Assembly (NCBI GenBank): GCA_019638385.1
Contig: JAHBTW010000009.1
Coordinates: 1-64,000 of the forward strand
Origin: Saprospiraceae bacterium
GTDB lineage: Bacteria; Bacteroidota; Bacteroidia; Chitinophagales; Saprospiraceae
Reading direction: 5' to 3'
DNA length: 64,000 bases
This document shows positions 1-64,000 of this stretch, in pieces. Each line of letters begins with the position of its first letter. Position 1 is the first letter of the stretch. The notes below the pieces were generated by a model. It was given only the letters and a program-made list of their open reading frames with translations, ran no database searches and had not been told where the DNA came from. The translations under genes were made by a program, and so were the position numbers.

Positions 1-57
1 AGGTGATGTTGGCTGCTGTGCTTCTTGTTTTCTATATGTTTGTCAATGTGTTAAAAC

Positions 58-84
58 AAGCCCTATGGTCTGCCCACAGGGCTT
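58..84. terminator. Bidirectional hairpin terminator
   Basis: AAGCCCT (58-64) pairs with AGGGCTT (78-84). A T-rich tract follows on the + side and an A-rich tract precedes it, so it can terminate in both directions. It lies just 3' of the minus-strand gene that stops at 93. Bases 1-57 hold no gene I can support, although one frame is open and hydrophobic and could be the tail of a gene outside the window. Confidence 0.6.
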
Positions 85-92
85 TGTCTTTA

Positions 93-590
93 TTACTTTT
101 TGTTTTTCAGGCGGTCGTTTATTTGTTTTGTCCACTTGTCAACAAACTGCAATTCTCCGCTTAGTTGCATATTTGTTTCTTCGTCATACAATTCAAATTT
201 CGTTTCTCCTTTGTTCTTATTTGTCGGTGTAAAACGAAGTTCAACACGCTCAATAAAACCAAGACTTCCAATATCGTTTTTTACGTTCCTTGTTTTCTTA
301 ACGGCTTGACAAGTCTGAATTTCTGAAAGGTCAACAAATTGAGAAATCGCTTCTTCTTTTTTCTGTTTGAAAAAGAAAACGAAATTCCTGTTTTCGTCAA
401 TTCCTAAAATAAAGTCGCCACAAAATTCGTGTTGACCTATTTTACAATTATGTTGTTGTGCAATTTCATTAAGCGATTGCAACATTTTATTCTCTTTTTT
501 TATCCTGTTGTAATACATTATCACAAAAGGAACAATACATATTAGTATTGAAATTAAGCCAACTATGGCTGTTCCCCAATCCATTTCCAT
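93..590 (-). CDS. Membrane-anchored hypothetical protein
   Basis: I do not recognise this 165-residue protein. The first 27 residues form one transmembrane segment (two Ile/Val-rich stretches ending at MYYNRIKKE), followed by a charged soluble domain with a short KKEE-rich patch near residue 75 and a beta-rich second half. This suggests an inner-membrane protein with a cytoplasmic domain. It starts at an ATG and reads away from a stop at 93 that is followed by a hairpin terminator. Codon use is strongly AT-biased, like the other genes of the first 6.4 kb and unlike the rest of the window. No neighbour hints at a function. Confidence 0.6.
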   Translation of the reverse strand: MEMDWGTAIVGLISILICIVPFVIMYYNRIKKENKMLQSLNEIAQQHNCKIGQHEFCGDFILGIDENRNFVFFFKQKKEEAISQFVDLSEIQTCQAVKKTRNVKNDIGSLGFIERVELRFTPTNKNKGETKFELYDEETNMQLSGELQFVDKWTKQINDRLKNKK

Positions 591-704
591 TTTTGTTTTA
601 TTAAGTTTTTTGAAATTGTAAATTGGACTTTGCAGTTCTCCAAAGTCTTAATTAATAAAGGCAGTTGTCAATTTTGACAACTGCTTACGAACTAAAAAAA
701 CGTA

Positions 705-1076
705 TTACCAAAAATAATGGAAGGGAAAAATGATGTCTGATTTCCGATGTTGTATCAGAAGGTTTATTGAAATATTGGTGTATTGAGAAAATGCTGTTTC
801 AAATAATTGCTCTGTTGTTTTCGTAATTGCCCAAAGACCATTAAATGGGTTTTTGAAACTTGGGGCAGGTAAATTGTTGATGTTGTTAACTGAACTTTCG
901 GATTGTGATGTGTGGCAGAAAAGTTTTGTTGAAAAATCCGAAATTATTTTTTCTTGTGAAGAAGTTGGATAGTCTTTAAAATCAGAATGGGCAAACGACT
1001 TTGTAACAACTCCTATTGCAAAGCAATAAATAGCTGCTAGAAAAACTACGCTTAATATTCTGAAACTACTTTTCAC
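705..1076 (-). CDS. Small exported hypothetical protein
   Basis: A 123-residue protein with an N-terminal signal sequence (KSSFRILSVVFLAAIYCFAI, residues 2-21). The mature part is short and ends in an aromatic tail (FHYFW). The start is GTG at 1076. A perfect -7 element (TATCTTTG) lies only five bases upstream, so the transcript would have almost no leader. It sits 26 bases downstream of the antiporter-Usp-membrane-protein operon. Small proteins with this look are common in Bacteroidota near transport operons, but I cannot assign a function. Confidence 0.5.
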   Translation of the reverse strand: MKSSFRILSVVFLAAIYCFAIGVVTKSFAHSDFKDYPTSSQEKIISDFSTKLFCHTSQSESSVNNINNLPAPSFKNPFNGLWAITKTTEQLFETAFSQYTNISINLLIQHRKSDIIFPFHYFW

Positions 1077-1080
1077 GGTG

Positions 1081-1088
1081 CAAAGATA
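1081..1088 (-). promoter_or_regulatory. Bacteroidota -7 promoter element
   Basis: On the minus strand this reads TATCTTTG, a perfect match to TAnnTTTG. It is five bases before the GTG start of the small exported protein, implying a very short or absent 5' leader. Confidence 0.5.
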
Positions 1089-1102
1089 GATTGATTCTTG
1101 AT

Positions 1103-1660
1103 TTAAATCTCCAATTGATGCGGTGGATTTGAAAAAAACATTTTCAGGTAAATGATTACTCCAAGACCTACAAGCAGTAATCCGATAATGTTTGTAACAG
1201 TTATGAAAATGCCAATAAAGAAAATTAGCATTCCTGTAAGTAACATTCTTTCTGAATAACGAACAAGCTCCATTGCCGACAAATTTTCAATATTTCGCGA
1301 ATACTTGTAAAGTTCTTTATCAATATGAACTTGAGCAATTACAATCAAAACAATGGCAATTTTTAAAATCAGCAAACCCATTACATTTATCAATGGATGA
1401 TGAAACTTGTCAAGAGGAATGAATAGGTAGTAAAATTCAGGAACGAGCGAATAAATTATTGTCATAACACCAAACACTGAAAATATAATCCAAAAGTATC
1501 CGCTAACCCGTTTCAAGCGATTATATTCAATTATTTTTTCAATGGTAGCATTTGTTTCCGTAACTCTTGTAACTTTTCGGAATTGTTTCCAAAAAATAAT
1601 TAGCCAAGTTGCAACAAGCATAAAAGCTGGCAAATACATTTGTAAAGTTGGGTCTGTCAT
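1103..1660 (-). CDS. Four-helix membrane protein, unknown
   Basis: A 185-residue integral membrane protein with about four hydrophobic segments (roughly residues 8-24, 53-73, 88-110 and 140-175) and a charged loop between helices 3 and 4 (IDKELYKYSRNIENLSAMEL). I do not recognise the family. It starts 14 bases after the Usp gene and is probably the third gene of an antiporter-Usp-membrane-protein operon, so a role in ion or pH stress is a reasonable guess from context only. AT-rich codon use matches the neighbours. Confidence 0.6.
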   Translation of the reverse strand: MTDPTLQMYLPAFMLVATWLIIFWKQFRKVTRVTETNATIEKIIEYNRLKRVSGYFWIIFSVFGVMTIIYSLVPEFYYLFIPLDKFHHPLINVMGLLILKIAIVLIVIAQVHIDKELYKYSRNIENLSAMELVRYSERMLLTGMLIFFIGIFITVTNIIGLLLVGLGVIIYLKMFFSNPPHQLEI

Positions 1661-1674
1661 AATCGTTAAATTTT

Positions 1675-2493
1675 TTAAGGTAAAACAATCAAAGGGGTTT
1701 GCCCTTCATACACTAATTCGTTTATTAAAAATCGTCTGAAAAGTTGGTCGGTCAAAAGGCGTGAGCCTTTTTGAACAATCAATATTTCATCAATCTTATT
1801 GTTAATAATTTTTTTGATGTCGTTAATAGGATTGTTGCCTTCGTAAATGGCAAAAGATGTTTTGTATTTCTCTGTAAACATTTCTTTCAACTCTTTAAGA
1901 TGCTTTTCAATTCCTGTAGTTTTTTCATTGGGTTTTGCCAAATAGAAAAAGGTAATAGTGGTGTCTTTATTGTCAATGAAATTTAGGAACTTGTTCAATT
2001 CCAAAATGTTCAAGGGGTGTTTCTCTGTTACTGCAACATAAATTTTATCGTGAGAAAATTTCTCAATTTCTTTAGGCATAGCAACAATAATATTTTTTGT
2101 GCTATCAATAACCTGAAGTGCCACGCTACCAAGAAATATTTTTTTGAGTAAACCTGTGCCTTTAATTCCTGTAAAAATTAAATTGTCAAATGGTTCAGAT
2201 AAAAGTTTTGGCAAGGTAAGTTGCAAATTACTTTCAGAAACATTGAACGAAACTTTAACGCTTGAAGGTATTAGTTTTTGGGCTAATTCCTTTAATTTTT
2301 GGATGGCTTCTTCATTGGTGTGTTGTGCAATCTGTTTTCTGCTTTCATTGTCGGTTAGGGCAGGTGCTAACACAATGGACTGATGAACTAAAAGCAATTC
2401 AGCATTTGTCTGTTTGCTCCAATCGCAAGCATACTTAATCAAGTTGCTCGAATACTCCGAAAAGTCAATAAGTATGATAAATCGTTTTTTCAT
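1675..2493 (-). CDS. Universal stress protein (UspA family)
   Basis: A 272-residue protein. The first half fits a UspA domain: residues 4-20 (RFIILIDFSEYSSNLI), then LLLVHQ at strand 2, and a nucleotide-site-like stretch IFTGIKGTGLLKKIFLGSVA followed by IIVAMP around residues 105-140, corresponding to the G-2x-G-9x-G(S/T) ATP site. The second half is degenerate and lacks a clear binding loop. It lies three bases after the antiporter gene, so the two are almost certainly co-transcribed; cytoplasmic Usp proteins next to antiporters are often proposed to sense ATP and tune transport. Confidence 0.8.
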   Translation of the reverse strand: MKKRFIILIDFSEYSSNLIKYACDWSKQTNAELLLVHQSIVLAPALTDNESRKQIAQHTNEEAIQKLKELAQKLIPSSVKVSFNVSESNLQLTLPKLLSEPFDNLIFTGIKGTGLLKKIFLGSVALQVIDSTKNIIVAMPKEIEKFSHDKIYVAVTEKHPLNILELNKFLNFIDNKDTTITFFYLAKPNEKTTGIEKHLKELKEMFTEKYKTSFAIYEGNNPINDIKKIINNKIDEILIVQKGSRLLTDQLFRRFLINELVYEGQTPLIVLP

Positions 2494-2496
2494 TGC

Positions 2497-3978
2497 TTAT
2501 GTTTTTGATGGATTGTTTGATTTTTGCAGACTTTCATTAACCCTTCTAAAATCTTCTTGGCTGTCTGCAAGAACCATTAAAATATCTTTTGCTTCTAACT
2601 GCGTTGAACCGCCCGGGCGGATATATTCTCCGTTTCTTCTTATCATCACGATAAATGCAGATTTCGGAAAATTCAAGTCCACAATTCTTTTACTTACAGC
2701 GTAAAAATCGGGTAAGATTTCAAATTCCTGTAATGATGATTTTGGAAGGTCTAAAATGAGCCTATCTATTTCTGTTATTTTTTTCGCCTTTTCAGGTAAA
2801 GCCACGTTGAGCCATTTTGCAAAAATTGATAAAGTTGTTCCTTGAATGAGAACGGAAGTAACTGAAATAAAAAATACGATATTAAATATCATATTGGCTT
2901 TGTCTATCCCTGCTAAGAGGGGATATGTGGCAAACACTATCGGAACAGCACCACGTAAACCAACCCAAGAAATATAAAATCTCCTACGCAATTTCATTTT
3001 AAAAAACACCAAACTTAGAAAAACGCTTACAGGACGAGCCACAACAATAAGGAACAAGGAAATAAGAAGTCCGATGCCCATATAGGGAAATACCTGCGAA
3101 GGAAATACAAGTAAGCCCAAAGTAAGGAATAATACAATTTGCATTAACCAAGCCAAACCATCAAACATTTTCAGTATGGTTTTTTTATGTATCAGGTCTT
3201 GATTACCCAAGTAAACTGCACAAATGTATATAGCAAGAAATCCGTTTCCACCCACAAAGTCGGTTGCTGAAAATGTAATGAACATTAAAGCAATAACTAA
3301 GACAGGGTAAAGTCCTTCAAAGTCGAGTTTGATTTTGTTGATGATGAATTTACTTAGTTTACCAAACGCAAAACCTGCAATACCGCCCAAAATCATTTGC
3401 TGAAAAAACAAGGGAATAATTGAAACAAAACTTTGGTCTTGATTCATTACCAAAGTCAAAAAGGCAATCGTCAACACATACGCCATTGGGTCGTTACTAC
3501 CGCTTTCTAATTCTAAAGTCGGTCGTAAATTGGTTTTCAATGCAAGACTTTTAGAGCGTAAAATGGAAAACACGGCTGCTGCGTCTGTTGATGAAACAAT
3601 GGAACCTAATAACATACTTTCATAAATGGTAAAGTCGGTTACAAACCATATAAATGTCCCAAGTGAAAGAGCAGTCAGCAAAACGCCTAACGTGGATAAA
3701 ACAAGTCCTTCCTTTAAAATTGGCTTTACAGAAGTCCAATTGGTGTCAAGTCCGCCTGAAAACAAAATGAAGTTTAGCGAAACAATCCCAATGAATTGAG
3801 CGATTTGAGGATTGTCGAACCGAATACCGCCAATGCCGTCAGAACCTGCCAACATACCGATTGCCAAAAAGAGTAATAAAGTCGGAACGCCAAATTTATA
3901 AGATGTCTTACCTACAATAATGCTTACAAAAAGCAATAGAGAGCCAACTAATAGTATATTTTCAATTGTTAAATTCAT
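2497..3978 (-). CDS. K+ or Na+/H+ antiporter (CPA1, CvrA/NhaP2-like)
   Basis: A 493-residue inner-membrane protein. Residues 1-385 hold about 12 transmembrane helices of the Na_H_Exchanger fold, with the conserved SSTDAAAVFSILR and ELESGSNDPMAYVL motifs (residues about 129-170), the latter carrying the Asp of the ion site. The C-terminal about 90 residues form a TrkA_C-like regulatory domain (RIVDLNFPKSAFIVMIRRNG). This architecture belongs to the CvrA/NhaP2 group, usually K+/H+ antiporters that export K+ under high internal load. It leads a minus-strand operon with a Usp and a four-helix protein, behind a good promoter at 4007-4041. The cation cannot be decided from sequence. Confidence 0.85.
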   Translation of the reverse strand: MNLTIENILLVGSLLLFVSIIVGKTSYKFGVPTLLLFLAIGMLAGSDGIGGIRFDNPQIAQFIGIVSLNFILFSGGLDTNWTSVKPILKEGLVLSTLGVLLTALSLGTFIWFVTDFTIYESMLLGSIVSSTDAAAVFSILRSKSLALKTNLRPTLELESGSNDPMAYVLTIAFLTLVMNQDQSFVSIIPLFFQQMILGGIAGFAFGKLSKFIINKIKLDFEGLYPVLVIALMFITFSATDFVGGNGFLAIYICAVYLGNQDLIHKKTILKMFDGLAWLMQIVLFLTLGLLVFPSQVFPYMGIGLLISLFLIVVARPVSVFLSLVFFKMKLRRRFYISWVGLRGAVPIVFATYPLLAGIDKANMIFNIVFFISVTSVLIQGTTLSIFAKWLNVALPEKAKKITEIDRLILDLPKSSLQEFEILPDFYAVSKRIVDLNFPKSAFIVMIRRNGEYIRPGGSTQLEAKDILMVLADSQEDFRRVNESLQKSNNPSKT

Positions 3979-4006
3979 TCTTTTTTATCTCTTAAATCTG
4001 TCCGCA

Positions 4007-4041
4007 CAAAGTTACGTCTAATCGTCAGTTAAAGTGTCAAA
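4007..4041 (-). promoter_or_regulatory. Promoter of the antiporter operon
   Basis: On the minus strand TTTG (4041-4038) is followed after 23 bases by TAACTTTG (4014-4007), a full -33/-7 pair of the Bacteroidota type. The start codon lies about 28 bases downstream. Confidence 0.7.
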
Positions 4042-4131
4042 TTACCCTTTTGTTTTTTGTCTTGGCGAGCCGAAAACTGTTCGTTTGCACAATGTCGGTT
4101 CGGGGTCTGTTAGCATTGCAGCCAACGTCCC

Positions 4132-4176
4132 GCATCCACGACGTAGCCAGCTTTTGCTGGCTATGGCCGTGGATGC
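4132..4176. repeat. Long imperfect hairpin (cassette-boundary-like)
   Basis: GCATCCACG (4132-4140) pairs with CGTGGATGC (4168-4176). Inside this, TAGCCAGC (4144-4151) pairs with GCTGGCTA (4156-4163) around a TTTT loop, with an asymmetric internal loop between the two stems. It is GC-rich within an AT-rich region and lies between the antiporter promoter and the 3' end of the helicase gene. It resembles the folded form of integron attC sites, but I do not find the consensus core sites, so this is only a structural likeness. It may instead act as the helicase terminator. Confidence 0.5.
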
Positions 4177-4198
4177 ATTGTTCGGCACAGCCTTCTTT

Positions 4199-6367
4199 TT
4201 ATTCATTTTTATTTATCAATTCGCTTATCGAATTATGATGTTCCATATTTCCGCAATTGATGATTATCAAATTCTTTTTGCTTCTTGTCAATCCCGTATA
4301 AATTAGCTCTTCAAATGAAAATGGAAAATCTCCATCTTGCCATTCCTCTTCAATAAGTAAAAATAAAGTATTTGCTTCCCAGCCTTTAAAACTATGTATG
4401 GTAGAAAGTTTCAAAGTTCCTCGATTATACCAAAAATGGAACTTTTTGTTATCTCTTACAAACTTCAACTTCTTAGTAAGCATTCTATATTCGGGATACT
4501 TTCTTTCCAATCCTCGCATAGATAGCCTCTTATCTCTATTTAGAAGTTCTTTGAGATTTTGGCTCGAATACCAATTTTCAAACTTCTCTTTATCTATTCT
4601 ATCTCTTTCAATTGCTCGATTGTAAGCTGTGGTAATTTCTGTTTCGTTCGTTTCTTCTACTAAATCCTTAATTGCTAAGAGTACAGCAAGTTTGTTTTTC
4701 TTCGTTTCTTCCTTTCTTATATTCGGAAATAGTTCTAACCCTTCTTTTATTACCTCTGTTTTTTTGAATGTTTCGAGTAGAAGTTTATACCAAACTTCTT
4801 GTGTCTCAAACATTGAATTGGTCTTTTCATTTGTCTTGTATCGGTAATAGCAATCAAACTCTCTTAGAATAGCTATCCTAATACCAAGAATGGCAATATC
4901 GTTCGGATGTTCCCCAAGCTTACCCGAAATATCTTTAACAATTTTCAACAGTTCAACGACATTAATTTCTTTGCCAATCAAGAAGTACTTGATGAAACTT
5001 GGTTTATCAAAAGTCATTGATAGTTGCTTGTTGAAATCATCAATATTGTACTTCTGCTGAAAGTGAATATTTTGAAAGCCAATTGCAATATCCTTTATCT
5101 TCTTATCTGAACGGAAGCAATCCTTTAATTCTGATGGCTTCTGTTGAACATTAGTCTTAATATCTTTATCTTCAATTTCGTTTGAATAAATGTTTTGTTT
5201 TTCATCTCCAAATAAAACATATTCGCCACCTTCATCTAAAAAGCAATTTTTAACTACGTTCATCCAAGGTCTTTTGTAGTCTTGGATTTCATCAATCAGT
5301 ATCGTCTTGTACTTTAAAAACTTTCCTTTGTTTTCTTGGAATAAGTCTTCATTTCCATAATAGTTATCCTCGAAATATTGGGACTGCTTTTCAGTTGTCC
5401 ACTCGGAAAAATCTTTTGGAATTTCAAATTCAATTCCATTGTTATTCATTTCCGTTGTGATAAAATTATGGTAGTTGTTTATGTAAAAGTTATCCCAGGA
5501 AAAATCTTCTCTAACCTTACTTATTTTATCATGTATGTAATTCTTCAAAGTAATGTTATAGCAAAGTAGAAGTACTTTGTCGTTTGTTCGTAAATGAGCA
5601 TTTACAGCTCTTGCAGCCATAACCGTCGTCTTGCCTGAGCCAACGACTCCTTTTATCCTTTGGTCTCTTGGTTCGCTTACTATAAGTCGCTGTTGTTGTC
5701 TGCTATATGGTATTTCCTCTCCTTCTTCCTTTGTGTGTATGGGCGGTTTCAGATACCTTTTAAAACTATCATATAACTCATCATCAAAAAAGTAACTGTG
5801 TTGATTTGCGATAAGATACTTTTTTCTTAAAATCTTAAAAAACTCTGATTTGTTTAAGCTGTCTTTTCCAAGCAATTCTATATTCCATTTTAAGAAGTCT
5901 TGATACTTCTTATTTTCCTTGTATGGTTCAACCAAAAAATCATTTAAGGATTTTTTGGTTTCATTGTGGAAATAAACAGCACAACATACAATTGACCAAT
6001 ATTTAAAGTCCCTAATCTTCCTTTCGAGTAAGTTCTCAATATGAAGATTGTACATATTTTCCTTATATCTCAACACTTGGTCAATTGGCGACTTAGGATA
6101 TGCATCATTTTGTTTAAGTCTCCACTTTCTCTTTTCATCTAAATAGTAATGCGATAAATCCCAATCTTTCACCTCAATAATCATTATACCATAATTTTTT
6201 CGCATTATTATTATGTCAGGTCTATCACCATTCAAAAAAGGATTGAAATAAATTTCAAAGCTATCGTCTAAGTTTTCTTTTAAAAATTTCAGCAGATACA
6301 ATTCTCCTTCCTCTGGCTTAACAGTCAGTTGAGCTATTTTTTCATAAGAAGGGTAGAATTGTGCCAT
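4199..6367 (-). CDS. NERD nuclease-SF1 helicase fusion
   Basis: A 722-residue protein. Residues about 15-135 form a NERD domain with a PD-(D/E)xK-like set: Asp51 in RPDIII, then Glu65-Val-Lys67 in IIEVKDW. A UvrD/PcrA-like superfamily I helicase follows: Walker A GVVGSGKTT (240-248), Walker B LIDEIQD near residue 355, a motif around FGDEKQNIY, and motifs V/VI near LSTIHSFKGWEANT and YTGLTRSKKNLIII. The fusion suggests a DNA-cleaving and unwinding enzyme; NERD-helicases are widespread on islands and some act in phage defence, which is inference here. The gene is a single transcription unit bracketed by a 13-base inverted repeat (4180-4192 and 6383-6395, one mismatch). AT-rich codon use marks it as acquired. 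Confidence 0.85.
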   Translation of the reverse strand: MAQFYPSYEKIAQLTVKPEEGELYLLKFLKENLDDSFEIYFNPFLNGDRPDIIIMRKNYGIMIIEVKDWDLSHYYLDEKRKWRLKQNDAYPKSPIDQVLRYKENMYNLHIENLLERKIRDFKYWSIVCCAVYFHNETKKSLNDFLVEPYKENKKYQDFLKWNIELLGKDSLNKSEFFKILRKKYLIANQHSYFFDDELYDSFKRYLKPPIHTKEEGEEIPYSRQQQRLIVSEPRDQRIKGVVGSGKTTVMAARAVNAHLRTNDKVLLLCYNITLKNYIHDKISKVREDFSWDNFYINNYHNFITTEMNNNGIEFEIPKDFSEWTTEKQSQYFEDNYYGNEDLFQENKGKFLKYKTILIDEIQDYKRPWMNVVKNCFLDEGGEYVLFGDEKQNIYSNEIEDKDIKTNVQQKPSELKDCFRSDKKIKDIAIGFQNIHFQQKYNIDDFNKQLSMTFDKPSFIKYFLIGKEINVVELLKIVKDISGKLGEHPNDIAILGIRIAILREFDCYYRYKTNEKTNSMFETQEVWYKLLLETFKKTEVIKEGLELFPNIRKEETKKNKLAVLLAIKDLVEETNETEITTAYNRAIERDRIDKEKFENWYSSQNLKELLNRDKRLSMRGLERKYPEYRMLTKKLKFVRDNKKFHFWYNRGTLKLSTIHSFKGWEANTLFLLIEEEWQDGDFPFSFEELIYTGLTRSKKNLIIINCGNMEHHNSISELINKNE

Positions 6368-6382
6368 TTGTTTCTTTTTTCT

Positions 6383-6459
6383 GGTTGTGCCGAACGTTTG
6401 TTACCCGTACCTCGCCGAGGTAAGTAAAACACGAACCTTAGTTCGTCTTATGGCTTACT
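6383..6459. repeat. Right boundary repeat and hairpins of the helicase gene
   Basis: Bases 6383-6395 (GGTTGTGCCGAAC) match the reverse complement of 4180-4192 at 12 of 13 positions. Immediately outside are a palindrome (6408-6422), the hairpin ACGAAC-CTTA-GTTCGT (6431-6446) and AGTAA/TTACT arms (6423-6427, 6455-6459). Together with 4132-4192 they bracket exactly one gene. Bases 6460-6690 hold no gene and nothing else I can name. Confidence 0.5.
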
Positions 6460-6690
6460 CTGTGCTTTGGTTCGTATAAATTCCCAATGTACGATGCTCT
6501 ACTGCCTCCTTCCAAGCCGCCACGCTCCCCATCCGAAAACACAAGAAATCCACCATTTTTCTCCTCTTCCGGTTCCCATATGTTTTTGCCGCTTACAAAG
6601 CTAATGCCTTATGGACAAAAAGCCAACCCGGCGGAATAAAAAAGTTTGCTTTTGAGCCAATGGAAAGCAGGCTCTTGATCTGTGGACAAA

Positions 6691-6819
6691 CTCACACTAC
6701 TGTACATTTCTCACGCAGCACTGCAAAGATGCCTGTTTTTGGGCCGAAAAGAGTCTAAAATTGAACGTTGCGAGAGCGTTGCGGCGTTGCGTGAAATAAA
6801 AAATGTCCAGTAGTGTGAG
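6691..6819. mobile_element. MITE-like element with long terminal inverted repeats
   Basis: CTCACACTACTG-ACATTT plus TCACGCA (6691-6717) is repeated in reverse complement as TGCGTGA ... AAATGT-CAGTAGTGTGAG (6788-6819). The outer 12 bases are perfect, with small mismatches inside. The 129-base element has no ORF and is gene-free on both sides (6460-6888). I see no convincing target duplication: CAAA lies near both outer ends but at unequal spacing. It sits where the AT-rich island changes into the GC-rich core, which fits insertion at, or formation of, the junction. Confidence 0.65.
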
Positions 6820-6888
6820 GCAAACTTCTGCGAAGTACTGCACCCCCGCTGGAGGCAATGGGCGGTTGTGCGCTCGCTGTGCTCACAC

Positions 6889-7323
6889 TTACGCTTGATT
6901 TATTTTACCCCGGAGTCCGTAAACCATAACAGCTAAAGAAAATACCATGGTTAAGCCGACCAACGCCAATCCGGCAAGTACTATTTTTTCCTGTAATTCG
7001 GTGCCGACAAAGCCGGCGCCTGCGATGGGAGTCATTTGAGACGTTCCCCAAACAGCGCCTAATAAGGTGAAAAACCAATTCGAAAAAGTTCCGTAAAGAA
7101 GCGTCCAGAATAATACTTTTTTCAATCGTTGAGAAATCATTAATTCAGACCAAACAAAGCCTGCAACGACTAAAAACATCCCATTCATTACACCTTCCAA
7201 ATGAGCTGCCAGGCCCTGTCTCGGATTGGTGAGTGTAACAATAGCAAAGCCGGTTATCAGCCCCAGGAGGAATAGCACCATCCCCGACATTTTTAGTTTT
7301 CTTGAAGATTGTAAGGTGTCCAT
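6889..7323 (-). CDS. HabA/HabB-like membrane protein (hydroxylaminobenzene mutase family)
   Basis: A 144-residue protein with four hydrophobic helices (about 13-30, 46-60, 68-90 and 112-134). The segment NPRQGLAAHLEGVMNGMFLV (residues 33-52) closely recalls the HxEGxxNG motif of (hydroxyamino)benzene mutases HabA/HabB as I remember them. Those enzymes rearrange hydroxylaminobenzene to aminophenol, but many relatives are uncharacterised membrane proteins, so the reaction should not be assumed. It stands alone on the minus strand, divergent from pepT. The family resemblance is from memory and is the weak point. Confidence 0.5.
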   Translation of the reverse strand: MDTLQSSRKLKMSGMVLFLLGLITGFAIVTLTNPRQGLAAHLEGVMNGMFLVVAGFVWSELMISQRLKKVLFWTLLYGTFSNWFFTLLGAVWGTSQMTPIAGAGFVGTELQEKIVLAGLALVGLTMVFSLAVMVYGLRGKINQA

Positions 7324-7470
7324 GATTATTCAGTTTTAATTTCCTGCTTGTTTGGCTTTTGCGTCAGCAAATATAATCCCGAAGTGGAATAAAAACAACC
7401 CGATCTGTGGATTTCTGAAGTACACGCCGCATCAACAATCCTATAATCATCAATCTGACTTCGATTTATG

Positions 7471-7478
7471 TACCTTTA
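7471..7478 (+). promoter_or_regulatory. Probable -7 element of pepT
   Basis: TACCTTTA differs from TAnnTTTG only in the last base and lies 25 bases before the pepT ATG. A similar TACCTTTA precedes the deacetylase gene at 36791. Confidence 0.4.
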
Positions 7479-7502
7479 CCCCGCAACCAAAACAATACCA
7501 AC

Positions 7503-8750
7503 ATGTCGCTTACTTTCCAACACACCGTACTGGAGCGCTTTCTCCGGTATGTGGTCATTGATACCCAGTCCGACCCGGAGTCCAAAACCATTCCTTCCAC
7601 GGAAAAACAAAAGGACCTGAGCCGGCTTTTGGTGGAGGAACTGAAGGCCATCGGCATTGCCGATGCGGAATTGGACGAACACGGCTATGTATATGCCACT
7701 ATTCCGGCCAACACCGACAAACAAGTGCCCGTGATCTGCTATTGCTCGCATGTGGACACTTCGCCCGACTCAAGCGGCGCGGGGGTGAAGCCGATCGTGC
7801 ATCGCAACTATGACGGCAAAGACATTGTGCTGCCCGACGATCCCACACAGGTCATCCGGCCTGCCGATCATCCCGATTTGCCGGAGCAGATCGGCAACGA
7901 CGTCGTCACAGCCTCCGGTACCACGCTGTTGGGCGCCGACAACAAGGCCGGCGTGGCCGCCATCATGGATGCCGCCAACTACCTGATGACGCATCCGGAG
8001 TGGAAACACGGCACGATCAAAATCCTGTTTACTCCCGATGAAGAAATCGGTCGCGGCGTGGATAAGGTGGATTTGAAAAAACTCGGCGCCGACTTTGCCT
8101 ACACCGTGGACGGCGAGCGCCTCGGCTCCATCGAAGATGAAACCTTCTCCGCCGATGCCGTCGTCATCACCATCGAAGGCGTGTCGGTGCATCCGGGTTT
8201 TGCCAAAGGCAAAATGGTGAATGCCATCAAAATCGCTTCCGCCATTGTGGATCGTTTGCCGAAAGGCCGCCTTTCGCCCGAAACCACCGAGGGCCGTGAA
8301 GGCTTTGTGCATCCGGTCACGATGACGGGCGCGTTGGAATCGGCTGCGCTGCGCTTCATCATACGCGATTTCAGTATAGAGGGCCTCAAACGCCATGAGG
8401 CGGAGTTGAAGTCCATATTTGATGCCGTATTGGCGGATTACCCCGGCGCGAAAGGAACCTTTGAGGTCATAGAACAATATCGCAACATGAAGGAGGTGCT
8501 CGATCAACACCCGGAAGTGACAGCCAACGCGGTAGAGGCCATTCGCCGGGCGGGCGTCGCGCCGCATCAGTCGAGCATTCGCGGCGGCACCGACGGCTCG
8601 CGGCTCTCGCTCATGGGCCTGCCTTGCCCCAATATCTTCGCCGGCGAGCACGCGTTTCACTCCCGCCTGGAGTGGGTGTCGGTACAAGACATGGAAAAGG
8701 CCGCACAAACGCTGGTGCATCTGGCAGGGGTGTGGGAGGAGCGGAGCTGA
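7503..8750 (+). CDS. pepT: Peptidase T (tripeptide aminopeptidase)
   Basis: A 415-residue cytoplasmic M20B zinc aminopeptidase that removes the N-terminal residue from tripeptides, usual length about 410. Metal-site motifs are present: SHVDTSPD (His83, Asp85), LGADNKAGVA (bridging Asp near 147), TPDEEIGRG (catalytic Glu, metal Glu near 180), a YTVDGE segment near 200, and the C-terminal EHAFHSRLEWV. The dimerisation/lid domain lies between about 210 and 325 (HPGFAKGKMVNA, IRGGTDGSRLS). Start at the ATG giving MSLTFQHTVLERFLRYV, the usual start of the family. Monocistronic, convergent with the CotH gene. Confidence 0.95.
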   Translation: MSLTFQHTVLERFLRYVVIDTQSDPESKTIPSTEKQKDLSRLLVEELKAIGIADAELDEHGYVYATIPANTDKQVPVICYCSHVDTSPDSSGAGVKPIVHRNYDGKDIVLPDDPTQVIRPADHPDLPEQIGNDVVTASGTTLLGADNKAGVAAIMDAANYLMTHPEWKHGTIKILFTPDEEIGRGVDKVDLKKLGADFAYTVDGERLGSIEDETFSADAVVITIEGVSVHPGFAKGKMVNAIKIASAIVDRLPKGRLSPETTEGREGFVHPVTMTGALESAALRFIIRDFSIEGLKRHEAELKSIFDAVLADYPGAKGTFEVIEQYRNMKEVLDQHPEVTANAVEAIRRAGVAPHQSSIRGGTDGSRLSLMGLPCPNIFAGEHAFHSRLEWVSVQDMEKAAQTLVHLAGVWEERS

Positions 8751-8826
8751 GGGCTGCGCCGCCAGGCAGGTATGATGGAAAAACAGCCGACCCAATCGGT
8801 AAGTTATTCACGACGCGTTCTTTGTA

Positions 8827-11175
8827 TCAAAACATCCCCCGCCGCCGCAGCACCAACAGTAGGATACAGATAAGCAGCACGCCGGCCGCAATGCCGATTT
8901 CTAACCATTCCTTTTGCATATTGCTGATGCTGCTTTGCACATAATACGGATTGGCCGCGCCGGGCGTGCCCTCGCCGGGCGCCTGCTCCCAATTGTAGGG
9001 GTCGTTATTGTCCAAATGCGGGAGCAGGAGGCTGAGCGTAAACACGGAGTCGGTGGGCGGCAGGCGGTATTGCGTTTCGTCCACCATAGCGCCTTCGGGG
9101 CCGAAGAGGAAGAGGCGCTCTTCGCGTTTGCTGAGTCCGAATTGGAGACAACCGAACACATTGTGGGCTGCGGGAAAAATCTGCCGGAAGCGCCCCTCAT
9201 CCCGGCAGAGGATTAGATAATCGCGGGGCGCGATGCTCGCATCGGGCAAGATCGTTTCGTGGTGGGCATCGGCCAACACCCAGCCGCTCACATCTACGCG
9301 GGAGCGCGTGGTGTTGTACAGCTCTATCCAGTCGCCCGCGCGCCGATTATCCGGGCTTATTTCGTTGATGATGATTTTGCCGGCCAGCGGGTGCAGGAAA
9401 GGCTCAAATACGGCGCGCAGCGAGAGGCCGTCGGCAGGCAGTCGCAGGGTGAGGTCGCGCAAACGCTCCTCCGTTTCCCACCCTTCCCAGTGCGAAAACC
9501 GGTATCCCGGCAGTGTGACGGTTTTGAAATTCAACGACAGGGATTCAAAATAATGACCCGAAAAATCGCCGCCGGCTGCCGTCACGGTTATCACATCATT
9601 GATGCGTACCGTACCGCCCGGCGTAGCCGCTACATGCAGATGCCGTAGCTCGCCGGGTTTGAATCGGGCTGCGAGGTGCTGCAACACATACTGCGGCCGT
9701 TCGGCGGCAAACGTGCGCATGATCTGCACATGTCGCTCCCATTGCGGCCAGCTGAGGCGCCAGCGCACGATGTGCCGGGCCATTTCCGGGAGCAGTTCCT
9801 GGTATTTTTCTTCTATGGCCGCGTTGACCCGTTCGGGCAGGAAGGTGGTGTTGAGCCGGTCGTTGAAACGAACGAGAAATGCCTCGCGAAATTCGGGATT
9901 TTCCAACAGCTTTCGCAAAATGAGCGTGCTCCAGGGCGGATTCGGCCAGGCGGGACCGTCGGGTTGGGTATGGAAGGCAAGGCTGTTGTTGCGCCAGGCT
10001 TTTTCATCGTGCAGGCCGAAGCCCCAGTCGGTATCGTACAGAATCCAGCGCCAGCGGCCGTCGGCGGTTTGAGGCCGCCAGAATTTGATATTCCCGCCGG
10101 CATCCTGATTGTCGAAGTATATCTGTGCGATTTGGTAATTCATAAAATTGTCCACGTCCATTTGGGTTTTCACCCAGGCGTAGTTGGCGGGGTCGGCCAT
10201 GTTACGGTTTTCCAAAAAACGCACTAAACGTACATAATGCCCTTTGTTGCCCCGGCGCAGGTTGTAGCGGTGTTCGAGCAGGTCGAGGCTGTCAGGGTGT
10301 ACGCCGTGATGATCGGCGAGGAAGTAGCGGTTTATTTTTTCGCGAATGTTGTAAATGCCCCAGTAGAATCCGTTGATATAGACGTGGGCCGGGCGGGAGG
10401 CTTGTTTGTCAATATCCCAATCGTGGAGCAGCCCGGTCATGAGAGCATCGCGGAAGTGGGCGCGCCCGAAGTCGCTGCCGGAGTTGCGCAGTACTAAAAA
10501 CTTGAAACTCTTGGGTTCATTGTTGCCGAAAATGGGATGGTAAAAACGCTTGTCGCCGTAGCGTTCGCGCGCCACCAGCGCCATAGATTTTTGAGGAAAA
10601 AGCCGGCTGATGCCGCCGAACATACGCATACCCACCGGACTATTGAACACGCAGCGGCCGTCGGTTTCGAATATTTCCGCGTTGACGACCAATTCGCGTC
10701 GGCTCCAGAAATTGGCCCCCAGTTTTGAAATTCCCTCCGAAGACACATTGTTGCCGGCCATGAACAACCCGATGTCGGGATCGAATAAAAGCGCCGGCGG
10801 CGCGGCGATGGATACCACCGGGATGCCCGATTCCGCTTCGCCGATGAAATAGCTTTGCGCCGTCACCCGGCTCGTTTGTCCGCCGGGCATTACGGCCACC
10901 GCGCGCACTACGGTATTGGAAGTCAGTATGATGGGCTGTTTGTACAGGGCGGTTTGCCGGGTGGGTTTGTTGCCGTCTATGGTGTAATACACCCTGGCGC
11001 CCGGATCGGCAAACAGCTCTACGGTAACCGCCTCATGGTAAAACCCGCCGGGCAATGAAAAGGCCACCACGGGGTCTTGGCTTTGAGCCGATGCCGCATG
11101 ACTCAACAGCAAGAGTATGCTGAACGGTAGTGTTTTCAGGATCAAGATATTGTTGTGCTTTCTACGGTGCAACAT
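8827..11175 (-). CDS. CotH-kinase / lamin-tail surface protein
   Basis: A 782-residue secreted protein. A signal peptide (residues 10-30, ending HAASAQ) is followed by a chitobiase-C-like beta domain (about 40-110, YYTIDGNKPT), a CotH kinase-like domain (about 170-480; FGGISRLFPQKSMAL, LRNSGSDFGRAHFRDALM, YINGFYWGIYNIREKINRYF, ILYDTDWGFGL), a beta region, and a lamin-tail domain (about 600-740; IIINEISPDNRRAGDWIELYN). It ends with one transmembrane helix (LLICILLLVLRRRGMF). CotH proteins bind ATP and can phosphorylate exported proteins; whether this one does is unknown. The C-terminal helix with RRR and no sorting domain argues for anchoring in the membrane. Confidence 0.85.
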   Translation of the reverse strand: MLHRRKHNNILILKTLPFSILLLLSHAASAQSQDPVVAFSLPGGFYHEAVTVELFADPGARVYYTIDGNKPTRQTALYKQPIILTSNTVVRAVAVMPGGQTSRVTAQSYFIGEAESGIPVVSIAAPPALLFDPDIGLFMAGNNVSSEGISKLGANFWSRRELVVNAEIFETDGRCVFNSPVGMRMFGGISRLFPQKSMALVARERYGDKRFYHPIFGNNEPKSFKFLVLRNSGSDFGRAHFRDALMTGLLHDWDIDKQASRPAHVYINGFYWGIYNIREKINRYFLADHHGVHPDSLDLLEHRYNLRRGNKGHYVRLVRFLENRNMADPANYAWVKTQMDVDNFMNYQIAQIYFDNQDAGGNIKFWRPQTADGRWRWILYDTDWGFGLHDEKAWRNNSLAFHTQPDGPAWPNPPWSTLILRKLLENPEFREAFLVRFNDRLNTTFLPERVNAAIEEKYQELLPEMARHIVRWRLSWPQWERHVQIMRTFAAERPQYVLQHLAARFKPGELRHLHVAATPGGTVRINDVITVTAAGGDFSGHYFESLSLNFKTVTLPGYRFSHWEGWETEERLRDLTLRLPADGLSLRAVFEPFLHPLAGKIIINEISPDNRRAGDWIELYNTTRSRVDVSGWVLADAHHETILPDASIAPRDYLILCRDEGRFRQIFPAAHNVFGCLQFGLSKREERLFLFGPEGAMVDETQYRLPPTDSVFTLSLLLPHLDNNDPYNWEQAPGEGTPGAANPYYVQSSISNMQKEWLEIGIAAGVLLICILLLVLRRRGMF

Positions 11176-11221
11176 TCACAAAAATTCCCGAACAAAACAA
11201 GCGCAGCGAGAAAATCAGTTT

Positions 11222-12301
11222 TTACCGGCAGATCACGCGGAGGATGTTGTCGAACCAGGAAACCATTGCAATTTGGCGGCCTCTGAAGAGGTCGTCACAG
11301 GCTTCGGCAAACTTGTTTTGGTTGAGATATGCCTGTCCGCGCATGAAGCGGAAGGCTGCGTTGTCGGGAAACAGCGCGATGGCTTCGCCGAATTTGGCTA
11401 TACCGGCGTCGTGCTCCCCGCTGTTGTAAAGTTGTTCGCCTTCCTCTGCGAGGCGGTTGGCTTGGGCATACAGGTCCACGCGCTGTTTGCAACGGGCGGA
11501 AGTGGGCGCGAAAGAAATACTGAGGTCGTAAGCCGAGGGTACGTCGCGGCCTTCGTATTGTGCCGGCGTCCATTGGCCGAGCGTGCCGGCTGCCGCATAC
11601 GCCGATTCAAACCAAAAATCGAAGCCGAGGTCGTTGAAATCGGTCATGTGCAAAATGCGCACATCCTTATCGGGATACACGAGTAGCTGAATGGCGATAT
11701 CGCCGAGCAGACAACTATCGTTGCCGGAGGGCGGGTATTTCACTGCTTTTCCGAGGTAGTCGGCCAATGCCTGTTCGCCTCCCGCAAAGGCTAAGGGGGT
11801 ATCAAATTCGGTATAAACCGTATCGAAGCCCACCATGATGTAGGGTAGGGCTTCCTCCAATTTGAAACGCACGGGCAGGCTGACGCGCACGCGCCGCGGT
11901 TTGCCGTCCTGCCTGGCCGGCACCCAGCGCAGGCCTGCTTCATTCATGAGGTTGATCACGCGCACCGTCTCATCGCCGCAGCCGCCTTCCACATTTTTCA
12001 CCACGAGGATATCGGAGATGCTGCCGTCTAATTCCACAATAAAACTGGCTACCACGGTGCCCTCGTTGCCTTTTTGCCGGGCTTCGAGCGGGTACTCCAC
12101 ATTGCTGTACACAAATTCCAGCAGGCGTTGTTGGGAGCAGCGGTACCGGGCATCCACCGTACTGTCGGGGTGTTCGCAACCGGGGAAGCGGGGCATTTCT
12201 GCCGCTACGGCATATACGGTGGTATCGGCGGCGGCTTGTTGCGCCTGAGCCGTCTCAACGGCTAAAAAGAATAGAAATGTAATGGTCAATAGTATTCTCA
12301 T
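11222..12301 (-). CDS. TonB C-terminal domain protein with TPR-like tail
   Basis: A 359-residue exported protein with a signal peptide (residues 1-20, ending AQAQQ). Residues about 60-150 form a TonB C-terminal domain (GTVVASFIVELDGSISDI, GLRWVPARQDGKPRRVRVSLPVRFKL), and a weaker second copy lies around 165-260. The last about 75 residues hold TPR-like helices (LYNSGEHDAGIAKFGEAI, MRGQAYLNQNKFAEACDDL). A TonB domain behind a cleavable signal, rather than a membrane anchor, suggests a free periplasmic protein and not the classical energy transducer. It lies 46 bases upstream of the CotH gene on the same strand, so the two may be co-transcribed. Confidence 0.75.
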   Translation of the reverse strand: MRILLTITFLFFLAVETAQAQQAAADTTVYAVAAEMPRFPGCEHPDSTVDARYRCSQQRLLEFVYSNVEYPLEARQKGNEGTVVASFIVELDGSISDILVVKNVEGGCGDETVRVINLMNEAGLRWVPARQDGKPRRVRVSLPVRFKLEEALPYIMVGFDTVYTEFDTPLAFAGGEQALADYLGKAVKYPPSGNDSCLLGDIAIQLLVYPDKDVRILHMTDFNDLGFDFWFESAYAAAGTLGQWTPAQYEGRDVPSAYDLSISFAPTSARCKQRVDLYAQANRLAEEGEQLYNSGEHDAGIAKFGEAIALFPDNAAFRFMRGQAYLNQNKFAEACDDLFRGRQIAMVSWFDNILRVICR

Positions 12302-12374
12302 GGTTGTTCGTTCTTGATTTAGTTACTTCAACAAGCTGAAATCAGCAATCTCCAATCTGACTTTATCAAACTGC

Positions 12375-14303
12375 CTACCGCCCCTCTGCTCTCTGCCCTA
12401 TGCCCTCTGCCCTCTGCCCATTCCTCCGCACCTCCTCCAACACTTTAATATCTGTTTCGGTAAGAATGCCCACTAATTTTTTGCCATGCACGATCAAAAC
12501 GCTGCCGACGCCCTGGGCTTTCATAATGCCGGCTATGGAATGGAGCGGCGTGTCTTCGGTGACGGTTATTAGGTCGCGAACCATAAAATCGCCGATGGGC
12601 AATTGTTCCCATCCGGCGGCCATTTGTTCAAAATCGCGCAAGTTAGTGGCCGTAACCAATCCCACCAACTCTCCTTCGATATTTTCGACCGGCAGGTGGC
12701 GAATTCCTTTCCACTGCATGATGGATTTGACCATACAGAGCGGTTCATCCTCGTGTACCGTGTAGATGTCGGTAATCATCATCTTGTTTACGGGGCAGGT
12801 ATCGCATTCGAAGATGTAGGTTTGGCGGAGCTTCAGATCAGACCACTTATGCACCGGTTCCTCGTTTTGCTGATGCTCATACATCAGTTTGGTCAATTCT
12901 GTGAGCGCAATGGCGGAGCCGAAGTTGTCGCGGAGTTTGCGATAGTTGCGCACTTGCCAGGCGGCGCCGGTTTGATGGCTTTCGATGCGTCGGTCAATGA
13001 TGTTGAGATACCGGTCGGCGTCGGCAGCGCATATCCCACTTTTCAACAAGCCCTCGCGGGCGATGGGCAGTAGCTCTTTGCGGATGAGGTTTTCTGCGGT
13101 CGTGGCCTTGCCGAACCAGTCCATGATGGAATTGAGGCCGATGCGCGCGGCGCGGAAAAAGTTGTCTTTGGCCGAGCGAAAGGAAACGTATTTGTAAAAT
13201 CCCTTGTACCGTGCGGGCATGCCCGTCATGAGGCCGAGCCAAAAGGCGAAGTTGGCCATTTCGTCTATTTGGGTAGGACCGGAAGGGATGTAACGGCATT
13301 CGATGCGCAAGTGCGCCAGACCGTTCATCACGCCGTAACAGGGTCGGTTCCAGTTATATACGGTGCCGTTATGCAGGCGCAGTGCAGAGAGTTCGGGAGC
13401 CTTGCCGGCACGGAGCGACGTCATGCCGTCTTCGTCTATTTCGCGGATGAGCAATACCGGGAAGCGGGCGGCATTGTCTTTGAACAGCTCCGATATCGAG
13501 TGTTGCAGCCAGCGGTTGCCAAAAAATACGCGGGGCTGTTTGTTGCGCAATTGATTGGCAGAAGTACGGGTATCCACCGCTTGCTGAAAGAGCGCAATGC
13601 GCGTCTCCATCCACAACTCCCTGCCGAACAGCAGCGGCGAATTGGCGCAAGCCGCCAGTACCGGCCCCGAAATCATCTGCGCCCAGTTGTAGCGCTCTAC
13701 AAATTCTTCCGGCGGTATTTGGAGGTGTAGCTGGAAACTGGTGTTGCAAGATTCAAAAACCAAATTGTCTAAAGATGCCATCATATCATCCACGCCGAGG
13801 AGAAACACTTCGAAGTCGCGCCCGCGCATTTCCCGCATCATTTTGCTCAATCCGTGGTAACGGGGATTGGGCGTCATGGCATCCTGATGGAGATGCTGAT
13901 AAGTAAGGGTGGGTAAGATGCCGCAAAGCAAAATGCGGCTGTCCAAGTCGTCGGCAGCGGTTTTGGCCGTTTGGAGCAGCGCTTTGAGCTGGTCTTCCAT
14001 ACGGCTCAGGCAATCGGGCGCCAGCGTCACAGGGTCGAGGTTGATTTCTAAATTGAACCGGCCAATTTCGGTCGTGAACCGCGGGTCGGTCATGTTGTCG
14101 AGAATTTCCGGACCGAGAAAAGCCGGGTCGCAATCCGTGTCGAGAACGGCCAATTCCTGCTCGGCGCCGATGCGCTGAATGTCCTGCTCGAAACGGGCGT
14201 CTATAATCATTTGATCAAGCGCTGTAATGTCTTTTATCAAATGATCCACAAAGCGGGCCTTTTCTGCCGAGCTGCCAACTGTTTTGACCTTATGCTCTCC
14301 CAT
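12375..14303 (-). CDS. GCS2-type carboxylate-amine ligase with paired CBS domains
   Basis: A 642-residue protein. Residues about 40-430 match the glutamate-cysteine ligase type 2 (COG2170) fold: RIGAEQELAVLD (45-56), EIGRFNLEINLDP, FESCNTSFQLHLQ, RIECRYIPSGPT. Residues about 495-625 hold two CBS motifs (MMITDIYTVHEDEPL and FMVRDLITVTEDTPL, ending GKKLVGILTETDI). CBS pairs bind adenine nucleotides, so ligase activity may respond to energy charge; the product is unknown and need not be gamma-glutamylcysteine. The gene begins 19 bases after a universal stress protein. The last residues (GQRAEGIGQRAEGR) are encoded by the intergenic word repeat, which also supplies the stop. Confidence 0.8.
   Translation of the reverse strand: MGEHKVKTVGSSAEKARFVDHLIKDITALDQMIIDARFEQDIQRIGAEQELAVLDTDCDPAFLGPEILDNMTDPRFTTEIGRFNLEINLDPVTLAPDCLSRMEDQLKALLQTAKTAADDLDSRILLCGILPTLTYQHLHQDAMTPNPRYHGLSKMMREMRGRDFEVFLLGVDDMMASLDNLVFESCNTSFQLHLQIPPEEFVERYNWAQMISGPVLAACANSPLLFGRELWMETRIALFQQAVDTRTSANQLRNKQPRVFFGNRWLQHSISELFKDNAARFPVLLIREIDEDGMTSLRAGKAPELSALRLHNGTVYNWNRPCYGVMNGLAHLRIECRYIPSGPTQIDEMANFAFWLGLMTGMPARYKGFYKYVSFRSAKDNFFRAARIGLNSIMDWFGKATTAENLIRKELLPIAREGLLKSGICAADADRYLNIIDRRIESHQTGAAWQVRNYRKLRDNFGSAIALTELTKLMYEHQQNEEPVHKWSDLKLRQTYIFECDTCPVNKMMITDIYTVHEDEPLCMVKSIMQWKGIRHLPVENIEGELVGLVTATNLRDFEQMAAGWEQLPIGDFMVRDLITVTEDTPLHSIAGIMKAQGVGSVLIVHGKKLVGILTETDIKVLEEVRRNGQRAEGIGQRAEGR
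12376..12421. repeat. Low-complexity word repeat inside a gene end
   Basis: Tandem words CTGCC-CTATGCC-CTCTGCC-CTCTGCC, preceded by CTGCCTACCGCCC. On the minus strand these read GGGCAGAGG GCATAGG... and form the C-terminal codons and TAG stop of the GCS2-CBS gene. The same words occur at 15239-15272, 36722-36755 and 40680-40705. Confidence 0.8.
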
Positions 14304-14322
14304 GACGCGGTTTGTTTTAATG

Positions 14323-15180
14323 TTAAGAAGGCTTGAGCAGCAGCAGCGGAACCTCGGTCTGAAGCGCCATTTTTTTGGTGCGGCTTGGCCGGAGGAGGCG
14401 CTCCAGCAAATTGTGATGCGGCGTGTACATAATCAGCAGGTCGGCATCGTGTAGTTCGGCAAATTCATCGAGCGCCTGGGTCACCGAATGGCCGGGAAAT
14501 TGGTGAAACCGGATTTGCAGTGCCGGCGCATGATTTTGAAAAAATGCCTCCATGTCGGCAATTTTCAACTCGCGGTTGTCGCTCGTTGCCGTGCGCACAT
14601 GCACGCAGTGCAACACTGCGCCGAAGGAATCGAGCCACTGCCCTACTTTCCAAAGGTGGTAAGGATCGGCCTCGTTGAGATCGGAGGCATAAACGGCTAC
14701 ATTCAGGAAGCCGAAGCCGGCGTATTCGGGCACGACGAGTACGTTGCAGTGCGCTTTTTCGATGACGCCCGTCGTCACGCTGCCGAAGAGGCGCTCCATG
14801 ACGTTGTGCTCGCCCTTTGTACCCATCACAATGAGGTCGGCCTCGTCGCGTCGCGCAACGTGGCTGATGATGTTGACCGGGCCGCCCACTTCCACGTCGG
14901 GGCGAATGTCGGGCGCATGCCGCAATTCGTATCCGGCTTGCACCTGTAGCAGCGCCTGATCCACAAAGGTTTGCAACAGTGAACGGGCGGCCTCCACTTT
15001 CTCCTGTGTGGCTTTGGTGGCCATTACCGGAAGATCGAGCGCATCGTACTCGGGGAATACGACGTGTACCAATTCTATATGCGCTTCCCATTGGTCGGCC
15101 AGCCAGAGGCAGTACCGGAAGGCATTCTGCGCCGTAGCAGAGAAATCAGTCGGAAAGAGAATCTTTTTTATTACTTGCAT
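14323..15180 (-). CDS. Universal stress protein, tandem UspA domains
   Basis: A 285-residue cytoplasmic protein with two UspA folds. Domain 1 (about 1-150) starts KKILFPTDFSATAQNAFRYC and ends with the ATP-site signature VMGTKGEHNVMERLFGSVT followed by NVLVVP. Domain 2 (about 155-283) is weaker, with LLIMYTPHHNLLERLLRPSR in the equivalent place. It is followed after 19 bases by the GCS2-CBS gene and preceded by ftsH 78 bases upstream, suggesting a stress-response group. It is unrelated in codon use to the Usp at 1675. Confidence 0.85.
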   Translation of the reverse strand: MQVIKKILFPTDFSATAQNAFRYCLWLADQWEAHIELVHVVFPEYDALDLPVMATKATQEKVEAARSLLQTFVDQALLQVQAGYELRHAPDIRPDVEVGGPVNIISHVARRDEADLIVMGTKGEHNVMERLFGSVTTGVIEKAHCNVLVVPEYAGFGFLNVAVYASDLNEADPYHLWKVGQWLDSFGAVLHCVHVRTATSDNRELKIADMEAFFQNHAPALQIRFHQFPGHSVTQALDEFAELHDADLLIMYTPHHNLLERLLRPSRTKKMALQTEVPLLLLKPS

Positions 15181-15238
15181 GATGTATCGGTTGTGAGTTG
15201 TGAGTTCGGGTGGTTACGGGTGGTTGTGAGTTGTCAGT

Positions 15239-15272
15239 TATGCCCTCTGCTCTATGCCCTATGCCCTTCCCC
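15239..15272. repeat. Word repeat at the ftsH end
   Basis: ATGCCCTCTGCTCTATGCCCTATGCCC. On the minus strand the TAG within GCATAGGGC is the ftsH stop codon, and copies of the word continue past it. Just before it (15190-15238) is a second simple repeat of GTTGTGAGTT words. Confidence 0.75.
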
Positions 15273-17163
15273 TCATTCCAAAAATCCCTTCCAGATCCTC
15301 GCGCATCACCACTTCTTTTTGGAGGAGAAGATCGGCGAGCGTTTCGAGTTTATCGCGGTGTTGGTTGAGGAGCGCTTTGGTTCGTTGGTACGAAGTTTCC
15401 ACCAGGAGCCGGACTTCTTCGTCAATGATTTGAGCGGTTTGTTCGCCATAAGGTTTTTGTAACGCCTGTTCGTACTGTCCTGTGCTGTCGTAGAAACTGA
15501 TGTTGCCGATCTTGTCGTTGAGACCGTAATAGGCCACCATGGTGTATGCCAGTTTGGTCACTTTTTCCAGATCGTCGAGTGCGCCGGAGGAGATTTCGTT
15601 GAAGAAGATTTCCTCTGCTGCGCGGCCTCCGAGTGTGGCGCATATCCGGTCGAGAAATTGCTGCGTAGTATATATGGTGTGCTCTTCGGGCAGGTACCAC
15701 GCTGCGCCGAGGGCTTTGCCGCGCGGCACGATGGAGACCTTGAGCAATGAGTCGGCATGGGGTAGAAACCAGCTTGCCGTGGCATGGCCGGCCTCGTGTA
15801 CGGCAATGACCCTTTTTTCGCGGGCCGAGATGATTTTGGTTTTTTTCTCCAACCCCGCCACGATGCGATCCACTGCGCTGTAAAAATCGGCCATTTCCAC
15901 AGATGCTTTCTCATAGCGGGCCGCAATGAGCGCCGCTTCGTTGCAGATGTTGGCAATGTCGGCGCCGGAAAAGCCGGGCGTTTGGGAGGCCAGCGTATCA
16001 ATGTTTACATCGTCGGACAAATGCAAAGGCCGCAGGTGTACTGTGAAGATGGCCCGGCGCTCTGCCTGATTGGGCAGTTCCAGATAAATTTGGCGATCGA
16101 AGCGGCCGGGTCGCAACAGTGCGCGGTCGAGTACATCGGCGCGGTTGGTAGCCGCCATCACAATAACGCCTGAATTAACGCCGAAGCCGTCCATTTCAGT
16201 GAGCAACTGATTGAGCGTGCTCTCCCGTTCGTCGTTGGTGCGCATGGATACGGCGCCGCCGCGCGCACGGCCTATGGCGTCTATTTCATCTATAAAAATA
16301 ATACTCGGCGCCCGCTCTTTGGCTCGTTTGAAGAGGTCGCGCACCCGCGATGCGCCCACGCCCACAAACATCTCCACGAATTCCGAACCGGAAATGGAAA
16401 AAAACGGCGCCTGCGCCTCTCCGGCCACCGCGCGGGCCAACAGCGTTTTGCCCGTGCCGGGAGGACCGATCAGGATGACGCCTTTCGGGATTTTTGCTCC
16501 CAACCGGGTATATCGCTCCGGGTTCTTCAGAAAATCCACAATCTCCCGTATTTCCACTTTGGCTTCCTCTATGCCGGCCACATCGTCGAAGGTCACCAAT
16601 ACCCGGTTGGCGCCTTCCATCACGGTGGCCCTCGACTTGCCGAAATCGAAGGGGTTGAATCCGCCCCCGGCGCCTCCGCCGGCCCGGCGCATGATGAACA
16701 GCCATAGGCCGATCAACAGGAGGAAAGGCAGGGTCCAGGACAGAATGCTTTGCAGCCAGTTGACTTCGGTTTTGTACTTGATTTCCAACGGCGGCATGTC
16801 GAGTTTTTCAGCAGCGGTCTTGAGACTGTTTTCAAATGCCTCCACTGAGCCGATGTTGAAGAAGAAGTGAGGGCCGGCGTTGTTTTGGTCAATTTTTTCA
16901 AATAGCTTCAGTCCTCGTGCCTCTTCGGCGATATAGACCAAAACCCGCTCCCGGTTGACGACTACGATTTTATCCACTGCGCGAGTAGGCATGATTTCCG
17001 ATTCAAAATGATTTTGGGAAATCTCTTCCATACCGCCGCTTGCACCCCGGAGGTACAACATATACAGCAGGATGGCAAACGCGAGGTAAATCCAAAGAAA
17101 ATTACCTTTGAATCCGCTGCCTGCAGGAGGCGTTTCCTGTTCGTTCGGTTCTTTTTCTGCCAT
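15259..17163 (-). CDS. ftsH: ATP-dependent zinc metalloprotease FtsH
   Basis: A 634-residue inner-membrane AAA+ protease that extracts and degrades membrane and short-lived proteins as a hexamer. Two transmembrane segments (about 22-40 and 139-158) flank a periplasmic domain. The AAA domain has Walker A GPPGTGKT (233-240), pore loop MFVG (265-268), Walker B IIFIDEID (289-296) and a second region of homology ending RPGRFDR. The protease site is HEAGH (456-460). The linker has a Gly-rich stretch after TM2 (GGGAGGG). A little shorter than many Bacteroidota FtsH. The stop codon lies in the word repeat. It may lead the group with Usp and GCS2-CBS, although a 78-base gap intervenes. Confidence 0.97.
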
Positions 17164-17268
17164 GAGAAAGCGTATTGCGGGAGCTTGCGTGTTCTCCCCG
17201 GTTCGTCAAAGAAGCAGTTAATATACAATTCGCCAAATGAGAATTGTCATTTCCGACTTTGATTTTTC

Positions 17269-17831
17269 TCAGAACCCGTTGTTGGAGAGGTAAGTCTGCA
17301 CTTTTTCCTCATAGGCAGAACGTATGATCGCCGACATGGAGTGCGTCGGGTGTAGGGGAATGTCTTCAATTTGGCACACCGGCAAAACACCCGGCGAGGT
17401 ACCGGTGATGAAAGCGGCTTCCATGTCGGACAGGTCGCTGCGGGCTATGGGCCGTTCCTGCAAGGGCAGGGCCAAGTCCCGGCATATATGGAGCACAGCG
17501 CTCCGCGTGATGCCGGGCAGTACCTGTTGGGCAGGCGGGGTAAGTACTGTACCGGAGCGAATGAAAAAACAATTGGAACGGCTGCCTTCCGTGATGCAGC
17601 CCTTGTGGTCGAGGAGCAGCACCTCGTACACCTGCTTTTCGCGCATCCGTGCATCGGCGTTGTTAGTCTTGCCAGCCGCGCCGATTGCGCCAGCCGTGCC
17701 AGATGGTCTTCGCAGAAGAGCGGAACGCCGTGCATCAGCCGCAACACTTCATACACCCAAGCCTGTCCGGGCGCCGGTTCCGGCATCTCCGGCACGATCC
17801 GGCCCCGACGGAGGGCATAAGCATGAAGCAT
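17269..17831 (-). pseudogene. Class IV aminotransferase, frameshifted with internal deletion
   Basis: Two reading frames together give parts of one PLP fold-type IV aminotransferase. The N-terminal part (17831 to about 17670) reads YEVLRLMHGVPLFCEDHLARL. The C-terminal part (about 17665 to 17269) reads KTNNADARMREK, QVYEVLLLDHKGCITEGSRS, VLPGITRS and FITGTSPGVLP in another frame. Joined they give about 187 residues against about 280 for the family, so roughly 80-90 residues between the EDHL motif and the lysine region are missing and the frame is shifted. The Lys in KTNNADARMRE may be the PLP lysine. It lies directly downstream of glgC. Loss in the strain is more likely than a single-base read error because so much is absent. 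Confidence 0.8.
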
Positions 17832-17843
17832 AGGTATGCCTTT

Positions 17844-19115
17844 TTATTGCGTTAAGCCGATCTTCGTTCCATCGGGTATTTGAGCGTTTTTCTTTACCAC
17901 CACAATGCCGTCGCGAACGACATAAGTGGGCGTTTCCGTATCGGGAAGCGCGATGCTGCCGCGAATAACGACATTGTTCCCGATATGGGCATTTTTGTCT
18001 ATGATGGCATTTTCGATGTAACAATTGCGCCCTATTCCCATCGGAATGTCTTCCTGGATCATTTCCTCTAAGGTCTCGAAGAAATCGTTACCCATGATGA
18101 CGGACTTGGAAATTTCCGTGTTCTCGCCGATGCGCGAGCGAATGCCGATGATGGAGCGTTCAATTTTTTTGGCATGAACAATGGAGCCTTCCGCCAAAAC
18201 GGCCTGATTGAACCAGGTGCCGAATATTTTGCTGGGCGGCAGCAAACGGGGACGGGTATAAACGACCCTTTGATTATCGAAGAGGTTGAACTCCGGAATG
18301 GAGTCGGCCAGTGCGATATTGGCCTCGTAGAACGAACGGATAGTACCGATGTCGGTCCAGTAGCCGTTGAAAGAAAAGCTGGAAACCTTGTATCCGCCAT
18401 TGATGGCCTCCGGAATGATTTCCTTTCCGAAATCCACTGCCGCCGGGTTCTCTGCAAACAGGCGATGGAGCACATCCTTGCTGAAAATGTAAATGCCCAT
18501 AGAGGCCAGATACAGCTTGCCTTCCTGCCGATAAGCATCGGGCACCGCCGATTGCCATTCTGACAACACCTCTGTTTTAGGCTTTTCAATAAAGCGCTCT
18601 ATCACTCCGGCCTCATTCACCTTCATGATGCCGAAACCGGGCGCGTCGCGGTCCACCACCGGAATGGTGGCAATGGTGATATCGGCTTTTTGATCCACAT
18701 GGTATTTGGCAAACTCTTCGAGGTTCATCTGGTACAACTGGTCGCCGGACAGAATGAGCACATAGTCGAAGTCGTGGTTGGCCAAATGGTGCATACTCTG
18801 GCGCACGGCGTCGGCAGTGCCCTGAAACCACTCGTTGCTGGTAGGCGTTTGCTCGGCGGCCAGAATGTCCACGAAACCCCGACTGAATACGTCGAAGTTG
18901 TAAGTATTCTTGATGTGCTGGTTGAGCGATGCCGAGTTGAATTGCGTAACGACAAACATGCGGCGCACACCCGAATTGAGACAATTGGAAATGGGAATGT
19001 CTATGAGCCGGTATTTACCGCCGATGGGCACAGCAGGTTTGGAGCGTTGGCTCGTAAGCGGATACAGGCGGGAACCGGCCCCGCCGCCGAGAATAAGACT
19101 GATGATTTTTATCAT
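17844..19115 (-). CDS. glgC: Glucose-1-phosphate adenylyltransferase
   Basis: A 423-residue cytoplasmic enzyme making ADP-glucose from ATP and glucose-1-phosphate, the committed step of glycogen synthesis. The N-terminal nucleotidyltransferase domain shows LGGGAGSRLYPLTSQRSKPA (residues 8-27), GGKYRLIDIPISNCLNSG (32-49), LILSGDQLYQM and FIEKPKTE. After NGYWTDIGTIRSFYEAN the C-terminal left-handed beta-helix (hexapeptide repeats: AVLAEGSIVH, IGIRSRIGENTEI, IIDKNAHIGNNVVI) runs to the end; it normally carries allosteric sites. Length is typical. It lies 153 bases downstream of glgA on the same strand, with a repeat-filled gap between. Confidence 0.95.
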   Translation of the reverse strand: MIKIISLILGGGAGSRLYPLTSQRSKPAVPIGGKYRLIDIPISNCLNSGVRRMFVVTQFNSASLNQHIKNTYNFDVFSRGFVDILAAEQTPTSNEWFQGTADAVRQSMHHLANHDFDYVLILSGDQLYQMNLEEFAKYHVDQKADITIATIPVVDRDAPGFGIMKVNEAGVIERFIEKPKTEVLSEWQSAVPDAYRQEGKLYLASMGIYIFSKDVLHRLFAENPAAVDFGKEIIPEAINGGYKVSSFSFNGYWTDIGTIRSFYEANIALADSIPEFNLFDNQRVVYTRPRLLPPSKIFGTWFNQAVLAEGSIVHAKKIERSIIGIRSRIGENTEISKSVIMGNDFFETLEEMIQEDIPMGIGRNCYIENAIIDKNAHIGNNVVIRGSIALPDTETPTYVVRDGIVVVKKNAQIPDGTKIGLTQ

Positions 19116-19183
19116 GGCGTGGTTTATTTAATAGTTGGTATTTCGCATTTTGACTTCGCTCAATGCGCCTACTTTAACCTTTT

Positions 19184-19279
19184 CACTTTAACCTTTGCCC
19201 TTCGACTCCGCTCAGGGCAGCACCTTTCACCCTTTGCCTTTTGCCCTTTACCCCTTGCCTCTTGCCCTTTACCCTCCCA
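19184..19279. repeat. CCTTT/GCCC word repeat between glgA and glgC
   Basis: A run of words such as CCTTTGCCCTT, TTGCCCTTTACCCC and TTGCCTCTTGCCC, containing the inverted pair GCCCT-TCGACTCCGCTC-AGGGC. It begins 69 bases upstream of the glgC start and includes the glgA stop, so a glgA transcript meets a hairpin before glgC. It could attenuate glgC or protect the upstream mRNA. Confidence 0.65.
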
Positions 19280-20711
19280 ACTCCCTGTATATCTCTATAT
19301 ACCCTTTCGCGGCGCGTTCCCACGAAAAGTCAATTTGCATGTTGTTGTAGCGCGTTTTTTTGAAGGCGTCCAAGCGTTGGAAACAAAATTCGAGACCCCG
19401 GTACAGCGCCCAATAGGCATCGCCCACATCGAAGTGCGTGAACTGTATGCCGCGCCCTCTGCCGTCGGGTTCGCCTATATCGGGTACGGAGTCTTTGAGG
19501 CCGCCCACCTTGCGCACGATGGGCATTGTGCCGTAGCGCATGGCGTACATCTGGTTGAGGCCGCAGGGTTCTACCCGCGAAGGCATGAGCAGGAAGTCGG
19601 AGCCGGCATACATTTGATGCGCCACGCCCTCATTGTACTCCAAACGGGCGTCCACCCGGCCGCGAAACTCGTTGCGGAGGTGGTCGAAATCGCGCTCAAT
19701 GCGCGCCTCACCGGTGCCGAGAATGAGGAAGTTGGCACGCATGCCGCTATACATGGCTTTTCGGATGAGGTCGGGAATGAGGTCGGCGCCTTTTTCCATC
19801 ACCAAGCGGCCGATGAAGGTGACGAGTGGCGGTTGGGGGTCAAAGTTGAAATGGCGGCGCAGCGCGTCTTTGTTTTCACCTTTGAAAGCGTCTATATCGT
19901 CGTCGCGCAGTTGGCGGGCAATGTAGGGATCATTGGCAGGGTTCCACACCTGTGCGTCAATACCGTTGAGGATGCCGACACTTTTGTGTTGTTCGTGCCA
20001 GAACAGCGACTCCATGCCGTTCGACTGGTAGCGCAGTTCTTCCAGATAACTTTGCGATACCGTGGTGACCCGCCAGGCGCTTTTCACGGCTGCCGCCAGC
20101 GGGTTGATGGTGTCGGCCCAGTCGAGCAGGCCGCGGGCATCCCCGTCGAAGAGGGGGAGCAGGAAGAATTTTTCCCAACTGAACGCGCCGTGATACATGC
20201 CGTTGTGGATGGTAAACACGGTGGGAATGCGGCTCAGGGTGCGGTACTCCGGGCAATGTTTTACCATAAAAGGAATGAGGCCCGTATGGTGATCGTGACA
20301 ATGCAATACGTCGGGCCGGCCGGGAGAGTTGGCAATCCATTGCAAAACAGCCTGTTGGAAAGAAAGGTAGCGCTCCACATCATCGCCGTAGCCGCGGCCG
20401 TCGGGATCGGCATAGACGCCGGGGCGGTCGAATTTTCCCGGAATATCGGCTACAAACAACGGGAAGCCCAACGAATTGCCTACTTCCTGTTCAATCTGAA
20501 ACGGCACATACCCGTGGTGAATGCGCACGGCGCCCCGGTAAACGGGTTTGAACTGCCGGCCGTTGAGCCACTTGAGCCGGTACTTGGGAATGATGACGGC
20601 TGCCGAGACGCCGGCCTGCTGGAGGTATTTCGGCAATGCGCCTACTACATCGCCCAATCCGCCGGCTTTGGCGGCGGGGTAGCATTCGGCGCTGATATGG
20701 AGTACTTTCAT
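19269..20711 (-). CDS. glgA: Glycogen synthase (ADP-glucose)
   Basis: A 480-residue GT5 glycosyltransferase adding glucose from ADP-glucose to alpha-1,4-glucan. The N-terminal domain begins MKVLHISAECYPAAKAGGLG with the KxGGL sugar-nucleotide loop (KAGGLGDVV, 15-23) and has VLHCHDHHTGLIP and TIHNGMYHG. The C-terminal GT-B domain has FIGRLVMEKGADL (KxGxDL), ILGTGE and the catalytic-loop region LLMPSRVEPCGLNQMYAMRYGTMP. The length is normal for the family. It is preceded after 22 bases by a small lipoprotein gene and followed by glgC. No branching enzyme or phosphorylase is present here. Confidence 0.95.
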   Translation of the reverse strand: MKVLHISAECYPAAKAGGLGDVVGALPKYLQQAGVSAAVIIPKYRLKWLNGRQFKPVYRGAVRIHHGYVPFQIEQEVGNSLGFPLFVADIPGKFDRPGVYADPDGRGYGDDVERYLSFQQAVLQWIANSPGRPDVLHCHDHHTGLIPFMVKHCPEYRTLSRIPTVFTIHNGMYHGAFSWEKFFLLPLFDGDARGLLDWADTINPLAAAVKSAWRVTTVSQSYLEELRYQSNGMESLFWHEQHKSVGILNGIDAQVWNPANDPYIARQLRDDDIDAFKGENKDALRRHFNFDPQPPLVTFIGRLVMEKGADLIPDLIRKAMYSGMRANFLILGTGEARIERDFDHLRNEFRGRVDARLEYNEGVAHQMYAGSDFLLMPSRVEPCGLNQMYAMRYGTMPIVRKVGGLKDSVPDIGEPDGRGRGIQFTHFDVGDAYWALYRGLEFCFQRLDAFKKTRYNNMQIDFSWERAAKGYIEIYRELGG

Positions 20712-20733
20712 GATGGCGGCGGTTCTCTTATGG

Positions 20734-21096
20734 TTATTGCTGCGGCGCTTCTGTCGGTGTTCCGCCTTCTCCTGTTACATATCTGACGGCTTCGGGGCAG
20801 CGGGTTCGCATGTGTATAATGACATCGTCCTTATGGTCCATCATACTGCCGTGGCGGCTTTCCAAGGTCACAAAACATTTGGAAGCGCTTTCAGAAGCCT
20901 TTTGCATTTTTGCTTCCCAGGCGGCTATTTCGGCTTCTGTTCCGCGTTCGATGATTTCCTGAGAGCCTTCTCCCGCTTCCACTATAGGCGCTAAACAGCC
21001 ACACAAATTCTTTGCCATGCGGGCGGCGGGTTCCTCTTGTTTGCAGGCAACAAACGCCATCAGGAAACCCAAAATAAACAAAGTATTACGCATCAT
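20734..21096 (-). CDS. Small lipoprotein, unknown
   Basis: A 120-residue protein with a lipobox: MRNTLFILGFLMAFVAC, Cys18 being the likely lipidated residue. The mature domain contains four Cys (in NLCGCLAPIV, SKCFVT and TRCPEAV), suggesting disulfides or a metal site, and ends in a Thr/Pro/Gln tail. Similar short CxC-containing lipoproteins occur widely in Bacteroidota without a known role. A good -7 element lies 24 bases upstream and the glgA start 22 bases downstream, so it is probably the first gene of the glycogen operon. I cannot say whether it has anything to do with glycogen. Confidence 0.65.
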   Translation of the reverse strand: MMRNTLFILGFLMAFVACKQEEPAARMAKNLCGCLAPIVEAGEGSQEIIERGTEAEIAAWEAKMQKASESASKCFVTLESRHGSMMDHKDDVIIHMRTRCPEAVRYVTGEGGTPTEAPQQ

Positions 21097-21119
21097 TTTT
21101 CAGTTAAATGGTTACGCTC

Positions 21120-21127
21120 CAAAGGTA
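21120..21127 (-). promoter_or_regulatory. -7 element of the lipoprotein-glgA-glgC operon
   Basis: Minus strand TACCTTTG, a perfect TAnnTTTG, 24 bases before the lipoprotein ATG. No clear -33 TTG. Confidence 0.5.
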
Positions 21128-21181
21128 TAATATCTGTGTTAAAATTGCAGACCAGATGAAAAAAAACGTAGAAAATAGGCG

Positions 21182-22204
21182 CTACCGGTACCATTTGGCA
21201 AGCGTTCCCATCGCCATTTTCCCTTGCGGGGTGTAATCTTTTGCCCAGTAGTGCTCGCCGGCGCTTTTATTGGGATACCATTTCCACAAAAAACCGCCGG
21301 CCCAAAACTCCTCCGGCCAGAAAGTGGAAAACAGCGCTTCCAGTGCCTGTGCTTGTGCCTGTTCGTTGGCTTGCAATTCCGTCAGGCGCTTCTCCAACTC
21401 CCAGGTCTTGCCGGCACAGCCGTCCACGCTCAGGTAACCGAATTCGGTAAAGATGACGGGACGCCCCGTTTTTGCAGAGAAGTCCCGCAGTGCTTCCAGC
21501 GTGGGTTGCCATTGCCGGCGCAGCGCTTCCGGATCGGGAGTGCTTTCCTCCGACAGCGGGAAGTACGCATTGACGCCTATATAATCGAGCGCATCCCAAA
21601 AGGGCGTGTGCGGGTATTCGTCCCAATTGGCCGCATACACCAAAGGGCCGCTGTAGCGTTGGCGTACCTTCCCGATCAATTGCCGCCAGAAATGCTCCCG
21701 TTTGGGCGCGCCGGCTTTGAACTCCGTACCGATGCAAAACAACTCCACGCCGAGCGTCTCGGCCATGTCGGCCAGCGGTAGTATGTAGGCTTCGTAGTCG
21801 CTTTCCCACGACTGCCATTGCTCCTCCGTTTCAAAATCGAGGTTGCCGGTCCAACTCCGGGGCACCCACACCTGCGGCTTGAGCATGACCTTGAGTCCGG
21901 CGGCCCGGGCCAGTTCTATGGTATGCCGGCAGCCTTCGGGGCGCTCGCCCCACCATTGGCGACCGTTGTTGTAATGGACGCGCGGTTCTCCCTCACGGGT
22001 AAAAGCATACGGAATGGCGGCAATCCAGGTAGCGCCCGATGCGCGCACGGCGTCCATGGCTTCTAAGTGAAAGGAATCGCGCGGGGCTACAAAACTCAAG
22101 CCCTGCATCTTGGCCGGAAGCGCCTGTTCCGGTATGGCCCGGCGCGAAGATTGGCCGGCAAACAACAGCAAGAGGGCCAATGGCAAAAAGAGTGCGTTTT
22201 TCAT
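21182..22204 (-). CDS. GH113-like glycoside hydrolase, exported
   Basis: A 340-residue protein with a hydrophobic signal sequence (residues 3-17). The rest reads as one TIM-barrel of the GTA / glycoside hydrolase 113 type. The expected catalytic pair is visible: LFCIGTEFK at the end of strand 4 (Glu161, acid/base) and VIFTEFGY at strand 7 (Glu254, nucleophile). Also characteristic are GLKVMLKPQVWV and DYIGVNAYFPL, and WAGGFLWKWYP near strand 8. Characterised GH113 members are beta-mannanases, but many barrels of this look have other substrates. Monocistronic on the minus strand; the AT-rich spacer 22205-22357 separates it from the divergent RNA promoter. Confidence 0.75.
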   Translation of the reverse strand: MKNALFLPLALLLLFAGQSSRRAIPEQALPAKMQGLSFVAPRDSFHLEAMDAVRASGATWIAAIPYAFTREGEPRVHYNNGRQWWGERPEGCRHTIELARAAGLKVMLKPQVWVPRSWTGNLDFETEEQWQSWESDYEAYILPLADMAETLGVELFCIGTEFKAGAPKREHFWRQLIGKVRQRYSGPLVYAANWDEYPHTPFWDALDYIGVNAYFPLSEESTPDPEALRRQWQPTLEALRDFSAKTGRPVIFTEFGYLSVDGCAGKTWELEKRLTELQANEQAQAQALEALFSTFWPEEFWAGGFLWKWYPNKSAGEHYWAKDYTPQGKMAMGTLAKWYR

Positions 22205-22357
22205 GGTCGGGATGTTTTATGCCGGAGCGGATGTTCAAAACAGCGCCGGGAGATTTTCAAAAACGGCTTTTTCTTGTTTTATTAAAATGCGAAAACGGCA
22301 ATAATTTTGTAAAATTTTTGAATTATTTGTAAATTTTAAAAATAATCATTGAAATAT

Positions 22358-22389
22358 TTGTATTTAAAGAAGCGGTTCTTTTATCTTTG
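22358..22389 (+). promoter_or_regulatory. Strong promoter upstream of the tRNA-like RNA
   Basis: TTG (22358-22360), 21 bases, then TATCTTTG (22382-22389), a full Bacteroidota promoter in an AT-rich tract. Transcription should begin near 22396. The first 77 nt before the cloverleaf can form a leader stem (CGTCAG near 22393 with CTGACG near 22459). Confidence 0.75.
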
Positions 22390-22472
22390 CCCCGTCAGTT
22401 GAACGACAAAGGTCGCTCCCGGCAGCAAGATAAAAAAACAAACCGTATCCTGCTCGCCCTGACGCACAACAT

Positions 22473-22682
22473 TGTGAGGTGATGAAACTGGCAGCCATGC
22501 CCTCTTGTCTCGAGGGTGGGGAAAATCGGCTACGGCCGGCTAAAGGAATAAACACTGCGTAACGCCGATGACGCCCGGGCGTCACCGACTGGGGTTGACC
22601 ACCAATCGGGTGAGGGTAGCTCCCTCTACATTTTTGCGCAGATGCTAACCTCCTCGTGAAGGTTCGAATCCTTCTCTCACAG
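22473..22682 (+). ncRNA. tRNA-like RNA with giant structured variable arm
   Basis: A complete tRNA frame can be traced. Acceptor stem TGTGAGG (22473-22479) pairs with TCTCACA (22675-22681), with one G-T pair, then G73 (22682). U8 is present. D stem ATG/CAT (22482-22484, 22496-22498) encloses A14, A15 and GG (22490-22491). Anticodon stem CCCTC/GAGGG (22500-22504, 22512-22516) has loop TTGTCTC, i.e. U33 and apparent anticodon GUC, but unusual U37. T arm is GAAGG-TTCGAAT-CCTTC (22658-22674), and A15 could pair with T22657 as the Levitt pair. The variable region is about 141 nt (22517-22657): base stem GGGGA/TCCTC, a UACG-capped hairpin (22527-22538), CTGCG/CGCAG (22555-22559, 22637-22641) and a 16-base palindrome (22569-22584). 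The 5' half resembles tRNA-Leu; G73 with a long arm fits tRNA-Ser. CCA is not encoded. Confidence 0.7.
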
Positions 22683-22695
22683 CTTATTTTTTACT

Positions 22696-23253
22696 ATGGC
22701 TTATACTGAATCCAACATGCTTCCCTTGGGCACAACGGCTCCTCCGTTTCGCCTGCCCGACACGGTATCCGGCAAAGATTTTTCTTTCGACGACATCGCC
22801 TCCGAGCGGGCTACGGTCGTTATGTTTCTTTGCAATCATTGCCCTTATGTCATTCATGTCAATCCGGAAATTGTGCGGCTGGCCAGGGAGTATCAGGAGA
22901 AAGGCGTGGCATTCGTGGGCATCAATTCCAATGATGTAGAACACTACCCCGATGATGCGCCCGACAAAATGAAAGTGCTGGCCCATGAAGTGGGTTATAC
23001 GTTTCCTTACCTCTTCGACGAAACGCAGGAGGTAGCCCGCGCTTACGATGCGGCCTGCACGCCCGATTTTTATGTGTTCGACGGCCAAAAGCGATTGGCT
23101 TACCGCGGCCGCTTAGATGCCGCGCGTCCCAAAACAGATACGCCCCTGAGCGGCGCCGACCTGCGCGCCGCGCTTGATGCCGTACTCGCCGGGCGCCCTG
23201 TGCCCGAACGGCAGTATCCGAGCGGCGGGTGTAATATCAAGTGGAAAAAGTAA
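22696..23253 (+). CDS. Thioredoxin-like redoxin (AhpC/TSA-type fold)
   Basis: A 185-residue cytoplasmic protein of the thioredoxin superfamily. GTTAPPFRLPDTVSG is the usual N-terminus, and the redox motif is CNHCP (Cys46, Cys49) in VVMFLCNHCPYV. Then come VAFVGINSNDVEHYPDD and the cis-Pro-like segment CTPDFYVFDG, ending in CNIKWK. Proteins of this type are often annotated as thioredoxin family protein and act in thiol redox or peroxide handling. Its ATG lies only 13 nt after the discriminator base of the tRNA-like RNA and a U-rich run, so RNA processing could set its mRNA 5' end. The ABC exporter gene follows 42 bases later. Confidence 0.85.
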   Translation: MAYTESNMLPLGTTAPPFRLPDTVSGKDFSFDDIASERATVVMFLCNHCPYVIHVNPEIVRLAREYQEKGVAFVGINSNDVEHYPDDAPDKMKVLAHEVGYTFPYLFDETQEVARAYDAACTPDFYVFDGQKRLAYRGRLDAARPKTDTPLSGADLRAALDAVLAGRPVPERQYPSGGCNIKWKK

Positions 23254-23295
23254 CCTTTGCGGGCCTTTTTCATTCCTCTTCTTTATCTTCGCCCC

Positions 23296-23937
23296 ATGTT
23301 ACACGCGAAAAATCTCGAATACACTTACGATGGGAAACACATTTTGCGGTTTCCCGACATTGCCTGCGGCAGCGGAGAACATTGGCTCCTGATCGGGCAA
23401 TCCGGTACCGGTAAGACTACCTTGTTGCATTTGCTGGGCGGCCTGCTCTCGCCGCTTGGAGGTTGGGTGCAGGTGGCAGATACAGAGATGAGCAGCTTGT
23501 CTTCTTTTGCGCTGGATCGCTTCCGGGGCAAAAATATCGGCATCATTTTCCAACAATCGCATTTTGTGCGCGCGCTCACGGTGGAGGAAAACTTAGTGCT
23601 GGCACAGCAATTGGCCGGGCTGAAACCCGACCGCAAACGGGCGGCGGAATTGCTCTATCATTTGGACCTCGGACACAAGTTACACGCCAAACCCGACCGC
23701 CTCAGTCAGGGCGAACAACAGCGCGTAGCCATTGCGCGGGCCATCATCAACCGGCCCAATCTTATCCTCGCCGATGAGCCTACCTCCGCTCTGGACGACG
23801 ACAACTGCCGCGAAGTCATCGCCCTGCTCGAACGGGAAGCAGGCGCCGTAGGCGCTACGTTGCTCATCGTGACCCACGACGGACGGCTCAAAGAGCAATT
23901 TTCCAATCGCGTAACCCTGCAACCGAACCGCGTATGA
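23296..23937 (+). CDS. ABC transporter ATP-binding protein (LolD/MacB type)
   Basis: A 213-residue ATPase. Walker A GQSGTGKTT and Walker B NLILADEPTSALDD, Q-loop GIIFQQSHFV, signature LSQGEQQRVAIARA and H-loop IVTHDGRL are all intact. It pairs with the permease that overlaps its stop by four bases (ATGA), so the two are translationally coupled. I chose ATG 23296 (MLHAKNLEYTYDG) because the longer frame uses a TTG and adds a hydrophobic leader not expected in this family. A near-consensus TATCTTCG lies four bases before this ATG, so a short-leader transcript is possible. The LolD/MacB group drives extrusion or substrate release at the inner membrane rather than import. Confidence 0.9.
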   Translation: MLHAKNLEYTYDGKHILRFPDIACGSGEHWLLIGQSGTGKTTLLHLLGGLLSPLGGWVQVADTEMSSLSSFALDRFRGKNIGIIFQQSHFVRALTVEENLVLAQQLAGLKPDRKRAAELLYHLDLGHKLHAKPDRLSQGEQQRVAIARAIINRPNLILADEPTSALDDDNCREVIALLEREAGAVGATLLIVTHDGRLKEQFSNRVTLQPNRV

Positions 23938-25211
23938 ATCTGCTTCAACTGAGTTGGAAAAACCTGACCGACAAGCCCCTTTCCATGCTGCTCAACATAG
24001 TGCTTTTTGCACTCGGCGTAGGGTTGATTTCTTTGCTGTTGTTGCTTAATACCCAATTACAGGAGAAATTTGACAAAAACCTCGCCGGTATTGATCTCGT
24101 CATCGGCGCCAAGGGCAGCCCGCTGCAGCTCATCCTCAGCAGTATGTACCACATAGATGCTCCTACCGGCAACATCTCCATTGACGAAGCCAAAGCCTTC
24201 CTGCGGCCCGGCCATCCTTTTATTGAACAAGCCGTACCGCTCTCCCTCGGCGACAGCTACAAGGGCTATCGAATAGTGGGCACCAACCTCCAGTTTCCGG
24301 CTATGTACGAGGCCGTACCCGCTGAAGGCCGCCTCTGGGAAAAGCCGTTTGAAGTAAGCGTCGGCGCCACAGCCGCCGCTGTCCTCAACCTAAAAATAGG
24401 CGACGCTTTCCAAAGCTCCCACGGGTTTGTAATGGACGACAATCTCGTACACGACGACGCAGAAGCCTTCAAGGTGGTCGGCATTTTCCAACCTACCGGC
24501 GCGGCCATTGATCAACTCATTCTCACCGCCACAGAAAGCATCTGGGCCGTACACGACGGCCATTCCCACGAAGAAGGAGAAGGCGCAGAAGACCACGATC
24601 ACAGCGACCATGATCATGGCGACCACGACCACAGCGAAACCAAACCCTTGCACGAGCAAACGGACAGATCCATCACCTCGATCCTGCTTCGGTTCAAAGC
24701 GCGGAATATGCAAACGCTAAACATGCAGCGCTCCATCAATGAGAACACCAACATGCAGGCCGCCACGCCGGCCATCGAAATCGTGCGCTTGCGCGGCCTC
24801 ATGGGCTTGGGCGCCGATGCGCTGCGGGTACTGGCTCTGGTTATCATCGGCGTGTCGGGGCTAAGTATTTTTATCTCGCTTTTCAGTTCGCTCAAAGAGC
24901 GGCGCTACGAGTTGGCGCTCATGCGGGTGATGGGCGCTTCGCCGTTCAAACTCACGGCCCTCATTCTGTTAGAAGGATTGTTGCTGGCTCTGATCGGTTA
25001 TGCGGTGGGGATTTTGCTCAGTCATATCGGCATGGAAATCTTAGCCCGCGCTATGCAGGATGCGTATCGCTACACGTTTACCGGGCTTACCTTTTTGAAG
25101 GAGGAGGCGGTTTTGTTGCTCGGCGCGCTCGGCATCGGTATGGCGGCGGCTCTCATACCCGCCATTCAGGCTGGAAGGACAGATATTTCCACCACCCTGG
25201 CCGAGGGATAA
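23934..25211 (+). CDS. FtsX-like ABC permease with His-rich periplasmic insert
   Basis: A 425-residue permease. One helix near the N-terminus (about 17-40) is followed by a large periplasmic domain, then three helices (about 300-322, 345-375, 392-415) forming the FtsX domain (ERRYELALMRVMGASPFKL). Within the periplasmic domain at about 205-240 is a His/Asp/Glu-rich stretch with repeats of the type DHDHSDHDHGDHDH, a strong metal-binding signature. Known permeases of zinc-related ABC systems carry comparable His-rich loops, so Zn handling or metal sensing is likely; this is inference. Translationally coupled to the ATPase upstream. Confidence 0.85.
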   Translation: MNLLQLSWKNLTDKPLSMLLNIVLFALGVGLISLLLLLNTQLQEKFDKNLAGIDLVIGAKGSPLQLILSSMYHIDAPTGNISIDEAKAFLRPGHPFIEQAVPLSLGDSYKGYRIVGTNLQFPAMYEAVPAEGRLWEKPFEVSVGATAAAVLNLKIGDAFQSSHGFVMDDNLVHDDAEAFKVVGIFQPTGAAIDQLILTATESIWAVHDGHSHEEGEGAEDHDHSDHDHGDHDHSETKPLHEQTDRSITSILLRFKARNMQTLNMQRSINENTNMQAATPAIEIVRLRGLMGLGADALRVLALVIIGVSGLSIFISLFSSLKERRYELALMRVMGASPFKLTALILLEGLLLALIGYAVGILLSHIGMEILARAMQDAYRYTFTGLTFLKEEAVLLLGALGIGMAAALIPAIQAGRTDISTTLAEG

Positions 25212-25336
25212 CAGAGAAGCGAAAGCGTTTGTGTGTGTTTCTGTCTAACGCATAACGCCATTTATCGAACAAGTAGGCCGGCGCCTGACGTATAAAATTT
25301 ACCTTCGGGCCTGCTGATTTTTCAACAGTTGCCGAT

Positions 25337-26572
25337 ATGAGTTTACTTGAGAACATTCGCTTAGCCTTACGCGCGGTTCGCTCCAACATGCTGCGCTCCG
25401 TACTTACCCTGCTGATCATTGCTTTCGGCATCATGGCCTTAGTGGGTATTCTCACGGCCATTGACAGCGCCATCTATTCGCTCAACAACAACCTCTCTTA
25501 CCTCGGCGCCAACACATTTGAGATAGAACCGGGCGAACAAGCGCGCGGCAATCGCGGCGGGCGGCAGGAAAAGCGCGACGAGCCGGTTTCTTACCGGCAG
25601 GCCATGGATTTCAAAGAGCGCTTTGATTTTCCGGCCCAAAGTTCGGTGTCTATGTGGTGTACCAGTTCTGCGGCCATCCGGTTTGAAAAAGAAAAAACCA
25701 ACCCCAATGTGCTCGTTTTCGGCATTGATGAAAACTATCTGGAAGGCAAGGGTTTCGAATTGGAAGTCGGGCGCAACTTCACGCCCCGCGAAGCGGTCGA
25801 AGGGGGGCAATCCGCCATCATCGGCGCCGATGTAGTGAAATCGCTCTTCAGGGGCCGCGCAGACAAAGCCTTAGGGCAGGTTATTTCTTCCGGCAATTTC
25901 AAACTCAAAGTAGTAGGCGTGCTCAAAAGCAAAGGCTCCAGCATGAACCAAAGCGAAGACCGCCGCATCCTCATTCCGCTGCAAATGGCCAAGCGCTACT
26001 ACGGCACCGGCCGCACCAACTACCGCATCCTCGTAGCCGTCAATGATCCTAACCAAATAGACAATGCCGTAGCATGGGCAACCGCCCTGTTTCGGAATAT
26101 TCGCCGCCTGAAAGCTTATCAGGACAACGACTTTGAAATATCCAAAAGCGACAGCCTCATCGGCATTATCAAAGACAATACGCGCTACTTTCGCTATGCG
26201 GCGGCCGGTATCGGCATCATTACGCTGCTCGGCGCGGCCATCGGTCTGATGAACATCATGCTGGTATCGGTAACGGAGCGCACCCGCGAAATCGGTGTAT
26301 GCAAAGCCATCGGCGCTACCCGGCAGGGTATCATGGTGCAATTTCTCACCGAAGCAGTGGTGATTTCCCTCATCGGCGGCTTGGTGGGGATTTTTCTCGG
26401 CGTTATGGTCGGCAACTTAGTCACCCTCCTCATGGGCGGCAATTTCCTCCTGCCTTGGGGGTGGATTTTTGCCGCCGTAGTAACCTGTACCATCGTGGGC
26501 TTGGTATCGGGATTGTATCCGGCGCTGAAAGCGGCTCGTTTAGATCCGATTGAGTCGTTGCGGTATGAGTAA
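25337..26572 (+). CDS. MacB-like ABC permease
   Basis: A 411-residue inner-membrane protein of the MacB/FtsX group. Helix 1 (about 20-45, [20 protein letters not shown]), a periplasmic MacB_PCD domain (about 50-250), then three C-terminal helices including [40 protein letters not shown] and [20 protein letters not shown]. It ends in the usual PxxALRxE-like [10 protein letters not shown]. No ATPase gene follows, so it either shares the ATPase at 23296 or uses one elsewhere. It starts 125 bases after the His-rich permease, with a possible own promoter (TACCTTCG, 25300). Convergent with the DUF3226 gene three bases away. Confidence 0.88.
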
Positions 26573-26575
26573 GAT

Positions 26576-27238
26576 TTAGGCCGCCTCTAATTCAAACGCA
26601 TTCTGAAACCAATGGGCGAAAGCGTCGGCTGATGCGGCGCTCCGATCAAGAAAACCGGCATCAAAGGCAGCTCCGAAGGGCAAACCGGGCCTACGCTGCC
26701 ATGCGAGCCAAGAATGCAGGAGCGCTTTTTGTCGTTTGGCGTCAGAGAAACGATTCAGTTCGCGGCTGGTCATATCGTCTATTACACCTTCTGCATAAGT
26801 CAAAAGTGCATCGTCTGAAGGAATCAATTGAGCTACAAAGTGTTCCAGATAACCCTTGGATACATTATCCGGCATGATCCATATACTTATGGTGGGAATT
26901 GTTTCGGCCCGGATACAGATGCCCTCCGCCTGAAGTACAACCCCGCTGAGCAGGGATTCCGGTATCTTCCCGGCCAAACAAGAACGAATGGCCTGCCAAC
27001 GGGAAGCCGGACCTTGTTCATTCGCATCCACAATGAGTCCGATATTCGTCAATTCAGGATTATCTAAAGCCTCCCGAAGCACAAAAAGCACTTTGTCAAT
27101 ACCCCCTGCCTGTTTGATAAATTCGTCTTTAAACTTCAGCGGGTCAGAATACCTCACAGGAGGAGGGACCCCACGCAGTCGCATCAGATTGGCCAATACA
27201 ATGGCGTCATTGCCCTCTACGATTAATTGTTGGGCCAT
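26576..27238 (-). CDS. TOPRIM-like DUF3226 protein
   Basis: A 220-residue protein. It has the two acidic TOPRIM motifs: VEGND (residues 7-11, with Glu8) near the N-terminus and IVDANEQG (69-76, DxN in place of DxD). In between lies the helical spacer, and the C-terminal half is alpha-helical and ends in AAFDAGFLDRSA. This pattern fits the DUF3226 family. It follows the ATPase gene after six bases, so the two form a module. Similar ATPase + TOPRIM pairs (OLD-like, and PARIS AriA/AriB, whose TOPRIM is DUF4435) are anti-phage systems in which the TOPRIM protein is the nuclease effector; a defence role here is inference. Confidence 0.75.
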   Translation of the reverse strand: MAQQLIVEGNDAIVLANLMRLRGVPPPVRYSDPLKFKDEFIKQAGGIDKVLFVLREALDNPELTNIGLIVDANEQGPASRWQAIRSCLAGKIPESLLSGVVLQAEGICIRAETIPTISIWIMPDNVSKGYLEHFVAQLIPSDDALLTYAEGVIDDMTSRELNRFSDAKRQKALLHSWLAWQRRPGLPFGAAFDAGFLDRSAASADAFAHWFQNAFELEAA

Positions 27239-27244
27239 ACGAGT

Positions 27245-28192
27245 TTAGCGAATTTCAAGGTTCATTTCCAGCGCATTTTCCAAGCGCTCCATTTCGTAAG
27301 GAACGGCCTCAATTTCTCCTGATCGGCCAAATTGCAACCTCACAAAAAAGGCTTGCCCTTCATTTTCAACTTTGGAAGCTGTATAAAGAAACTTGCGAAT
27401 GGTATCTTCGCTGTGCGTTGTGACGAATACCTGAATGTCCCATTTCTGAGCGTACTCAAAGACCAGTTCCCATAATCTTTCTTGCACAGAGTGATGTAGC
27501 CCGGCCTCAAACTCATCTATGAGCAACATTTTGCCTTTCGCATTGACCAATGTCAGGGCCAATAGCAACATGCGCTGAACGCCGTCTCCCAGTACTTGAA
27601 TAGGTATAGGAACAGACGAGCCTTCTAAGCGCACTTTAGCGTTTCCTGTGGTGACATCTAACCTGATTATGCGAGGCTCCACCGTTTCTCGCATAATGCG
27701 GATCACATCGTCTTCTAAATCGGTGAGAGCTACTTTATCCCATAAGCCAGATAAAGGAGTATGAGAACCTGTAAATGGAACATATACAACTTGATCATTT
27801 GGGTAATCCGGTGAGTGGTTTGCATTTAGGTAAACAGGAGGAATCAAATTGCCGATAGAATAGGCCATTTGTATCCCATGAACTGTTCCTTGGCTTGTTG
27901 GAGTTTTTTTAATAATTAGTTCATTGATTTCAAGCTGATTCCCGCCCTTGGATACCTTCCCATTGAATAAGGCCTCAAATGAATTTTGATGGGAGGGCTT
28001 AAATTGCCCCCTCAAATGGAGAACATTATTTACCACCGTGCTATCAGCGTCCGACGCCCATATTCTCAACGCCTCCAATACCGTCGTCTTACCCGAATTA
28101 TTTTTACCGGCAATGAGATTGACCCGTTTCAGACCAGATATGGTCAGGTCCTCGAAAGCGCGAAAATTGCGGATGTGCAGTTCGGATAGCAT
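27245..28192 (-). CDS. OLD-like AAA ATPase of a two-gene module
   Basis: A 315-residue P-loop ATPase of the SMC/ABC-like AAA_15/AAA_21 type. It begins LSELHIRNFRAFEDL and has Walker A GKNNSGKTT (29-37), a Walker B-like MLLIDEFEAGLHH near residue 225, preceded by LGDGVQRMLLLAL at the signature position, and switch VFVTTHSEDTI. It has no nuclease of its own: the TOPRIM function is in the next gene, 6 bases downstream. A good promoter lies 51-83 bases upstream. The pair lies between an ABC permease and sdhB in an otherwise housekeeping region, fitting an acquired defence module. Confidence 0.82.
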   Translation of the reverse strand: MLSELHIRNFRAFEDLTISGLKRVNLIAGKNNSGKTTVLEALRIWASDADSTVVNNVLHLRGQFKPSHQNSFEALFNGKVSKGGNQLEINELIIKKTPTSQGTVHGIQMAYSIGNLIPPVYLNANHSPDYPNDQVVYVPFTGSHTPLSGLWDKVALTDLEDDVIRIMRETVEPRIIRLDVTTGNAKVRLEGSSVPIPIQVLGDGVQRMLLLALTLVNAKGKMLLIDEFEAGLHHSVQERLWELVFEYAQKWDIQVFVTTHSEDTIRKFLYTASKVENEGQAFFVRLQFGRSGEIEAVPYEMERLENALEMNLEIR

Positions 28193-28242
28193 ACGAAGAT
28201 AGTTTTGGGCAGTGCCATTTAGCTTGCCTGGTGTTCTTCGTA

Positions 28243-28275
28243 CAAAGATAGACGTTTTTTCTTGCTACATACAAA
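28243..28275 (-). promoter_or_regulatory. Promoter of the ATPase-DUF3226 module
   Basis: Minus strand TTTG (28275-28272), 21 bases, TATCTTTG (28250-28243). The geometry is the same as at 22358-22389. It begins 15 bases past the sdhB stop, so the module has its own transcription. Confidence 0.7.
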
Positions 28276-28290
28276 CACTCCCGGCCGGTA

Positions 28291-29046
28291 CTACACCTCC
28301 GTCTCCGACCCTACGGCTGAAGACATATACTCCCGGTTGAGGCGGGCGATATTCTTTATGGAGATTTCTTTGGGGCACTCCGCTTCGCAGGCCGTCACGT
28401 TGGAGCAATTGCCGAAGCCTTCCAGGTCCATTTGTTTTACCATAGACTGCGCGCGGCGCTTCGCTTCCACTTTGCCTTGCGGCAGAAGATTGAGGTGAGA
28501 TACTTTGGCCGACACAAAGAGCATGGCCGAAGCGTTGGGGCAGGCCGCCACACAAGCGCCGCAACCGATGCAGGCCGCCGCGCTGAAAGAGGCTTCTGCT
28601 ACTTCTTTCGGCACCGGCAGGGAATTGGCGTCCTGCGGTTGACCGGTATTCACGGAAATGAACCCGCCGGACTGTATGATGCGGTCGAACGCAGAGCGGT
28701 CCACGACCAAATCGCACAATACCGGGAAGGCCCGTGCCCGGAACGGCTCCACCACGATGGTGTCTCCGTCATTGAACATGCGCATGTGCAACTGACAGGC
28801 AGTGGTACCCTGCAAGGGGCCGTGCGGCCGCCCGTTGATGACCATGCTGCACGTGCCGCAAATGCCCTCGCGGCAGTCGTGTTCGAAGGCGATGGGCGTT
28901 TCCTTTTTTTGAATGAGTTCTTCGTTGAGCACGTCGAACATCTCCAAAAAGGACATGTGCTCGGTCACGTTGTCGAGCTTATACGTTTCGAAGCGGCCTT
29001 TATCTTTTGCGTCTTTTTGTCTCCAGACTTTGAGTGTGATCTTCAT
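28291..29046 (-). CDS. sdhB: Succinate dehydrogenase/fumarate reductase iron-sulfur subunit
   Basis: A 251-residue subunit passing electrons from SdhA to the membrane subunit. The 2Fe-2S ligands are in CREGICGTC (Cys58, Cys63, Cys66) plus Cys84. The second half has [12 protein letters not shown] (Cys159, 162, 165, 169) and Cys214, Cys220 and Cys224 in [11 protein letters not shown], supplying the 4Fe-4S and 3Fe-4S clusters. It is the last gene of the sdhC-sdhA-sdhB operon, 19 bases after sdhA. The Cys pattern resembles the menaquinone-linked enzymes of Bacteroidota. Confidence 0.95.
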
Positions 29047-29065
29047 GATCTTGCAGGTTTTGCGA

Positions 29066-31066
<2,001 letters not shown>

Positions 31067-31082
31067 GGTTATGCTGGATTTT

Positions 31083-31802
31083 TTATGCGTTCAAAGATTG
31101 GAGATACATCATCACCGGAATGAGCGCAAAGCCGAGCGGGATGACAATGGAATAAATCTTTCCGATGACCTGAATGGCCGGGGTGTATTTTTTGTGGTTC
31201 AGTCCCAGCGTTTGGAAAGCGCTTTGGAAACCGTGCCACAGGTGGAAGGCAACGACGAACATAGAGATCAGATACACGGCTACAAAAACCGGGTTGGCGT
31301 ACGTTTGCGCCACTACACTGTATAAATCAGCCACCGTTTTTCCATCATAAGTCACCGGCGCCAGCGTGCCGATTTTCATTTGCAACCAAAACTGATACAG
31401 GTGCAACACGAGGAAAACGAAGATGATCGTACCCAGCCAACCCATGCGGGCAGCGGCGCGGGCGTTGGTGTTCACGGCGCGGAGGTCTTTTACGGCATAG
31501 CCGATAGGGCCGCGCGCCTGCACATTTTGCCGCCACAACATCCATCCCTGAACGGCATGGATGAGGATAAAGGCATACAGCCCGTAAGAGACGACCTTGA
31601 TCGGCGTGAAGGTGGTCATAAATTCTGCATACAGATTGAACGCCATGCCCGGTTTGTCGGCCGGGTCGTCGGTCAGGAATGTCAACAATTGCAGGTTGCC
31701 GATGAGGTGTACCACTAAAAACAGGATCAGAAACAATCCTGTGAGGCTCATAATGAGCTTTTTCCCGATAGAGGAGGTCAGGAATTTGGATGCCCAACTC
31801 AT
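31083..31802 (-). CDS. sdhC: Succinate dehydrogenase cytochrome b subunit
   Basis: A 239-residue membrane subunit with five hydrophobic segments (about 15-40, 60-85, 105-130, 160-185 and 205-232), as in the single-anchor type B enzymes that bind two hemes and reduce menaquinone. Conserved His occur in [27 protein letters not shown] and [10 protein letters not shown], suitable for heme ligation. The N-terminus ([20 protein letters not shown]) is typical of this family. First gene of the operon, with a -7 element 72-79 bases upstream. Confidence 0.93.
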
Positions 31803-31873
31803 ATTTTGATTTGCTTTTATCGTTTTGTTTGCGGCTTACCACCGGAAAATAAAATGTTTGCGGCAGCGAAGCA

Positions 31874-31881
31874 CAAAACTA
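31874..31881 (-). promoter_or_regulatory. -7 element of the sdhCAB operon
   Basis: Minus strand TAGTTTTG, a perfect TAnnTTTG, 72 bases before the sdhC start. No obvious -33 partner. Confidence 0.55.
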
Positions 31882-31960
31882 TGTTATAAAGCGAATATGC
31901 CAAAAGGGTGTTTGGAACAGGGGGTAAGAAAGGTTTTATTTAGAATGCATCTAAAAAGAA

Positions 31961-31988
31961 AACCTGCAAGCGAGGCCGCCTGCAGGTT
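31961..31988 (-). terminator. Rho-independent terminator of the gene at 32026
   Basis: AACCTGCA (31961-31968) pairs with TGCAGGTT (31981-31988). Read on the minus strand the hairpin is followed by TTTTCTTTTT, an ideal U-tract. It lies 38 bases past the stop at 32026. Confidence 0.85.
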
Positions 31989-32025
31989 CTTTCCAAAATA
32001 AGCCTAATGTATGTGCTTTAGTTTC

Positions 32026-32646
32026 TTAATACAGTGCAATGGTTTGGTAATACGTTTTGTGCGGCGTGCTCATGCGCAGCGTGTAGCTGCCCCGGCGCAA
32101 ATCGTTGAGGTTGTACCGGCGCTCTACGCGCACGACACCTTGTAGCGTATCAACGAACAACTCCGTGCCGTCGGCTTCCAGAATCGCCACTTCCACCGTA
32201 GCCACCTGCGTGTTGAACCAGTTGATATCCAGATCGCGGTCCTTCAGGCGCGCCACCGGTGCAAAATACTCCCGGCGGAGTTCCTGGCGCAGTACGACAT
32301 CGGCAGCGGTGATGCGCAGCGGCTGCACGGTTTCCCGGAGTTCGGAAGCTACCACCAAGCGGTATTCGCCTTCCGGCAATTGGGAGAGGTCGAGCACTTT
32401 GGCAAAATTGCCGCCGGGCACAATCTTATCCTCCAAGAGGATTTCGCCGTTGGCTTGCTGCATGTTCAGCGTCACAGTGCCGCCGTAACCGGATAACTCC
32501 ACCGACACCTTCTTAAAGGCAGTGCTTACTTTCTCGATGCGGAGCGTAGCCGCTTCGGGTGCGAAATGTTCAATGCTGCCATATACCATAGAGGCAGAAA
32601 AAGCAGGCAGAAAAAATAATGTTCTCAAAATCGTCTTCATTTTCAA
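32026..32646 (-). CDS. Exported beta-sandwich protein, unknown
   Basis: A 206-residue protein with a signal peptide (residues 1-23, KTILRTLFFLPAFSASMVYG). The rest is beta-rich and repetitive, with segments such as VSVELSGYGGTVTLNMQQAN, GEYRLVVASELRETVQ and GSYTLRMSTPHKTYYQTIALY that look like strands of one or two Ig-like or T9SS-sorting-like sandwiches. The last 25 residues recall the end of a Por-secretion C-terminal domain but are not a confident match. It is monocistronic, with a promoter upstream and a strong terminator downstream. I cannot assign a function. Confidence 0.55.
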   Translation of the reverse strand: MKMKTILRTLFFLPAFSASMVYGSIEHFAPEAATLRIEKVSTAFKKVSVELSGYGGTVTLNMQQANGEILLEDKIVPGGNFAKVLDLSQLPEGEYRLVVASELRETVQPLRITAADVVLRQELRREYFAPVARLKDRDLDINWFNTQVATVEVAILEADGTELFVDTLQGVVRVERRYNLNDLRRGSYTLRMSTPHKTYYQTIALY

Positions 32647-32681
32647 TGTTTTAATTAAACAATTGGGTGATTTGCATGCTG

Positions 32682-32689
32682 CAAAGTTA
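32682..32689 (-). promoter_or_regulatory. -7 element of the exported beta protein
   Basis: Minus strand TAACTTTG, perfect TAnnTTTG, 36 bases before the ATG at 32646. Confidence 0.5.
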
Positions 32690-32796
32690 CCGGCATGGCA
32701 GCCCGCGGTGCTACCACTTGTTTAACCGGTATTAAGACAGAATTGACCAAAAGCACAATTTCCCGCCTCCCCTCAACCTTGCGCGCCCCATATTGT

Positions 32797-32804
32797 TAGT
32801 TTTG
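32797..32804 (+). promoter_or_regulatory. -7 element of nadB
   Basis: TAGTTTTG, a perfect TAnnTTTG, 31 bases before ATG 32835. Its position excludes the longer in-frame start upstream (32793). Confidence 0.55.
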
Positions 32805-32834
32805 CTCCGACATCATCAGGCGATATTCTATTGT

Positions 32835-34439
32835 ATGAATCAAACAGACGTACTCATCATCGGATCGGGCATCGGCGGGCTGAGTACCGCTATCCAAATA
32901 GCGGAAAAACGCCCCGACCTGAAAATCACGGTGCTCACCAAAACCGTTGAAAACGAAAGCAATACCCGCTATGCGCAAGGCGGGGTCGCCGCTGTGTGGA
33001 ACGAGGGCATTGACTCCTTCGAAAAGCACATTGATGACACCCTCGATGCCGGCGACGGCCTCTGCAACCTCGATGCCGTGCGCACGGTCGTCACCGAAGG
33101 GCCGCAACGCGTGCGCGAGATCATTGAGTGGGGCGCCCGTTTTGACAAAGACCACGCTGATGCCGGTTACGACCTCGGCCGGGAAGGCGGCCACTCCGAA
33201 AACCGCATCCTGCACTACAAAGACCTCACCGGCTGGGAAATACAACGCGCCCTGAGCGCCAAAACCGACGAGCTGCCCAACATCGAAGTGCTGGAGCATT
33301 ATTTTGCTATTGACATCATCACCCAACACCACCTCGGCTACGTCATCACCCGCCTCACACCCGGTATAGAATGCTACGGCGCCTATGCGCTGAATAAGCA
33401 CAGCAACGAAATTGAAACCTTCCTCGCCCGCATGACGGTGGTGACCACCGGCGGCGCCGGGCAGGTGTATCGCAATACCACCAACCCGGTCATTGCGAGC
33501 GGCGACGGCATCGCTATGGTGTATCGCGCCAAAGGATGGGTGGAAAACATGGAGTTCGTGCAGTTTCACCCTACCGCATTGTACAATCCCGCCGGCGACA
33601 ACCCGGTGTTCCTCGTGTCGGAAGCTGTACGCGGTTTCGGAGGCATTCTCAAAAGTCGCGACGGAGAGGAGTTTATGCACAAATACGACGCCCGTAAATC
33701 GCTGGCGCCCCGCGACATCGTGGCCCGCGCCATTGATAACGAAATCAAGCTGCGCGGCGAAGAGTGTATGTTTCTCGATTGCCGCCACTTGGACAAAGAC
33801 GCCTTCATCGCGCACTTTCCTACCATCTACGACAAGTGCCTCAGCATCGGCGTGGATCCTATGCATGACATGATCCCCGTGGTGCCGGCCTGCCACTACA
33901 TGTGCGGCGGCATTCGCACCGACGAGATGGGGCGCACCAACATCCGACGCCTGTATGCCGTAGGCGAGTGTACCTGCTCCGGCCTGCACGGCGCCAACCG
34001 ATTAGCCTCCAATTCGCTGCTCGAAGCCCTCGTGTTCGGATTTCGCACCGGCGCGGACATCAACGCGAAAATTGATGCCGTAACCTGGAAAACCGGCATC
34101 CCCGACTGGAACGCAAGCGGCACCACCGACCCTAAAGAAATGGTGCTCATCACCCAAAGCACCAAAGAACTGAAAGAAATCATGAGCAGCTATGTGGGCA
34201 TTGTGCGATCCAACGTGCGCCTCAAACGGGCCATGGACCGCCTGCACCTGCTCTTCAGCGAAACAGAGGAAATTTACCACACCACCACCCTGTCGCCGCA
34301 GTTGTGCGAACTCCGCAACCTCATCACCATCGCCTACCTCATCACCCGATCCGCCTCCATGCGCCGCGAAAGCCGCGGCCTGCATTACAATACAGACTTC
34401 CCGGAAAAGCAGGATTTTATACAGGCTTCGTTGTTGTGA
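32835..34439 (+). CDS. nadB: L-aspartate oxidase
   Basis: A 534-residue FAD enzyme making iminoaspartate from aspartate, first step of de novo NAD synthesis. Residues 1-30 (QTDVLIIGSGIGGLSTAIQI) form the FAD Rossmann motif. RYAQGGVAAVW, HSENRILHYKD, TGGAGQVYRNTTNP and CGGIRTDEMGRTNIRRLYAV follow, with GLHGANRLASNSLLEA closing the FAD domain. The C-terminal helical domain is complete (RESRGLHYNTDFP). Start at ATG 32835 because a -7 element lies 31 bases upstream; the longer frame would begin within the promoter. The quinolinate synthase gene is not in the window. galK follows 89 bases downstream. Confidence 0.95.
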   Translation: MNQTDVLIIGSGIGGLSTAIQIAEKRPDLKITVLTKTVENESNTRYAQGGVAAVWNEGIDSFEKHIDDTLDAGDGLCNLDAVRTVVTEGPQRVREIIEWGARFDKDHADAGYDLGREGGHSENRILHYKDLTGWEIQRALSAKTDELPNIEVLEHYFAIDIITQHHLGYVITRLTPGIECYGAYALNKHSNEIETFLARMTVVTTGGAGQVYRNTTNPVIASGDGIAMVYRAKGWVENMEFVQFHPTALYNPAGDNPVFLVSEAVRGFGGILKSRDGEEFMHKYDARKSLAPRDIVARAIDNEIKLRGEECMFLDCRHLDKDAFIAHFPTIYDKCLSIGVDPMHDMIPVVPACHYMCGGIRTDEMGRTNIRRLYAVGECTCSGLHGANRLASNSLLEALVFGFRTGADINAKIDAVTWKTGIPDWNASGTTDPKEMVLITQSTKELKEIMSSYVGIVRSNVRLKRAMDRLHLLFSETEEIYHTTTLSPQLCELRNLITIAYLITRSASMRRESRGLHYNTDFPEKQDFIQASLL

Positions 34440-34528
34440 TAGAAACCGTGACCAATTGCATCATACGAATTTAGACAGTATAAAGAGAACTGATGAGATG
34501 GTAACATACGATTTCAGCGACAACGAAC

Positions 34529-35659
34529 ATGGATATTTTAAACAAACAACAACCGGATGGAGTGATCGCGCAGGCGCCGGGGCGCATCAATCTCATCGGG
34601 GAACACACCGACTACAACGACGGCTTTGTGCTGCCTGCCGCCATTGACTCCAACATGACTGTACAGGCGCGCCGCAACGGTACCCCCTCCACGGTCAGGA
34701 TCACCGACAGCGCTCAGCAGCAGACTTTTTCATTTGACCTGCGCGACTTTTCGCCGCTGTCAAACGGCTGGCCAAACTACGTCATGGGCGTGGTGAGCGA
34801 GCTGCAACAGTTGGGCGGCGCTATCGGCGGCTTCGATGCGGCGTTTGAAAGCAATGTGCCCGTCGGCAGCGGTATGAGTTCCTCGGCAGCGCTGGAATGC
34901 AGTTTTGCTACAGCCTTGAATGAACTGTTTGGGCTGGGGCTTGACAAATGGCAACTCATCAAGGCTTCGCAGCACGCAGAGCACAACTTCGTCGGCACCA
35001 AGTGCGGTATCATGGACCAATTTGCCAGCATGATGGGCGAAAAAGACCACGCCATGTTGCTCGACTGCCGCAGCCTCGAATTCCAGTACTTCCCCCTCGA
35101 ATTGGACGACTACCAACTGCTGCTGCTCAACACCAACGTATCCCATTCGCTGGCCTCCTCGGAGTACAACACCCGCCGGGCAGAATGCGAGCAAGGCGTG
35201 GCGATTTTGCAAAAGGAACATCCCGGCATCAAGAATCTGCGGGATGTTAGTCTGGAGCAGGTAGTGGCCGGCATTGGGGAAATGCCGGAGCATATTTTCT
35301 GCCGTTGCCACCATGTAGTGTCCGAAAACCGGCGCGTACTGGATGCCACAAAAGCGCTGACGAGAGGCGATTTTAAAACCTTGGGCGAACTGATGTACCA
35401 GTCGCATTTCAGCTTGCAGAACGACTACAAAGTGAGCTGCCCGCAACTCGATTTTATGGTACAACAAACGCTCGATAAAGATTACATCGCCGGTAGCCGC
35501 ATGATGGGCGGCGGCTTTGGCGGCTGTACGATCAACCTGATTGAAAAGGCCAGGGTCACGGAGTTTGTGGAACAGATTTCAAAAATCTACCGCAGTCATT
35601 TCGGCATTGATCTCACGCCCATCGAAGTTGCCATCGGCGATGGCGCTTCAGTTGTTTAA
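34529..35659 (+). CDS. galK: Galactokinase
   Basis: A 376-residue GHMP kinase phosphorylating galactose at C1 (Leloir pathway). The N-terminal galactose-binding motif is GRINLIGEHTDYNDGFVLP (about 18-36). The ATP loop PVGSGMSSSAALEC lies near residue 110, GTKCGIMDQFASMMG carries the catalytic base Asp, and the third motif is GGGFGGCTINLI near 330. The usual length is about 380-390. It stands alone: no galT, galE or galM is nearby, which is unusual, as galactokinase normally travels with GalT. Confidence 0.95.
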   Translation: MDILNKQQPDGVIAQAPGRINLIGEHTDYNDGFVLPAAIDSNMTVQARRNGTPSTVRITDSAQQQTFSFDLRDFSPLSNGWPNYVMGVVSELQQLGGAIGGFDAAFESNVPVGSGMSSSAALECSFATALNELFGLGLDKWQLIKASQHAEHNFVGTKCGIMDQFASMMGEKDHAMLLDCRSLEFQYFPLELDDYQLLLLNTNVSHSLASSEYNTRRAECEQGVAILQKEHPGIKNLRDVSLEQVVAGIGEMPEHIFCRCHHVVSENRRVLDATKALTRGDFKTLGELMYQSHFSLQNDYKVSCPQLDFMVQQTLDKDYIAGSRMMGGGFGGCTINLIEKARVTEFVEQISKIYRSHFGIDLTPIEVAIGDGASVV

Positions 35660-35691
35660 TAATCAGTTCCCAAAACAATCATGAACAATCT

Positions 35692-36717
35692 ATGAGCCGG
35701 GCCATTTTTCTTCTCCACATCATTGCGTTGTTATTGGGCTGCAACCATCCGGCAGGGCGTCAACAAACGAATCAACACCCGGGAACCGCCGGCATGGTGC
35801 GAATCCCCTCCGGCAGCCTCCAAATGGGCGGCGATAATGAACAGGCAGCCCCCGACGAATTTCCAAAACACGAGGTGTCAATCAATGGATTCTGGATGGA
35901 CGAAACGGAAGTGACCAATCGTCAGTTCATGGAGTTTGTGGAGGCTACCGGTTATGTCACCATTGCAGAACGGCCCGTCATCTGGGAAGAAATGGCTGAA
36001 ACGCTGCCCGCCGGAACACCCAAGCCACCCGACAGCCTCCTGCTGCCCGGAGCCTTGGTATTCAAACCTACACAACAGCCGGTGGCACTGGAGGATGTAT
36101 CGCAGTGGTGGCATTGGACCATCGGCGCCAATTGGCGGCAGCCCGAAGGCCCCGGCAGCAGCATAGCCGACCGCATGGACCATCCGGTGGTGCAAGTGGC
36201 CTGGGACGACGCGCTGGCTTATTGCCAATGGGCCGGAAAACGACTGCCTACCGAGGCGGAGTGGGAATGGGCCGCCCGTGGCGGATTGGAAAATAGGGTG
36301 TACCCCTGGGGCAATGAAGATGTAAACGCGGGGCCGCCCAAAGCGAATTTCTGGCAGGGCTTGTTCCCCTGGCAAAACGACCTCAAAGACGGATTTTTTT
36401 ACACGGCGCCGGTAAAGTCATTCCCGCCCAACGGGTATGGCCTGTACGATATGGCCGGAAATGTATGGGAATGGTGCAGCGACTGGTATCACTACCATTT
36501 CTACGCCGACACACAGGCACGGGCCGCCAATACCAAAGGCCCGAAAAACAGTTTCGATCCGCAACAGCCATACGCCGCACAACGCACTACGCGCGGCGGC
36601 TCGTTTTTATGCAACGACGACTACTGTTCGGGCTATCGGAATGCCCGCAGGATGAAATCCAGTTCGGATACCGGCCTGAGCCATACGGGATTTCGCTGTG
36701 TGTGCGAGCTGAAATAA
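35692..36717 (+). CDS. SUMF1/FGE-domain lipoprotein
   Basis: A 341-residue protein with a lipoprotein signal (AIFLLHIIALLLGCNHP, Cys18). The rest is one formylglycine-generating-enzyme-like domain: VRIPSGSLQMGGDN, KHEVSINGFWMDETEVTNRQ, VVQVAWDDALAYCQWAGKRL, PTEAEWEWAARGG, YDMAGNVWEWCSDWYH and RTTRGGSFLCNDDYCSGYRN, ending HTGFRCVCELK. The segment SFLCNDDYC has the two Cys that in true FGE bind copper and activate O2, and both are present, so sulfatase activation or a related oxidation is possible. No sulfatase gene is nearby. It begins 32 bases after galK. Confidence 0.85.
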   Translation: MSRAIFLLHIIALLLGCNHPAGRQQTNQHPGTAGMVRIPSGSLQMGGDNEQAAPDEFPKHEVSINGFWMDETEVTNRQFMEFVEATGYVTIAERPVIWEEMAETLPAGTPKPPDSLLLPGALVFKPTQQPVALEDVSQWWHWTIGANWRQPEGPGSSIADRMDHPVVQVAWDDALAYCQWAGKRLPTEAEWEWAARGGLENRVYPWGNEDVNAGPPKANFWQGLFPWQNDLKDGFFYTAPVKSFPPNGYGLYDMAGNVWEWCSDWYHYHFYADTQARAANTKGPKNSFDPQQPYAAQRTTRGGSFLCNDDYCSGYRNARRMKSSSDTGLSHTGFRCVCELK

Positions 36718-36721
36718 ATGC

Positions 36722-36755
36722 CTTCCGGCAAAGGGCATAGAGCAGAGTGCATAGA
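36722..36755. repeat. Word repeat after the SUMF1 gene
   Basis: TCCGGCAAAGGGCATAGAGCAGAGTGCATAGAGG, starting four bases after the stop. Same word family as at 12376, 15239 and 40680. Confidence 0.65.
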
Positions 36756-36790
36756 GGTTTGCCAATTTGCCTTTTCCGCTGATCCTTGCG

Positions 36791-36798
36791 TACCTTTA
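36791..36798 (+). promoter_or_regulatory. Probable -7 element of the deacetylase gene
   Basis: TACCTTTA, one base from TAnnTTTG, 54 bases before ATG 36853; identical to the element before pepT. Confidence 0.35.
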
Positions 36799-36852
36799 CC
36801 ACTCGGCGTCGCCAACGCACCGACCGCCGTTTTGCTCAAAACAACAACACAA

Positions 36853-37809
36853 ATGAACCTGCTGCACCATTCCGTTTTTCTGAAACACGACACGGGCATG
36901 CACCCCGAAAACATGCGCAGATTGCAGATGTTTGACGACTTGCCCGAAGCCCCCCTCACCGACGGCACGCCGTACCTCGAGTTGGTACACACCCATCGCT
37001 ACATCGAAAAGGTGAAAGAAGCCTGCCGCCTGAGCGCACATCTCGATGCCGATACCGTCACTTCGCCAGGTAGTTTTGAGGCGGCCGTGTATGCCGTAGG
37101 GGCAACGGTGGCCGCGGCTGAGAGCGGCGATTTTGCACTCGTGCGCCCGCCGGGGCACCACGCCTACCCCAACATGGCCAGTGGTTTTTGTCTGTTTAAT
37201 AACGTGGCCATAGCTGCCGCCAAGTTGCGCGCAGAAGGCAAACGCGTACTCATCCTCGACTTTGACGGGCACCTCGGCGACGGCACCTCCGAAATTTTTT
37301 ACGACGACGATCAGGTCATGTACTGGTCCATTCATCAGTATCCCGCATTTCCGGGACATGGGTTTGTGGACGAAATCGGGGAGGGCAAAGGCAAGGGCTT
37401 TACGGTGAATGTGCCGCTTCCGCCCGGCGCTGCCGACGATATTTTTTTGGATGCCGTAAACCGCTTTTTACCCATAGCAGAGTTGTTCAAGCCCGATGTG
37501 GTGGCTATCTCCGCCGGGTTCGATGCGCATCAGTACGACCTGCTGCTGCAACTCAACGTATCGGCTACGGGGTTTTACAAAATCGGGCAAATATTGGCAG
37601 CGAATTTCCCCACCCGCTTTGCTACGCTCGAAGGGGGCTACAACCTGGAATGGCTGCGCAACAGTGTATATAATTTTCAGGCGGGCATCAACGGCCGGCC
37701 CATCGTGCATCCCGAACCGGAGACTTCTTCCAGCCTCCGGGTATGGGAAGAGTACGAAATTCGGGCCAACATGGCCATGTCGCATTTATCTAAGTTTTGG
37801 ACATTTTAA
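36853..37809 (+). CDS. Histone-deacetylase-family protein (AcuC-like)
   Basis: A 318-residue arginase-fold deacylase. RPPGHHAYPNMASGFCLFNN carries the catalytic His pair. LILDFDGHLGDGTSEIF supplies zinc ligands Asp and His, although the usual HH is HL here. SIHQYPAFPGHG, AISAGFDAHQYDLL (third zinc Asp) and LEGGYNLEWL complete the site. I place the start at ATG 36853 (NLLHHSVFLKHDTGMHPEN), as the upstream in-frame extension is repeat-encoded and unlike the family. The length suits acetoin-utilisation deacetylase AcuC or acetylpolyamine amidohydrolase. It directly precedes a PatZ-like acetyltransferase gene, suggesting reversal of lysine acetylation. Confidence 0.85.
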   Translation: MNLLHHSVFLKHDTGMHPENMRRLQMFDDLPEAPLTDGTPYLELVHTHRYIEKVKEACRLSAHLDADTVTSPGSFEAAVYAVGATVAAAESGDFALVRPPGHHAYPNMASGFCLFNNVAIAAAKLRAEGKRVLILDFDGHLGDGTSEIFYDDDQVMYWSIHQYPAFPGHGFVDEIGEGKGKGFTVNVPLPPGAADDIFLDAVNRFLPIAELFKPDVVAISAGFDAHQYDLLLQLNVSATGFYKIGQILAANFPTRFATLEGGYNLEWLRNSVYNFQAGINGRPIVHPEPETSSSLRVWEEYEIRANMAMSHLSKFWTF

Positions 37810-37841
37810 TTTTTTGGATTCCAATCTTTTATCCGGGTTTT

Positions 37842-37849
37842 TAGTTTTG
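37842..37849 (+). promoter_or_regulatory. -7 element of the PatZ-like gene
   Basis: TAGTTTTG, perfect TAnnTTTG, with TTTG at 37813-37816 (25 bases upstream, slightly long). It gives a 5' leader of about 110 nt to ATG 37965, so the gene can be expressed separately from the deacetylase. Confidence 0.5.
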
Positions 37850-37964
37850 AAAAGGCATTTCGGTCAACCCTGTTTTGTTTCTTTTGTCTGTTGACCGGCG
37901 TCTGAAAAAACGTCAATATTGTAAGAACTTATTTTTTCATCAAATACCCCCAAAAACGAGCAAT

Positions 37965-40679
37965 ATGGTCCGTCAACTCGATAGTATTTTCAAACCCAAA
38001 GTTATCGCTTGCATCGGCGCTTCCGATCGCGTAGAATCCGTCGGATATGCCGTCATGCACAATCTGCTCATCGGCGGGTTCGAGGGCAAAGTATATCCCG
38101 TCAATCCTCAACACAAAACCATCCAGGGCGTCACGGCGTACAAGTCTGTCAAAAAATTACCCAAAAAGGCCGACTTGGCCATCATCGTCACCCCGGCACG
38201 GTTGGTACCGCAAGTGGTGGAAGAATGTGGGGAGGCCGGCGTCGGCGGATTGCTCATCATCTCTGCCGGGTTTAAAGAAGCGGGAGAGGAGGGGATGAAA
38301 ATGCTTGACCAGATCACGGCCACCAGCCGGAAATACGGTATGCGCATCATAGGGCCCAATTGCCTTGGGTTCATCAATCCCACGCTCGGCATCAACGCGA
38401 GTTTTGCCACCAAAATGGCGGGCAAGGGCAACATCGCCTTCATTTCCCAAAGCGGCGCCTTGTGTACCTCTATCCTCGATTGGTCGCTCGACCAAAGCGT
38501 GGGGTTCAGCCACTTTGTGTCTATCGGCTCCATGGTGGATGTAGGTTTTGCCGAGTTGATAGACTATTTCGGGATGGACAATTCCACCTCGTGCATCCTT
38601 ATATATATGGAGACGCTCAAAGATGCGCGCAAATTCATGAGTGCTGCCCGCGCTTTTGCCCGTTCCAAGCCCATCATCATTCTCAAAGCGGGCAAGAGCG
38701 CAGAAGGCGGACAAGCCACGCTGTCGCACACCGGTTCCATCGCCGGCAACGATGCGGCTTTTGATGCGGCCTTTCAGCGGGCGGGCATCATCCGGGTGGA
38801 TACCATCGCACAGTTGTTCCATTGCGCGCAGGCCTTAGCCATGCAGCCGCGCCCGCAGGGCAACCGGCTTGCCATCGTAACCAATGCGGGTGGCCCCGGC
38901 GTATTGTCCACCGACTACCTCAGCACCAGAGGCGGCAAGCTGGCGCCGCTTTCGGAGGAGACGATGAAAAAATTGAATGAATTTTTGCCGCCCAGTTGGA
39001 GCCACGGCAACCCGGTGGACGTACTCGGCGATGCGAGCGCCGAAACCTATCGCAAGGCGTTGGAAGTGTGCCTGGCCGATGAAAGCGTGGACGGCGTGCT
39101 GGCCATTCTCACCACACAGGCCGTTACCAGTCCTACCGATGCGGCACGCGAAGTGACGAAAGCCGCCAATAATTCCCGCAAACCGGTGTTGGCCGTGTGG
39201 ATGGGCGAAGCCGATGTGGCCGAAGGCCGCGAAGTACTTGAGGCCGGCAAGATACCCAACTATCGCTATCCGGAAAGCGCTGTGGATGTATTCCTGCGCA
39301 TGTGGCAGTACTCCCGGAATTTGGAATTGCTGTACGAAACGCCTGAAGAAGCGCCCAAACAATTTACGCCCCGCAAAGACTCGGCATGGCGCATCATTCG
39401 CGGGGCATTGTCGCAGAACCGCAAACAGCTTACCGAAGACGAAGCCAAGGATTTGCTCGGATGCTATGCTATACCCGTAGGCATGAATAAACTGGCGACC
39501 AAAGCAGAGGAGGCCGCCGATTTTGCACAAGAAATCGGTTTTCCCGTAGCCATGAAAATTGTGTCGCCGGATGCTTTGCACAAAACCGAGGTAGGCGGCG
39601 TAAAACTCAATATTGCCACCCGTGAAGAAGCCGCGCAGGCATTTGCGGCCATTGTCAAATCCGTAAAAAGCCATATTCCCAAAGCCGATATTCAGGGCGT
39701 ACTCATTGAGCGCATGGTGAAAAAACCGTTCGAGTTGCTCATCGGCGCCAAGAAAGACCCCATTTTCGGTCCCGTCATTGCTTTCGGCAGGGGCGGCGTG
39801 GCCGTGGAAGTATATCGCGACACCCAGCTCGGCTTGCCGCCGCTTAATATGCGCCTGGCGCGCCGAATCATCGAGGGCACGCAGGTACACTCCCTCCTAA
39901 AAGGCTTCCGCAATATGCCGGGAGTGGACCTGGAAGACCTTGCCTTTGTCCTCACCAAGTTTTCGCACCTGATGGTGGATTTTCCCGAAATCAGCGAGAT
40001 TGACATCAACCCCTACTCGGTGGATCACGAGTCCGGTATCGTATTAGATGCACGGGTACTGTTGGACGACTATCAGCCCCGCCGTAAAGGGCACCCGCAC
40101 GACCACTTGGTCATTTCGCCCTATCCCGGAAAATACACCAAACTCGTCACCCTGAAAAACGGCGTGGAAGTCACCCTGCGCCCCATCCGCCCGGAAGACG
40201 AACCTATGGAAACCCGCATGATCGAAAAACTCTCCACGGAAACATTGTATTTCCGGTTCTTCGGGTATGTTCCACGCGTGAACCATGATTTCCTCACCCG
40301 CTTTACACACATTGATTACGACCGGGAAATGGCCATTGTAGCCGAAATAGACAAAGGCGGTCAAAAGGAAATGATCGGCGTAGTGCGCATCATTGCAGAT
40401 GCCTGGGGCGAAAGCGCCGAATATGCCATTGTGGTGGCCGACGAATGGCAAGGGTTGGAACTCGGTGGAAACATGACCGATTACATTCTCGAAATAGGCC
40501 GAGACAAAGGCATTGCCAAAATATATGCCTCCATGCTCGCCACCAACAAGCGGATGATTCACATGTTTGAAAAACGAGGATTTAAAATTACCCGGGAAGA
40601 TTTCGAAACCTACCACGCCGAATTGGAACTGTCATCGGCTATGCCGTTTTCGGCGGAGTTGCCGTTTATGCCGGTGTAG
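37965..40679 (+). CDS. ADP-forming acyl-CoA synthetase fused to GNAT acetyltransferase (PatZ-like)
   Basis: A 904-residue protein. CoA-binding domain (about 8-145), succinyl-CoA-ligase-like domains (about 150-450, with the phospho-His segment LSHTGSIAG, His255), an ATP-grasp domain (about 480-715; DALHKTEVGGVKLN, PFELLIGAKKDP, PVIAFGRGG, EIDINPY) and a C-terminal GNAT domain (about 725-890; VTLRPIRPEDEP, LYFRFFGY, MIGVVRIIAD). The order is that of enterobacterial lysine acetyltransferase Pat/PatZ. Pat has lost ligase activity; here the His is retained, so both activities are possible. Start at ATG 37965; an upstream TTG frame is unlikely. Its partner may be the deacetylase 155 bases upstream. 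Confidence 0.88.
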   Translation: MVRQLDSIFKPKVIACIGASDRVESVGYAVMHNLLIGGFEGKVYPVNPQHKTIQGVTAYKSVKKLPKKADLAIIVTPARLVPQVVEECGEAGVGGLLIISAGFKEAGEEGMKMLDQITATSRKYGMRIIGPNCLGFINPTLGINASFATKMAGKGNIAFISQSGALCTSILDWSLDQSVGFSHFVSIGSMVDVGFAELIDYFGMDNSTSCILIYMETLKDARKFMSAARAFARSKPIIILKAGKSAEGGQATLSHTGSIAGNDAAFDAAFQRAGIIRVDTIAQLFHCAQALAMQPRPQGNRLAIVTNAGGPGVLSTDYLSTRGGKLAPLSEETMKKLNEFLPPSWSHGNPVDVLGDASAETYRKALEVCLADESVDGVLAILTTQAVTSPTDAAREVTKAANNSRKPVLAVWMGEADVAEGREVLEAGKIPNYRYPESAVDVFLRMWQYSRNLELLYETPEEAPKQFTPRKDSAWRIIRGALSQNRKQLTEDEAKDLLGCYAIPVGMNKLATKAEEAADFAQEIGFPVAMKIVSPDALHKTEVGGVKLNIATREEAAQAFAAIVKSVKSHIPKADIQGVLIERMVKKPFELLIGAKKDPIFGPVIAFGRGGVAVEVYRDTQLGLPPLNMRLARRIIEGTQVHSLLKGFRNMPGVDLEDLAFVLTKFSHLMVDFPEISEIDINPYSVDHESGIVLDARVLLDDYQPRRKGHPHDHLVISPYPGKYTKLVTLKNGVEVTLRPIRPEDEPMETRMIEKLSTETLYFRFFGYVPRVNHDFLTRFTHIDYDREMAIVAEIDKGGQKEMIGVVRIIADAWGESAEYAIVVADEWQGLELGGNMTDYILEIGRDKGIAKIYASMLATNKRMIHMFEKRGFKITREDFETYHAELELSSAMPFSAELPFMPV

Positions 40680-40787
<108 letters not shown>

Positions 40788-40793
<6 letters not shown>

Positions 40794-43436
40794 CCCTCCT
40801 TCCAGCATCTGATTATAGATACCTTTCAGGTCGTCGTCGGTTTCTGCATCGCGAATGGCTTCTACTTGTGCTCTCAATTCATCGGCTTTGGCGTTGTATT
40901 GAGCTTTCATGCTTTGGTCTTCGAGGGTTTCTGCTTTTGCCTTGAAGGCATTGCTCATATCCATCAGCACTTTGGTAGCCGAAAACTTGCGCCACAGCGA
41001 TTGAGCGGAATCGGTAGCAATCGTGTGCATATTGGATAAACCGGGCAGGGTTTGCGCCAGATCAGCTTTGGCCAGCAGGCTTTGGTATCCACCGAAGATA
41101 GAGAGTGCAGAGAAGCCGTCGGCTTTGGCTAATTGACGCTCGAAGAAAGGCAAAAATTCCGGCGATCCATTGGCGCTATACAGATCGGAAACGATGCTGA
41201 GCAGTGTTTCGTTGGTGGTGTTCTCCCATTTGCGGGCATATTGCAGGGCGGCGGCCTCATCGGCGGCGGCAAGCGTGGAGAGTGCGGCAGCCAAGACGCT
41301 GTAGATCGAGTCTTTTTCGAGCAGGTAGCGCGCTGTTGCAACGGCCTCCTCATCTTCCCATTGGGTCAGGTTGTTCATGGCCTCGCGGCGCACCACGGAA
41401 TGCGGGTCTGTTTTGGCCATTTGGCGGATCTGGGTGATGATCGGCGTTTCTTCAAAATCGGCATACCCGACCGACACGGCGCGAATGAGCCAAAACGGGT
41501 CGCTCAGCCCGGCATTGAATACCGGAAGCATCTCTTCGCTCTCGTTTTGCACTAAGTATTGCAGCGCTTCCAGGCGATCGGACAAAGAGGGCGCATTGAA
41601 GTATTGAAACACATATTCTTGCTCCGTCTTCTCTTCTTCTTTTTCGCACAGCAACACTTTTTCGGGATCGAATACCATGAGCGCAGGGCGCGCGGGCACT
41701 TCAAAGTCGAAGGTTTGGCCGCGCTCGGTAAGGCGGATTTGCTCGCGGCGCTTGGGCGCATTTTCAAAATAAATATCCACCGCAGTGGGGATGTCAAAAA
41801 TGGCCGGCATCAGTTCCGGGTCCTGGGTTTGTTCCACGGTGATGGTCGCTTTTCCGCTTTCCGCGTCGTAGTCGTAGCTGATGGCCAGTGTGGGATGGCC
41901 GGCCTCGAGGAACCACTGGTTGAAGAACCAGTTGAGGTCTTCGCCGGTAACGGCTTCAAAGGCGAGGCGCAGATCGTGTACCTCTACGGCGGCAAAGGCG
42001 TGTTTATCCAAATAGAGTTTCAGCGCAGCGAAAAAGGCTTCATCGCCCACATAGTAGCGCAGCATGTGCAGCACCGAGCCGCCTTTGTTGTAGCTGTGCG
42101 CGTCAAACATGTCTTCATCGTCTTCGTAGCTGAAGTGAATGAGCGGATGCACCGACATTTCGGCGGAGCTGAAATAGCCCTGCCATTCTTCCAGCATGTG
42201 GTAGTCGGCCTCCTCGCGGCCGTATCTGTTTTCCAACCAGAGGTATTCGCTGTAATTAGCAAATCCCTCATTGAGCGTGAGATTGGCCCAGTTTTCGCAG
42301 GTGACCAAATCGCCGAACCAGTGGTGCATCATTTCATGGGCCACTATTTTTTCATTGGTCCGGTCGTCTATAAGGTCTATACTGTGTTTTTGTACAAATT
42401 CTCCGAAAGTAACGGCGGTCGTGTTTTCCATAGCGCCCGACACAAAGTCGCGCACCACAATCTGGGCGTATTTGGCCCAGGGGTAAGTCACGCCGAGCTT
42501 TGTGGAGAAAAACTCCAGCATCTCCGGGGTGTGCGGAAAAATGGCTTTGGCGGAAGCCTTGTATTCCGGCTCCACATAGTATTGCAGCGGGACGTTGCGC
42601 CATTTGTCTTCCACCACCGCGTATTCGCCCACGGCGATCATAAATAAATAAGGCGCGTGGGGCAGGTCCATTTTCCAGTAGTCGGTGCGGGTGCCGTCGG
42701 CGTTTTTGGTAGATTTTGAGAGCAGTCCGTTAGAAAGCGTCTGGAAACGATCTTCCACGGTGAGGTAAACTTCCTGAGTACAGCGCTCATTGGGTTGGTC
42801 AATGGTGGGAAACCAGCGCGAGTTCCAACGGGTTTCGCCCTGTGTCCATATTTGCATAGGTTTGTCGGGGTCTTCTCCTTTGGGGTTGATGAAGAACAAA
42901 CCTTTGTTGGAGGTAATAACGGCGCTGCCGCCGGAAGAGGAAGGCTTAGCCGTGTATTCAATGTGCAGGGTATATTGTTCGGTGCGGGCGTAAGGCCGTC
43001 CCAATTGAATGGTAATTTGCTCGCCGTTGTATTCGTACTTCAGGGGTTGCTTGGCGCCGCTGAGCGAAACGTTTTCGAAGGTGAAATCCTTGGCATCCAA
43101 CGTAACCTTATCGGTGGGGTGGAAATAAGGCCGTAGCGTGAGGTCAGCTTTTCCGATGACCTTCTCTGCGGCCCAGTCGAACCGAAGGTCAAGGCGGGTG
43201 TGGATGAGGTCGTTGATGCGCTTGGCGGCGGGATTATACACCGGGAGGCTGTAATTACCTTCCGTAACAGTGTCCTCCTCGTCGTCGGAGTCTGGATCGA
43301 GGAATACGCCCGGCCCGTTCATTGTAATAACCGAATCGGTCGGCGTCTCCTGGGAGGAAGAAGCTCCTCTGGGGGTGTTGCAGGCTGCGAGCGTCAGTAC
43401 GACACCCAAAAGCAGCAGTAAATTCTTCATGTACAA
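40788..43436 (-). CDS. M1-family aminopeptidase, lipoprotein
   Basis: An 882-residue zinc aminopeptidase. The N-terminus is a lipoprotein signal (KNLLLLLGVVLTLAAC, Cys19), so it is probably anchored in a membrane facing the periplasm. The M1 catalytic domain has GAMEN (334-338), HEMMH (367-371) and the third zinc ligand Glu390 in NLTLNEGFANY. It is preceded by the beta saddle domain (about 75-270) and followed by a C-terminal alpha-repeat domain (about 605-880). The acidic linker after the lipobox (DPDSDDEEDT) is unusual. It is a single gene convergent with the PatZ-like gene. Confidence 0.92.
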
Positions 43437-43508
43437 AGGTTTAAATGTAAAGAGGTTGGAAATGTTGAAAAAAACGGTAAAGCATTTGAAATGTTGCAGG
43501 CAGGCGGT

Positions 43509-44288
43509 TCAGGCGAGTATTTTTGCAGCAGAAACCTCTTGCAAAAACTCATTTAAGTAGCCATTGAATAGTGCGGGGTGTTCCATCATGGGCGCATGGC
43601 CGCATTCGTCTATGAGGATGAGCCGGGAATCGGGCAGCAATTCGTGAAATTTTTCGCCGACAAAGGCCGGCGTAATCTGATCGTCTTTGCCCCACACCAA
43701 TAAAACCGGAACGGTAATTTGGTTGAGATTGTCGCCGAGGTTGTGCCGAACGGCCGACTTGGCCGTTGCGATCACCCGGATGGCTTTGTTGCGGTCGTTT
43801 ACGGTATCATATACTTCTTCTATCAACTCCTCGGTGGCTACTTCCGGGTGGTAAAAGGTGCTTTGGGTTTTTTTGCGGATGAATTCTTTGTCGCCGCGTT
43901 TGGGGAAAGTAGTGCCCATCGCGCTTTCGAACAGCCCCGAACTTCCGGTGAGGATAACCGAGCGCACTTTTTTCGGATGCTGAAGCGCATACAGCAAGGC
44001 CACATGGCCGCCGAGCGAATTGCCCAACACATGTACGTCCTCGAATCCTTTATACTCCACTAAATCAGCAACATACTCCACGAGGCCCATAACGGAAAGC
44101 TTGCGCAGGGGCAGTTCCATGATCGGCAATATGGGCACCACCACATTGTAGCGGCCGCCGAAATAGGCAATAATAGACTCGAAATTGCTCAGGGCGCCGA
44201 ATAACCCATGCAGGAGCAGAAGGGTTTCTTCACCGCCTCCGGATTCTATATATTTGAAACGGCCTTCCTGTTTGGTTTGTAAGTTCAT
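43509..44288 (-). CDS. Alpha/beta hydrolase
   Basis: A 259-residue protein of the alpha/beta hydrolase superfamily. LLLLHGLFGALSNF is the oxyanion strand, VLGNSLGGHVALL carries the nucleophile Ser, PVLLVWGKDDQITPAFVGE the Asp, and IDECGHAPMMEHPALFN the His. The cap region (about 130-185) is short. No substrate can be inferred: epoxide hydrolases, C-C hydrolases and esterases share this pattern. Expressed from its own promoter (44379) across a 90-base leader with a small hairpin. Confidence 0.9.
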   Translation of the reverse strand: MNLQTKQEGRFKYIESGGGEETLLLLHGLFGALSNFESIIAYFGGRYNVVVPILPIMELPLRKLSVMGLVEYVADLVEYKGFEDVHVLGNSLGGHVALLYALQHPKKVRSVILTGSSGLFESAMGTTFPKRGDKEFIRKKTQSTFYHPEVATEELIEEVYDTVNDRNKAIRVIATAKSAVRHNLGDNLNQITVPVLLVWGKDDQITPAFVGEKFHELLPDSRLILIDECGHAPMMEHPALFNGYLNEFLQEVSAAKILA

Positions 44289-44378
44289 GAAGCTGTTGTC
44301 TTCACCTGTTATTTACTTCGGTCATTTTTACGCGACCGCTCCCGGTTTGGCGGGAACGCGGTTTGCGCATGACGGTTG

Positions 44379-44386
44379 CAAAAATA
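44379..44386 (-). promoter_or_regulatory. -7 element of the alpha/beta hydrolase
   Basis: Minus strand TATTTTTG, perfect TAnnTTTG. The leader between here and 44288 includes a CCCG/CGGG hairpin (about 44340-44355). Confidence 0.5.
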
Positions 44387-44582
44387 ACTTTTTCCTGCTT
44401 TATCGCAAACAGCCGCAGGTTATGGATGTTCATTTAGGCGTAGATTTCCCATTGTGCGCAAAAAATGAGTGTCATTTTTTTTTAATTGGGAAATTATTCA
44501 TTGCTTTGCGTACTGAAATCGGGCCGGTTATAGAAACCGGAGTGTGAAACCAATAACATTCTTTCATTAAATTGCGAAAAAC

Positions 44583-45344
44583 ATGCGTCTTATTGCCAAA
44601 TTACTCATTCTCACCCTTGTATTCGGCTCCTTCACAGCCTGCGTTTCCAAGAAGAAATTCGACGAACTGCAAGCCTCCAAAGAAGCCGTTGATAAGGCAC
44701 TTGCTGAAACCCAAACCAGGGTGAAAGCACTGGAAGGCCAAAATGCCGAGCTTCAAACTACTCTCGAATCAGAGAAAACGCGCCTCAACGGCGAAATCGC
44801 CTCTATTCGTGCCGACCTTGATGCTACCAAAGGTCAAATGAACCAGCTTCAATCAAAACTGACCATGACAGAAGCCAATCTGGCTAAACTGCGTGCAGAA
44901 ATTGACGGTATCTTCAATACCTACAAAAACAGCGGCCTTTCTCTGCAAGAGCGCGGCGGCCGTTTGTATGTGGTGACCGATTCCGATGTGACGTACCGCT
45001 CCGGCTCCGCGAGCCTCTCTCGCGATCAGCGCAATGCCTTAGACAAATTGGCAGCCACGCTGAAAAGTAATCCGGACGTAAAAATCCTTGTGGAAGGCCA
45101 CACTGACAGCAAGCAGTTTGCTGCGGGTTCCGGTATGGACAACTGGCAGTTGAGCGTAAACCGCTCCATGACCATCGTACGCTACCTCATTCGCAAAGGC
45201 GCCAAGCCCAACCAGGTAGCTGCCGTAGGCCGCGGCGAGAACATGCCGGAAGGCGACAACAGCACCCGCGAAGGTCGTGCCAAAAACCGCCGCTCCGTAG
45301 TATCGCCCGATGCCAACCTCGGCGGCCTGATGAAGCAAGACTAA
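44583..45344 (+). CDS. OmpA-family lipoprotein with coiled coil
   Basis: A 253-residue protein. A lipoprotein signal (KLLILTLVFGSFTAC, Cys19) is followed by a long coiled coil (about 25-115, EALxxQNAELQTTLESEKT), then an OmpA peptidoglycan-binding domain (about 130-250; NPDVKILVEGHTDSKQ, LSVNRSMTIVRYLIRKGAKP, AVGRGENMPEGDNSTREGRA, KNRRSV). It would link the outer membrane to peptidoglycan. Monocistronic, closed by a strong terminator at 45379. Confidence 0.92.
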   Translation: MRLIAKLLILTLVFGSFTACVSKKKFDELQASKEAVDKALAETQTRVKALEGQNAELQTTLESEKTRLNGEIASIRADLDATKGQMNQLQSKLTMTEANLAKLRAEIDGIFNTYKNSGLSLQERGGRLYVVTDSDVTYRSGSASLSRDQRNALDKLAATLKSNPDVKILVEGHTDSKQFAAGSGMDNWQLSVNRSMTIVRYLIRKGAKPNQVAAVGRGENMPEGDNSTREGRAKNRRSVVSPDANLGGLMKQD

Positions 45345-45378
45345 TCGCTATCTGAAGTAAGATTCAGTAGCATACACA

Positions 45379-45414
45379 AAGAAGCCGCTCCCTCATCGGG
45401 GCGGCTTCTTCGTT
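45379..45414 (+). terminator. Rho-independent terminator after the OmpA lipoprotein
   Basis: AAGAAGCCGC (45379-45388) pairs with GCGGCTTCTT (45401-45410), followed by CGTTTT. Its A-rich left side may also let it stop minus-strand transcription. Confidence 0.9.
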
Positions 45415-45434
45415 TTATACGTTTGCCTATTGTC

Positions 45435-46823
45435 TTACCCCATCTGCACCTGTTCTACGGTGCGGTTTTTCCGGCTCTTTTCAGCCAGAAAGCCCATGAG
45501 GTGGCTTTCCATCGAGGCGTCTAAGGTGGAGCTGAGCAACTCGGCGTTTTGTTGCTCCACGGCGCGCAGCCAATCGCGCACAAGCCCCCAATCACCGCCG
45601 CCGTGACCGCTGTTCACATCGGCATTTTCCTTCACGTTCCATTTGGCTATTTCGCCCGTGCGAAAATCGGCGATGTACAGCTCGTTTTCGTCGCCCACCA
45701 AATCGCCCATGCTGCCCATGATGCGCGTACGGCGACCGGCATAACTCGTGAATGCCTCCATACTGAAGTTGGCGGTAATTTGTTCGTCAAATTCCATAGC
45801 AACGATTTGGTGATCGGCTACATCGTTATCGCAGCGATATACGCAGCGGCCGTAAGGTCCTTCTTTCAGCGCTTTCATAATGGCATCGCCGTGTAGGGAT
45901 TTGTCATCGGGCAGGTCGAAATGATGCAACCAACCCCGCTTCTGGTGATAGATGCGCAGGGCAGAATAAGGGCAACTCGCTTCCACTGCACAGCCGTCGG
46001 TACACCGTGCGGTACTGCCGGCCGGCGCGTTTTCGCTCCGAAACCACTTGAGCGAGCCGAAGGAGGTGATGTAGCGGCAGTTTTTACCGATCCACCAGCG
46101 CAGAATGTCTAAGTCGTGGCACGATTTGGCCAGAATAATGGGATTGGTATCCTGTTCCTTGCGCCAGTTGCCGCGCACAAACGAATGCGACATGTGTATG
46201 TGTTCTATCGGTTCCAGATGCTGCACGCTCACCAATGCGCCCAATACGCCGGAATCAATAACTTCTTTCACCTTCCGGTAATAAGGCGAGTAGCGCAAAA
46301 CATGGCACACGGCTACCACCCGATTGTGCTTTTTAGCTTGTTGCAAAATGTCGTTGCATTCCTTCCAGCTTTGCGCAATGGGTTTTTCCAATAGCAAATC
46401 ATACCCCATTTCCAGCGCTTTCATGGCCGGCCCGTAGTGTAGGTTGTCGGGGGTGGTAATGATGACGGCATCGGCAAACTTGGGCCGGGTAAAAACGTAC
46501 TCCCAGGTCGTGAAGCGATTGGCGTCAATGATATTGTGTTTTTGAGCGTACCGTTCATTGCGAAGCGGTATCGGCTCTGCTACGCCGATGATGTCTAATT
46601 CATCCCCGTGTTGGAGGGCGTAGTTGCCATACACATTGCCCCGGTTGCCGGCGCCCAGCGTGACGGCGGTAATTTTTCGGGCCGGTTTGGGCAGCAGGCT
46701 GTAATCCCATGCATACGTTTCTTCCCGCATGGGGCCGGCCCACAAGCCCTGGCTCCATGCCGCTCCGATGGAGAGCGCGCCCATCGTTTTGAGCAGATCG
46801 CGACGAGACCATTCTTGTGCCAT
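45435..46823 (-). CDS. Tat-exported Gfo/Idh/MocA oxidoreductase
   Basis: A 462-residue dehydrogenase-fold protein. The N-terminus SRRDLLKTMGALSIGAAWSQ is a twin-arginine signal (SRRDLL), so it is exported folded. The Rossmann region starts ITAVTLGAGNRGNVYGNYAL (about 45-64), and the EKPIA motif is seen in DLLLEKPIAQSW. Residues about 180-440 form the C-terminal sheet. ATG 46823 is chosen since a perfect -7 element lies 43 bases upstream; the longer frame encodes a Cys-rich unconserved tail. Family members process sugars, for example from glycan degradation. Monocistronic. Confidence 0.9.
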   Translation of the reverse strand: MAQEWSRRDLLKTMGALSIGAAWSQGLWAGPMREETYAWDYSLLPKPARKITAVTLGAGNRGNVYGNYALQHGDELDIIGVAEPIPLRNERYAQKHNIIDANRFTTWEYVFTRPKFADAVIITTPDNLHYGPAMKALEMGYDLLLEKPIAQSWKECNDILQQAKKHNRVVAVCHVLRYSPYYRKVKEVIDSGVLGALVSVQHLEPIEHIHMSHSFVRGNWRKEQDTNPIILAKSCHDLDILRWWIGKNCRYITSFGSLKWFRSENAPAGSTARCTDGCAVEASCPYSALRIYHQKRGWLHHFDLPDDKSLHGDAIMKALKEGPYGRCVYRCDNDVADHQIVAMEFDEQITANFSMEAFTSYAGRRTRIMGSMGDLVGDENELYIADFRTGEIAKWNVKENADVNSGHGGGDWGLVRDWLRAVEQQNAELLSSTLDASMESHLMGFLAEKSRKNRTVEQVQMG

Positions 46824-46865
46824 AATCACCAAGTTTTTAAATGATGAGACATCCTCACCACTCTG

Positions 46866-46873
46866 CAAACTTA
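46866..46873 (-). promoter_or_regulatory. -7 element of the Gfo/Idh/MocA gene
   Basis: Minus strand TAAGTTTG, perfect TAnnTTTG, 43 bases before ATG 46823. It fixes the start, because the longer frame begins upstream of the promoter. Confidence 0.55.
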
Positions 46874-46983
46874 AGTGATTTTTGGGCAAAAAGAAACCGC
46901 AGCAAATGACAATGCAATGCTGCGGTCCGATATTCGGATTAGTATGAAAAGTATCTTTATAAGAACCCGGGGTCAACCGTGTT

Positions 46984-47041
46984 TATGACGCTCCGTAGCG
47001 CCGGCATTAGATAGAGCGCCTCGCTGCGGAGCGTCGTCATA
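46984..47041. repeat. Inverted repeat TATGACGCTCCG ... CGGAGCGTCGTCATA
   Basis: TATGACGCTCCG (46984-46995) is reflected in CGGAGCGTCGTCATA (47027-47041) with a small bulge, around GTAGCGCC...GCGCCTCG. It lies 12 bases beyond the stop of the gene at 47053 and before the next promoter, so it may be its terminator or a REP-like element. Confidence 0.6.
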
Positions 47042-47052
47042 AGGGGGCGAGC

Positions 47053-48183
47053 TTATTCCTGCCGTACCCGCAGGCTGCCGTAACTGATTTGGGCTTTGAT
47101 GAGCGCCTTGCCGCTGCCGGAACCGATATGGCCTTTCACCTCCCGGCTCTGGCCTTGCTCTTTTTCATACGACACCGACATCCCGTTGGGGTAGTTGATG
47201 CCGCCGTAGCTGCCGGCTGCTTCAAAGCGGGCATCCGCACCGGCCTCTAAGTTGATTTTGAAATCGGTGTATTTGCCGTTGAGGGTAATCCCGCCGAAGT
47301 CTTTGACGACTTTGCTGATAACGCCGCTGCCGTATGACATGCTGAGGTCAAGGGTATTGGTCAGGCGGCCTATGGTGACGTTGGAGTATTTGGTGCTCAC
47401 AAACACCTTATCCGCAGAGCGAATATCGAAGTTGTCGTAGCCGCCGGTATTGCGAAACTCCTGTATGTTGCCGAGCCGGTACTCGTCATATTTGGAGGCA
47501 GATCGAATCACCTGGCCGCGCTCCAGCGAAATTTTGGAGTATTTCGAAGTGATATCGGCATCTTTTACCTCGGTACATGTGAGGCTGCCGTAGCTGACCA
47601 TGCCTTGTATGTAACCCGTTTTGGCGATGGTGCCGTTGCCGTAGGCCAGATCAATGTTGGCGCGGTCTCCGATACCGTCCGATTTAAAGTTGCCGTATTT
47701 AACAGTTATATCGGCGCGGTTTTTCAACTCGGCCACATAGGCATCGCCGTAGCGGTTGGAGAGCTCTAGGTTGTTCGTGGCCGGCATATACACCAGATAG
47801 TTGATCTTGTAGTCGCTGGTAGAACTGCCCCAATTCCACCACGAGCGCTTGGCCGGCTCTATCACCGTTTCGGCTTTCACCAATGCAGTAGAATTGGTAA
47901 AATTGATACTGATGCGATCAAAGACCTCTTGTGCCTGCGATTCGGAATTGGCGTTCACGAGGATGGTGACCTCAATTTTTACGCGGTTCTTGTCCCAGGT
48001 TTTCACCTCTACCTTGCCGTATTTGTTACTCAGGTTGACGGTGCCGTCGGCGATGATGTCGTACTCTTTCTTAATGGTCTTTGTGAACTCTCTGGCGCCG
48101 TCGGCGCCGTAGGCGGCCATAGGCAGTGCTATCCCAAGGACAGCGGAGTACAACAAGAGCGTTATTTTAAATCCCAATTTCAT
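47053..48183 (-). CDS. Exported DUF4097-like repetitive beta protein
   Basis: A 376-residue protein with a signal peptide (LGFKITLLLYSAVLGIALPM, ending AAYGAD). The rest is a regular set of short beta strands with recurring Y-G patterns: NLSNKYGKVEVKTWDKN, LELSNRYGDAYVAELKN, ITVKYGNFKSD and LSMSYGSGVISKV. This is typical of DUF4097-like beta helices. I chose ATG 48183, which overlaps the end of the anti-sigma gene by 17 bases; the longer frame would run deep into it. Third gene of an ECF sigma operon and perhaps its target or sensor output. Confidence 0.75.
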   Translation of the reverse strand: MKLGFKITLLLYSAVLGIALPMAAYGADGAREFTKTIKKEYDIIADGTVNLSNKYGKVEVKTWDKNRVKIEVTILVNANSESQAQEVFDRISINFTNSTALVKAETVIEPAKRSWWNWGSSTSDYKINYLVYMPATNNLELSNRYGDAYVAELKNRADITVKYGNFKSDGIGDRANIDLAYGNGTIAKTGYIQGMVSYGSLTCTEVKDADITSKYSKISLERGQVIRSASKYDEYRLGNIQEFRNTGGYDNFDIRSADKVFVSTKYSNVTIGRLTNTLDLSMSYGSGVISKVVKDFGGITLNGKYTDFKINLEAGADARFEAAGSYGGINYPNGMSVSYEKEQGQSREVKGHIGSGSGKALIKAQISYGSLRVRQE

Positions 48184-48736
48184 TGTTCTGCGTTTTTGAC
48201 TGGTTCTGCTGTTGGATAGAAATATTTTCCAAAACTTTTTCAAGGATGTCAATTTTAGTTCGATAACTCTTAATGAGGTTAGCCACAATTTGTTCTTCTG
48301 CGCCGACGGGCGCCTGCGAAAGCTCTGCCTTCAGTTCTTCCATGATCTCATCCACTTGTGCAAGGTCCTGTAGAATGGCCTCTTTGTTGCCGTCGTAAGA
48401 AGCCAGGCGCTGCATGCGCTGATCTATCTGGCCGTTGTAGTACTTTACGGCGTCTCTGAAATCCGGGTTTGTATGTTCGACGCTTGCCATAACGGCGCTT
48501 TGCCTTTGGTTGGCGAGTGTAAGCCCGGCGAAAAAGCCGACGACCAGCAGGGCTGCCACACCGACTGCCATTTTGAACCGATCGCGAAAAGGTACAATGC
48601 GTACGGGGGCGGAAGCGCGGGGCGTCTCGCGGTCCAATTCTCGTTCGATGGCCGCCCACAGTTGGAGCGGCGGGCGGGCGTCGTCAAATTCGGCGCGATG
48701 TTCGAGGATGAATTTTTCCAGATTATCGTGTTTCAT
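48167..48736 (-). CDS. Putative anti-sigma factor
   Basis: A 189-residue protein. An N-terminal cytoplasmic part of about 50 residues (DDARPPLQLWAAIERELDRE) resembles other Bacteroidota anti-sigma proteins, followed by one transmembrane segment (MAVGVAALLVVGFFAGLTLA, 56-75) and a periplasmic helical domain ending in a Gln-rich tail. It starts one base after the sigma factor stop and overlaps the next gene by 17 bases. No zinc-binding HxxxCxxC motif is visible, so the assignment rests on layout and topology. Confidence 0.7.
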   Translation of the reverse strand: MKHDNLEKFILEHRAEFDDARPPLQLWAAIERELDRETPRASAPVRIVPFRDRFKMAVGVAALLVVGFFAGLTLANQRQSAVMASVEHTNPDFRDAVKYYNGQIDQRMQRLASYDGNKEAILQDLAQVDEIMEELKAELSQAPVGAEEQIVANLIKSYRTKIDILEKVLENISIQQQNQSKTQNNEIGI

Positions 48737-48737
48737 A

Positions 48738-49292
48738 TCAATTGATTTCTTGTTTCGACAAAATATCTCTCAGTTTTGCTTTGGCCCGGCTGTACTGCGA
48801 TTTGGAAGTAGCTTCCGAAATCTGAAGGATTTCAGAAATTTCTTCATGGTCGTAGCCTTCGAGCAGGTAGAGAGAAAAAACCACCCGGTATCCGTCGGGG
48901 AGCATCATAATGGCTTTGTTGATCTTTTCTGTACTAAACCTGCTTTCTTCGGGTTCGGGCGTTTCGTCGCGGAGGTTTACGAAGCGGTCGTCTAAGTCTT
49001 CCAACTGCAATTTTTTCTTTTTTAAAAAATTGATGCAGTGGTTGACTACAATTCGCTTGATCCAGGCGCCGATGGTAGATTCGTACCGGAAGCTGCCCAT
49101 CTTCGTAAAAACATCCACAAACGCATTCTGTAACACGTCTTCAGCATCCATTTGGTCGTGTACCATACGCAAACACACACTGTACATTCCCTTGGAGTAC
49201 TGTTTGTACAATTCAAATTGTGCAGTTCGGTTGCCCGATTTGCATTGCTCGATAAGGTCCCGTTGTTGCATGCCGGCGTTGTCCAAGGCCAT
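48738..49292 (-). CDS. RNA polymerase ECF sigma factor
   Basis: A 184-residue sigma-70 family protein. Region 2 (LYKQYSKGMYSVCLRMVHDQ then AEDVLQNAFVDVFTKMGSFR) and region 4 (LPDGYRVVFSLYLLEGYDHE, ISEILQISEATSKSQYSRAK) are complete. I use ATG 49292; ATG 49271 is also possible. The longer frame begins far upstream in a stretch without homology. First gene of the sigma / anti-sigma / exported protein set. Confidence 0.9.
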   Translation of the reverse strand: MALDNAGMQQRDLIEQCKSGNRTAQFELYKQYSKGMYSVCLRMVHDQMDAEDVLQNAFVDVFTKMGSFRYESTIGAWIKRIVVNHCINFLKKKKLQLEDLDDRFVNLRDETPEPEESRFSTEKINKAIMMLPDGYRVVFSLYLLEGYDHEEISEILQISEATSKSQYSRAKAKLRDILSKQEIN

Positions 49293-49558
49293 TGCGTTTA
49301 CATTCAGGTTTTCTGGGTTGATCCTACTGTTGTTAATCTCCTGAATCGTTGCAATAAAGGACAACTGCGGAGGATAAGGGTTGCATGGAGCGCACAAATT
49401 TTGCGAAAAAGGCTTGCACAAGTCTATTGAGCCTTTTGTATAGAAATTTGGCGCCGATTCAGTAAACCCGCAAAAATCTTTACCTTGCCTTCTATCAATG
49501 GTTCGTAACGATTTTCGGACCGCCCGCAAGGGCGCGGAAAGTGGATAGAAAAGAAAAA

Positions 49559-49772
49559 GGGCAAAAGTGTAGGTTTGTGGTACTAAACAAAAACCAACTT
49601 TCGCCCTATGAGCATCGAAATACTCACGGACGCAATATTGAGAAAGGTGTCGGACGTAGGCAAGTGGCAACGTGATTTTTTGTGTCACTTGTTCAGATTA
49701 GCCTTGAGTTTTCGGGGCCGCCTCAATTTTTTAAACATGGCTCGTCAAGGATGCTATACCTCAAGCCGCTAG
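49559..49772 (+). mobile_element. Decayed insertion sequence, left end and transposase start
   Basis: GGGCAAAAGT (49559-49568) is mirrored imperfectly by ACTTTCGCCC (49597-49606). A short frame from ATG 49608 to TAG 49770-49772 follows (54 codons): WQRDFLCHLFRLALSFRGRL then NFLNMARQG, which looks like the N-terminus of an IS4/IS701-type DDE transposase. The frame ends abruptly and nothing of the catalytic domain follows, so this is a remnant. Bases 49773-49940 are AT-rich, with no gene seen; the element may have been larger. Confidence 0.6.
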
Positions 49773-49940
49773 GTTTTGTGCATGAGAAAATAGCTGAAAA
49801 TTGAGAGTGATTCTTGATTTCACTTGTTTTTTAATAGGCTTTCGGTCTAAATTATTCAGAAAATGAATAATAGCATTTACTACTTGAATTTAGGATAAAA
49901 TTTGACTGCCGAGCCGGAGAAAGAGCGAAGAATGTTACCT

Positions 49941-49977
49941 GCCGGATGAAACATGCTTGGCGTGTTTCACGCCGGCG
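49941..49977. repeat. Hairpin in the spacer after the IS remnant
   Basis: TGCCGGATGAAACA (49941-49954) pairs with TGTTTCACGCCGGC (49964-49977), with one internal mismatch and a nine-base loop. It lies 43 bases past the stop at 50020. There is no U-tract on either side, so a terminator role is uncertain. Confidence 0.6.
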
Positions 49978-50019
49978 AAAACAATGAGAAGCAAAGCTAA
50001 GAAATATTTGTGACGCACT

Positions 50020-51195
50020 TCATTGCAGCACCACTTCCACGCGGCGGTTTTTGGTGCGTCCCTCTGCTGTGTGGTTACCGGTTACAGGCTTGGTGGGGCC
50101 GTAGCCTTTGTGGGTCAGGCGGTTTTCATCAATGCCTTGTTGTATTAAAAAAGTCCGCACGGCGCCGGCCCGCCGCTCCGACAGCAGGCGGTTGGCTTCC
50201 TGACCGCCCACGTTGTCGGTGTGGCCGGCTATTTCCACATTTTTTTCGGGGTACTGGCGCAGATAGCTTGCCAGTGCATCGAGTTCGTCTATGGATTCCG
50301 GCTGAATGTCGTAGCTGCCGGAAGGAAAATATACGCCCTTGAACACATAGCGCCCCTCGGCCTTGATGCTGCGTTCCATCTCGGCGCTGAGCAGGTCTTC
50401 TTCTATGGATACGTCGTCAATGCCGTAATAGGCAATGCGCATGGTGGGCTGCAGCGCGTTTCTGCGGGCACTGGAGTTGAGGTCGGGCAGTTTCGACAGG
50501 TCGTGCCGGCTGAAGAAAGCAGTATTTGCATCTTCGCGAAAATTGCCGAGCAGGAAATACCGCGATTGCTCTGTGGCAGTGAATCGCCCGGTCACCAATC
50601 GCCAGCCGTCCTTTGAGTTGCGCAAAATTTCTTTGGTCTCAAACACCGGCACGAGGCTGAACCATTCCACTTGTTGTCGGAAATCCTGTGTGGAATTGAT
50701 AGGCTGGGCGAGCAGGCATATCCCGATGTTGTTCACCGCCAGCGGATATACCAGCACTCTGTTTCCATATACCGACCGCAAATGCGCTACGGCCACCGTA
50801 TCGCTTTGATATACCCAAAAAGAAACCTTGTAGCGCCGGCCCGGCACTAAGGCACGCGAGAGCGAACCTTGCAGGTACTCGTGATAGTCGAAATCTTTAC
50901 CCGTATCCTGACGGGGCAAAAATGCAATGATGCCGGCATAGTGTTGCCCCGTACGCGGCATGGGGTAGGGGCAGTCGGTCATGGCGCTGTCGCGGATGAT
51001 GAGATCGGTGGTGCGATCAAAAAAAGAGGCCCAGCCCTCCACGGCATGTGTGAAGTGCCTGCCGTCGCGGATGTAATCGCAATGGGCTATTTTGTTGGGT
51101 TCTTTCAACTCCTCAAACCCTGGGTTGACAACCAGGTTCTGGCTGTGAAGGTACAATGGCAGCGTGAAGAGAAACAGGAGGAGATGGCGGTTCAT
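50020..51195 (-). CDS. Exported protein with C-terminal OmpA domain
   Basis: A 391-residue protein. Signal peptide (residues 1-18, HLLLFLFTLPLYLHSQ), then a jelly-roll-like beta domain (about 20-270: NLVVNPGFEELKEPNKIAHC, YKVSFWVYQSDT, YGIDDVSIEED) of a type seen in carbohydrate-binding modules, then an OmpA domain (about 285-390; IQPESIDELDALASYL, VEIAGHTDNVGGQ, ANRLLSERRAGAVRTFL, GYGPTKPV, RTKNRRVEVVL). It should anchor to peptidoglycan with the beta domain available for binding. Spacer 51196-51377 upstream has no gene. Confidence 0.9.
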   Translation of the reverse strand: MNRHLLLFLFTLPLYLHSQNLVVNPGFEELKEPNKIAHCDYIRDGRHFTHAVEGWASFFDRTTDLIIRDSAMTDCPYPMPRTGQHYAGIIAFLPRQDTGKDFDYHEYLQGSLSRALVPGRRYKVSFWVYQSDTVAVAHLRSVYGNRVLVYPLAVNNIGICLLAQPINSTQDFRQQVEWFSLVPVFETKEILRNSKDGWRLVTGRFTATEQSRYFLLGNFREDANTAFFSRHDLSKLPDLNSSARRNALQPTMRIAYYGIDDVSIEEDLLSAEMERSIKAEGRYVFKGVYFPSGSYDIQPESIDELDALASYLRQYPEKNVEIAGHTDNVGGQEANRLLSERRAGAVRTFLIQQGIDENRLTHKGYGPTKPVTGNHTAEGRTKNRRVEVVLQ

Positions 51196-51377
51196 GTCGG
51201 CGGGTATTTGGTTCGATATTTATTCATAATGCCGCAACCCGGCAAAAGGCACAGTCCGACGAATCGGGGCTTCGCAAGGCCAATATGCCGCGTGCATCTA
51301 AAAAACATTGATTTTTTCCGTGAAATGTGCGGATATTACGGCACGTTTTCAAAAGTACTGTAAAAGCATTTGTTTTA

Positions 51378-52187
51378 ATGACACTGAAAGACAAAAATGT
51401 AGCGGGCATTCTGGCCCTTTTTCTCGGCCCCTTCGGCGCGCATCGGTTTTATCTCGACCAGGTAGGCTGGGGCATTTTTTACCTCATCTTCTGTTGGTTT
51501 CCCCTCGTGTGGTTCATCGCCTTTATTGATGCCATCGTGTTTTTTACCATGAGCAAAGAGGCATTCGACTCCAAATACAATCACGGCAAGCAGGCACAAC
51601 AGCAGCAATCCTGGGGCACGCAGCCCGATTACAACCGTCGCCGGCAAGATCAGGCCCGCACCGCTCCGCCGCAGCGGACACCCCAAAGAGCACCCCAACG
51701 GCAGGAACGCGCTCCGCGCCGGGAAGCCACTCCGGGTTCCAAAGCACAGGAGTTGAAAGCCGTCGGCATCAAAAAGTTTAAAGACTACGACTACGACGGC
51801 GCCATTGCCGACTTTGAGCAGGCGCTGCAACTCGCCCCCAAAGACCTCGCGCTCCACTTCAACATCGCCTGCGCCTATTCGCTCAACGAAAATGCCGAGC
51901 AGGCTTTTTTCCACTTAGACAAAGCCGTTTCGCTCGGCTTTACCGATAAGCAGCGCATCAAAGAACACGACGCGCTCGCATTCCTGCGCATTCAGCCGGG
52001 CTTTGAAGAGTTTGAACAAAACGGGTTCCAACTCACCCAAAAACTCCCGCCGCCGGCCAAAGACGACCTGCTGCAACAGCTATCGGGCGACTTGCTCGAA
52101 CAGCTCAACCGCCTCGGCGATCTGCGCGAAAAGGGATTGCTTTCGGAAGAGGAATTTGTGACCCAAAAAAGAAAATTATTGGGCTGA
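51378..52187 (+). CDS. TM2-domain / TPR / SHOCT protein
   Basis: A 269-residue protein in four parts: a TM2 domain (about 1-62; VAGILALFLGPFGAHRFYLD, two helices), a Gln/Arg/Pro-rich disordered linker (about 70-125; QQQQSWGTQ, PPQRTPQRAPQRQERAP), TPR helices (about 130-190; YDYDGAIADFEQALQLAPKD, LHFNIACAYSLNE) and a C-terminal SHOCT helix pair (LLEQLNRLGDLREKGLLSEE). SHOCT motifs often sit at the end of membrane proteins as oligomerisation modules. Start at ATG 51378 rather than the longer frame, since TM2 begins at once. Function unknown. Confidence 0.82.
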   Translation: MTLKDKNVAGILALFLGPFGAHRFYLDQVGWGIFYLIFCWFPLVWFIAFIDAIVFFTMSKEAFDSKYNHGKQAQQQQSWGTQPDYNRRRQDQARTAPPQRTPQRAPQRQERAPRREATPGSKAQELKAVGIKKFKDYDYDGAIADFEQALQLAPKDLALHFNIACAYSLNENAEQAFFHLDKAVSLGFTDKQRIKEHDALAFLRIQPGFEEFEQNGFQLTQKLPPPAKDDLLQQLSGDLLEQLNRLGDLREKGLLSEEEFVTQKRKLLG

Positions 52188-52266
52188 GGCTTGTGCCCGG
52201 CACTGTTTACACCTCCCGGCAACTAAAGACTTCTATTTCCGTTTCAATCAGAGGAAAATCAATGCC

Positions 52267-52926
52267 ATGATCGCACAGGAACTTATCACCAACGGCATAG
52301 TGCCGCTTCGCACCTCCGACACCGGAGAGGAAGCGTTGCATATCATGGCGGAATTTTATGTAAAGCATTTGCCGATCGTCAACAACACGCAGTTGCTCGG
52401 CGTCGTATCCGAAGACGATCTGCTCAATCACGACCCCGAAGCGCCCATCGGCGCCATTGACCTGTCGCTGTCGCGCCCGTACGTCCGCACCACCGATCAC
52501 TTCTACGAGGTCATGCGCACCATCGCCATGCATCACCTCTCCATCATACCCGTGGTAGATGAAGACGGCAACTATGTGGGCCTCATTACGCTCGAAGATT
52601 TGCTGGAGTTTTTTGCCCGTATGGGCAGTTTTGCAGAGCCGGGCAGCGTCATCGTGCTGGAAGTGAGCCGCCGGGGGTATTCGCTGGCCGAAATTTCCCG
52701 CATCGTGGAGTCGGAAAATGCTTCCATGCTGAATGCGTTTGTCACGTCCTCCTTCGACGGTTCGATGGTAGAGGTCACCATAAAGGTGAATACCCAATAC
52801 AACCACGCCATTCTGGCCGGATTCGAGCGCTTCGATTACGATGTGAAGGCGTCTTACAACGAAGAAGAATACTTAGACACCCTCAAGGAGCGCTACAATT
52901 CCTTCATGTCATACCTGAGCGTATGA
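52267..52926 (+). CDS. CBS-domain pair protein
   Basis: A 219-residue cytoplasmic protein. Two CBS motifs occupy the first two thirds (ELITNGIVPLRTSDTGEEAL ... GVVSEDDLL, and SRPYVRTTDHFYEVM ... VGLITLEDLLEFF). The last about 80 residues form an ACT-like domain (VIVLEVSRRGYSLAEISRIV, MVEVTIKVNT). In many Bacteroidota such a gene sits near nadK, uppS and bamA; here the nadK is missing and uppS-bamA are 6 kb away. It overlaps the DUF1573 gene by four bases (ATGA). Confidence 0.85.
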   Translation: MIAQELITNGIVPLRTSDTGEEALHIMAEFYVKHLPIVNNTQLLGVVSEDDLLNHDPEAPIGAIDLSLSRPYVRTTDHFYEVMRTIAMHHLSIIPVVDEDGNYVGLITLEDLLEFFARMGSFAEPGSVIVLEVSRRGYSLAEISRIVESENASMLNAFVTSSFDGSMVEVTIKVNTQYNHAILAGFERFDYDVKASYNEEEYLDTLKERYNSFMSYLSV

Positions 52927-53339
52927 AAGCCGGCCTTGCGCGCATAGGAATATCGCTGGCACTGGCTGCCATGTTTGTGTCTGCCCGCCCGCCTGCTACC
53001 GCCAGTATGCAGTATGCGGTATTCGGTATGCAGGCCGGCGTTACATGGCTCGAAGCCCAACAACACGATTTTGGAACCTTACGGCAAGGCCGCCCGGCCG
53101 CCCATCGGTTTGTTTTTAAAAACACCGGTACTCAACCGCTCATTATTGACAACGTGCGCACACCCTGCGGCTGCACGGCCGTGGAATGGCCCGAAGCGCC
53201 CATTGCGCCCGGCGATACGGCCGCCATCGTAGTGGAGTTCAACGCCGCTCAAACAGGCTATTTTTACAAAGTCATCAAAGTATTTTTTCGCGGCATCCGC
53301 GGAGGAAACAAGTTGGTAGTGGAGGGAAGTGTGGAGTAA
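52923..53339 (+). CDS. DUF1573 exported protein
   Basis: A 138-residue protein with a signal peptide (AGLARIGISLALAAMFVSAR). The mature region is one DUF1573 Ig-like domain: FGTLRQGRPAAHRFVFKNTG, QPLIIDNVRTPCGCTAVEWP and AAIVVEFNAAQTGYFYKVIKVFF. The conserved CGCT (typical TPSCGCT) is intact. These proteins are common and often adjacent to secretion or envelope genes. It overlaps the CBS gene by four bases, so both are translated together, an odd pairing of cytoplasmic and exported products. Confidence 0.88.
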   Translation: MKAGLARIGISLALAAMFVSARPPATASMQYAVFGMQAGVTWLEAQQHDFGTLRQGRPAAHRFVFKNTGTQPLIIDNVRTPCGCTAVEWPEAPIAPGDTAAIVVEFNAAQTGYFYKVIKVFFRGIRGGNKLVVEGSVE

Positions 53340-53395
53340 AGGGCAGGGCAGGCAGGCCGGTCACACACAAATTTTTATTTTCTCATCATCACCTC

Positions 53396-53403
53396 TATCT
53401 TTG
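53396..53403 (+). promoter_or_regulatory. -7 element of glyQS
   Basis: TATCTTTG, perfect TAnnTTTG, 34 bases before ATG 53438. The longer reading frame that begins at 53186 therefore cannot be the coding start. Confidence 0.6.
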
Positions 53404-53437
53404 CGGCTTCATTTTCAAAAAGGTAAACAAGGAAGCC

Positions 53438-54991
53438 ATGTCGCAACAAGCCGATCAGTTCAAAAAATTAGTATCCCACTGCAAAGAATACGGATTCATA
53501 TTCCCTTCCAGCGAAATATACGACGGCCTCAGCGCCGTGTACGACTACGGCCCCTACGGCGCCGAGTTGAAAAACAACATCAAAGCCTATTGGTGGCAGT
53601 CAATGGTGCAAATGCACGAAAACATCGTGGGCCTCGATTCCGCCATCTTTATGCACCCGCTCATCTGGAAAGCCTCCGGCCACGTGGATGCCTTCAACGA
53701 TCCGCTCATTGACAACAAAGACAGCAAAAAGCGCTACCGGGCCGATCAGCTCATCGAAGGATACTTAGAGAAGCTGGAGGAAAAAATGGCCAAAGAGGTG
53801 GAAAAAGCCCGCAAGCGCTTCGGCGACAGTTTCGACGAGGCCATGTTTCGGCAAACCAATCCCCGCGTCGCGGAATACCAGCAGCAACACGATGCCATCC
53901 TCGATCGCTTCACCCAGTCAATGGGCGCGGGCAATTTGGCCGACATCAAAGCGCTCATAGATGAGTTGGAAATAGCCGACCCGGAAACCGGATCGCGCAA
54001 CTGGACGGAGGTGCGCCAGTTCAACCTCATGTTTTCTACCCAATACGGGGGCAGCGTGTCCGACGAAGACAGCAAGCTCTACCTTCGCCCCGAAACGGCG
54101 CAGGGCATTTTTGTCAACTTCCTCAACGTACAAAAAACCACCCGCCAGAAAGTGCCCTTCGGCATTGCGCAAATCGGCAAAGCCTTCCGCAACGAGATCG
54201 TGGCGCGGCAGTTCATCTTCCGCATGCGCGAATTTGAACAAATGGAAATGCAGTTCTTTGTGCGCCCCGGCGAGGAAATGAAATGGTACAACTACTGGAA
54301 AGAAGCGCGCATGAAGTGGCACCTCGCATTGGGCACGCCGGCAGAAAAACTGAAATTCAAAGACCACGACAACCTCGCGCACTATGCCAATGCCGCCGTG
54401 GACATACAATTTGACTTTCCTTTCGGGTTTAAAGAATTGGAGGGCATTCACTCCCGCACCGACTTCGACCTCAGCAGCCATCAGCAGTTGTCGGGCCGCA
54501 AATTGCAGTATTTCGATTCCGAACTCAACGAAAACTATGTGCCTTATGTAGTGGAAACCTCCGTCGGCTGCGATCGCATGTTTCTGGCGCTGATCAGCCA
54601 GGCATTGCAGGAAGAAAGCGTGCCCGATGCCAAAGGAGAAGACGCTACCCGCACCGTGCTCAAGCTGCATCCGGCGCTGGCGCCCGTGAAGTGCGCTGTG
54701 TTGCCGCTGCTCAAAAATAAAGAAGAACTCACCGGCAAGGCCCGCGAGGTGTTCAACGATCTCAAACACTCCTTCCTGTGCCAATACGACGAGAAAGACG
54801 CCATCGGTCGCCGCTACCGCCGGCAGGATGCCATCGGCACGCCCTTCTGCGTCACCATTGACTTTGATACGCTGGAGGACAATACGGTCACCATTCGCGA
54901 ACGCGACTCCATGCAACAGGAGCGCGTGCGCATTGATGAAGTAGAAGGCATTGTGCGCAAGCGCACGGAAATGGCCGGGTTGTTTCGGTAG
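53438..54991 (+). CDS. glyQS: Glycyl-tRNA synthetase (dimeric class II)
   Basis: A 517-residue class II synthetase of the single-chain alpha2 type. EYGFIFPSSEIYDGLSAVYD, then YGPYGAELKNNIKAYW carries motif 1. The unusual charged insertion LEKLEEKMAKEVEKARKRFG is followed by LRPETAQGIFVNF, a motif 2 region with GKAFRNEIVARQFIFRMREF (conserved Arg), and motif 3 TSVGCDRMFLALI. The anticodon-binding domain occupies the last about 110 residues. The frame from 53186 is rejected, as the promoter and 517-residue product fit ATG 53438. The TAG stop lies in the first word repeat at 54989. Confidence 0.97.
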   Translation: MSQQADQFKKLVSHCKEYGFIFPSSEIYDGLSAVYDYGPYGAELKNNIKAYWWQSMVQMHENIVGLDSAIFMHPLIWKASGHVDAFNDPLIDNKDSKKRYRADQLIEGYLEKLEEKMAKEVEKARKRFGDSFDEAMFRQTNPRVAEYQQQHDAILDRFTQSMGAGNLADIKALIDELEIADPETGSRNWTEVRQFNLMFSTQYGGSVSDEDSKLYLRPETAQGIFVNFLNVQKTTRQKVPFGIAQIGKAFRNEIVARQFIFRMREFEQMEMQFFVRPGEEMKWYNYWKEARMKWHLALGTPAEKLKFKDHDNLAHYANAAVDIQFDFPFGFKELEGIHSRTDFDLSSHQQLSGRKLQYFDSELNENYVPYVVETSVGCDRMFLALISQALQEESVPDAKGEDATRTVLKLHPALAPVKCAVLPLLKNKEELTGKAREVFNDLKHSFLCQYDEKDAIGRRYRRQDAIGTPFCVTIDFDTLEDNTVTIRERDSMQQERVRIDEVEGIVRKRTEMAGLFR

Positions 54992-55046
54992 GCGGTACTT
55001 CGGTAGGCGGTATTGTCCATACTGCATACCGCCCACTGCATACCGT
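54989..55046. repeat. Word repeat between glyQS and the sensor kinase
   Basis: GGTAGGCGGTACTTCGGTAGGCGGTA, then CATACTGCATACCGCCCACTGC. The two halves are inverted, so a hairpin can form between convergent genes. The first TAG is the glyQS stop codon. Confidence 0.75.
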
Positions 55047-57026
55047 TCAAAAAAAAGACCGTTTCTTCTCCGGGCGCTCCTCTTCTTTAGCGAGGATGGA
55101 GGCTTCCGGGAGGCGCGCCACGAAGGTAGCGCCGTGTCCGGGCCGGCTGTCAATGGAGAGGGTTCCGTCCAATACCGCTACGCGACTATGTACATTTGAC
55201 AGGCCGATGCCCTCGCCGACGGCGGCTTTGTCGGGCGCAAAACCCTTGCCGTTGTCCTCTACGGTAAGTACGGCCTCCCCTTCGTGCAGCAGCCATTGTA
55301 TGCTCAGTTGGGTCGCTTCCGAATGCTTGAGAGCATTGTTGAGCAGTTCCAGCGTAATGCGGTACAAATTCACTTCCGCGTGTTTCGACAGGCGCAGCAG
55401 CGGCAGGTTGTTGTGGTACATAATGCTCATCTCCGGGCGCAACATGCGCGCGCGCTGAACAATCTCCTCCAACGCGCCGTGCAGCCCTACGCGGAACAGC
55501 GACTTGGGCGGCAGGTTGTGGGAGATGCGCCGCAGCTCGTCGTAAGCGGTTTCCAAATCGGTCATCATTTCCCGCCAGGCGTCCCGGGCTTTGCCTTCGC
55601 TTTGCATTTCCATGAGATTGGCCTTCATTTTCATGGCCGCCAGATTCACGCTGAGGCCGTCGTGGAGGTCTTGCGAAAGCCGGCGGCGCTCCGATTCCAC
55701 GCCGAGGAGGAGGTCGTTCATGCTGTTGGCCCGCAGTTCGGCCAGTTTTCCGGCCTGCCTTTCATTTTGTTTCAAAATGTATTTAAACCGGGTAAAAGCG
55801 ATGAACAACACAATCGGGATTTCCAATATCATGCCCGCCATCATCAGGGTTTGGGTGTAAAAACTCAACGGGACGCCCATTTCAAACAACCAGCTCGGCA
55901 GCGAATAGTGGGGCAACAGGCGCATGTATTGCAGGATGGTGAGGACGATGCCCGCCCCGTGCAGCGAAAAACCCAGTAAAAACCAGGCCGACCAATACCG
56001 GGTTTTGCGATTCATCGTGCGCAAAAACAGGGTCACAAACAATACGCTGCACACCAAAAATAGCGCGTATTGAAGCACATTGAGCAAATACACAAACTTC
56101 AGCGGCAGCAGCGGCAAAAACAGCACAAACAACACAAATGCACTGCTGATACCGATGGCGATGAAAAAAATCTGATCGAACCGCGGGTGTCGTTTGCGGG
56201 TCTGGAAATATACCCGGATAAATTGAGTGCCGAAAATGGTGTACAAATTGACGATCAGAAAGGTCATGATCTTTTGAAGGTACGGCACATTGCTCCAAAC
56301 AAACCGGTAGCCCAGCCCGATATCGGAAAACACAAACAACGCGCCCAGCAACACATAAATCGTATAATACCACAACTCCCGAATCCTGAAACTGAGCGAA
56401 ACCGCTACCAGCAACATCAGAAAAATAAAATGCACTAAAAAAAAGCCGCCCAGCGCAAGCGACTCCCGCGTGGCCTGCGCGGTCATCCGATAGTTGCGTT
56501 GCCAGAGGTACAGGTCGAAATTGGCCGGCTGGTACGAAGGCGCTACATAGATCAGGCATACAATGGTGTCGGAGGGCCGTAAATGAACCGGCATCAGGAA
56601 ATTCTGCGCCTCAATATGCCGTTGGCGGTATGGAAAATCTATGCCCGCACTGTCGCTTTGTAGCAAAAAATCGCCCCAATACTGATACACTTTGATGCGG
56701 CGCAGGTTGGGGTTGGCAATTTCCAAAAACAAATGACGGGGATTGAGGCTGTTGTTCACCAAACTAAATCGGATCCATCGCGAGGTTTCGGCCAGGCCGA
56801 AGAGAAAGCTCTTGGAACTGAGGGGAATAAAGGCCGAATCGGGCAACTTCAACACGGAATCAGCCGGCATCGACGCGGCCGTTTTTTCCTCCAGCACAAC
56901 CACCTGCGCATTGAGCAGCGCACGGGTAAAACTGGAGTCCACCACGATGGATGCCATGCGTTCCGCCTTTAGCGTGGTGGCCACGGCGAGGATCCATACC
57001 GCCGCCCATAGCATTTTTGTGTTCAT
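55047..57026 (-). CDS. 7TMR-DISM sensor histidine kinase
   Basis: A 659-residue membrane kinase. A signal peptide (ALWIL-type, 1-20) and an N-terminal periplasmic 7TMR-DISMED2 domain (about 30-180; SKSFLFGLAETSRWIRFSLV, IDFPYRQRHIEAQNFLMPVH) precede seven helices (about 185-410). The cytoplasmic kinase has a HisKA_3 box RRRLSQDLHDGLSVNLAAMK (phospho-His in DLHDG) and HATPase motifs (LLNNALKHSEATQ, VLTVEDNGKGF, GIGLSNVHSRVAV). Its type (NarL/LuxR-like partner) fits a response regulator encoded elsewhere. The signal, probably a carbohydrate, is unknown. Confidence 0.92.
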   Translation of the reverse strand: MNTKMLWAAVWILAVATTLKAERMASIVVDSSFTRALLNAQVVVLEEKTAASMPADSVLKLPDSAFIPLSSKSFLFGLAETSRWIRFSLVNNSLNPRHLFLEIANPNLRRIKVYQYWGDFLLQSDSAGIDFPYRQRHIEAQNFLMPVHLRPSDTIVCLIYVAPSYQPANFDLYLWQRNYRMTAQATRESLALGGFFLVHFIFLMLLVAVSLSFRIRELWYYTIYVLLGALFVFSDIGLGYRFVWSNVPYLQKIMTFLIVNLYTIFGTQFIRVYFQTRKRHPRFDQIFFIAIGISSAFVLFVLFLPLLPLKFVYLLNVLQYALFLVCSVLFVTLFLRTMNRKTRYWSAWFLLGFSLHGAGIVLTILQYMRLLPHYSLPSWLFEMGVPLSFYTQTLMMAGMILEIPIVLFIAFTRFKYILKQNERQAGKLAELRANSMNDLLLGVESERRRLSQDLHDGLSVNLAAMKMKANLMEMQSEGKARDAWREMMTDLETAYDELRRISHNLPPKSLFRVGLHGALEEIVQRARMLRPEMSIMYHNNLPLLRLSKHAEVNLYRITLELLNNALKHSEATQLSIQWLLHEGEAVLTVEDNGKGFAPDKAAVGEGIGLSNVHSRVAVLDGTLSIDSRPGHGATFVARLPEASILAKEEERPEKKRSFF

Positions 57027-57132
57027 GGTGAAAATTTAGGCATAAAACACCATTGCCACACTCGTTTGCCGCTTCAAAAAATCAAAATACCCAAATCCGG
57101 GGAGCGCTTTCACCTGAAAAGGTGAAAGGGCC

Positions 57133-58833
57133 TCAAAAGTCCGTTTGTTCCAGCCATTGACTCACTGCGGCGGCCACCTCCTCCACACAGCCCGGCGCAA
57201 AGGGCGAACGCAGCCCGGCCAGTTCGGTCAATTCCAGAAAAGAACGGCTGCCCCCGGCCTGACACAGCCGCAGGTAGTCGTTCCAGGCAGCGGCGTGGTC
57301 TTCGCGGTTTCTGATCCAAAACTGAAAGGCGCATATCTGTGCCAGCACATAATCAATGTAGTAAAAAGGCATTCCGAAGATGTGGTTCTGTTTGTGCCAG
57401 AAAGCGCCGCTCTCCAAATACGGGTGGCCGTCGTAGTCGCGGTGAGGCAGGTACTTGCGCTCAATGTCGCGCCAGGCCTGACGGCGGCGGGCGGGCGTCC
57501 ATTCCGGGTTTTCGTACACCTGATGTTGAAATTCGTCCACCGCAACGCCGTAAGGCAGGAAGTTGATGGCGCCGGAGAGGTGGGCAAAATAGTACTTCTG
57601 CGCATCTTCCCCGAAAAAGAGCGGCATCCAGGGCCAGGTAAAAAACTCCATGCTCATGGAGTGAATTTCGCAGGCATCATAAGAGGGCCAGTTGTACTCG
57701 TTGATGCCGATGTGCCGGCTGCTATATACCTGAAAGGCATGGCCTACCTCATGGGTGAGCACGTCAATGTCGCCGCTCGTTCCGTTGAAGTTGGAAAAAA
57801 TAAAAGGCGCTTTTTGGTCATTGATGAACGAGCAGTAGCCTCCCGGCGCTTTGTCGTTGCGGGCGGGCAGGTCCATAAGTTCGTTGTCGCGCATGAAGCG
57901 AAAAAACTCCTCCGTTTCCGGAGACAGCTCGGCGTACATGCGGCCGGCCTGCGCGATGATCCATTCGGGGTCGCCCTTGGGCTGCGGATTGCCGTCGGTG
58001 AATCGGTATTCTTCATCAAAAAACAAGAGGCGGTCGAGGTCGAGGCGGCGGCGCTGACGCTCGTACAGCGCAGTCGCAATGGGCACAATGGCGGTGCGGA
58101 TTTGTTCCCGAAAGCCGGCCACCATTTCGGCGTTGTAGTCGCTGCGCAACATGCGGACGTAGCCCAGTTCCACAAAATTGCGAAAGCCCAGCTTTTGCGC
58201 CATGCGATGCCGGGTTTTCACCAAACGGTCAAAAGTGTCGTCCCATTCGGCGGCCTGCGATTCGAAGTAACTCCATTTGGCGGCGGCGGCCTCGCGGCGA
58301 GTGTTGCGGTCGGGGTCGGTTTCCAATTTAAAAATAGAAGAAATGTTGTATTCCTCGCTGCGAAACGGAATGCGGGCGCCCGCTTTGAGTTTCATGTAGG
58401 CGCTGCTCAGCGCGTTTTCCTCTTTCAGGTCTTCCAGTATTTCCGGGCTGAAGGTTTGGAGGTTCAGGTCTGCTAAGTTGAACAACTGCCGGCCCCATTC
58501 CGCTTCCAATTGCTCCCGGAATGGCGAGGCGGTCAGTTTTTGATAAAAAGAAAAGTTCAGCCCTTCAAAGGTTGGGATTTCGCGGTCGAAGAAATCGTTT
58601 TCCTGTTCGTAAAAGGCATCTTTCACGTTGATCGTGTGGCGGATGTGGCACAGTGCCCGCAGGGAGAGGAATTCGTTGCGGGTATCATTGATGCGTTGGA
58701 GCAAGTCGCGTTGCAACGTATAGGAGTCAGCCGATTCAAATTGTGACAACAACTGTTGAAAACGGGCGCTGAATGCAGCCATGTCGGGGCGGCGGTAAGG
58801 AAATTCCGTAAAGACCATTGGTATGTTTTTCAA
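57133..58833 (-). CDS. M3-family oligoendopeptidase
   Basis: A 566-residue cytoplasmic zinc endopeptidase of the M3B (PepF) type, cleaving short peptides. The zinc motif is HEVGH (361-365) in DIDVLTHEVGHAFQVYSSRH, with the third ligand Glu in DACEIHSMSMEFFTWPW. SFINDQKAPFIFSNFNGTSG is the conserved preceding segment, and ESGAFWHKQNHIFGMPFYYI lies near the end. Start ATG 58833 or the next Met at 58818; the latter gives MVFTEFPYRRPDM. It is a single gene, divergent from uppS. Confidence 0.9.
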   Translation of the reverse strand: MKNIPMVFTEFPYRRPDMAAFSARFQQLLSQFESADSYTLQRDLLQRINDTRNEFLSLRALCHIRHTINVKDAFYEQENDFFDREIPTFEGLNFSFYQKLTASPFREQLEAEWGRQLFNLADLNLQTFSPEILEDLKEENALSSAYMKLKAGARIPFRSEEYNISSIFKLETDPDRNTRREAAAAKWSYFESQAAEWDDTFDRLVKTRHRMAQKLGFRNFVELGYVRMLRSDYNAEMVAGFREQIRTAIVPIATALYERQRRRLDLDRLLFFDEEYRFTDGNPQPKGDPEWIIAQAGRMYAELSPETEEFFRFMRDNELMDLPARNDKAPGGYCSFINDQKAPFIFSNFNGTSGDIDVLTHEVGHAFQVYSSRHIGINEYNWPSYDACEIHSMSMEFFTWPWMPLFFGEDAQKYYFAHLSGAINFLPYGVAVDEFQHQVYENPEWTPARRRQAWRDIERKYLPHRDYDGHPYLESGAFWHKQNHIFGMPFYYIDYVLAQICAFQFWIRNREDHAAAWNDYLRLCQAGGSRSFLELTELAGLRSPFAPGCVEEVAAAVSQWLEQTDF

Positions 58834-58894
58834 AAATGGAAGCGCAAAATACGGGGAATGCCAATAATAGCGGCGGAATAAATATCGCTTTTGC

Positions 58895-58902
58895 TAACTT
58901 TG
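58895..58902 (+). promoter_or_regulatory. -7 element of uppS
   Basis: TAACTTTG, perfect TAnnTTTG, 51 bases before ATG 58953 and 9 bases before an alternative ATG 58911. Upstream longer starts are excluded. Confidence 0.6.
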
Positions 58903-58952
58903 CACCCCTAATGGCGTCCCGTACCAAACAGAAGGGCGTGTATTACTACGGA

Positions 58953-59696
58953 ATGGATTTGAAACCGGCCATCATACCTGAAAAATTGCCTCGTCACATT
59001 GCCGTCATCATGGACGGCAACGGTCGTTGGGCCAAACAGCACGGCAAACCGCGCGTGTTCGGCCACAGGAACGGAGTGGTGGCCGTGCGCGAAACCACCG
59101 AAGCCGCCGCCGAACTCGGCATACAGTATCTCACCCTCTATGCTTTCTCCACCGAAAACTGGAACCGCCCCAAAACCGAGGTGGGCGCTTTGATGCGGCT
59201 TTTGGTGGAAATGTTGCACAAAGAGGTGAAAACGCTCAATAAAAACAACATCCGGCTAAAGGCCATCGGCGATTGGAGCCAACTGCCCGAACCCACCTGC
59301 CGCGCCCTGCAGGAAGGCATAGAAGCCACCCGCAACAACACGCACATGACCCTCACCCTGGCGCTCAACTACAGCGCCCGCTGGGAACTCACACAGGCCG
59401 CCCGCACCCTGGCCGCCCGCGCACAAGCCGGCGAAATCCAACCGGAAGCCATTGATGAACAAGCTATAGCAGCCGCGCTGAGCACGCACGACATGCCCGA
59501 CCCGGAACTACTCATCCGCACCAGCGGCGAACACCGTATCAGCAATTTTCTGCTCTGGCAAATCGCTTACGCAGAGCTGTACTTCACGCCGGTGCTGTGG
59601 CCCGACTTCAGAAAACAACACCTGTACGAAGCCATTCTCGACTTTCAAAACCGGGAACGGCGCTTCGGCAAAATCAGCGAACAATTGACCCGATGA
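58953..59696 (+). CDS. uppS: Undecaprenyl-diphosphate synthase (cis-isoprenyltransferase)
   Basis: A 247-residue enzyme making the C55 lipid carrier for peptidoglycan. RHIAVIMDGNGRWAKQ (14-29, catalytic Asp21) and GHRNGVVAVRETTE hold the P-loop-like region. LTLYAFSTENWNRP, LALNYSARWELTQA and ELLIRTSGEHRISNFLLWQI (Arg motif) and AYAELYFTPVLWPDF are intact. Start at ATG 58953, giving the family length; an in-frame ATG at 58911 adds 14 residues. bamA follows 208 bases downstream, as in most Bacteroidota. Confidence 0.95.
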   Translation: MDLKPAIIPEKLPRHIAVIMDGNGRWAKQHGKPRVFGHRNGVVAVRETTEAAAELGIQYLTLYAFSTENWNRPKTEVGALMRLLVEMLHKEVKTLNKNNIRLKAIGDWSQLPEPTCRALQEGIEATRNNTHMTLTLALNYSARWELTQAARTLAARAQAGEIQPEAIDEQAIAAALSTHDMPDPELLIRTSGEHRISNFLLWQIAYAELYFTPVLWPDFRKQHLYEAILDFQNRERRFGKISEQLTR

Positions 59697-59904
59697 GGCA
59701 ACAGTGTCTTCCAATCGGCCTTTTTTGATAATTTATTCGTTAAACCGATCCAACCCCGGCAATACGTTTTGTCGTCTGGCGGTATTATACGGGCGCAAAA
59801 GCGGGTTCTCTCTAAACCATCCCTGCTTTTACCCACGATATCTCCTCTAAGCCAAGGGTTTTGCGGTCGGATTGACGGGCCAATCGCCCGGTTTTTAGCA
59901 TAAC

Positions 59905-62445
59905 ATGCAAAAGAAAATGAACAGATTACTTTTTGTCCTACTCCTCGTTTTTGTCCTGCCCGCTGCGGCTTTCGCCCAAACCGATGAAGACCTTCCCGTG
60001 TATCAGTTCGGCGAGCCGATAGAATTTGAAATCGGCGGCATCACCGTCACCGGCGCTACATACAGCGAGGAAGTGGCCATCATCGGCGTTTCGGGGCTGA
60101 AAGTGGGCGATAAAATCCGCATCCCCGGCCCTGAGATACCCAAAGCGATGAAAGCGCTGATGCGCCTGCGCTTGTTTACCAATGTGCAAATCGTACTCGA
60201 CAAAACCATCGGCGATGTCGTTTTTCTCGAAATCCAACTACAGGAGCGGCCCCGCCTGTCGCGCTACACCTATCGCAACGTAGCCAAAACCTACCACGAA
60301 AGCCTCAACGAACAAGTCAATAAATTCCTGCTCAAAGGCGGCATCGTGACCGAAGATGTGAAAGTGAATTCACAACGCGCCATCGAAAAATTCTTCATCG
60401 AAAAGGGATACTTCGACACCAAAGTGACCGTGTCTGAAGAACCGGATACGACCCGCGTCAATTCTGTAATCGTCATTTTTGATGCCGACCGGGGCGAGCG
60501 CATCAAAATTGAAGAGATTGAGTTTGTAGGCGTCGAAAGTGTAAAGGAGAAAAAAATAGCCCGCAAACTCAAAAACACAAAGGAGAAAGGACGCATTTTC
60601 GGCTCCTCCAAATTGGTGCGCAAAGATTACGAGGAAGACAAAAAAGCCATCGTCGCGTATTACAATACCATCGGCCATCGCGATGCCCGCGTGACCGGCG
60701 ACACGATGTGGCGAGACGAAGAGGGCCGCATTCGCCTCCGCATCAACATTGACGAAGGCAACCGCTACTATTTCCGCAACATCGCCTGGAAAGGCAATTC
60801 CATCTACGATACCGAAACCTTAGAAAGAGTACTCGGCATCGAAAAGGGCGAAATTTATAACCAGGAACTGCTCGAAAAACGCCTCCGGTTCAGCCAGGAC
60901 GGTAGCGACGTGAGTACCCTGTACATGGACAACGGCTACCTCTTCTTCAACGTGGACCCCGTGGAAGTAGCCATTGACGGCGACTCCATTGACCTGGAAA
61001 TGAGGATATTCGAAGGGCCGCAGGCCACTATTGACAAGGTGGTCATCAAAGGCAACGACCGCACGCATGAGCATGTCATCCGCCGGGAATTGTTTACCAA
61101 ACCAGGTGAAAAATTCAGCCGCTCCGACATTCTGCGTTCGCAACGCCAAATCGTCAATCTCGGCTATTTCAACCCCGAAGCCCTCGACATCAATACCCCC
61201 GTGAACCCGCAGCGCGGCACGGTGGACATTGAATACACGGTGGAGGAAAAACCCTCCGATCAGTTGGAACTCTCCGCCGGTTGGGGCGGTATTCAGCGGG
61301 TCATCGGCACTCTGGGCGTATCGTTCAACAACTTCTCGCTGCGCAATATTTTCAACAAAGAAGCATGGCGCCCTCTGCCGCAAGGCGACGGACAACGCCT
61401 GAGCCTGCGCGCTCAAACCAACGGCAACTTTTACCAATCGTACAACATCTCTCTCACCGACCCCTGGCTCGGCGGCAAAAAACCGAATTCGTTCACCGTA
61501 TCCGGCTTTTACAACAAATTCTCCGGCTTCAACCGCAACCAAAACCTGAGCATCCTTCAAGGTTCGGCCAGTCTCGGTACCCGCCTCAAGTGGCCCGATG
61601 ACAACTTCGTGTCCACTACGGCGCTCAACCTGCAAAGCCTCCAACTCAACGACTGGTCGGCAGGCGCCATCGGCTCTTTTACCGACGATGCCGGCAACAA
61701 CATCAACAACGGCAAGTTCAACAACTTCAGCATTCGCCAAACCCTGGCGCGCTCTACGGTATATGACCCGATCTTCCCGCGGGAAGGCTCTCGCGTATCG
61801 CTGTCCGTTCAGTTCACATTGCCCTATTCTTTGTTCAACAACAAGGATTACAGCGAGCTGTCGCCGGAGGAGCGCTATCGCTGGTTGGAATATCACAAGT
61901 GGCGTTTCGATGCCGAATGGTACACCCCCATTGTGGGTAAATTGGTATTAAAAACTTCTGCGAAGATCGGTTTGGTCGGCTTCTACAACCGCGAAATCGG
62001 CACCACGCCGTTTGAGCGTTTCCAGGTGGGCGGCGACGGCATCAACAACCAGCAATTCGGCTTCCAGGGCGTGGACATCATCTCAATGCGAGGCTACGAA
62101 GTGACCGACCTTTCGGCCAACTTCGACGCCCTCGGCCGCACCTCGCCGGCGCCCGTGTTCGACAAGTTCACCGTAGAAATGCGCTATCCGCTTTCGCTCA
62201 ATCCAAGTTCAACCATCTATGTCCTCGCTTTTGCGCAGGGCGGTAATGCCTGGCGCAATCTGCGCGACTTCAACCCATTCGATCTCAAGCGCTCCGCCGG
62301 CGTCGGCATGCGGGTATTCCTGCCCATGTTTGGTATGCTCGGCTTCGACTACGGTATCGGCTTCGACAAAGTACGCGACCCCGGTGCGCGCGGCCTCAAA
62401 GGGCTGGGCGACTTCAATATCGTACTTGGGTTTGAACCGGAATAG
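59905..62445 (+). CDS. bamA: Outer membrane protein assembly factor BamA
   Basis: An 846-residue Omp85 protein. Signal peptide (MNRLLFVLLLVFVLPAAAFAQ) and five POTRA domains follow (about 40-430; GDKIRIPGPEIPKAMKALMR, YTYRNVAKTYH, RELFTKPGEKFSRSD), then the 16-strand barrel (about 440-846) with the gate motif MRGYEV near 715 in place of VRGF, and a C-terminal FNIVLGFEPE strand ending in a short tail. It inserts beta-barrel proteins into the outer membrane. skp/ompH, which normally follow in this phylum, are absent: a repeat and a convergent gene come next. Confidence 0.95.
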   Translation: MQKKMNRLLFVLLLVFVLPAAAFAQTDEDLPVYQFGEPIEFEIGGITVTGATYSEEVAIIGVSGLKVGDKIRIPGPEIPKAMKALMRLRLFTNVQIVLDKTIGDVVFLEIQLQERPRLSRYTYRNVAKTYHESLNEQVNKFLLKGGIVTEDVKVNSQRAIEKFFIEKGYFDTKVTVSEEPDTTRVNSVIVIFDADRGERIKIEEIEFVGVESVKEKKIARKLKNTKEKGRIFGSSKLVRKDYEEDKKAIVAYYNTIGHRDARVTGDTMWRDEEGRIRLRINIDEGNRYYFRNIAWKGNSIYDTETLERVLGIEKGEIYNQELLEKRLRFSQDGSDVSTLYMDNGYLFFNVDPVEVAIDGDSIDLEMRIFEGPQATIDKVVIKGNDRTHEHVIRRELFTKPGEKFSRSDILRSQRQIVNLGYFNPEALDINTPVNPQRGTVDIEYTVEEKPSDQLELSAGWGGIQRVIGTLGVSFNNFSLRNIFNKEAWRPLPQGDGQRLSLRAQTNGNFYQSYNISLTDPWLGGKKPNSFTVSGFYNKFSGFNRNQNLSILQGSASLGTRLKWPDDNFVSTTALNLQSLQLNDWSAGAIGSFTDDAGNNINNGKFNNFSIRQTLARSTVYDPIFPREGSRVSLSVQFTLPYSLFNNKDYSELSPEERYRWLEYHKWRFDAEWYTPIVGKLVLKTSAKIGLVGFYNREIGTTPFERFQVGGDGINNQQFGFQGVDIISMRGYEVTDLSANFDALGRTSPAPVFDKFTVEMRYPLSLNPSSTIYVLAFAQGGNAWRNLRDFNPFDLKRSAGVGMRVFLPMFGMLGFDYGIGFDKVRDPGARGLKGLGDFNIVLGFEPE

Positions 62446-62454
62446 GTTTTTTTA

Positions 62455-62515
62455 GCTACGAGCTGTGAGTTTAGCTGGAAGACTCAAAGCTCGTAGCTCA
62501 TGGCTCGCGGCTAAA
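62455..62515. repeat. Inverted repeat AGCTACGAGCT ... AGCTCGTAGCT
   Basis: AGCTACGAGCT (62455-62465) is the exact reverse complement of AGCTCGTAGCT (62489-62499), with further GCTCATGGCTCGCGGCT words after it. Located between bamA and a convergent small gene, a probable bidirectional terminator. It is a different word set from the GGTAGGC family. Confidence 0.65.
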
Positions 62516-62530
62516 CCCGAAGGTAAACAG

Positions 62531-62698
62531 CTAATAAAAGAATGTCTTGAGCCAATTGTAAAGGCTTACGCGGTGCATGAATCCAAAAATGGTCAGACCG
62601 ATAGCAGTGAAAATAACGATGATGCGCGCAGTGCGCCACGCACGGGCGTTGCGTTCGCGGCGGGTGAGATAGTTGCGTCTTCTGCTTTGATATCCCAT
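62531..62698 (-). CDS. Small single-helix membrane protein
   Basis: A 55-residue ORF from ATG 62698: MGYQSRRRNYLTRRERNARA then a hydrophobic helix (ARIIVIFTAIGLTIFGFMHR) and a short tail (YNWLKTFFY). A positively charged N-terminus before one helix suggests an inner-membrane anchor, N-in. The longer frame from 62857 overlaps the flippase gene and looks non-native, so I shorten it. It starts 59 bases after the flippase-like gene. Unknown; small size makes it only moderately sure. Confidence 0.45.
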   Translation of the reverse strand: MGYQSRRRNYLTRRERNARAWRTARIIVIFTAIGLTIFGFMHRVSLYNWLKTFFY

Positions 62699-62757
62699 TT
62701 GGGCGTTTTTTGGAGGGCAAATGTAGGAAAATCCATCGCTTCCATATCCGAACGGCG

Positions 62758-63846
62758 TCAGACCTTCCCCTTCGCCGGTCGGAGCACCTTGCGAATCCAG
62801 TTGGGCACCAACACCGCTCCGGCAAGCAGATACACATAATACGACAACAGACGCCATACCGTGGAAATGACCGTGGCGTAGGTGGAATTGGCTACATAAT
62901 CCGACAGGAAGCCGCCGAACAGCAACTCGATGAGTCCGGCGCCGCCCGGCGTAGGGCTGAAGGCAATGACGAAAAACATTGTTTCCAGACGGGCATACAA
63001 CTCAAATTGTGCGCGAAAATCGAGCGGAATGGCGGGCACAAAAGCGATGAGCAGCGCGCTGAGCAATAAAAAACGGGTGCTCCAGGCCACTATCGTATGC
63101 CCGAATGCCTTGAGGTGAAAGCGAAGCCGTTGGCGCTGTAATTCCCCCGATGCCAGAATTAATTCATCGCCCAGCACCTCCGCTTTGTGGTGGAAGCGCT
63201 TGAGGAGCGGCAGCCGGGTAAACCACAACAAGATGCGCTTCATCTGGTGCGGCCCGAAAAAAAGGCCGTAGAAAAATATCCCGGTGTAGGCCAGCATGAC
63301 GAGGTAAGCAACGAGAAAATACACGCCCCACCCGCCGGCCTCAGCAAAACTACCCGCGTCGGGGCGCATGATGGTCGGGCCGATGATGACAAATAGAATG
63401 GGCAGGGTGGCGAGCAAAAAGAGGCCGTCGAGTACGATGGTGTACAATACAATGGTGGTGGACTTTGCTAAAGAGAGTTTTTTTTCATTGCCCAAAATAA
63501 AAAACGCCACCGCCGAACCGCCGAGGCTCGTGGGCGATACCGTGGACGCAAACTCCCAGATGAAGATCAATTCGATGCACTTCGCCCAGGAGAGCGCACC
63601 ATGTGAAAGCACCCGCAAACGGGCAGCATACGCCAGGTGGCGAAGCACGCCCAACGCAACGGCCACGGCCAGCCAAAACCATGCTCTGCCGGTCCATTGA
63701 ATATTGGCAAATTCTGCGGGGTCGAACTGCCGCCAAAACAGATATGCCACGGCGGCGGCGCCGATGAAGGCCGGCAGAATGATGCGCGAAGCCCGGATGG
63801 AGCGCAAAGCCTGCTGCGGATCAGATTCGTTTTTTGGTTCTTTCAT
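62758..63846 (-). CDS. Flippase-like membrane protein (LPG synthase TM family)
   Basis: A 362-residue polytopic membrane protein with about eight helices (roughly 15-35, 45-62, 80-105, 125-150, 160-190, 220-250, 260-280 and 320-345). It recalls the lysylphosphatidylglycerol_synthase_TM / UPF0104 family (TVSPTSLGGSAVAFFILGNE, FSPTPGGAGLIELLFGG near the C-terminus). These segments flip or handle lipids in MprF and related proteins, but the family alone has no fixed function. Start at ATG 63846; the longer frame adds a poor N-terminus. Confidence 0.82.
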   Translation of the reverse strand: MKEPKNESDPQQALRSIRASRIILPAFIGAAAVAYLFWRQFDPAEFANIQWTGRAWFWLAVAVALGVLRHLAYAARLRVLSHGALSWAKCIELIFIWEFASTVSPTSLGGSAVAFFILGNEKKLSLAKSTTIVLYTIVLDGLFLLATLPILFVIIGPTIMRPDAGSFAEAGGWGVYFLVAYLVMLAYTGIFFYGLFFGPHQMKRILLWFTRLPLLKRFHHKAEVLGDELILASGELQRQRLRFHLKAFGHTIVAWSTRFLLLSALLIAFVPAIPLDFRAQFELYARLETMFFVIAFSPTPGGAGLIELLFGGFLSDYVANSTYATVISTVWRLLSYYVYLLAGAVLVPNWIRKVLRPAKGKV

Positions 63847-63933
63847 TTGAGTCAGGATATCCAATTCAGCAAAATAAATCAATCTTTGCCATGGGAACAT
63901 TTATTTCTCCAACCAAATAAAAAATAGACAACT

Positions 63934-64000
63934 TTGGAAGACCGGCTCAGCAAATGGCGGCTCATTCTGGGCGAAAAATCCGACCCGGATGCACAGGCTT
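63934..64000 (+). CDS. Partial CDS, possibly VWA-domain protein N-terminus
   Basis: A frame from TTG 63934 to the window end reads EDRLSKWRLILGEKSDPDAQ. In-frame TAG at 63925-63927 puts the start here. The xRxxKWRLxLG pattern recalls the beginning of VWA-domain proteins that partner MoxR-type ATPases. With 22 residues visible the call is tentative. Confidence 0.4.
   Translation, partial: MEDRLSKWRLILGEKSDPDAQA

What the first reader, a model, noticed from the sequence alone, without database searches (positions are those of the whole stretch)
22473..22695. A complete tRNA fold carrying a structured ~141-nt variable arm, just upstream of a redoxin start
Seen directly: a seven-pair acceptor stem, D arm with GG and A14, five-pair anticodon stem, consensus T arm and a possible A15-U48 pair, all in order, but with 141 nt where 4-20 are normal. 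The insert is itself folded: base stem GGGGA/TCCTC, a C(UACG)G hairpin, a long-range CTGCG/CGCAG helix, a 16-base palindrome, and a TCACCGA/TCGGGTGA stem. The apparent anticodon GUC with U37 is abnormal, and class II features (long arm, G73) do not fit tRNA-Asp. It has a strong own promoter and a 77-nt leader. It could be a regulatory tRNA mimic, a substrate for SerRS or RNase P, or a decoy. It ends 13 nt before the redoxin ATG, so 3' processing would create that mRNA's 5' end. I know of no standard family with this architecture; tmRNA lacks an anticodon stem and D stem.
Basis: partly seen in the sequence, partly recalled or inferred. Interest (0 to 1): 0.9.

Follow-up and report, generated by a model that had tools for sequence, protein, structure and literature searches.

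The report
Non-decoding tRNA linked to asparagine synthesis
This is a previously uncatalogued, widely conserved tRNA-shaped RNA of Bacteroidota and their large phages that looks built not to read codons but to carry aspartate while an enzyme (GatCAB) converts it into asparagine, which would make it an RNA dedicated to making an amino acid.

Summary
The tRNA fold with a 141-nt variable region at 22473-22683 is real. It belongs to an RNA gene family that neither ARAGORN nor Rfam reports. The family occurs across Chitinophagales, Cytophagales and one further class of the phylum, often in tandem, and in more than 120 viral contigs. Covariation is overwhelming in both cloverleaf and variable arm (487 double changes in 92 pattern-free sequences; 0/500 shuffles reach it). 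Most copies have their own promoter and terminator; the redoxin neighbour is peculiar to this genome.

The anticodon loop keeps what bacterial AspRS reads (G34 U35 C36, C38, with G73 and G2:C71) but not U33 or purine 37, which decoding normally needs. U1-A72, the known GatCAB determinant, is invariant. I therefore predicted a link to GatCAB and tested it. GatB is in 14/14 element-positive and 0/12 element-negative Bacteroidia, although AsnRS is in all 26 and GlnRS in 25. In the window's genome no other found tRNA (0 of 40 distinct) starts with U1.

Best explanation (0.6): a dedicated, non-decoding carrier on which AspRS loads Asp and GatCAB makes Asn. The sequence facts and co-occurrence are shown; charging, amidation and release of Asn are inferred.

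The parts
22357..22389 (+). Bacteroidota-type promoter: TTTG (22357-22360) and TATCTTTG (22382-22389)
   Evidence: Sequence; the TTATCTTTGC(A/C)NCGTC block is kept at the same place in the two sister species; TAnnTTTG lies within 150 nt upstream in 78 of 114 genomic loci against 28 on the opposite strand
22473..22683 (+). the whole tRNA-like RNA, position 1 to C74
   Evidence: Covariation; covariance-model match over all 153 positions, 119.9 bits
22473..22479 (+). acceptor stem 5' strand, U1 G2 U3 first; pairs with 22675-22681
   Evidence: 5 of 7 pairs with double changes, 100% paired; U1-A72, G2-C71 and U3-A70 92/92 in the pattern-free set
22482..22498 (+). D arm (stem 22482-22484 / 22496-22498, G18 G19 at 22490-22491), tRNA-Leu-like
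   Evidence: Sequence; D stem covaries; best local resemblance to the genome's own tRNA-Leu(CAG)
22500..22516 (+). anticodon arm CCCTC-TTGTCTC-GAGGG; GUC at 22507-22509, C38 at 22511
   Evidence: Pattern-free set of 92: U35 92, C36 92, C38 92, G34 88; U33 only 79, position 37 U82/C6/G3/A1
22518..22521 (+). variable-arm stem 1, 5' strand GGGG; pairs with 22652-22655
   Evidence: 100% paired, 3 of 4 pairs with double changes
22527..22538 (+). CGGC-TACG-GCCG hairpin inserted in this copy
   Evidence: Sequence; absent from the 31 other aligned copies
22544..22553 (+). variable-arm stem 2, 5' strand AGG (pairs with 22649-22651), then conserved internal-loop strand AATAAAC
   Evidence: Stem 2: all 3 pairs with double changes; A-rich strand nearly invariant
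22555..22559 (+). variable-arm helix 3, 5' strand CTGCG; pairs with CGCAG 22637-22641
   Evidence: All 6 columns of this helix show double changes across the family
22591..22603 (+). GGGGTTGACCACC hairpin of the long subtype, loop TTGA, bulged A22601
   Evidence: Conserved in most long-type copies; a strict form of the motif is in 59 of 153 genomic and 104 of 120 viral copies
22637..22655 (+). 3' strands of helix 3, conserved GCTAA internal-loop strand (22644-22648), stem 2 (CCT 22649-22651) and stem 1 (CCTC 22652-22655)
   Evidence: CTAA invariant in the 32-copy alignment; pairs counted
22658..22674 (+). T arm GAAGG-TTCGAAT-CCTTC
   Evidence: 100% paired
22675..22683 (+). acceptor 3' strand TCTCACA, discriminator G73 (22682), encoded C74 (22683)
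   Evidence: G73 and C74 in 265/265 copies; ordinary tRNA genes of two such genomes also usually encode C74 but not CCA
22696..23253 (+). AhpC/TSA-Redoxin-family gene directly downstream; neighbour only, not part of the system
   Evidence: Pfam AhpC-TSA 3.5e-19; found next to the RNA in no other fetched genome

Best explanation
The RNA is a dedicated, non-decoding carrier tRNA for making asparagine. Transcribed from its own promoter and processed like a tRNA (G73-C74 encoded, CA presumably added), it is charged with aspartate by the cell's ordinary AspRS, which reads G34 U35 C36, C38, G73 and G2:C71. It is then recognised through U1-A72 by the amidotransferase GatCAB, which turns Asp-RNA into Asn-RNA. 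Because U33, purine 37 and a normal variable loop are not kept, the charged RNA is kept out of the ribosome, where it would put Asn at Asp codons. Asn is then released, probably by hydrolysis, for AsnRS and general use. Large phages carry copies as an auxiliary metabolic RNA. Shown: structure, conservation, identity elements, autonomy of the gene, co-occurrence with GatB, and the absence of any other U1 tRNA among those found in this genome. Inferred: CCA addition, charging, amidation, exclusion from the ribosome, release of Asn, the role of the variable arm, and the reason phages carry it.
For: Identity: E. coli AspRS determinants are GUC, G73, G2:C71, C38 and G10 (PMC6523644). In 92 pattern-free copies U35, C36, C38, U1-A72 and G2-C71 are 92/92 and G34 88/92, while U33 (79/92) and position 37 (all four bases) vary. 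G73 and C74 are 265/265 in the pattern-selected set. GatCAB determinant: U1-A72 confers Asp-tRNA(Asn) amidation; G1-C72 and U20a in tRNA-Asp prevent it (PMC9976931; PMC4206432). Prediction tested: GatB in 14/14 element-positive and 0/12 element-negative genomes chosen beforehand (Fisher p 1e-7). In the phylum sample all 41 element-positive genomes have GatB, and in class Bacteroidia only 3 GatB-positive genomes lack the element. Positives and negatives occur inside the same families (f1, f21, f23). GatCAB is otherwise unexplained there: AsnRS in 26/26, GlnRS in 25/26. Own genome: tRNA-Asn is G1-C72, tRNA-Gln A1-U72, and none of 40 distinct tRNAs starts with U, although GatB is intact, 484 aa. 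Asparagine synthetases: AsnA in 0/14 positives; the E. coli-type (555-578 aa) AsnB in 0/14 positives against 8/12 negatives (p 0.0003); 6 of 14 positives have no asparagine synthetase over the cut-off. Not needed for decoding: an ordinary tRNA-Asp(GUC) coexists in both genomes checked.
Against: No charging, amidation or expression data exist. AspRS also favours G1-C72 and G10; the RNA has U1-A72 and mostly A10. Its D loop is tRNA-Leu-like, and GatCAB is known to reject tRNA-Asp partly through an extra D-loop base. In the complete genome G142 tRNA-Asn itself has U1-A72, so the known route on tRNA-Asn, if AspRS is non-discriminating, could explain GatCAB there. The window's genome has a long (651 aa) AsnB-family protein. 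Three GatB-positive Bacteroidia lack the element. A few copies have CUC, UUC or AUC instead of GUC. GatA, GatC and the AspRS type were not checked. Genomes are related, so the p-values overstate independence.
Confidence: 0.6

Rival explanations
1. The RNA is charged with Asp and amidated to Asn, but the Asn (or Asp) is not released: it is donated by a dedicated transferase to a protein, lipid or cell-wall target, as non-proteinogenic tRNA-Gly donates glycine to staphylococcal peptidoglycan.
For: Same identity and GatB evidence as the best explanation; non-decoding loop; a precedent for tRNAs dedicated to non-ribosomal use exists in staphylococci (established knowledge).
Against: No partner gene recurs beside the RNA beyond lineage synteny; phages carry the RNA without an obvious transferase next to it; the pattern of missing asparagine synthetases points to Asn supply.
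Confidence: 0.14
2. GatCAB in these bacteria makes Asn on ordinary tRNA-Asn with a non-discriminating AspRS, as in Bdellovibrio, and the tRNA-like RNA has a separate or accessory task, for example scaffolding a transamidosome or buffering AspRS.
For: This route is established elsewhere and predicted for some Bacteroidetes (PMC4206432); tRNA-Asn of G142 has U1-A72.
Against: In the window's genome and on one other element-bearing contig (L156) tRNA-Asn is G1-C72, so GatCAB's known signal is absent there; the RNA itself carries both identity sets.
Confidence: 0.12
3. The RNA regulates or sequesters a tRNA-binding factor (AspRS, RNase P, CCA enzyme, an anticodon nuclease) or pairs with mRNAs through its NNGUCYC loop; phages carry it as a decoy.
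For: Non-decoding loop, presence in phage RNA clusters with tRNAs and tmRNA.
Against: Position 37 varies inside the putative pairing loop; it does not explain invariant U1-A72 or the GatB co-occurrence; vertical conservation in hosts.
Confidence: 0.08
4. It is an unusual decoding tRNA (Asp or recoding) with an expanded variable arm.
For: GUC anticodon, complete cloverleaf, tRNA-like 3' end.
Against: U33 lost in 13 of 92 and purine 37 in 88 of 92 copies; ordinary tRNA-Asp present; no reason for GatB linkage; would risk mistranslation.
Confidence: 0.04
5. Cis-acting leader of the redoxin mRNA whose 3' processing makes the mRNA 5' end.
For: In the window the redoxin ATG starts 13 nt after the RNA, without a terminator between.
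Against: The redoxin is next to the RNA in this genome only; 79 of 115 loci have a terminator directly after the RNA, 0 in shuffled controls.
Confidence: 0.02

Closest known systems
tRNA-dependent asparagine synthesis on tRNA-Asn (non-discriminating AspRS + GatCAB; Deinococcus, Thermus, Bdellovibrio)
   Same: AspRS charging, U1-A72 as GatCAB signal, coexistence with AsnRS and GlnRS, lack of AsnA/AsnB in several hosts
   Different: There the carrier is the ordinary decoding tRNA-Asn (GUU); here it would be a separate RNA with Asp anticodon, class II body, large variable arm and no decoding loop
tRNA-Asp (GUC)
   Same: GUC, C38, G73, G2:C71
   Different: tRNA-Asp has G1-C72, G10, U33, purine 37 and a short variable loop
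tRNA-Leu (class II)
   Same: D arm sequence and class II body (closest to the genome's own tRNA-Leu(CAG))
   Different: G73 instead of A73, GUC, U1-A72, variable arm of 50-150 nt with internal loops and a junction
Staphylococcal non-proteinogenic tRNA-Gly for peptidoglycan
   Same: tRNAs set aside for a task outside the ribosome
   Different: Ordinary size, other amino acid, other enzymes; no amidation
tmRNA
   Same: tRNA-like RNA with a large insert, also in phages
   Different: tmRNA lacks a D stem and anticodon stem and carries a tag reading frame; tmRNA is present separately in all 26 genomes tested
allo-tRNA, selC-like tRNAs, tRNA-Sec
   Same: non-canonical bacterial tRNAs with long variable arms
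   Different: They have 8/4, 9/3 or 8/5 acceptor/T stems; this is 7/5

Membership tests
canonical tRNA (RF00005 / ARAGORN) | recognised by tRNA detectors | tested here: not met
   ARAGORN 0 genes in the window and in L001-L030; no Rfam gathering hit
canonical tRNA (RF00005 / ARAGORN) | acceptor, D, anticodon and T stems with compensatory changes | tested here: met
canonical tRNA (RF00005 / ARAGORN) | U33 and purine 37 for decoding | tested here: not met
   U33 79/92; purine 37 4/92
tRNA-Asp | AspRS identity GUC, C38, G73, G2:C71 | tested here: met
   with G34 88/92; identity set from PMC6523644
tRNA-Asp | G10 and G1-C72 | tested here: not met
   position 10 mostly A, 1-72 is U-A 92/92
tRNA-Asp | short class I variable loop | tested here: not met
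   141 nt here; the variable arm is long in 91 of the 92 aligned copies
GatCAB substrate (tRNA-Asn-like) | U1-A72 pair | tested here: met
   92/92 pattern-free; 261/265 U1 in the pattern-selected set; determinant from PMC9976931 and PMC4206432
GatCAB substrate (tRNA-Asn-like) | GatCAB encoded in the same genome | tested here: met
   GatB in 14/14 and in 41/41 element-positive genomes; GatA and GatC not searched
GatCAB substrate (tRNA-Asn-like) | charged with Asp and amidated | not testable with these tools
   needs biochemistry
tmRNA | RF00023 match, tag reading frame, no D/anticodon stem | tested here: not met
   no Rfam hit on the element; D and anticodon stems covary
group I intron in a tRNA | Intron_gpI match; removal gives an ordinary tRNA | tested here: not met
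   no Rfam hit; insert core kept in relatives
cis-regulatory leader / T-box | constant association with a downstream gene | tested here: not met
   neighbours differ by lineage, terminator directly downstream in 79/115 loci
allo-tRNA | 8/4 or 9/3 acceptor/T stems | tested here: not met
   7/5 in all; definition from PMC7609411 and own knowledge

The most novel reading that the evidence does not exclude
A structured noncoding RNA, evolved from a class II tRNA, serves solely as the carrier of an amino-acid biosynthesis pathway: aspartate is loaded, amidated and released as asparagine on an RNA that never decodes, in a major bacterial phylum, and large phages carry this RNA as an auxiliary metabolic RNA.
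Probability: 0.5. Interest if true: 0.96.

Novelty: categorically new. Interest (0 to 1): 0.92.

Why it matters
The RNA class itself is new: present across Chitinophagales and Cytophagales genomes and in more than 120 viral contigs, yet reported by neither ARAGORN nor Rfam. If the mechanism holds, it is, to my knowledge, the first noncoding RNA dedicated to making an amino acid, with tRNA chemistry separated from decoding. It would explain why many Bacteroidota keep GatCAB although they have AsnRS and GlnRS, how some make asparagine without asparagine synthetase, and why large phages encode such an RNA. The question is directly testable with purified AspRS and GatCAB.

Tried and rejected
Rfam at permissive E-values gave only chance hits. 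Redoxin regulation: adjacency not conserved. Shared partner gene: neighbour clustering gave only lineage synteny (TrmB, SufB, MGMT-like), and no GatB lies next to any copy, cellular or viral. Replacement of a missing tRNA: the draft lacked Leu(UAA), Val(UAC), Ala(UGC) and Ile(GAU), but the complete genome G142 has all of them plus the element. Replacement of tmRNA: tmRNA is in all 26 genomes tested. Hammerhead-like reading of TGATGA...GUC: rejected because the D stem covaries away from it. Kissing of GUC with GGUUGACC: rejected as a general mechanism because short copies lack GGUUGACC but keep GUC. Annotated phage and plasmid collections: no homolog, only a 23-nt T-arm match to two phage tRNAs. 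Literature searches found no description of this RNA. Low-scoring covariance matches (18-50 bits) are ordinary tRNAs, so the 272/299 tally at E 0.001 is not used as a count of elements.

Full report
1. The observation. ARAGORN and Rfam report nothing, and the single-sequence folding energy is unremarkable (z -1.86), so the case rests on relatives.

2. It is a conserved RNA family. Blastn found it in 31 of 61 related genomes, often as two or three tandem copies. I aligned 32 copies, wrote the structure down by hand, and counted pairs: 96.6% of cells paired, 22 pairs with double changes, 137 such cells, 0 of 500 shuffles as high, and slid structures far lower. RNAalifold on its own predicts the acceptor, anticodon, T and three variable-arm helices. 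A covariance model separates the family (mostly above 75 bits) from ordinary tRNAs (18-50 bits). A second set of 92 distinct copies, found by the model and not by a sequence pattern, gives 97.0% paired cells and 487 double changes; a third, pattern-selected set gives 583.

3. Anatomy. The core is a 7/5 class II tRNA with a tRNA-Leu-like D arm. The variable arm is stem 1 (GGGG/CCCC), a bulge, stem 2 (CGG/CCG), a conserved internal loop (GAUAAAC / GGCUAA) and helix 3. Helix 3 ends in a simple hairpin in short copies; in long copies it opens into further hairpins, one of them GGGUUGACCAC. Some phage copies also have hairpin inserts in the D loop.

4. It is an independent gene. In 79 of 115 genomic loci a terminator follows directly (0 after shuffling), and 78 of 114 have a TAnnTTTG promoter box within 150 nt upstream, against 28 on the other strand. 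The window's own promoter (TTTG 22357-22360, TATCTTTG 22382-22389) has counterparts in both sister species, while the redoxin does not. Neighbours are lineage synteny. The 3' end is tRNA-like: C74 but no CCA is encoded, as in most ordinary tRNA genes of these genomes.

5. Where it occurs. Chitinophagales, Cytophagales and one further class of the phylum, and more than 120 viral contigs, some over 200 kb. In phages it lies in tRNA and tmRNA clusters or between packaging-region genes; 52 of 120 viral stretches had no other tRNA.

6. It should not decode. In the pattern-free set U35, C36 and C38 are 92/92 and G34 is 88/92, but U33 is 79/92 and position 37 is U82, C6, G3, A1. An ordinary tRNA-Asp(GUC) exists in the window's genome and in the complete genome G142, which has a full tRNA set.

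7. What the conserved positions mean. The E. coli AspRS identity set is GUC, G73, G2:C71, C38 and G10 (PMC6523644). The RNA keeps all but G10; U33 and position 37, which are not in that set, vary. The first pair is U1-A72 in 92/92, while tRNA-Asp has G1-C72. U1-A72 is the signal by which bacterial GatCAB amidates Asp-tRNA(Asn), and G1-C72 is an antideterminant (PMC9976931; PMC4206432). So the RNA combines AspRS identity with GatCAB identity.

8. The test. This predicts that genomes with the RNA encode GatCAB. I took 14 complete or near-complete genomes with and 12 without the RNA, chosen before the search. GatB was in 14/14 and 0/12 (p 1e-7). In the sample of 395 genomes of the phylum all 41 with the RNA have GatB; within class Bacteroidia only three GatB-positive genomes lack it. 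Positives and negatives occur within the same families (f1, f21, f23), so several independent gains or losses agree. Outside Bacteroidia GatB is common without the RNA, as expected where AsnRS or GlnRS is missing.

9. GatCAB has no other obvious job there. AsnRS is in 26/26 genomes and GlnRS in 25/26. In the window's genome tRNA-Asn begins G1-C72 and tRNA-Gln A1-U72, and none of the 40 distinct tRNAs found starts with U, yet GatB is intact. The RNA is thus the only tRNA fold found in that genome with the known GatCAB signal. AsnA is in none of the 14 positives; the E. coli-type AsnB (555-578 aa) is in none of them but in 8 of 12 negatives; six positives have no asparagine synthetase over the cut-off.

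10. Mechanism. Most likely: AspRS charges the RNA, GatCAB amidates it, and the Asn cannot enter the ribosome and is released as free asparagine. Charging, amidation, exclusion and release are inferred. The variable arm may help to hold AspRS and GatCAB together or block the ribosome; that is a guess. In the complete genome G142 tRNA-Asn also has U1-A72, so the known route on tRNA-Asn remains possible in some hosts, and the window's genome has a long AsnB-family protein of unknown role. One lineage without GlnRS (G688) has CUC instead of GUC, which could mean a switch to glutamate there.

11. Known or new. The chemistry (tRNA-dependent asparagine synthesis) is known; the carrier is not. The RNA fails the tests for canonical tRNA, tmRNA, group I intron, allo-tRNA and cis-regulator. 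I found no description in the held literature, which lacks most subscription papers. I call the RNA class categorically new on its architecture and on the absence of any known RNA with this role; the functional claim is held at 0.6.

Noticed in passing
L208 1697-2093; also L219, L221, L236, L238, L241, L253, L264, L267, L289, L290, L292: Large phages carrying the RNA also encode tmRNAs with long, related tag peptides such as DEMSTMTFEDLMSFVGADYALAA, much longer than usual tags.
   Followed up: no
L181, L182, L189, L192, L201 (viral copies): Copies of the RNA with an extra hairpin inserted in the D loop, a second place where this tRNA body tolerates an insert.
   Followed up: no
L411 338-415 (G385); L409, L410 (G473, G688): One lineage has a 78-nt relative without the long variable arm (loop CTATCTC), or long forms with anticodon CUC; G688 lacks GlnRS.
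   Followed up: partly
viral loci such as L196, L204: In many phages the RNA starts about 5 nt after the stop of an upstream gene and lies just before what looks like the terminase large subunit gene.
   Followed up: no
G000:C35:109885-110338 (about 46 kb beyond the window; L357): A cluster of low-scoring extra tRNA genes (Lys CUU, Trp, Cys, Pro UGG and a fragment), possibly of mobile or phage origin.
   Followed up: no
genomes G355, G463, G508: Bacteroidia with GatB but no detected copy of the RNA; the GatB of G463 and G508 scores lower than the others (1e-94), suggesting a different origin.
   Followed up: no
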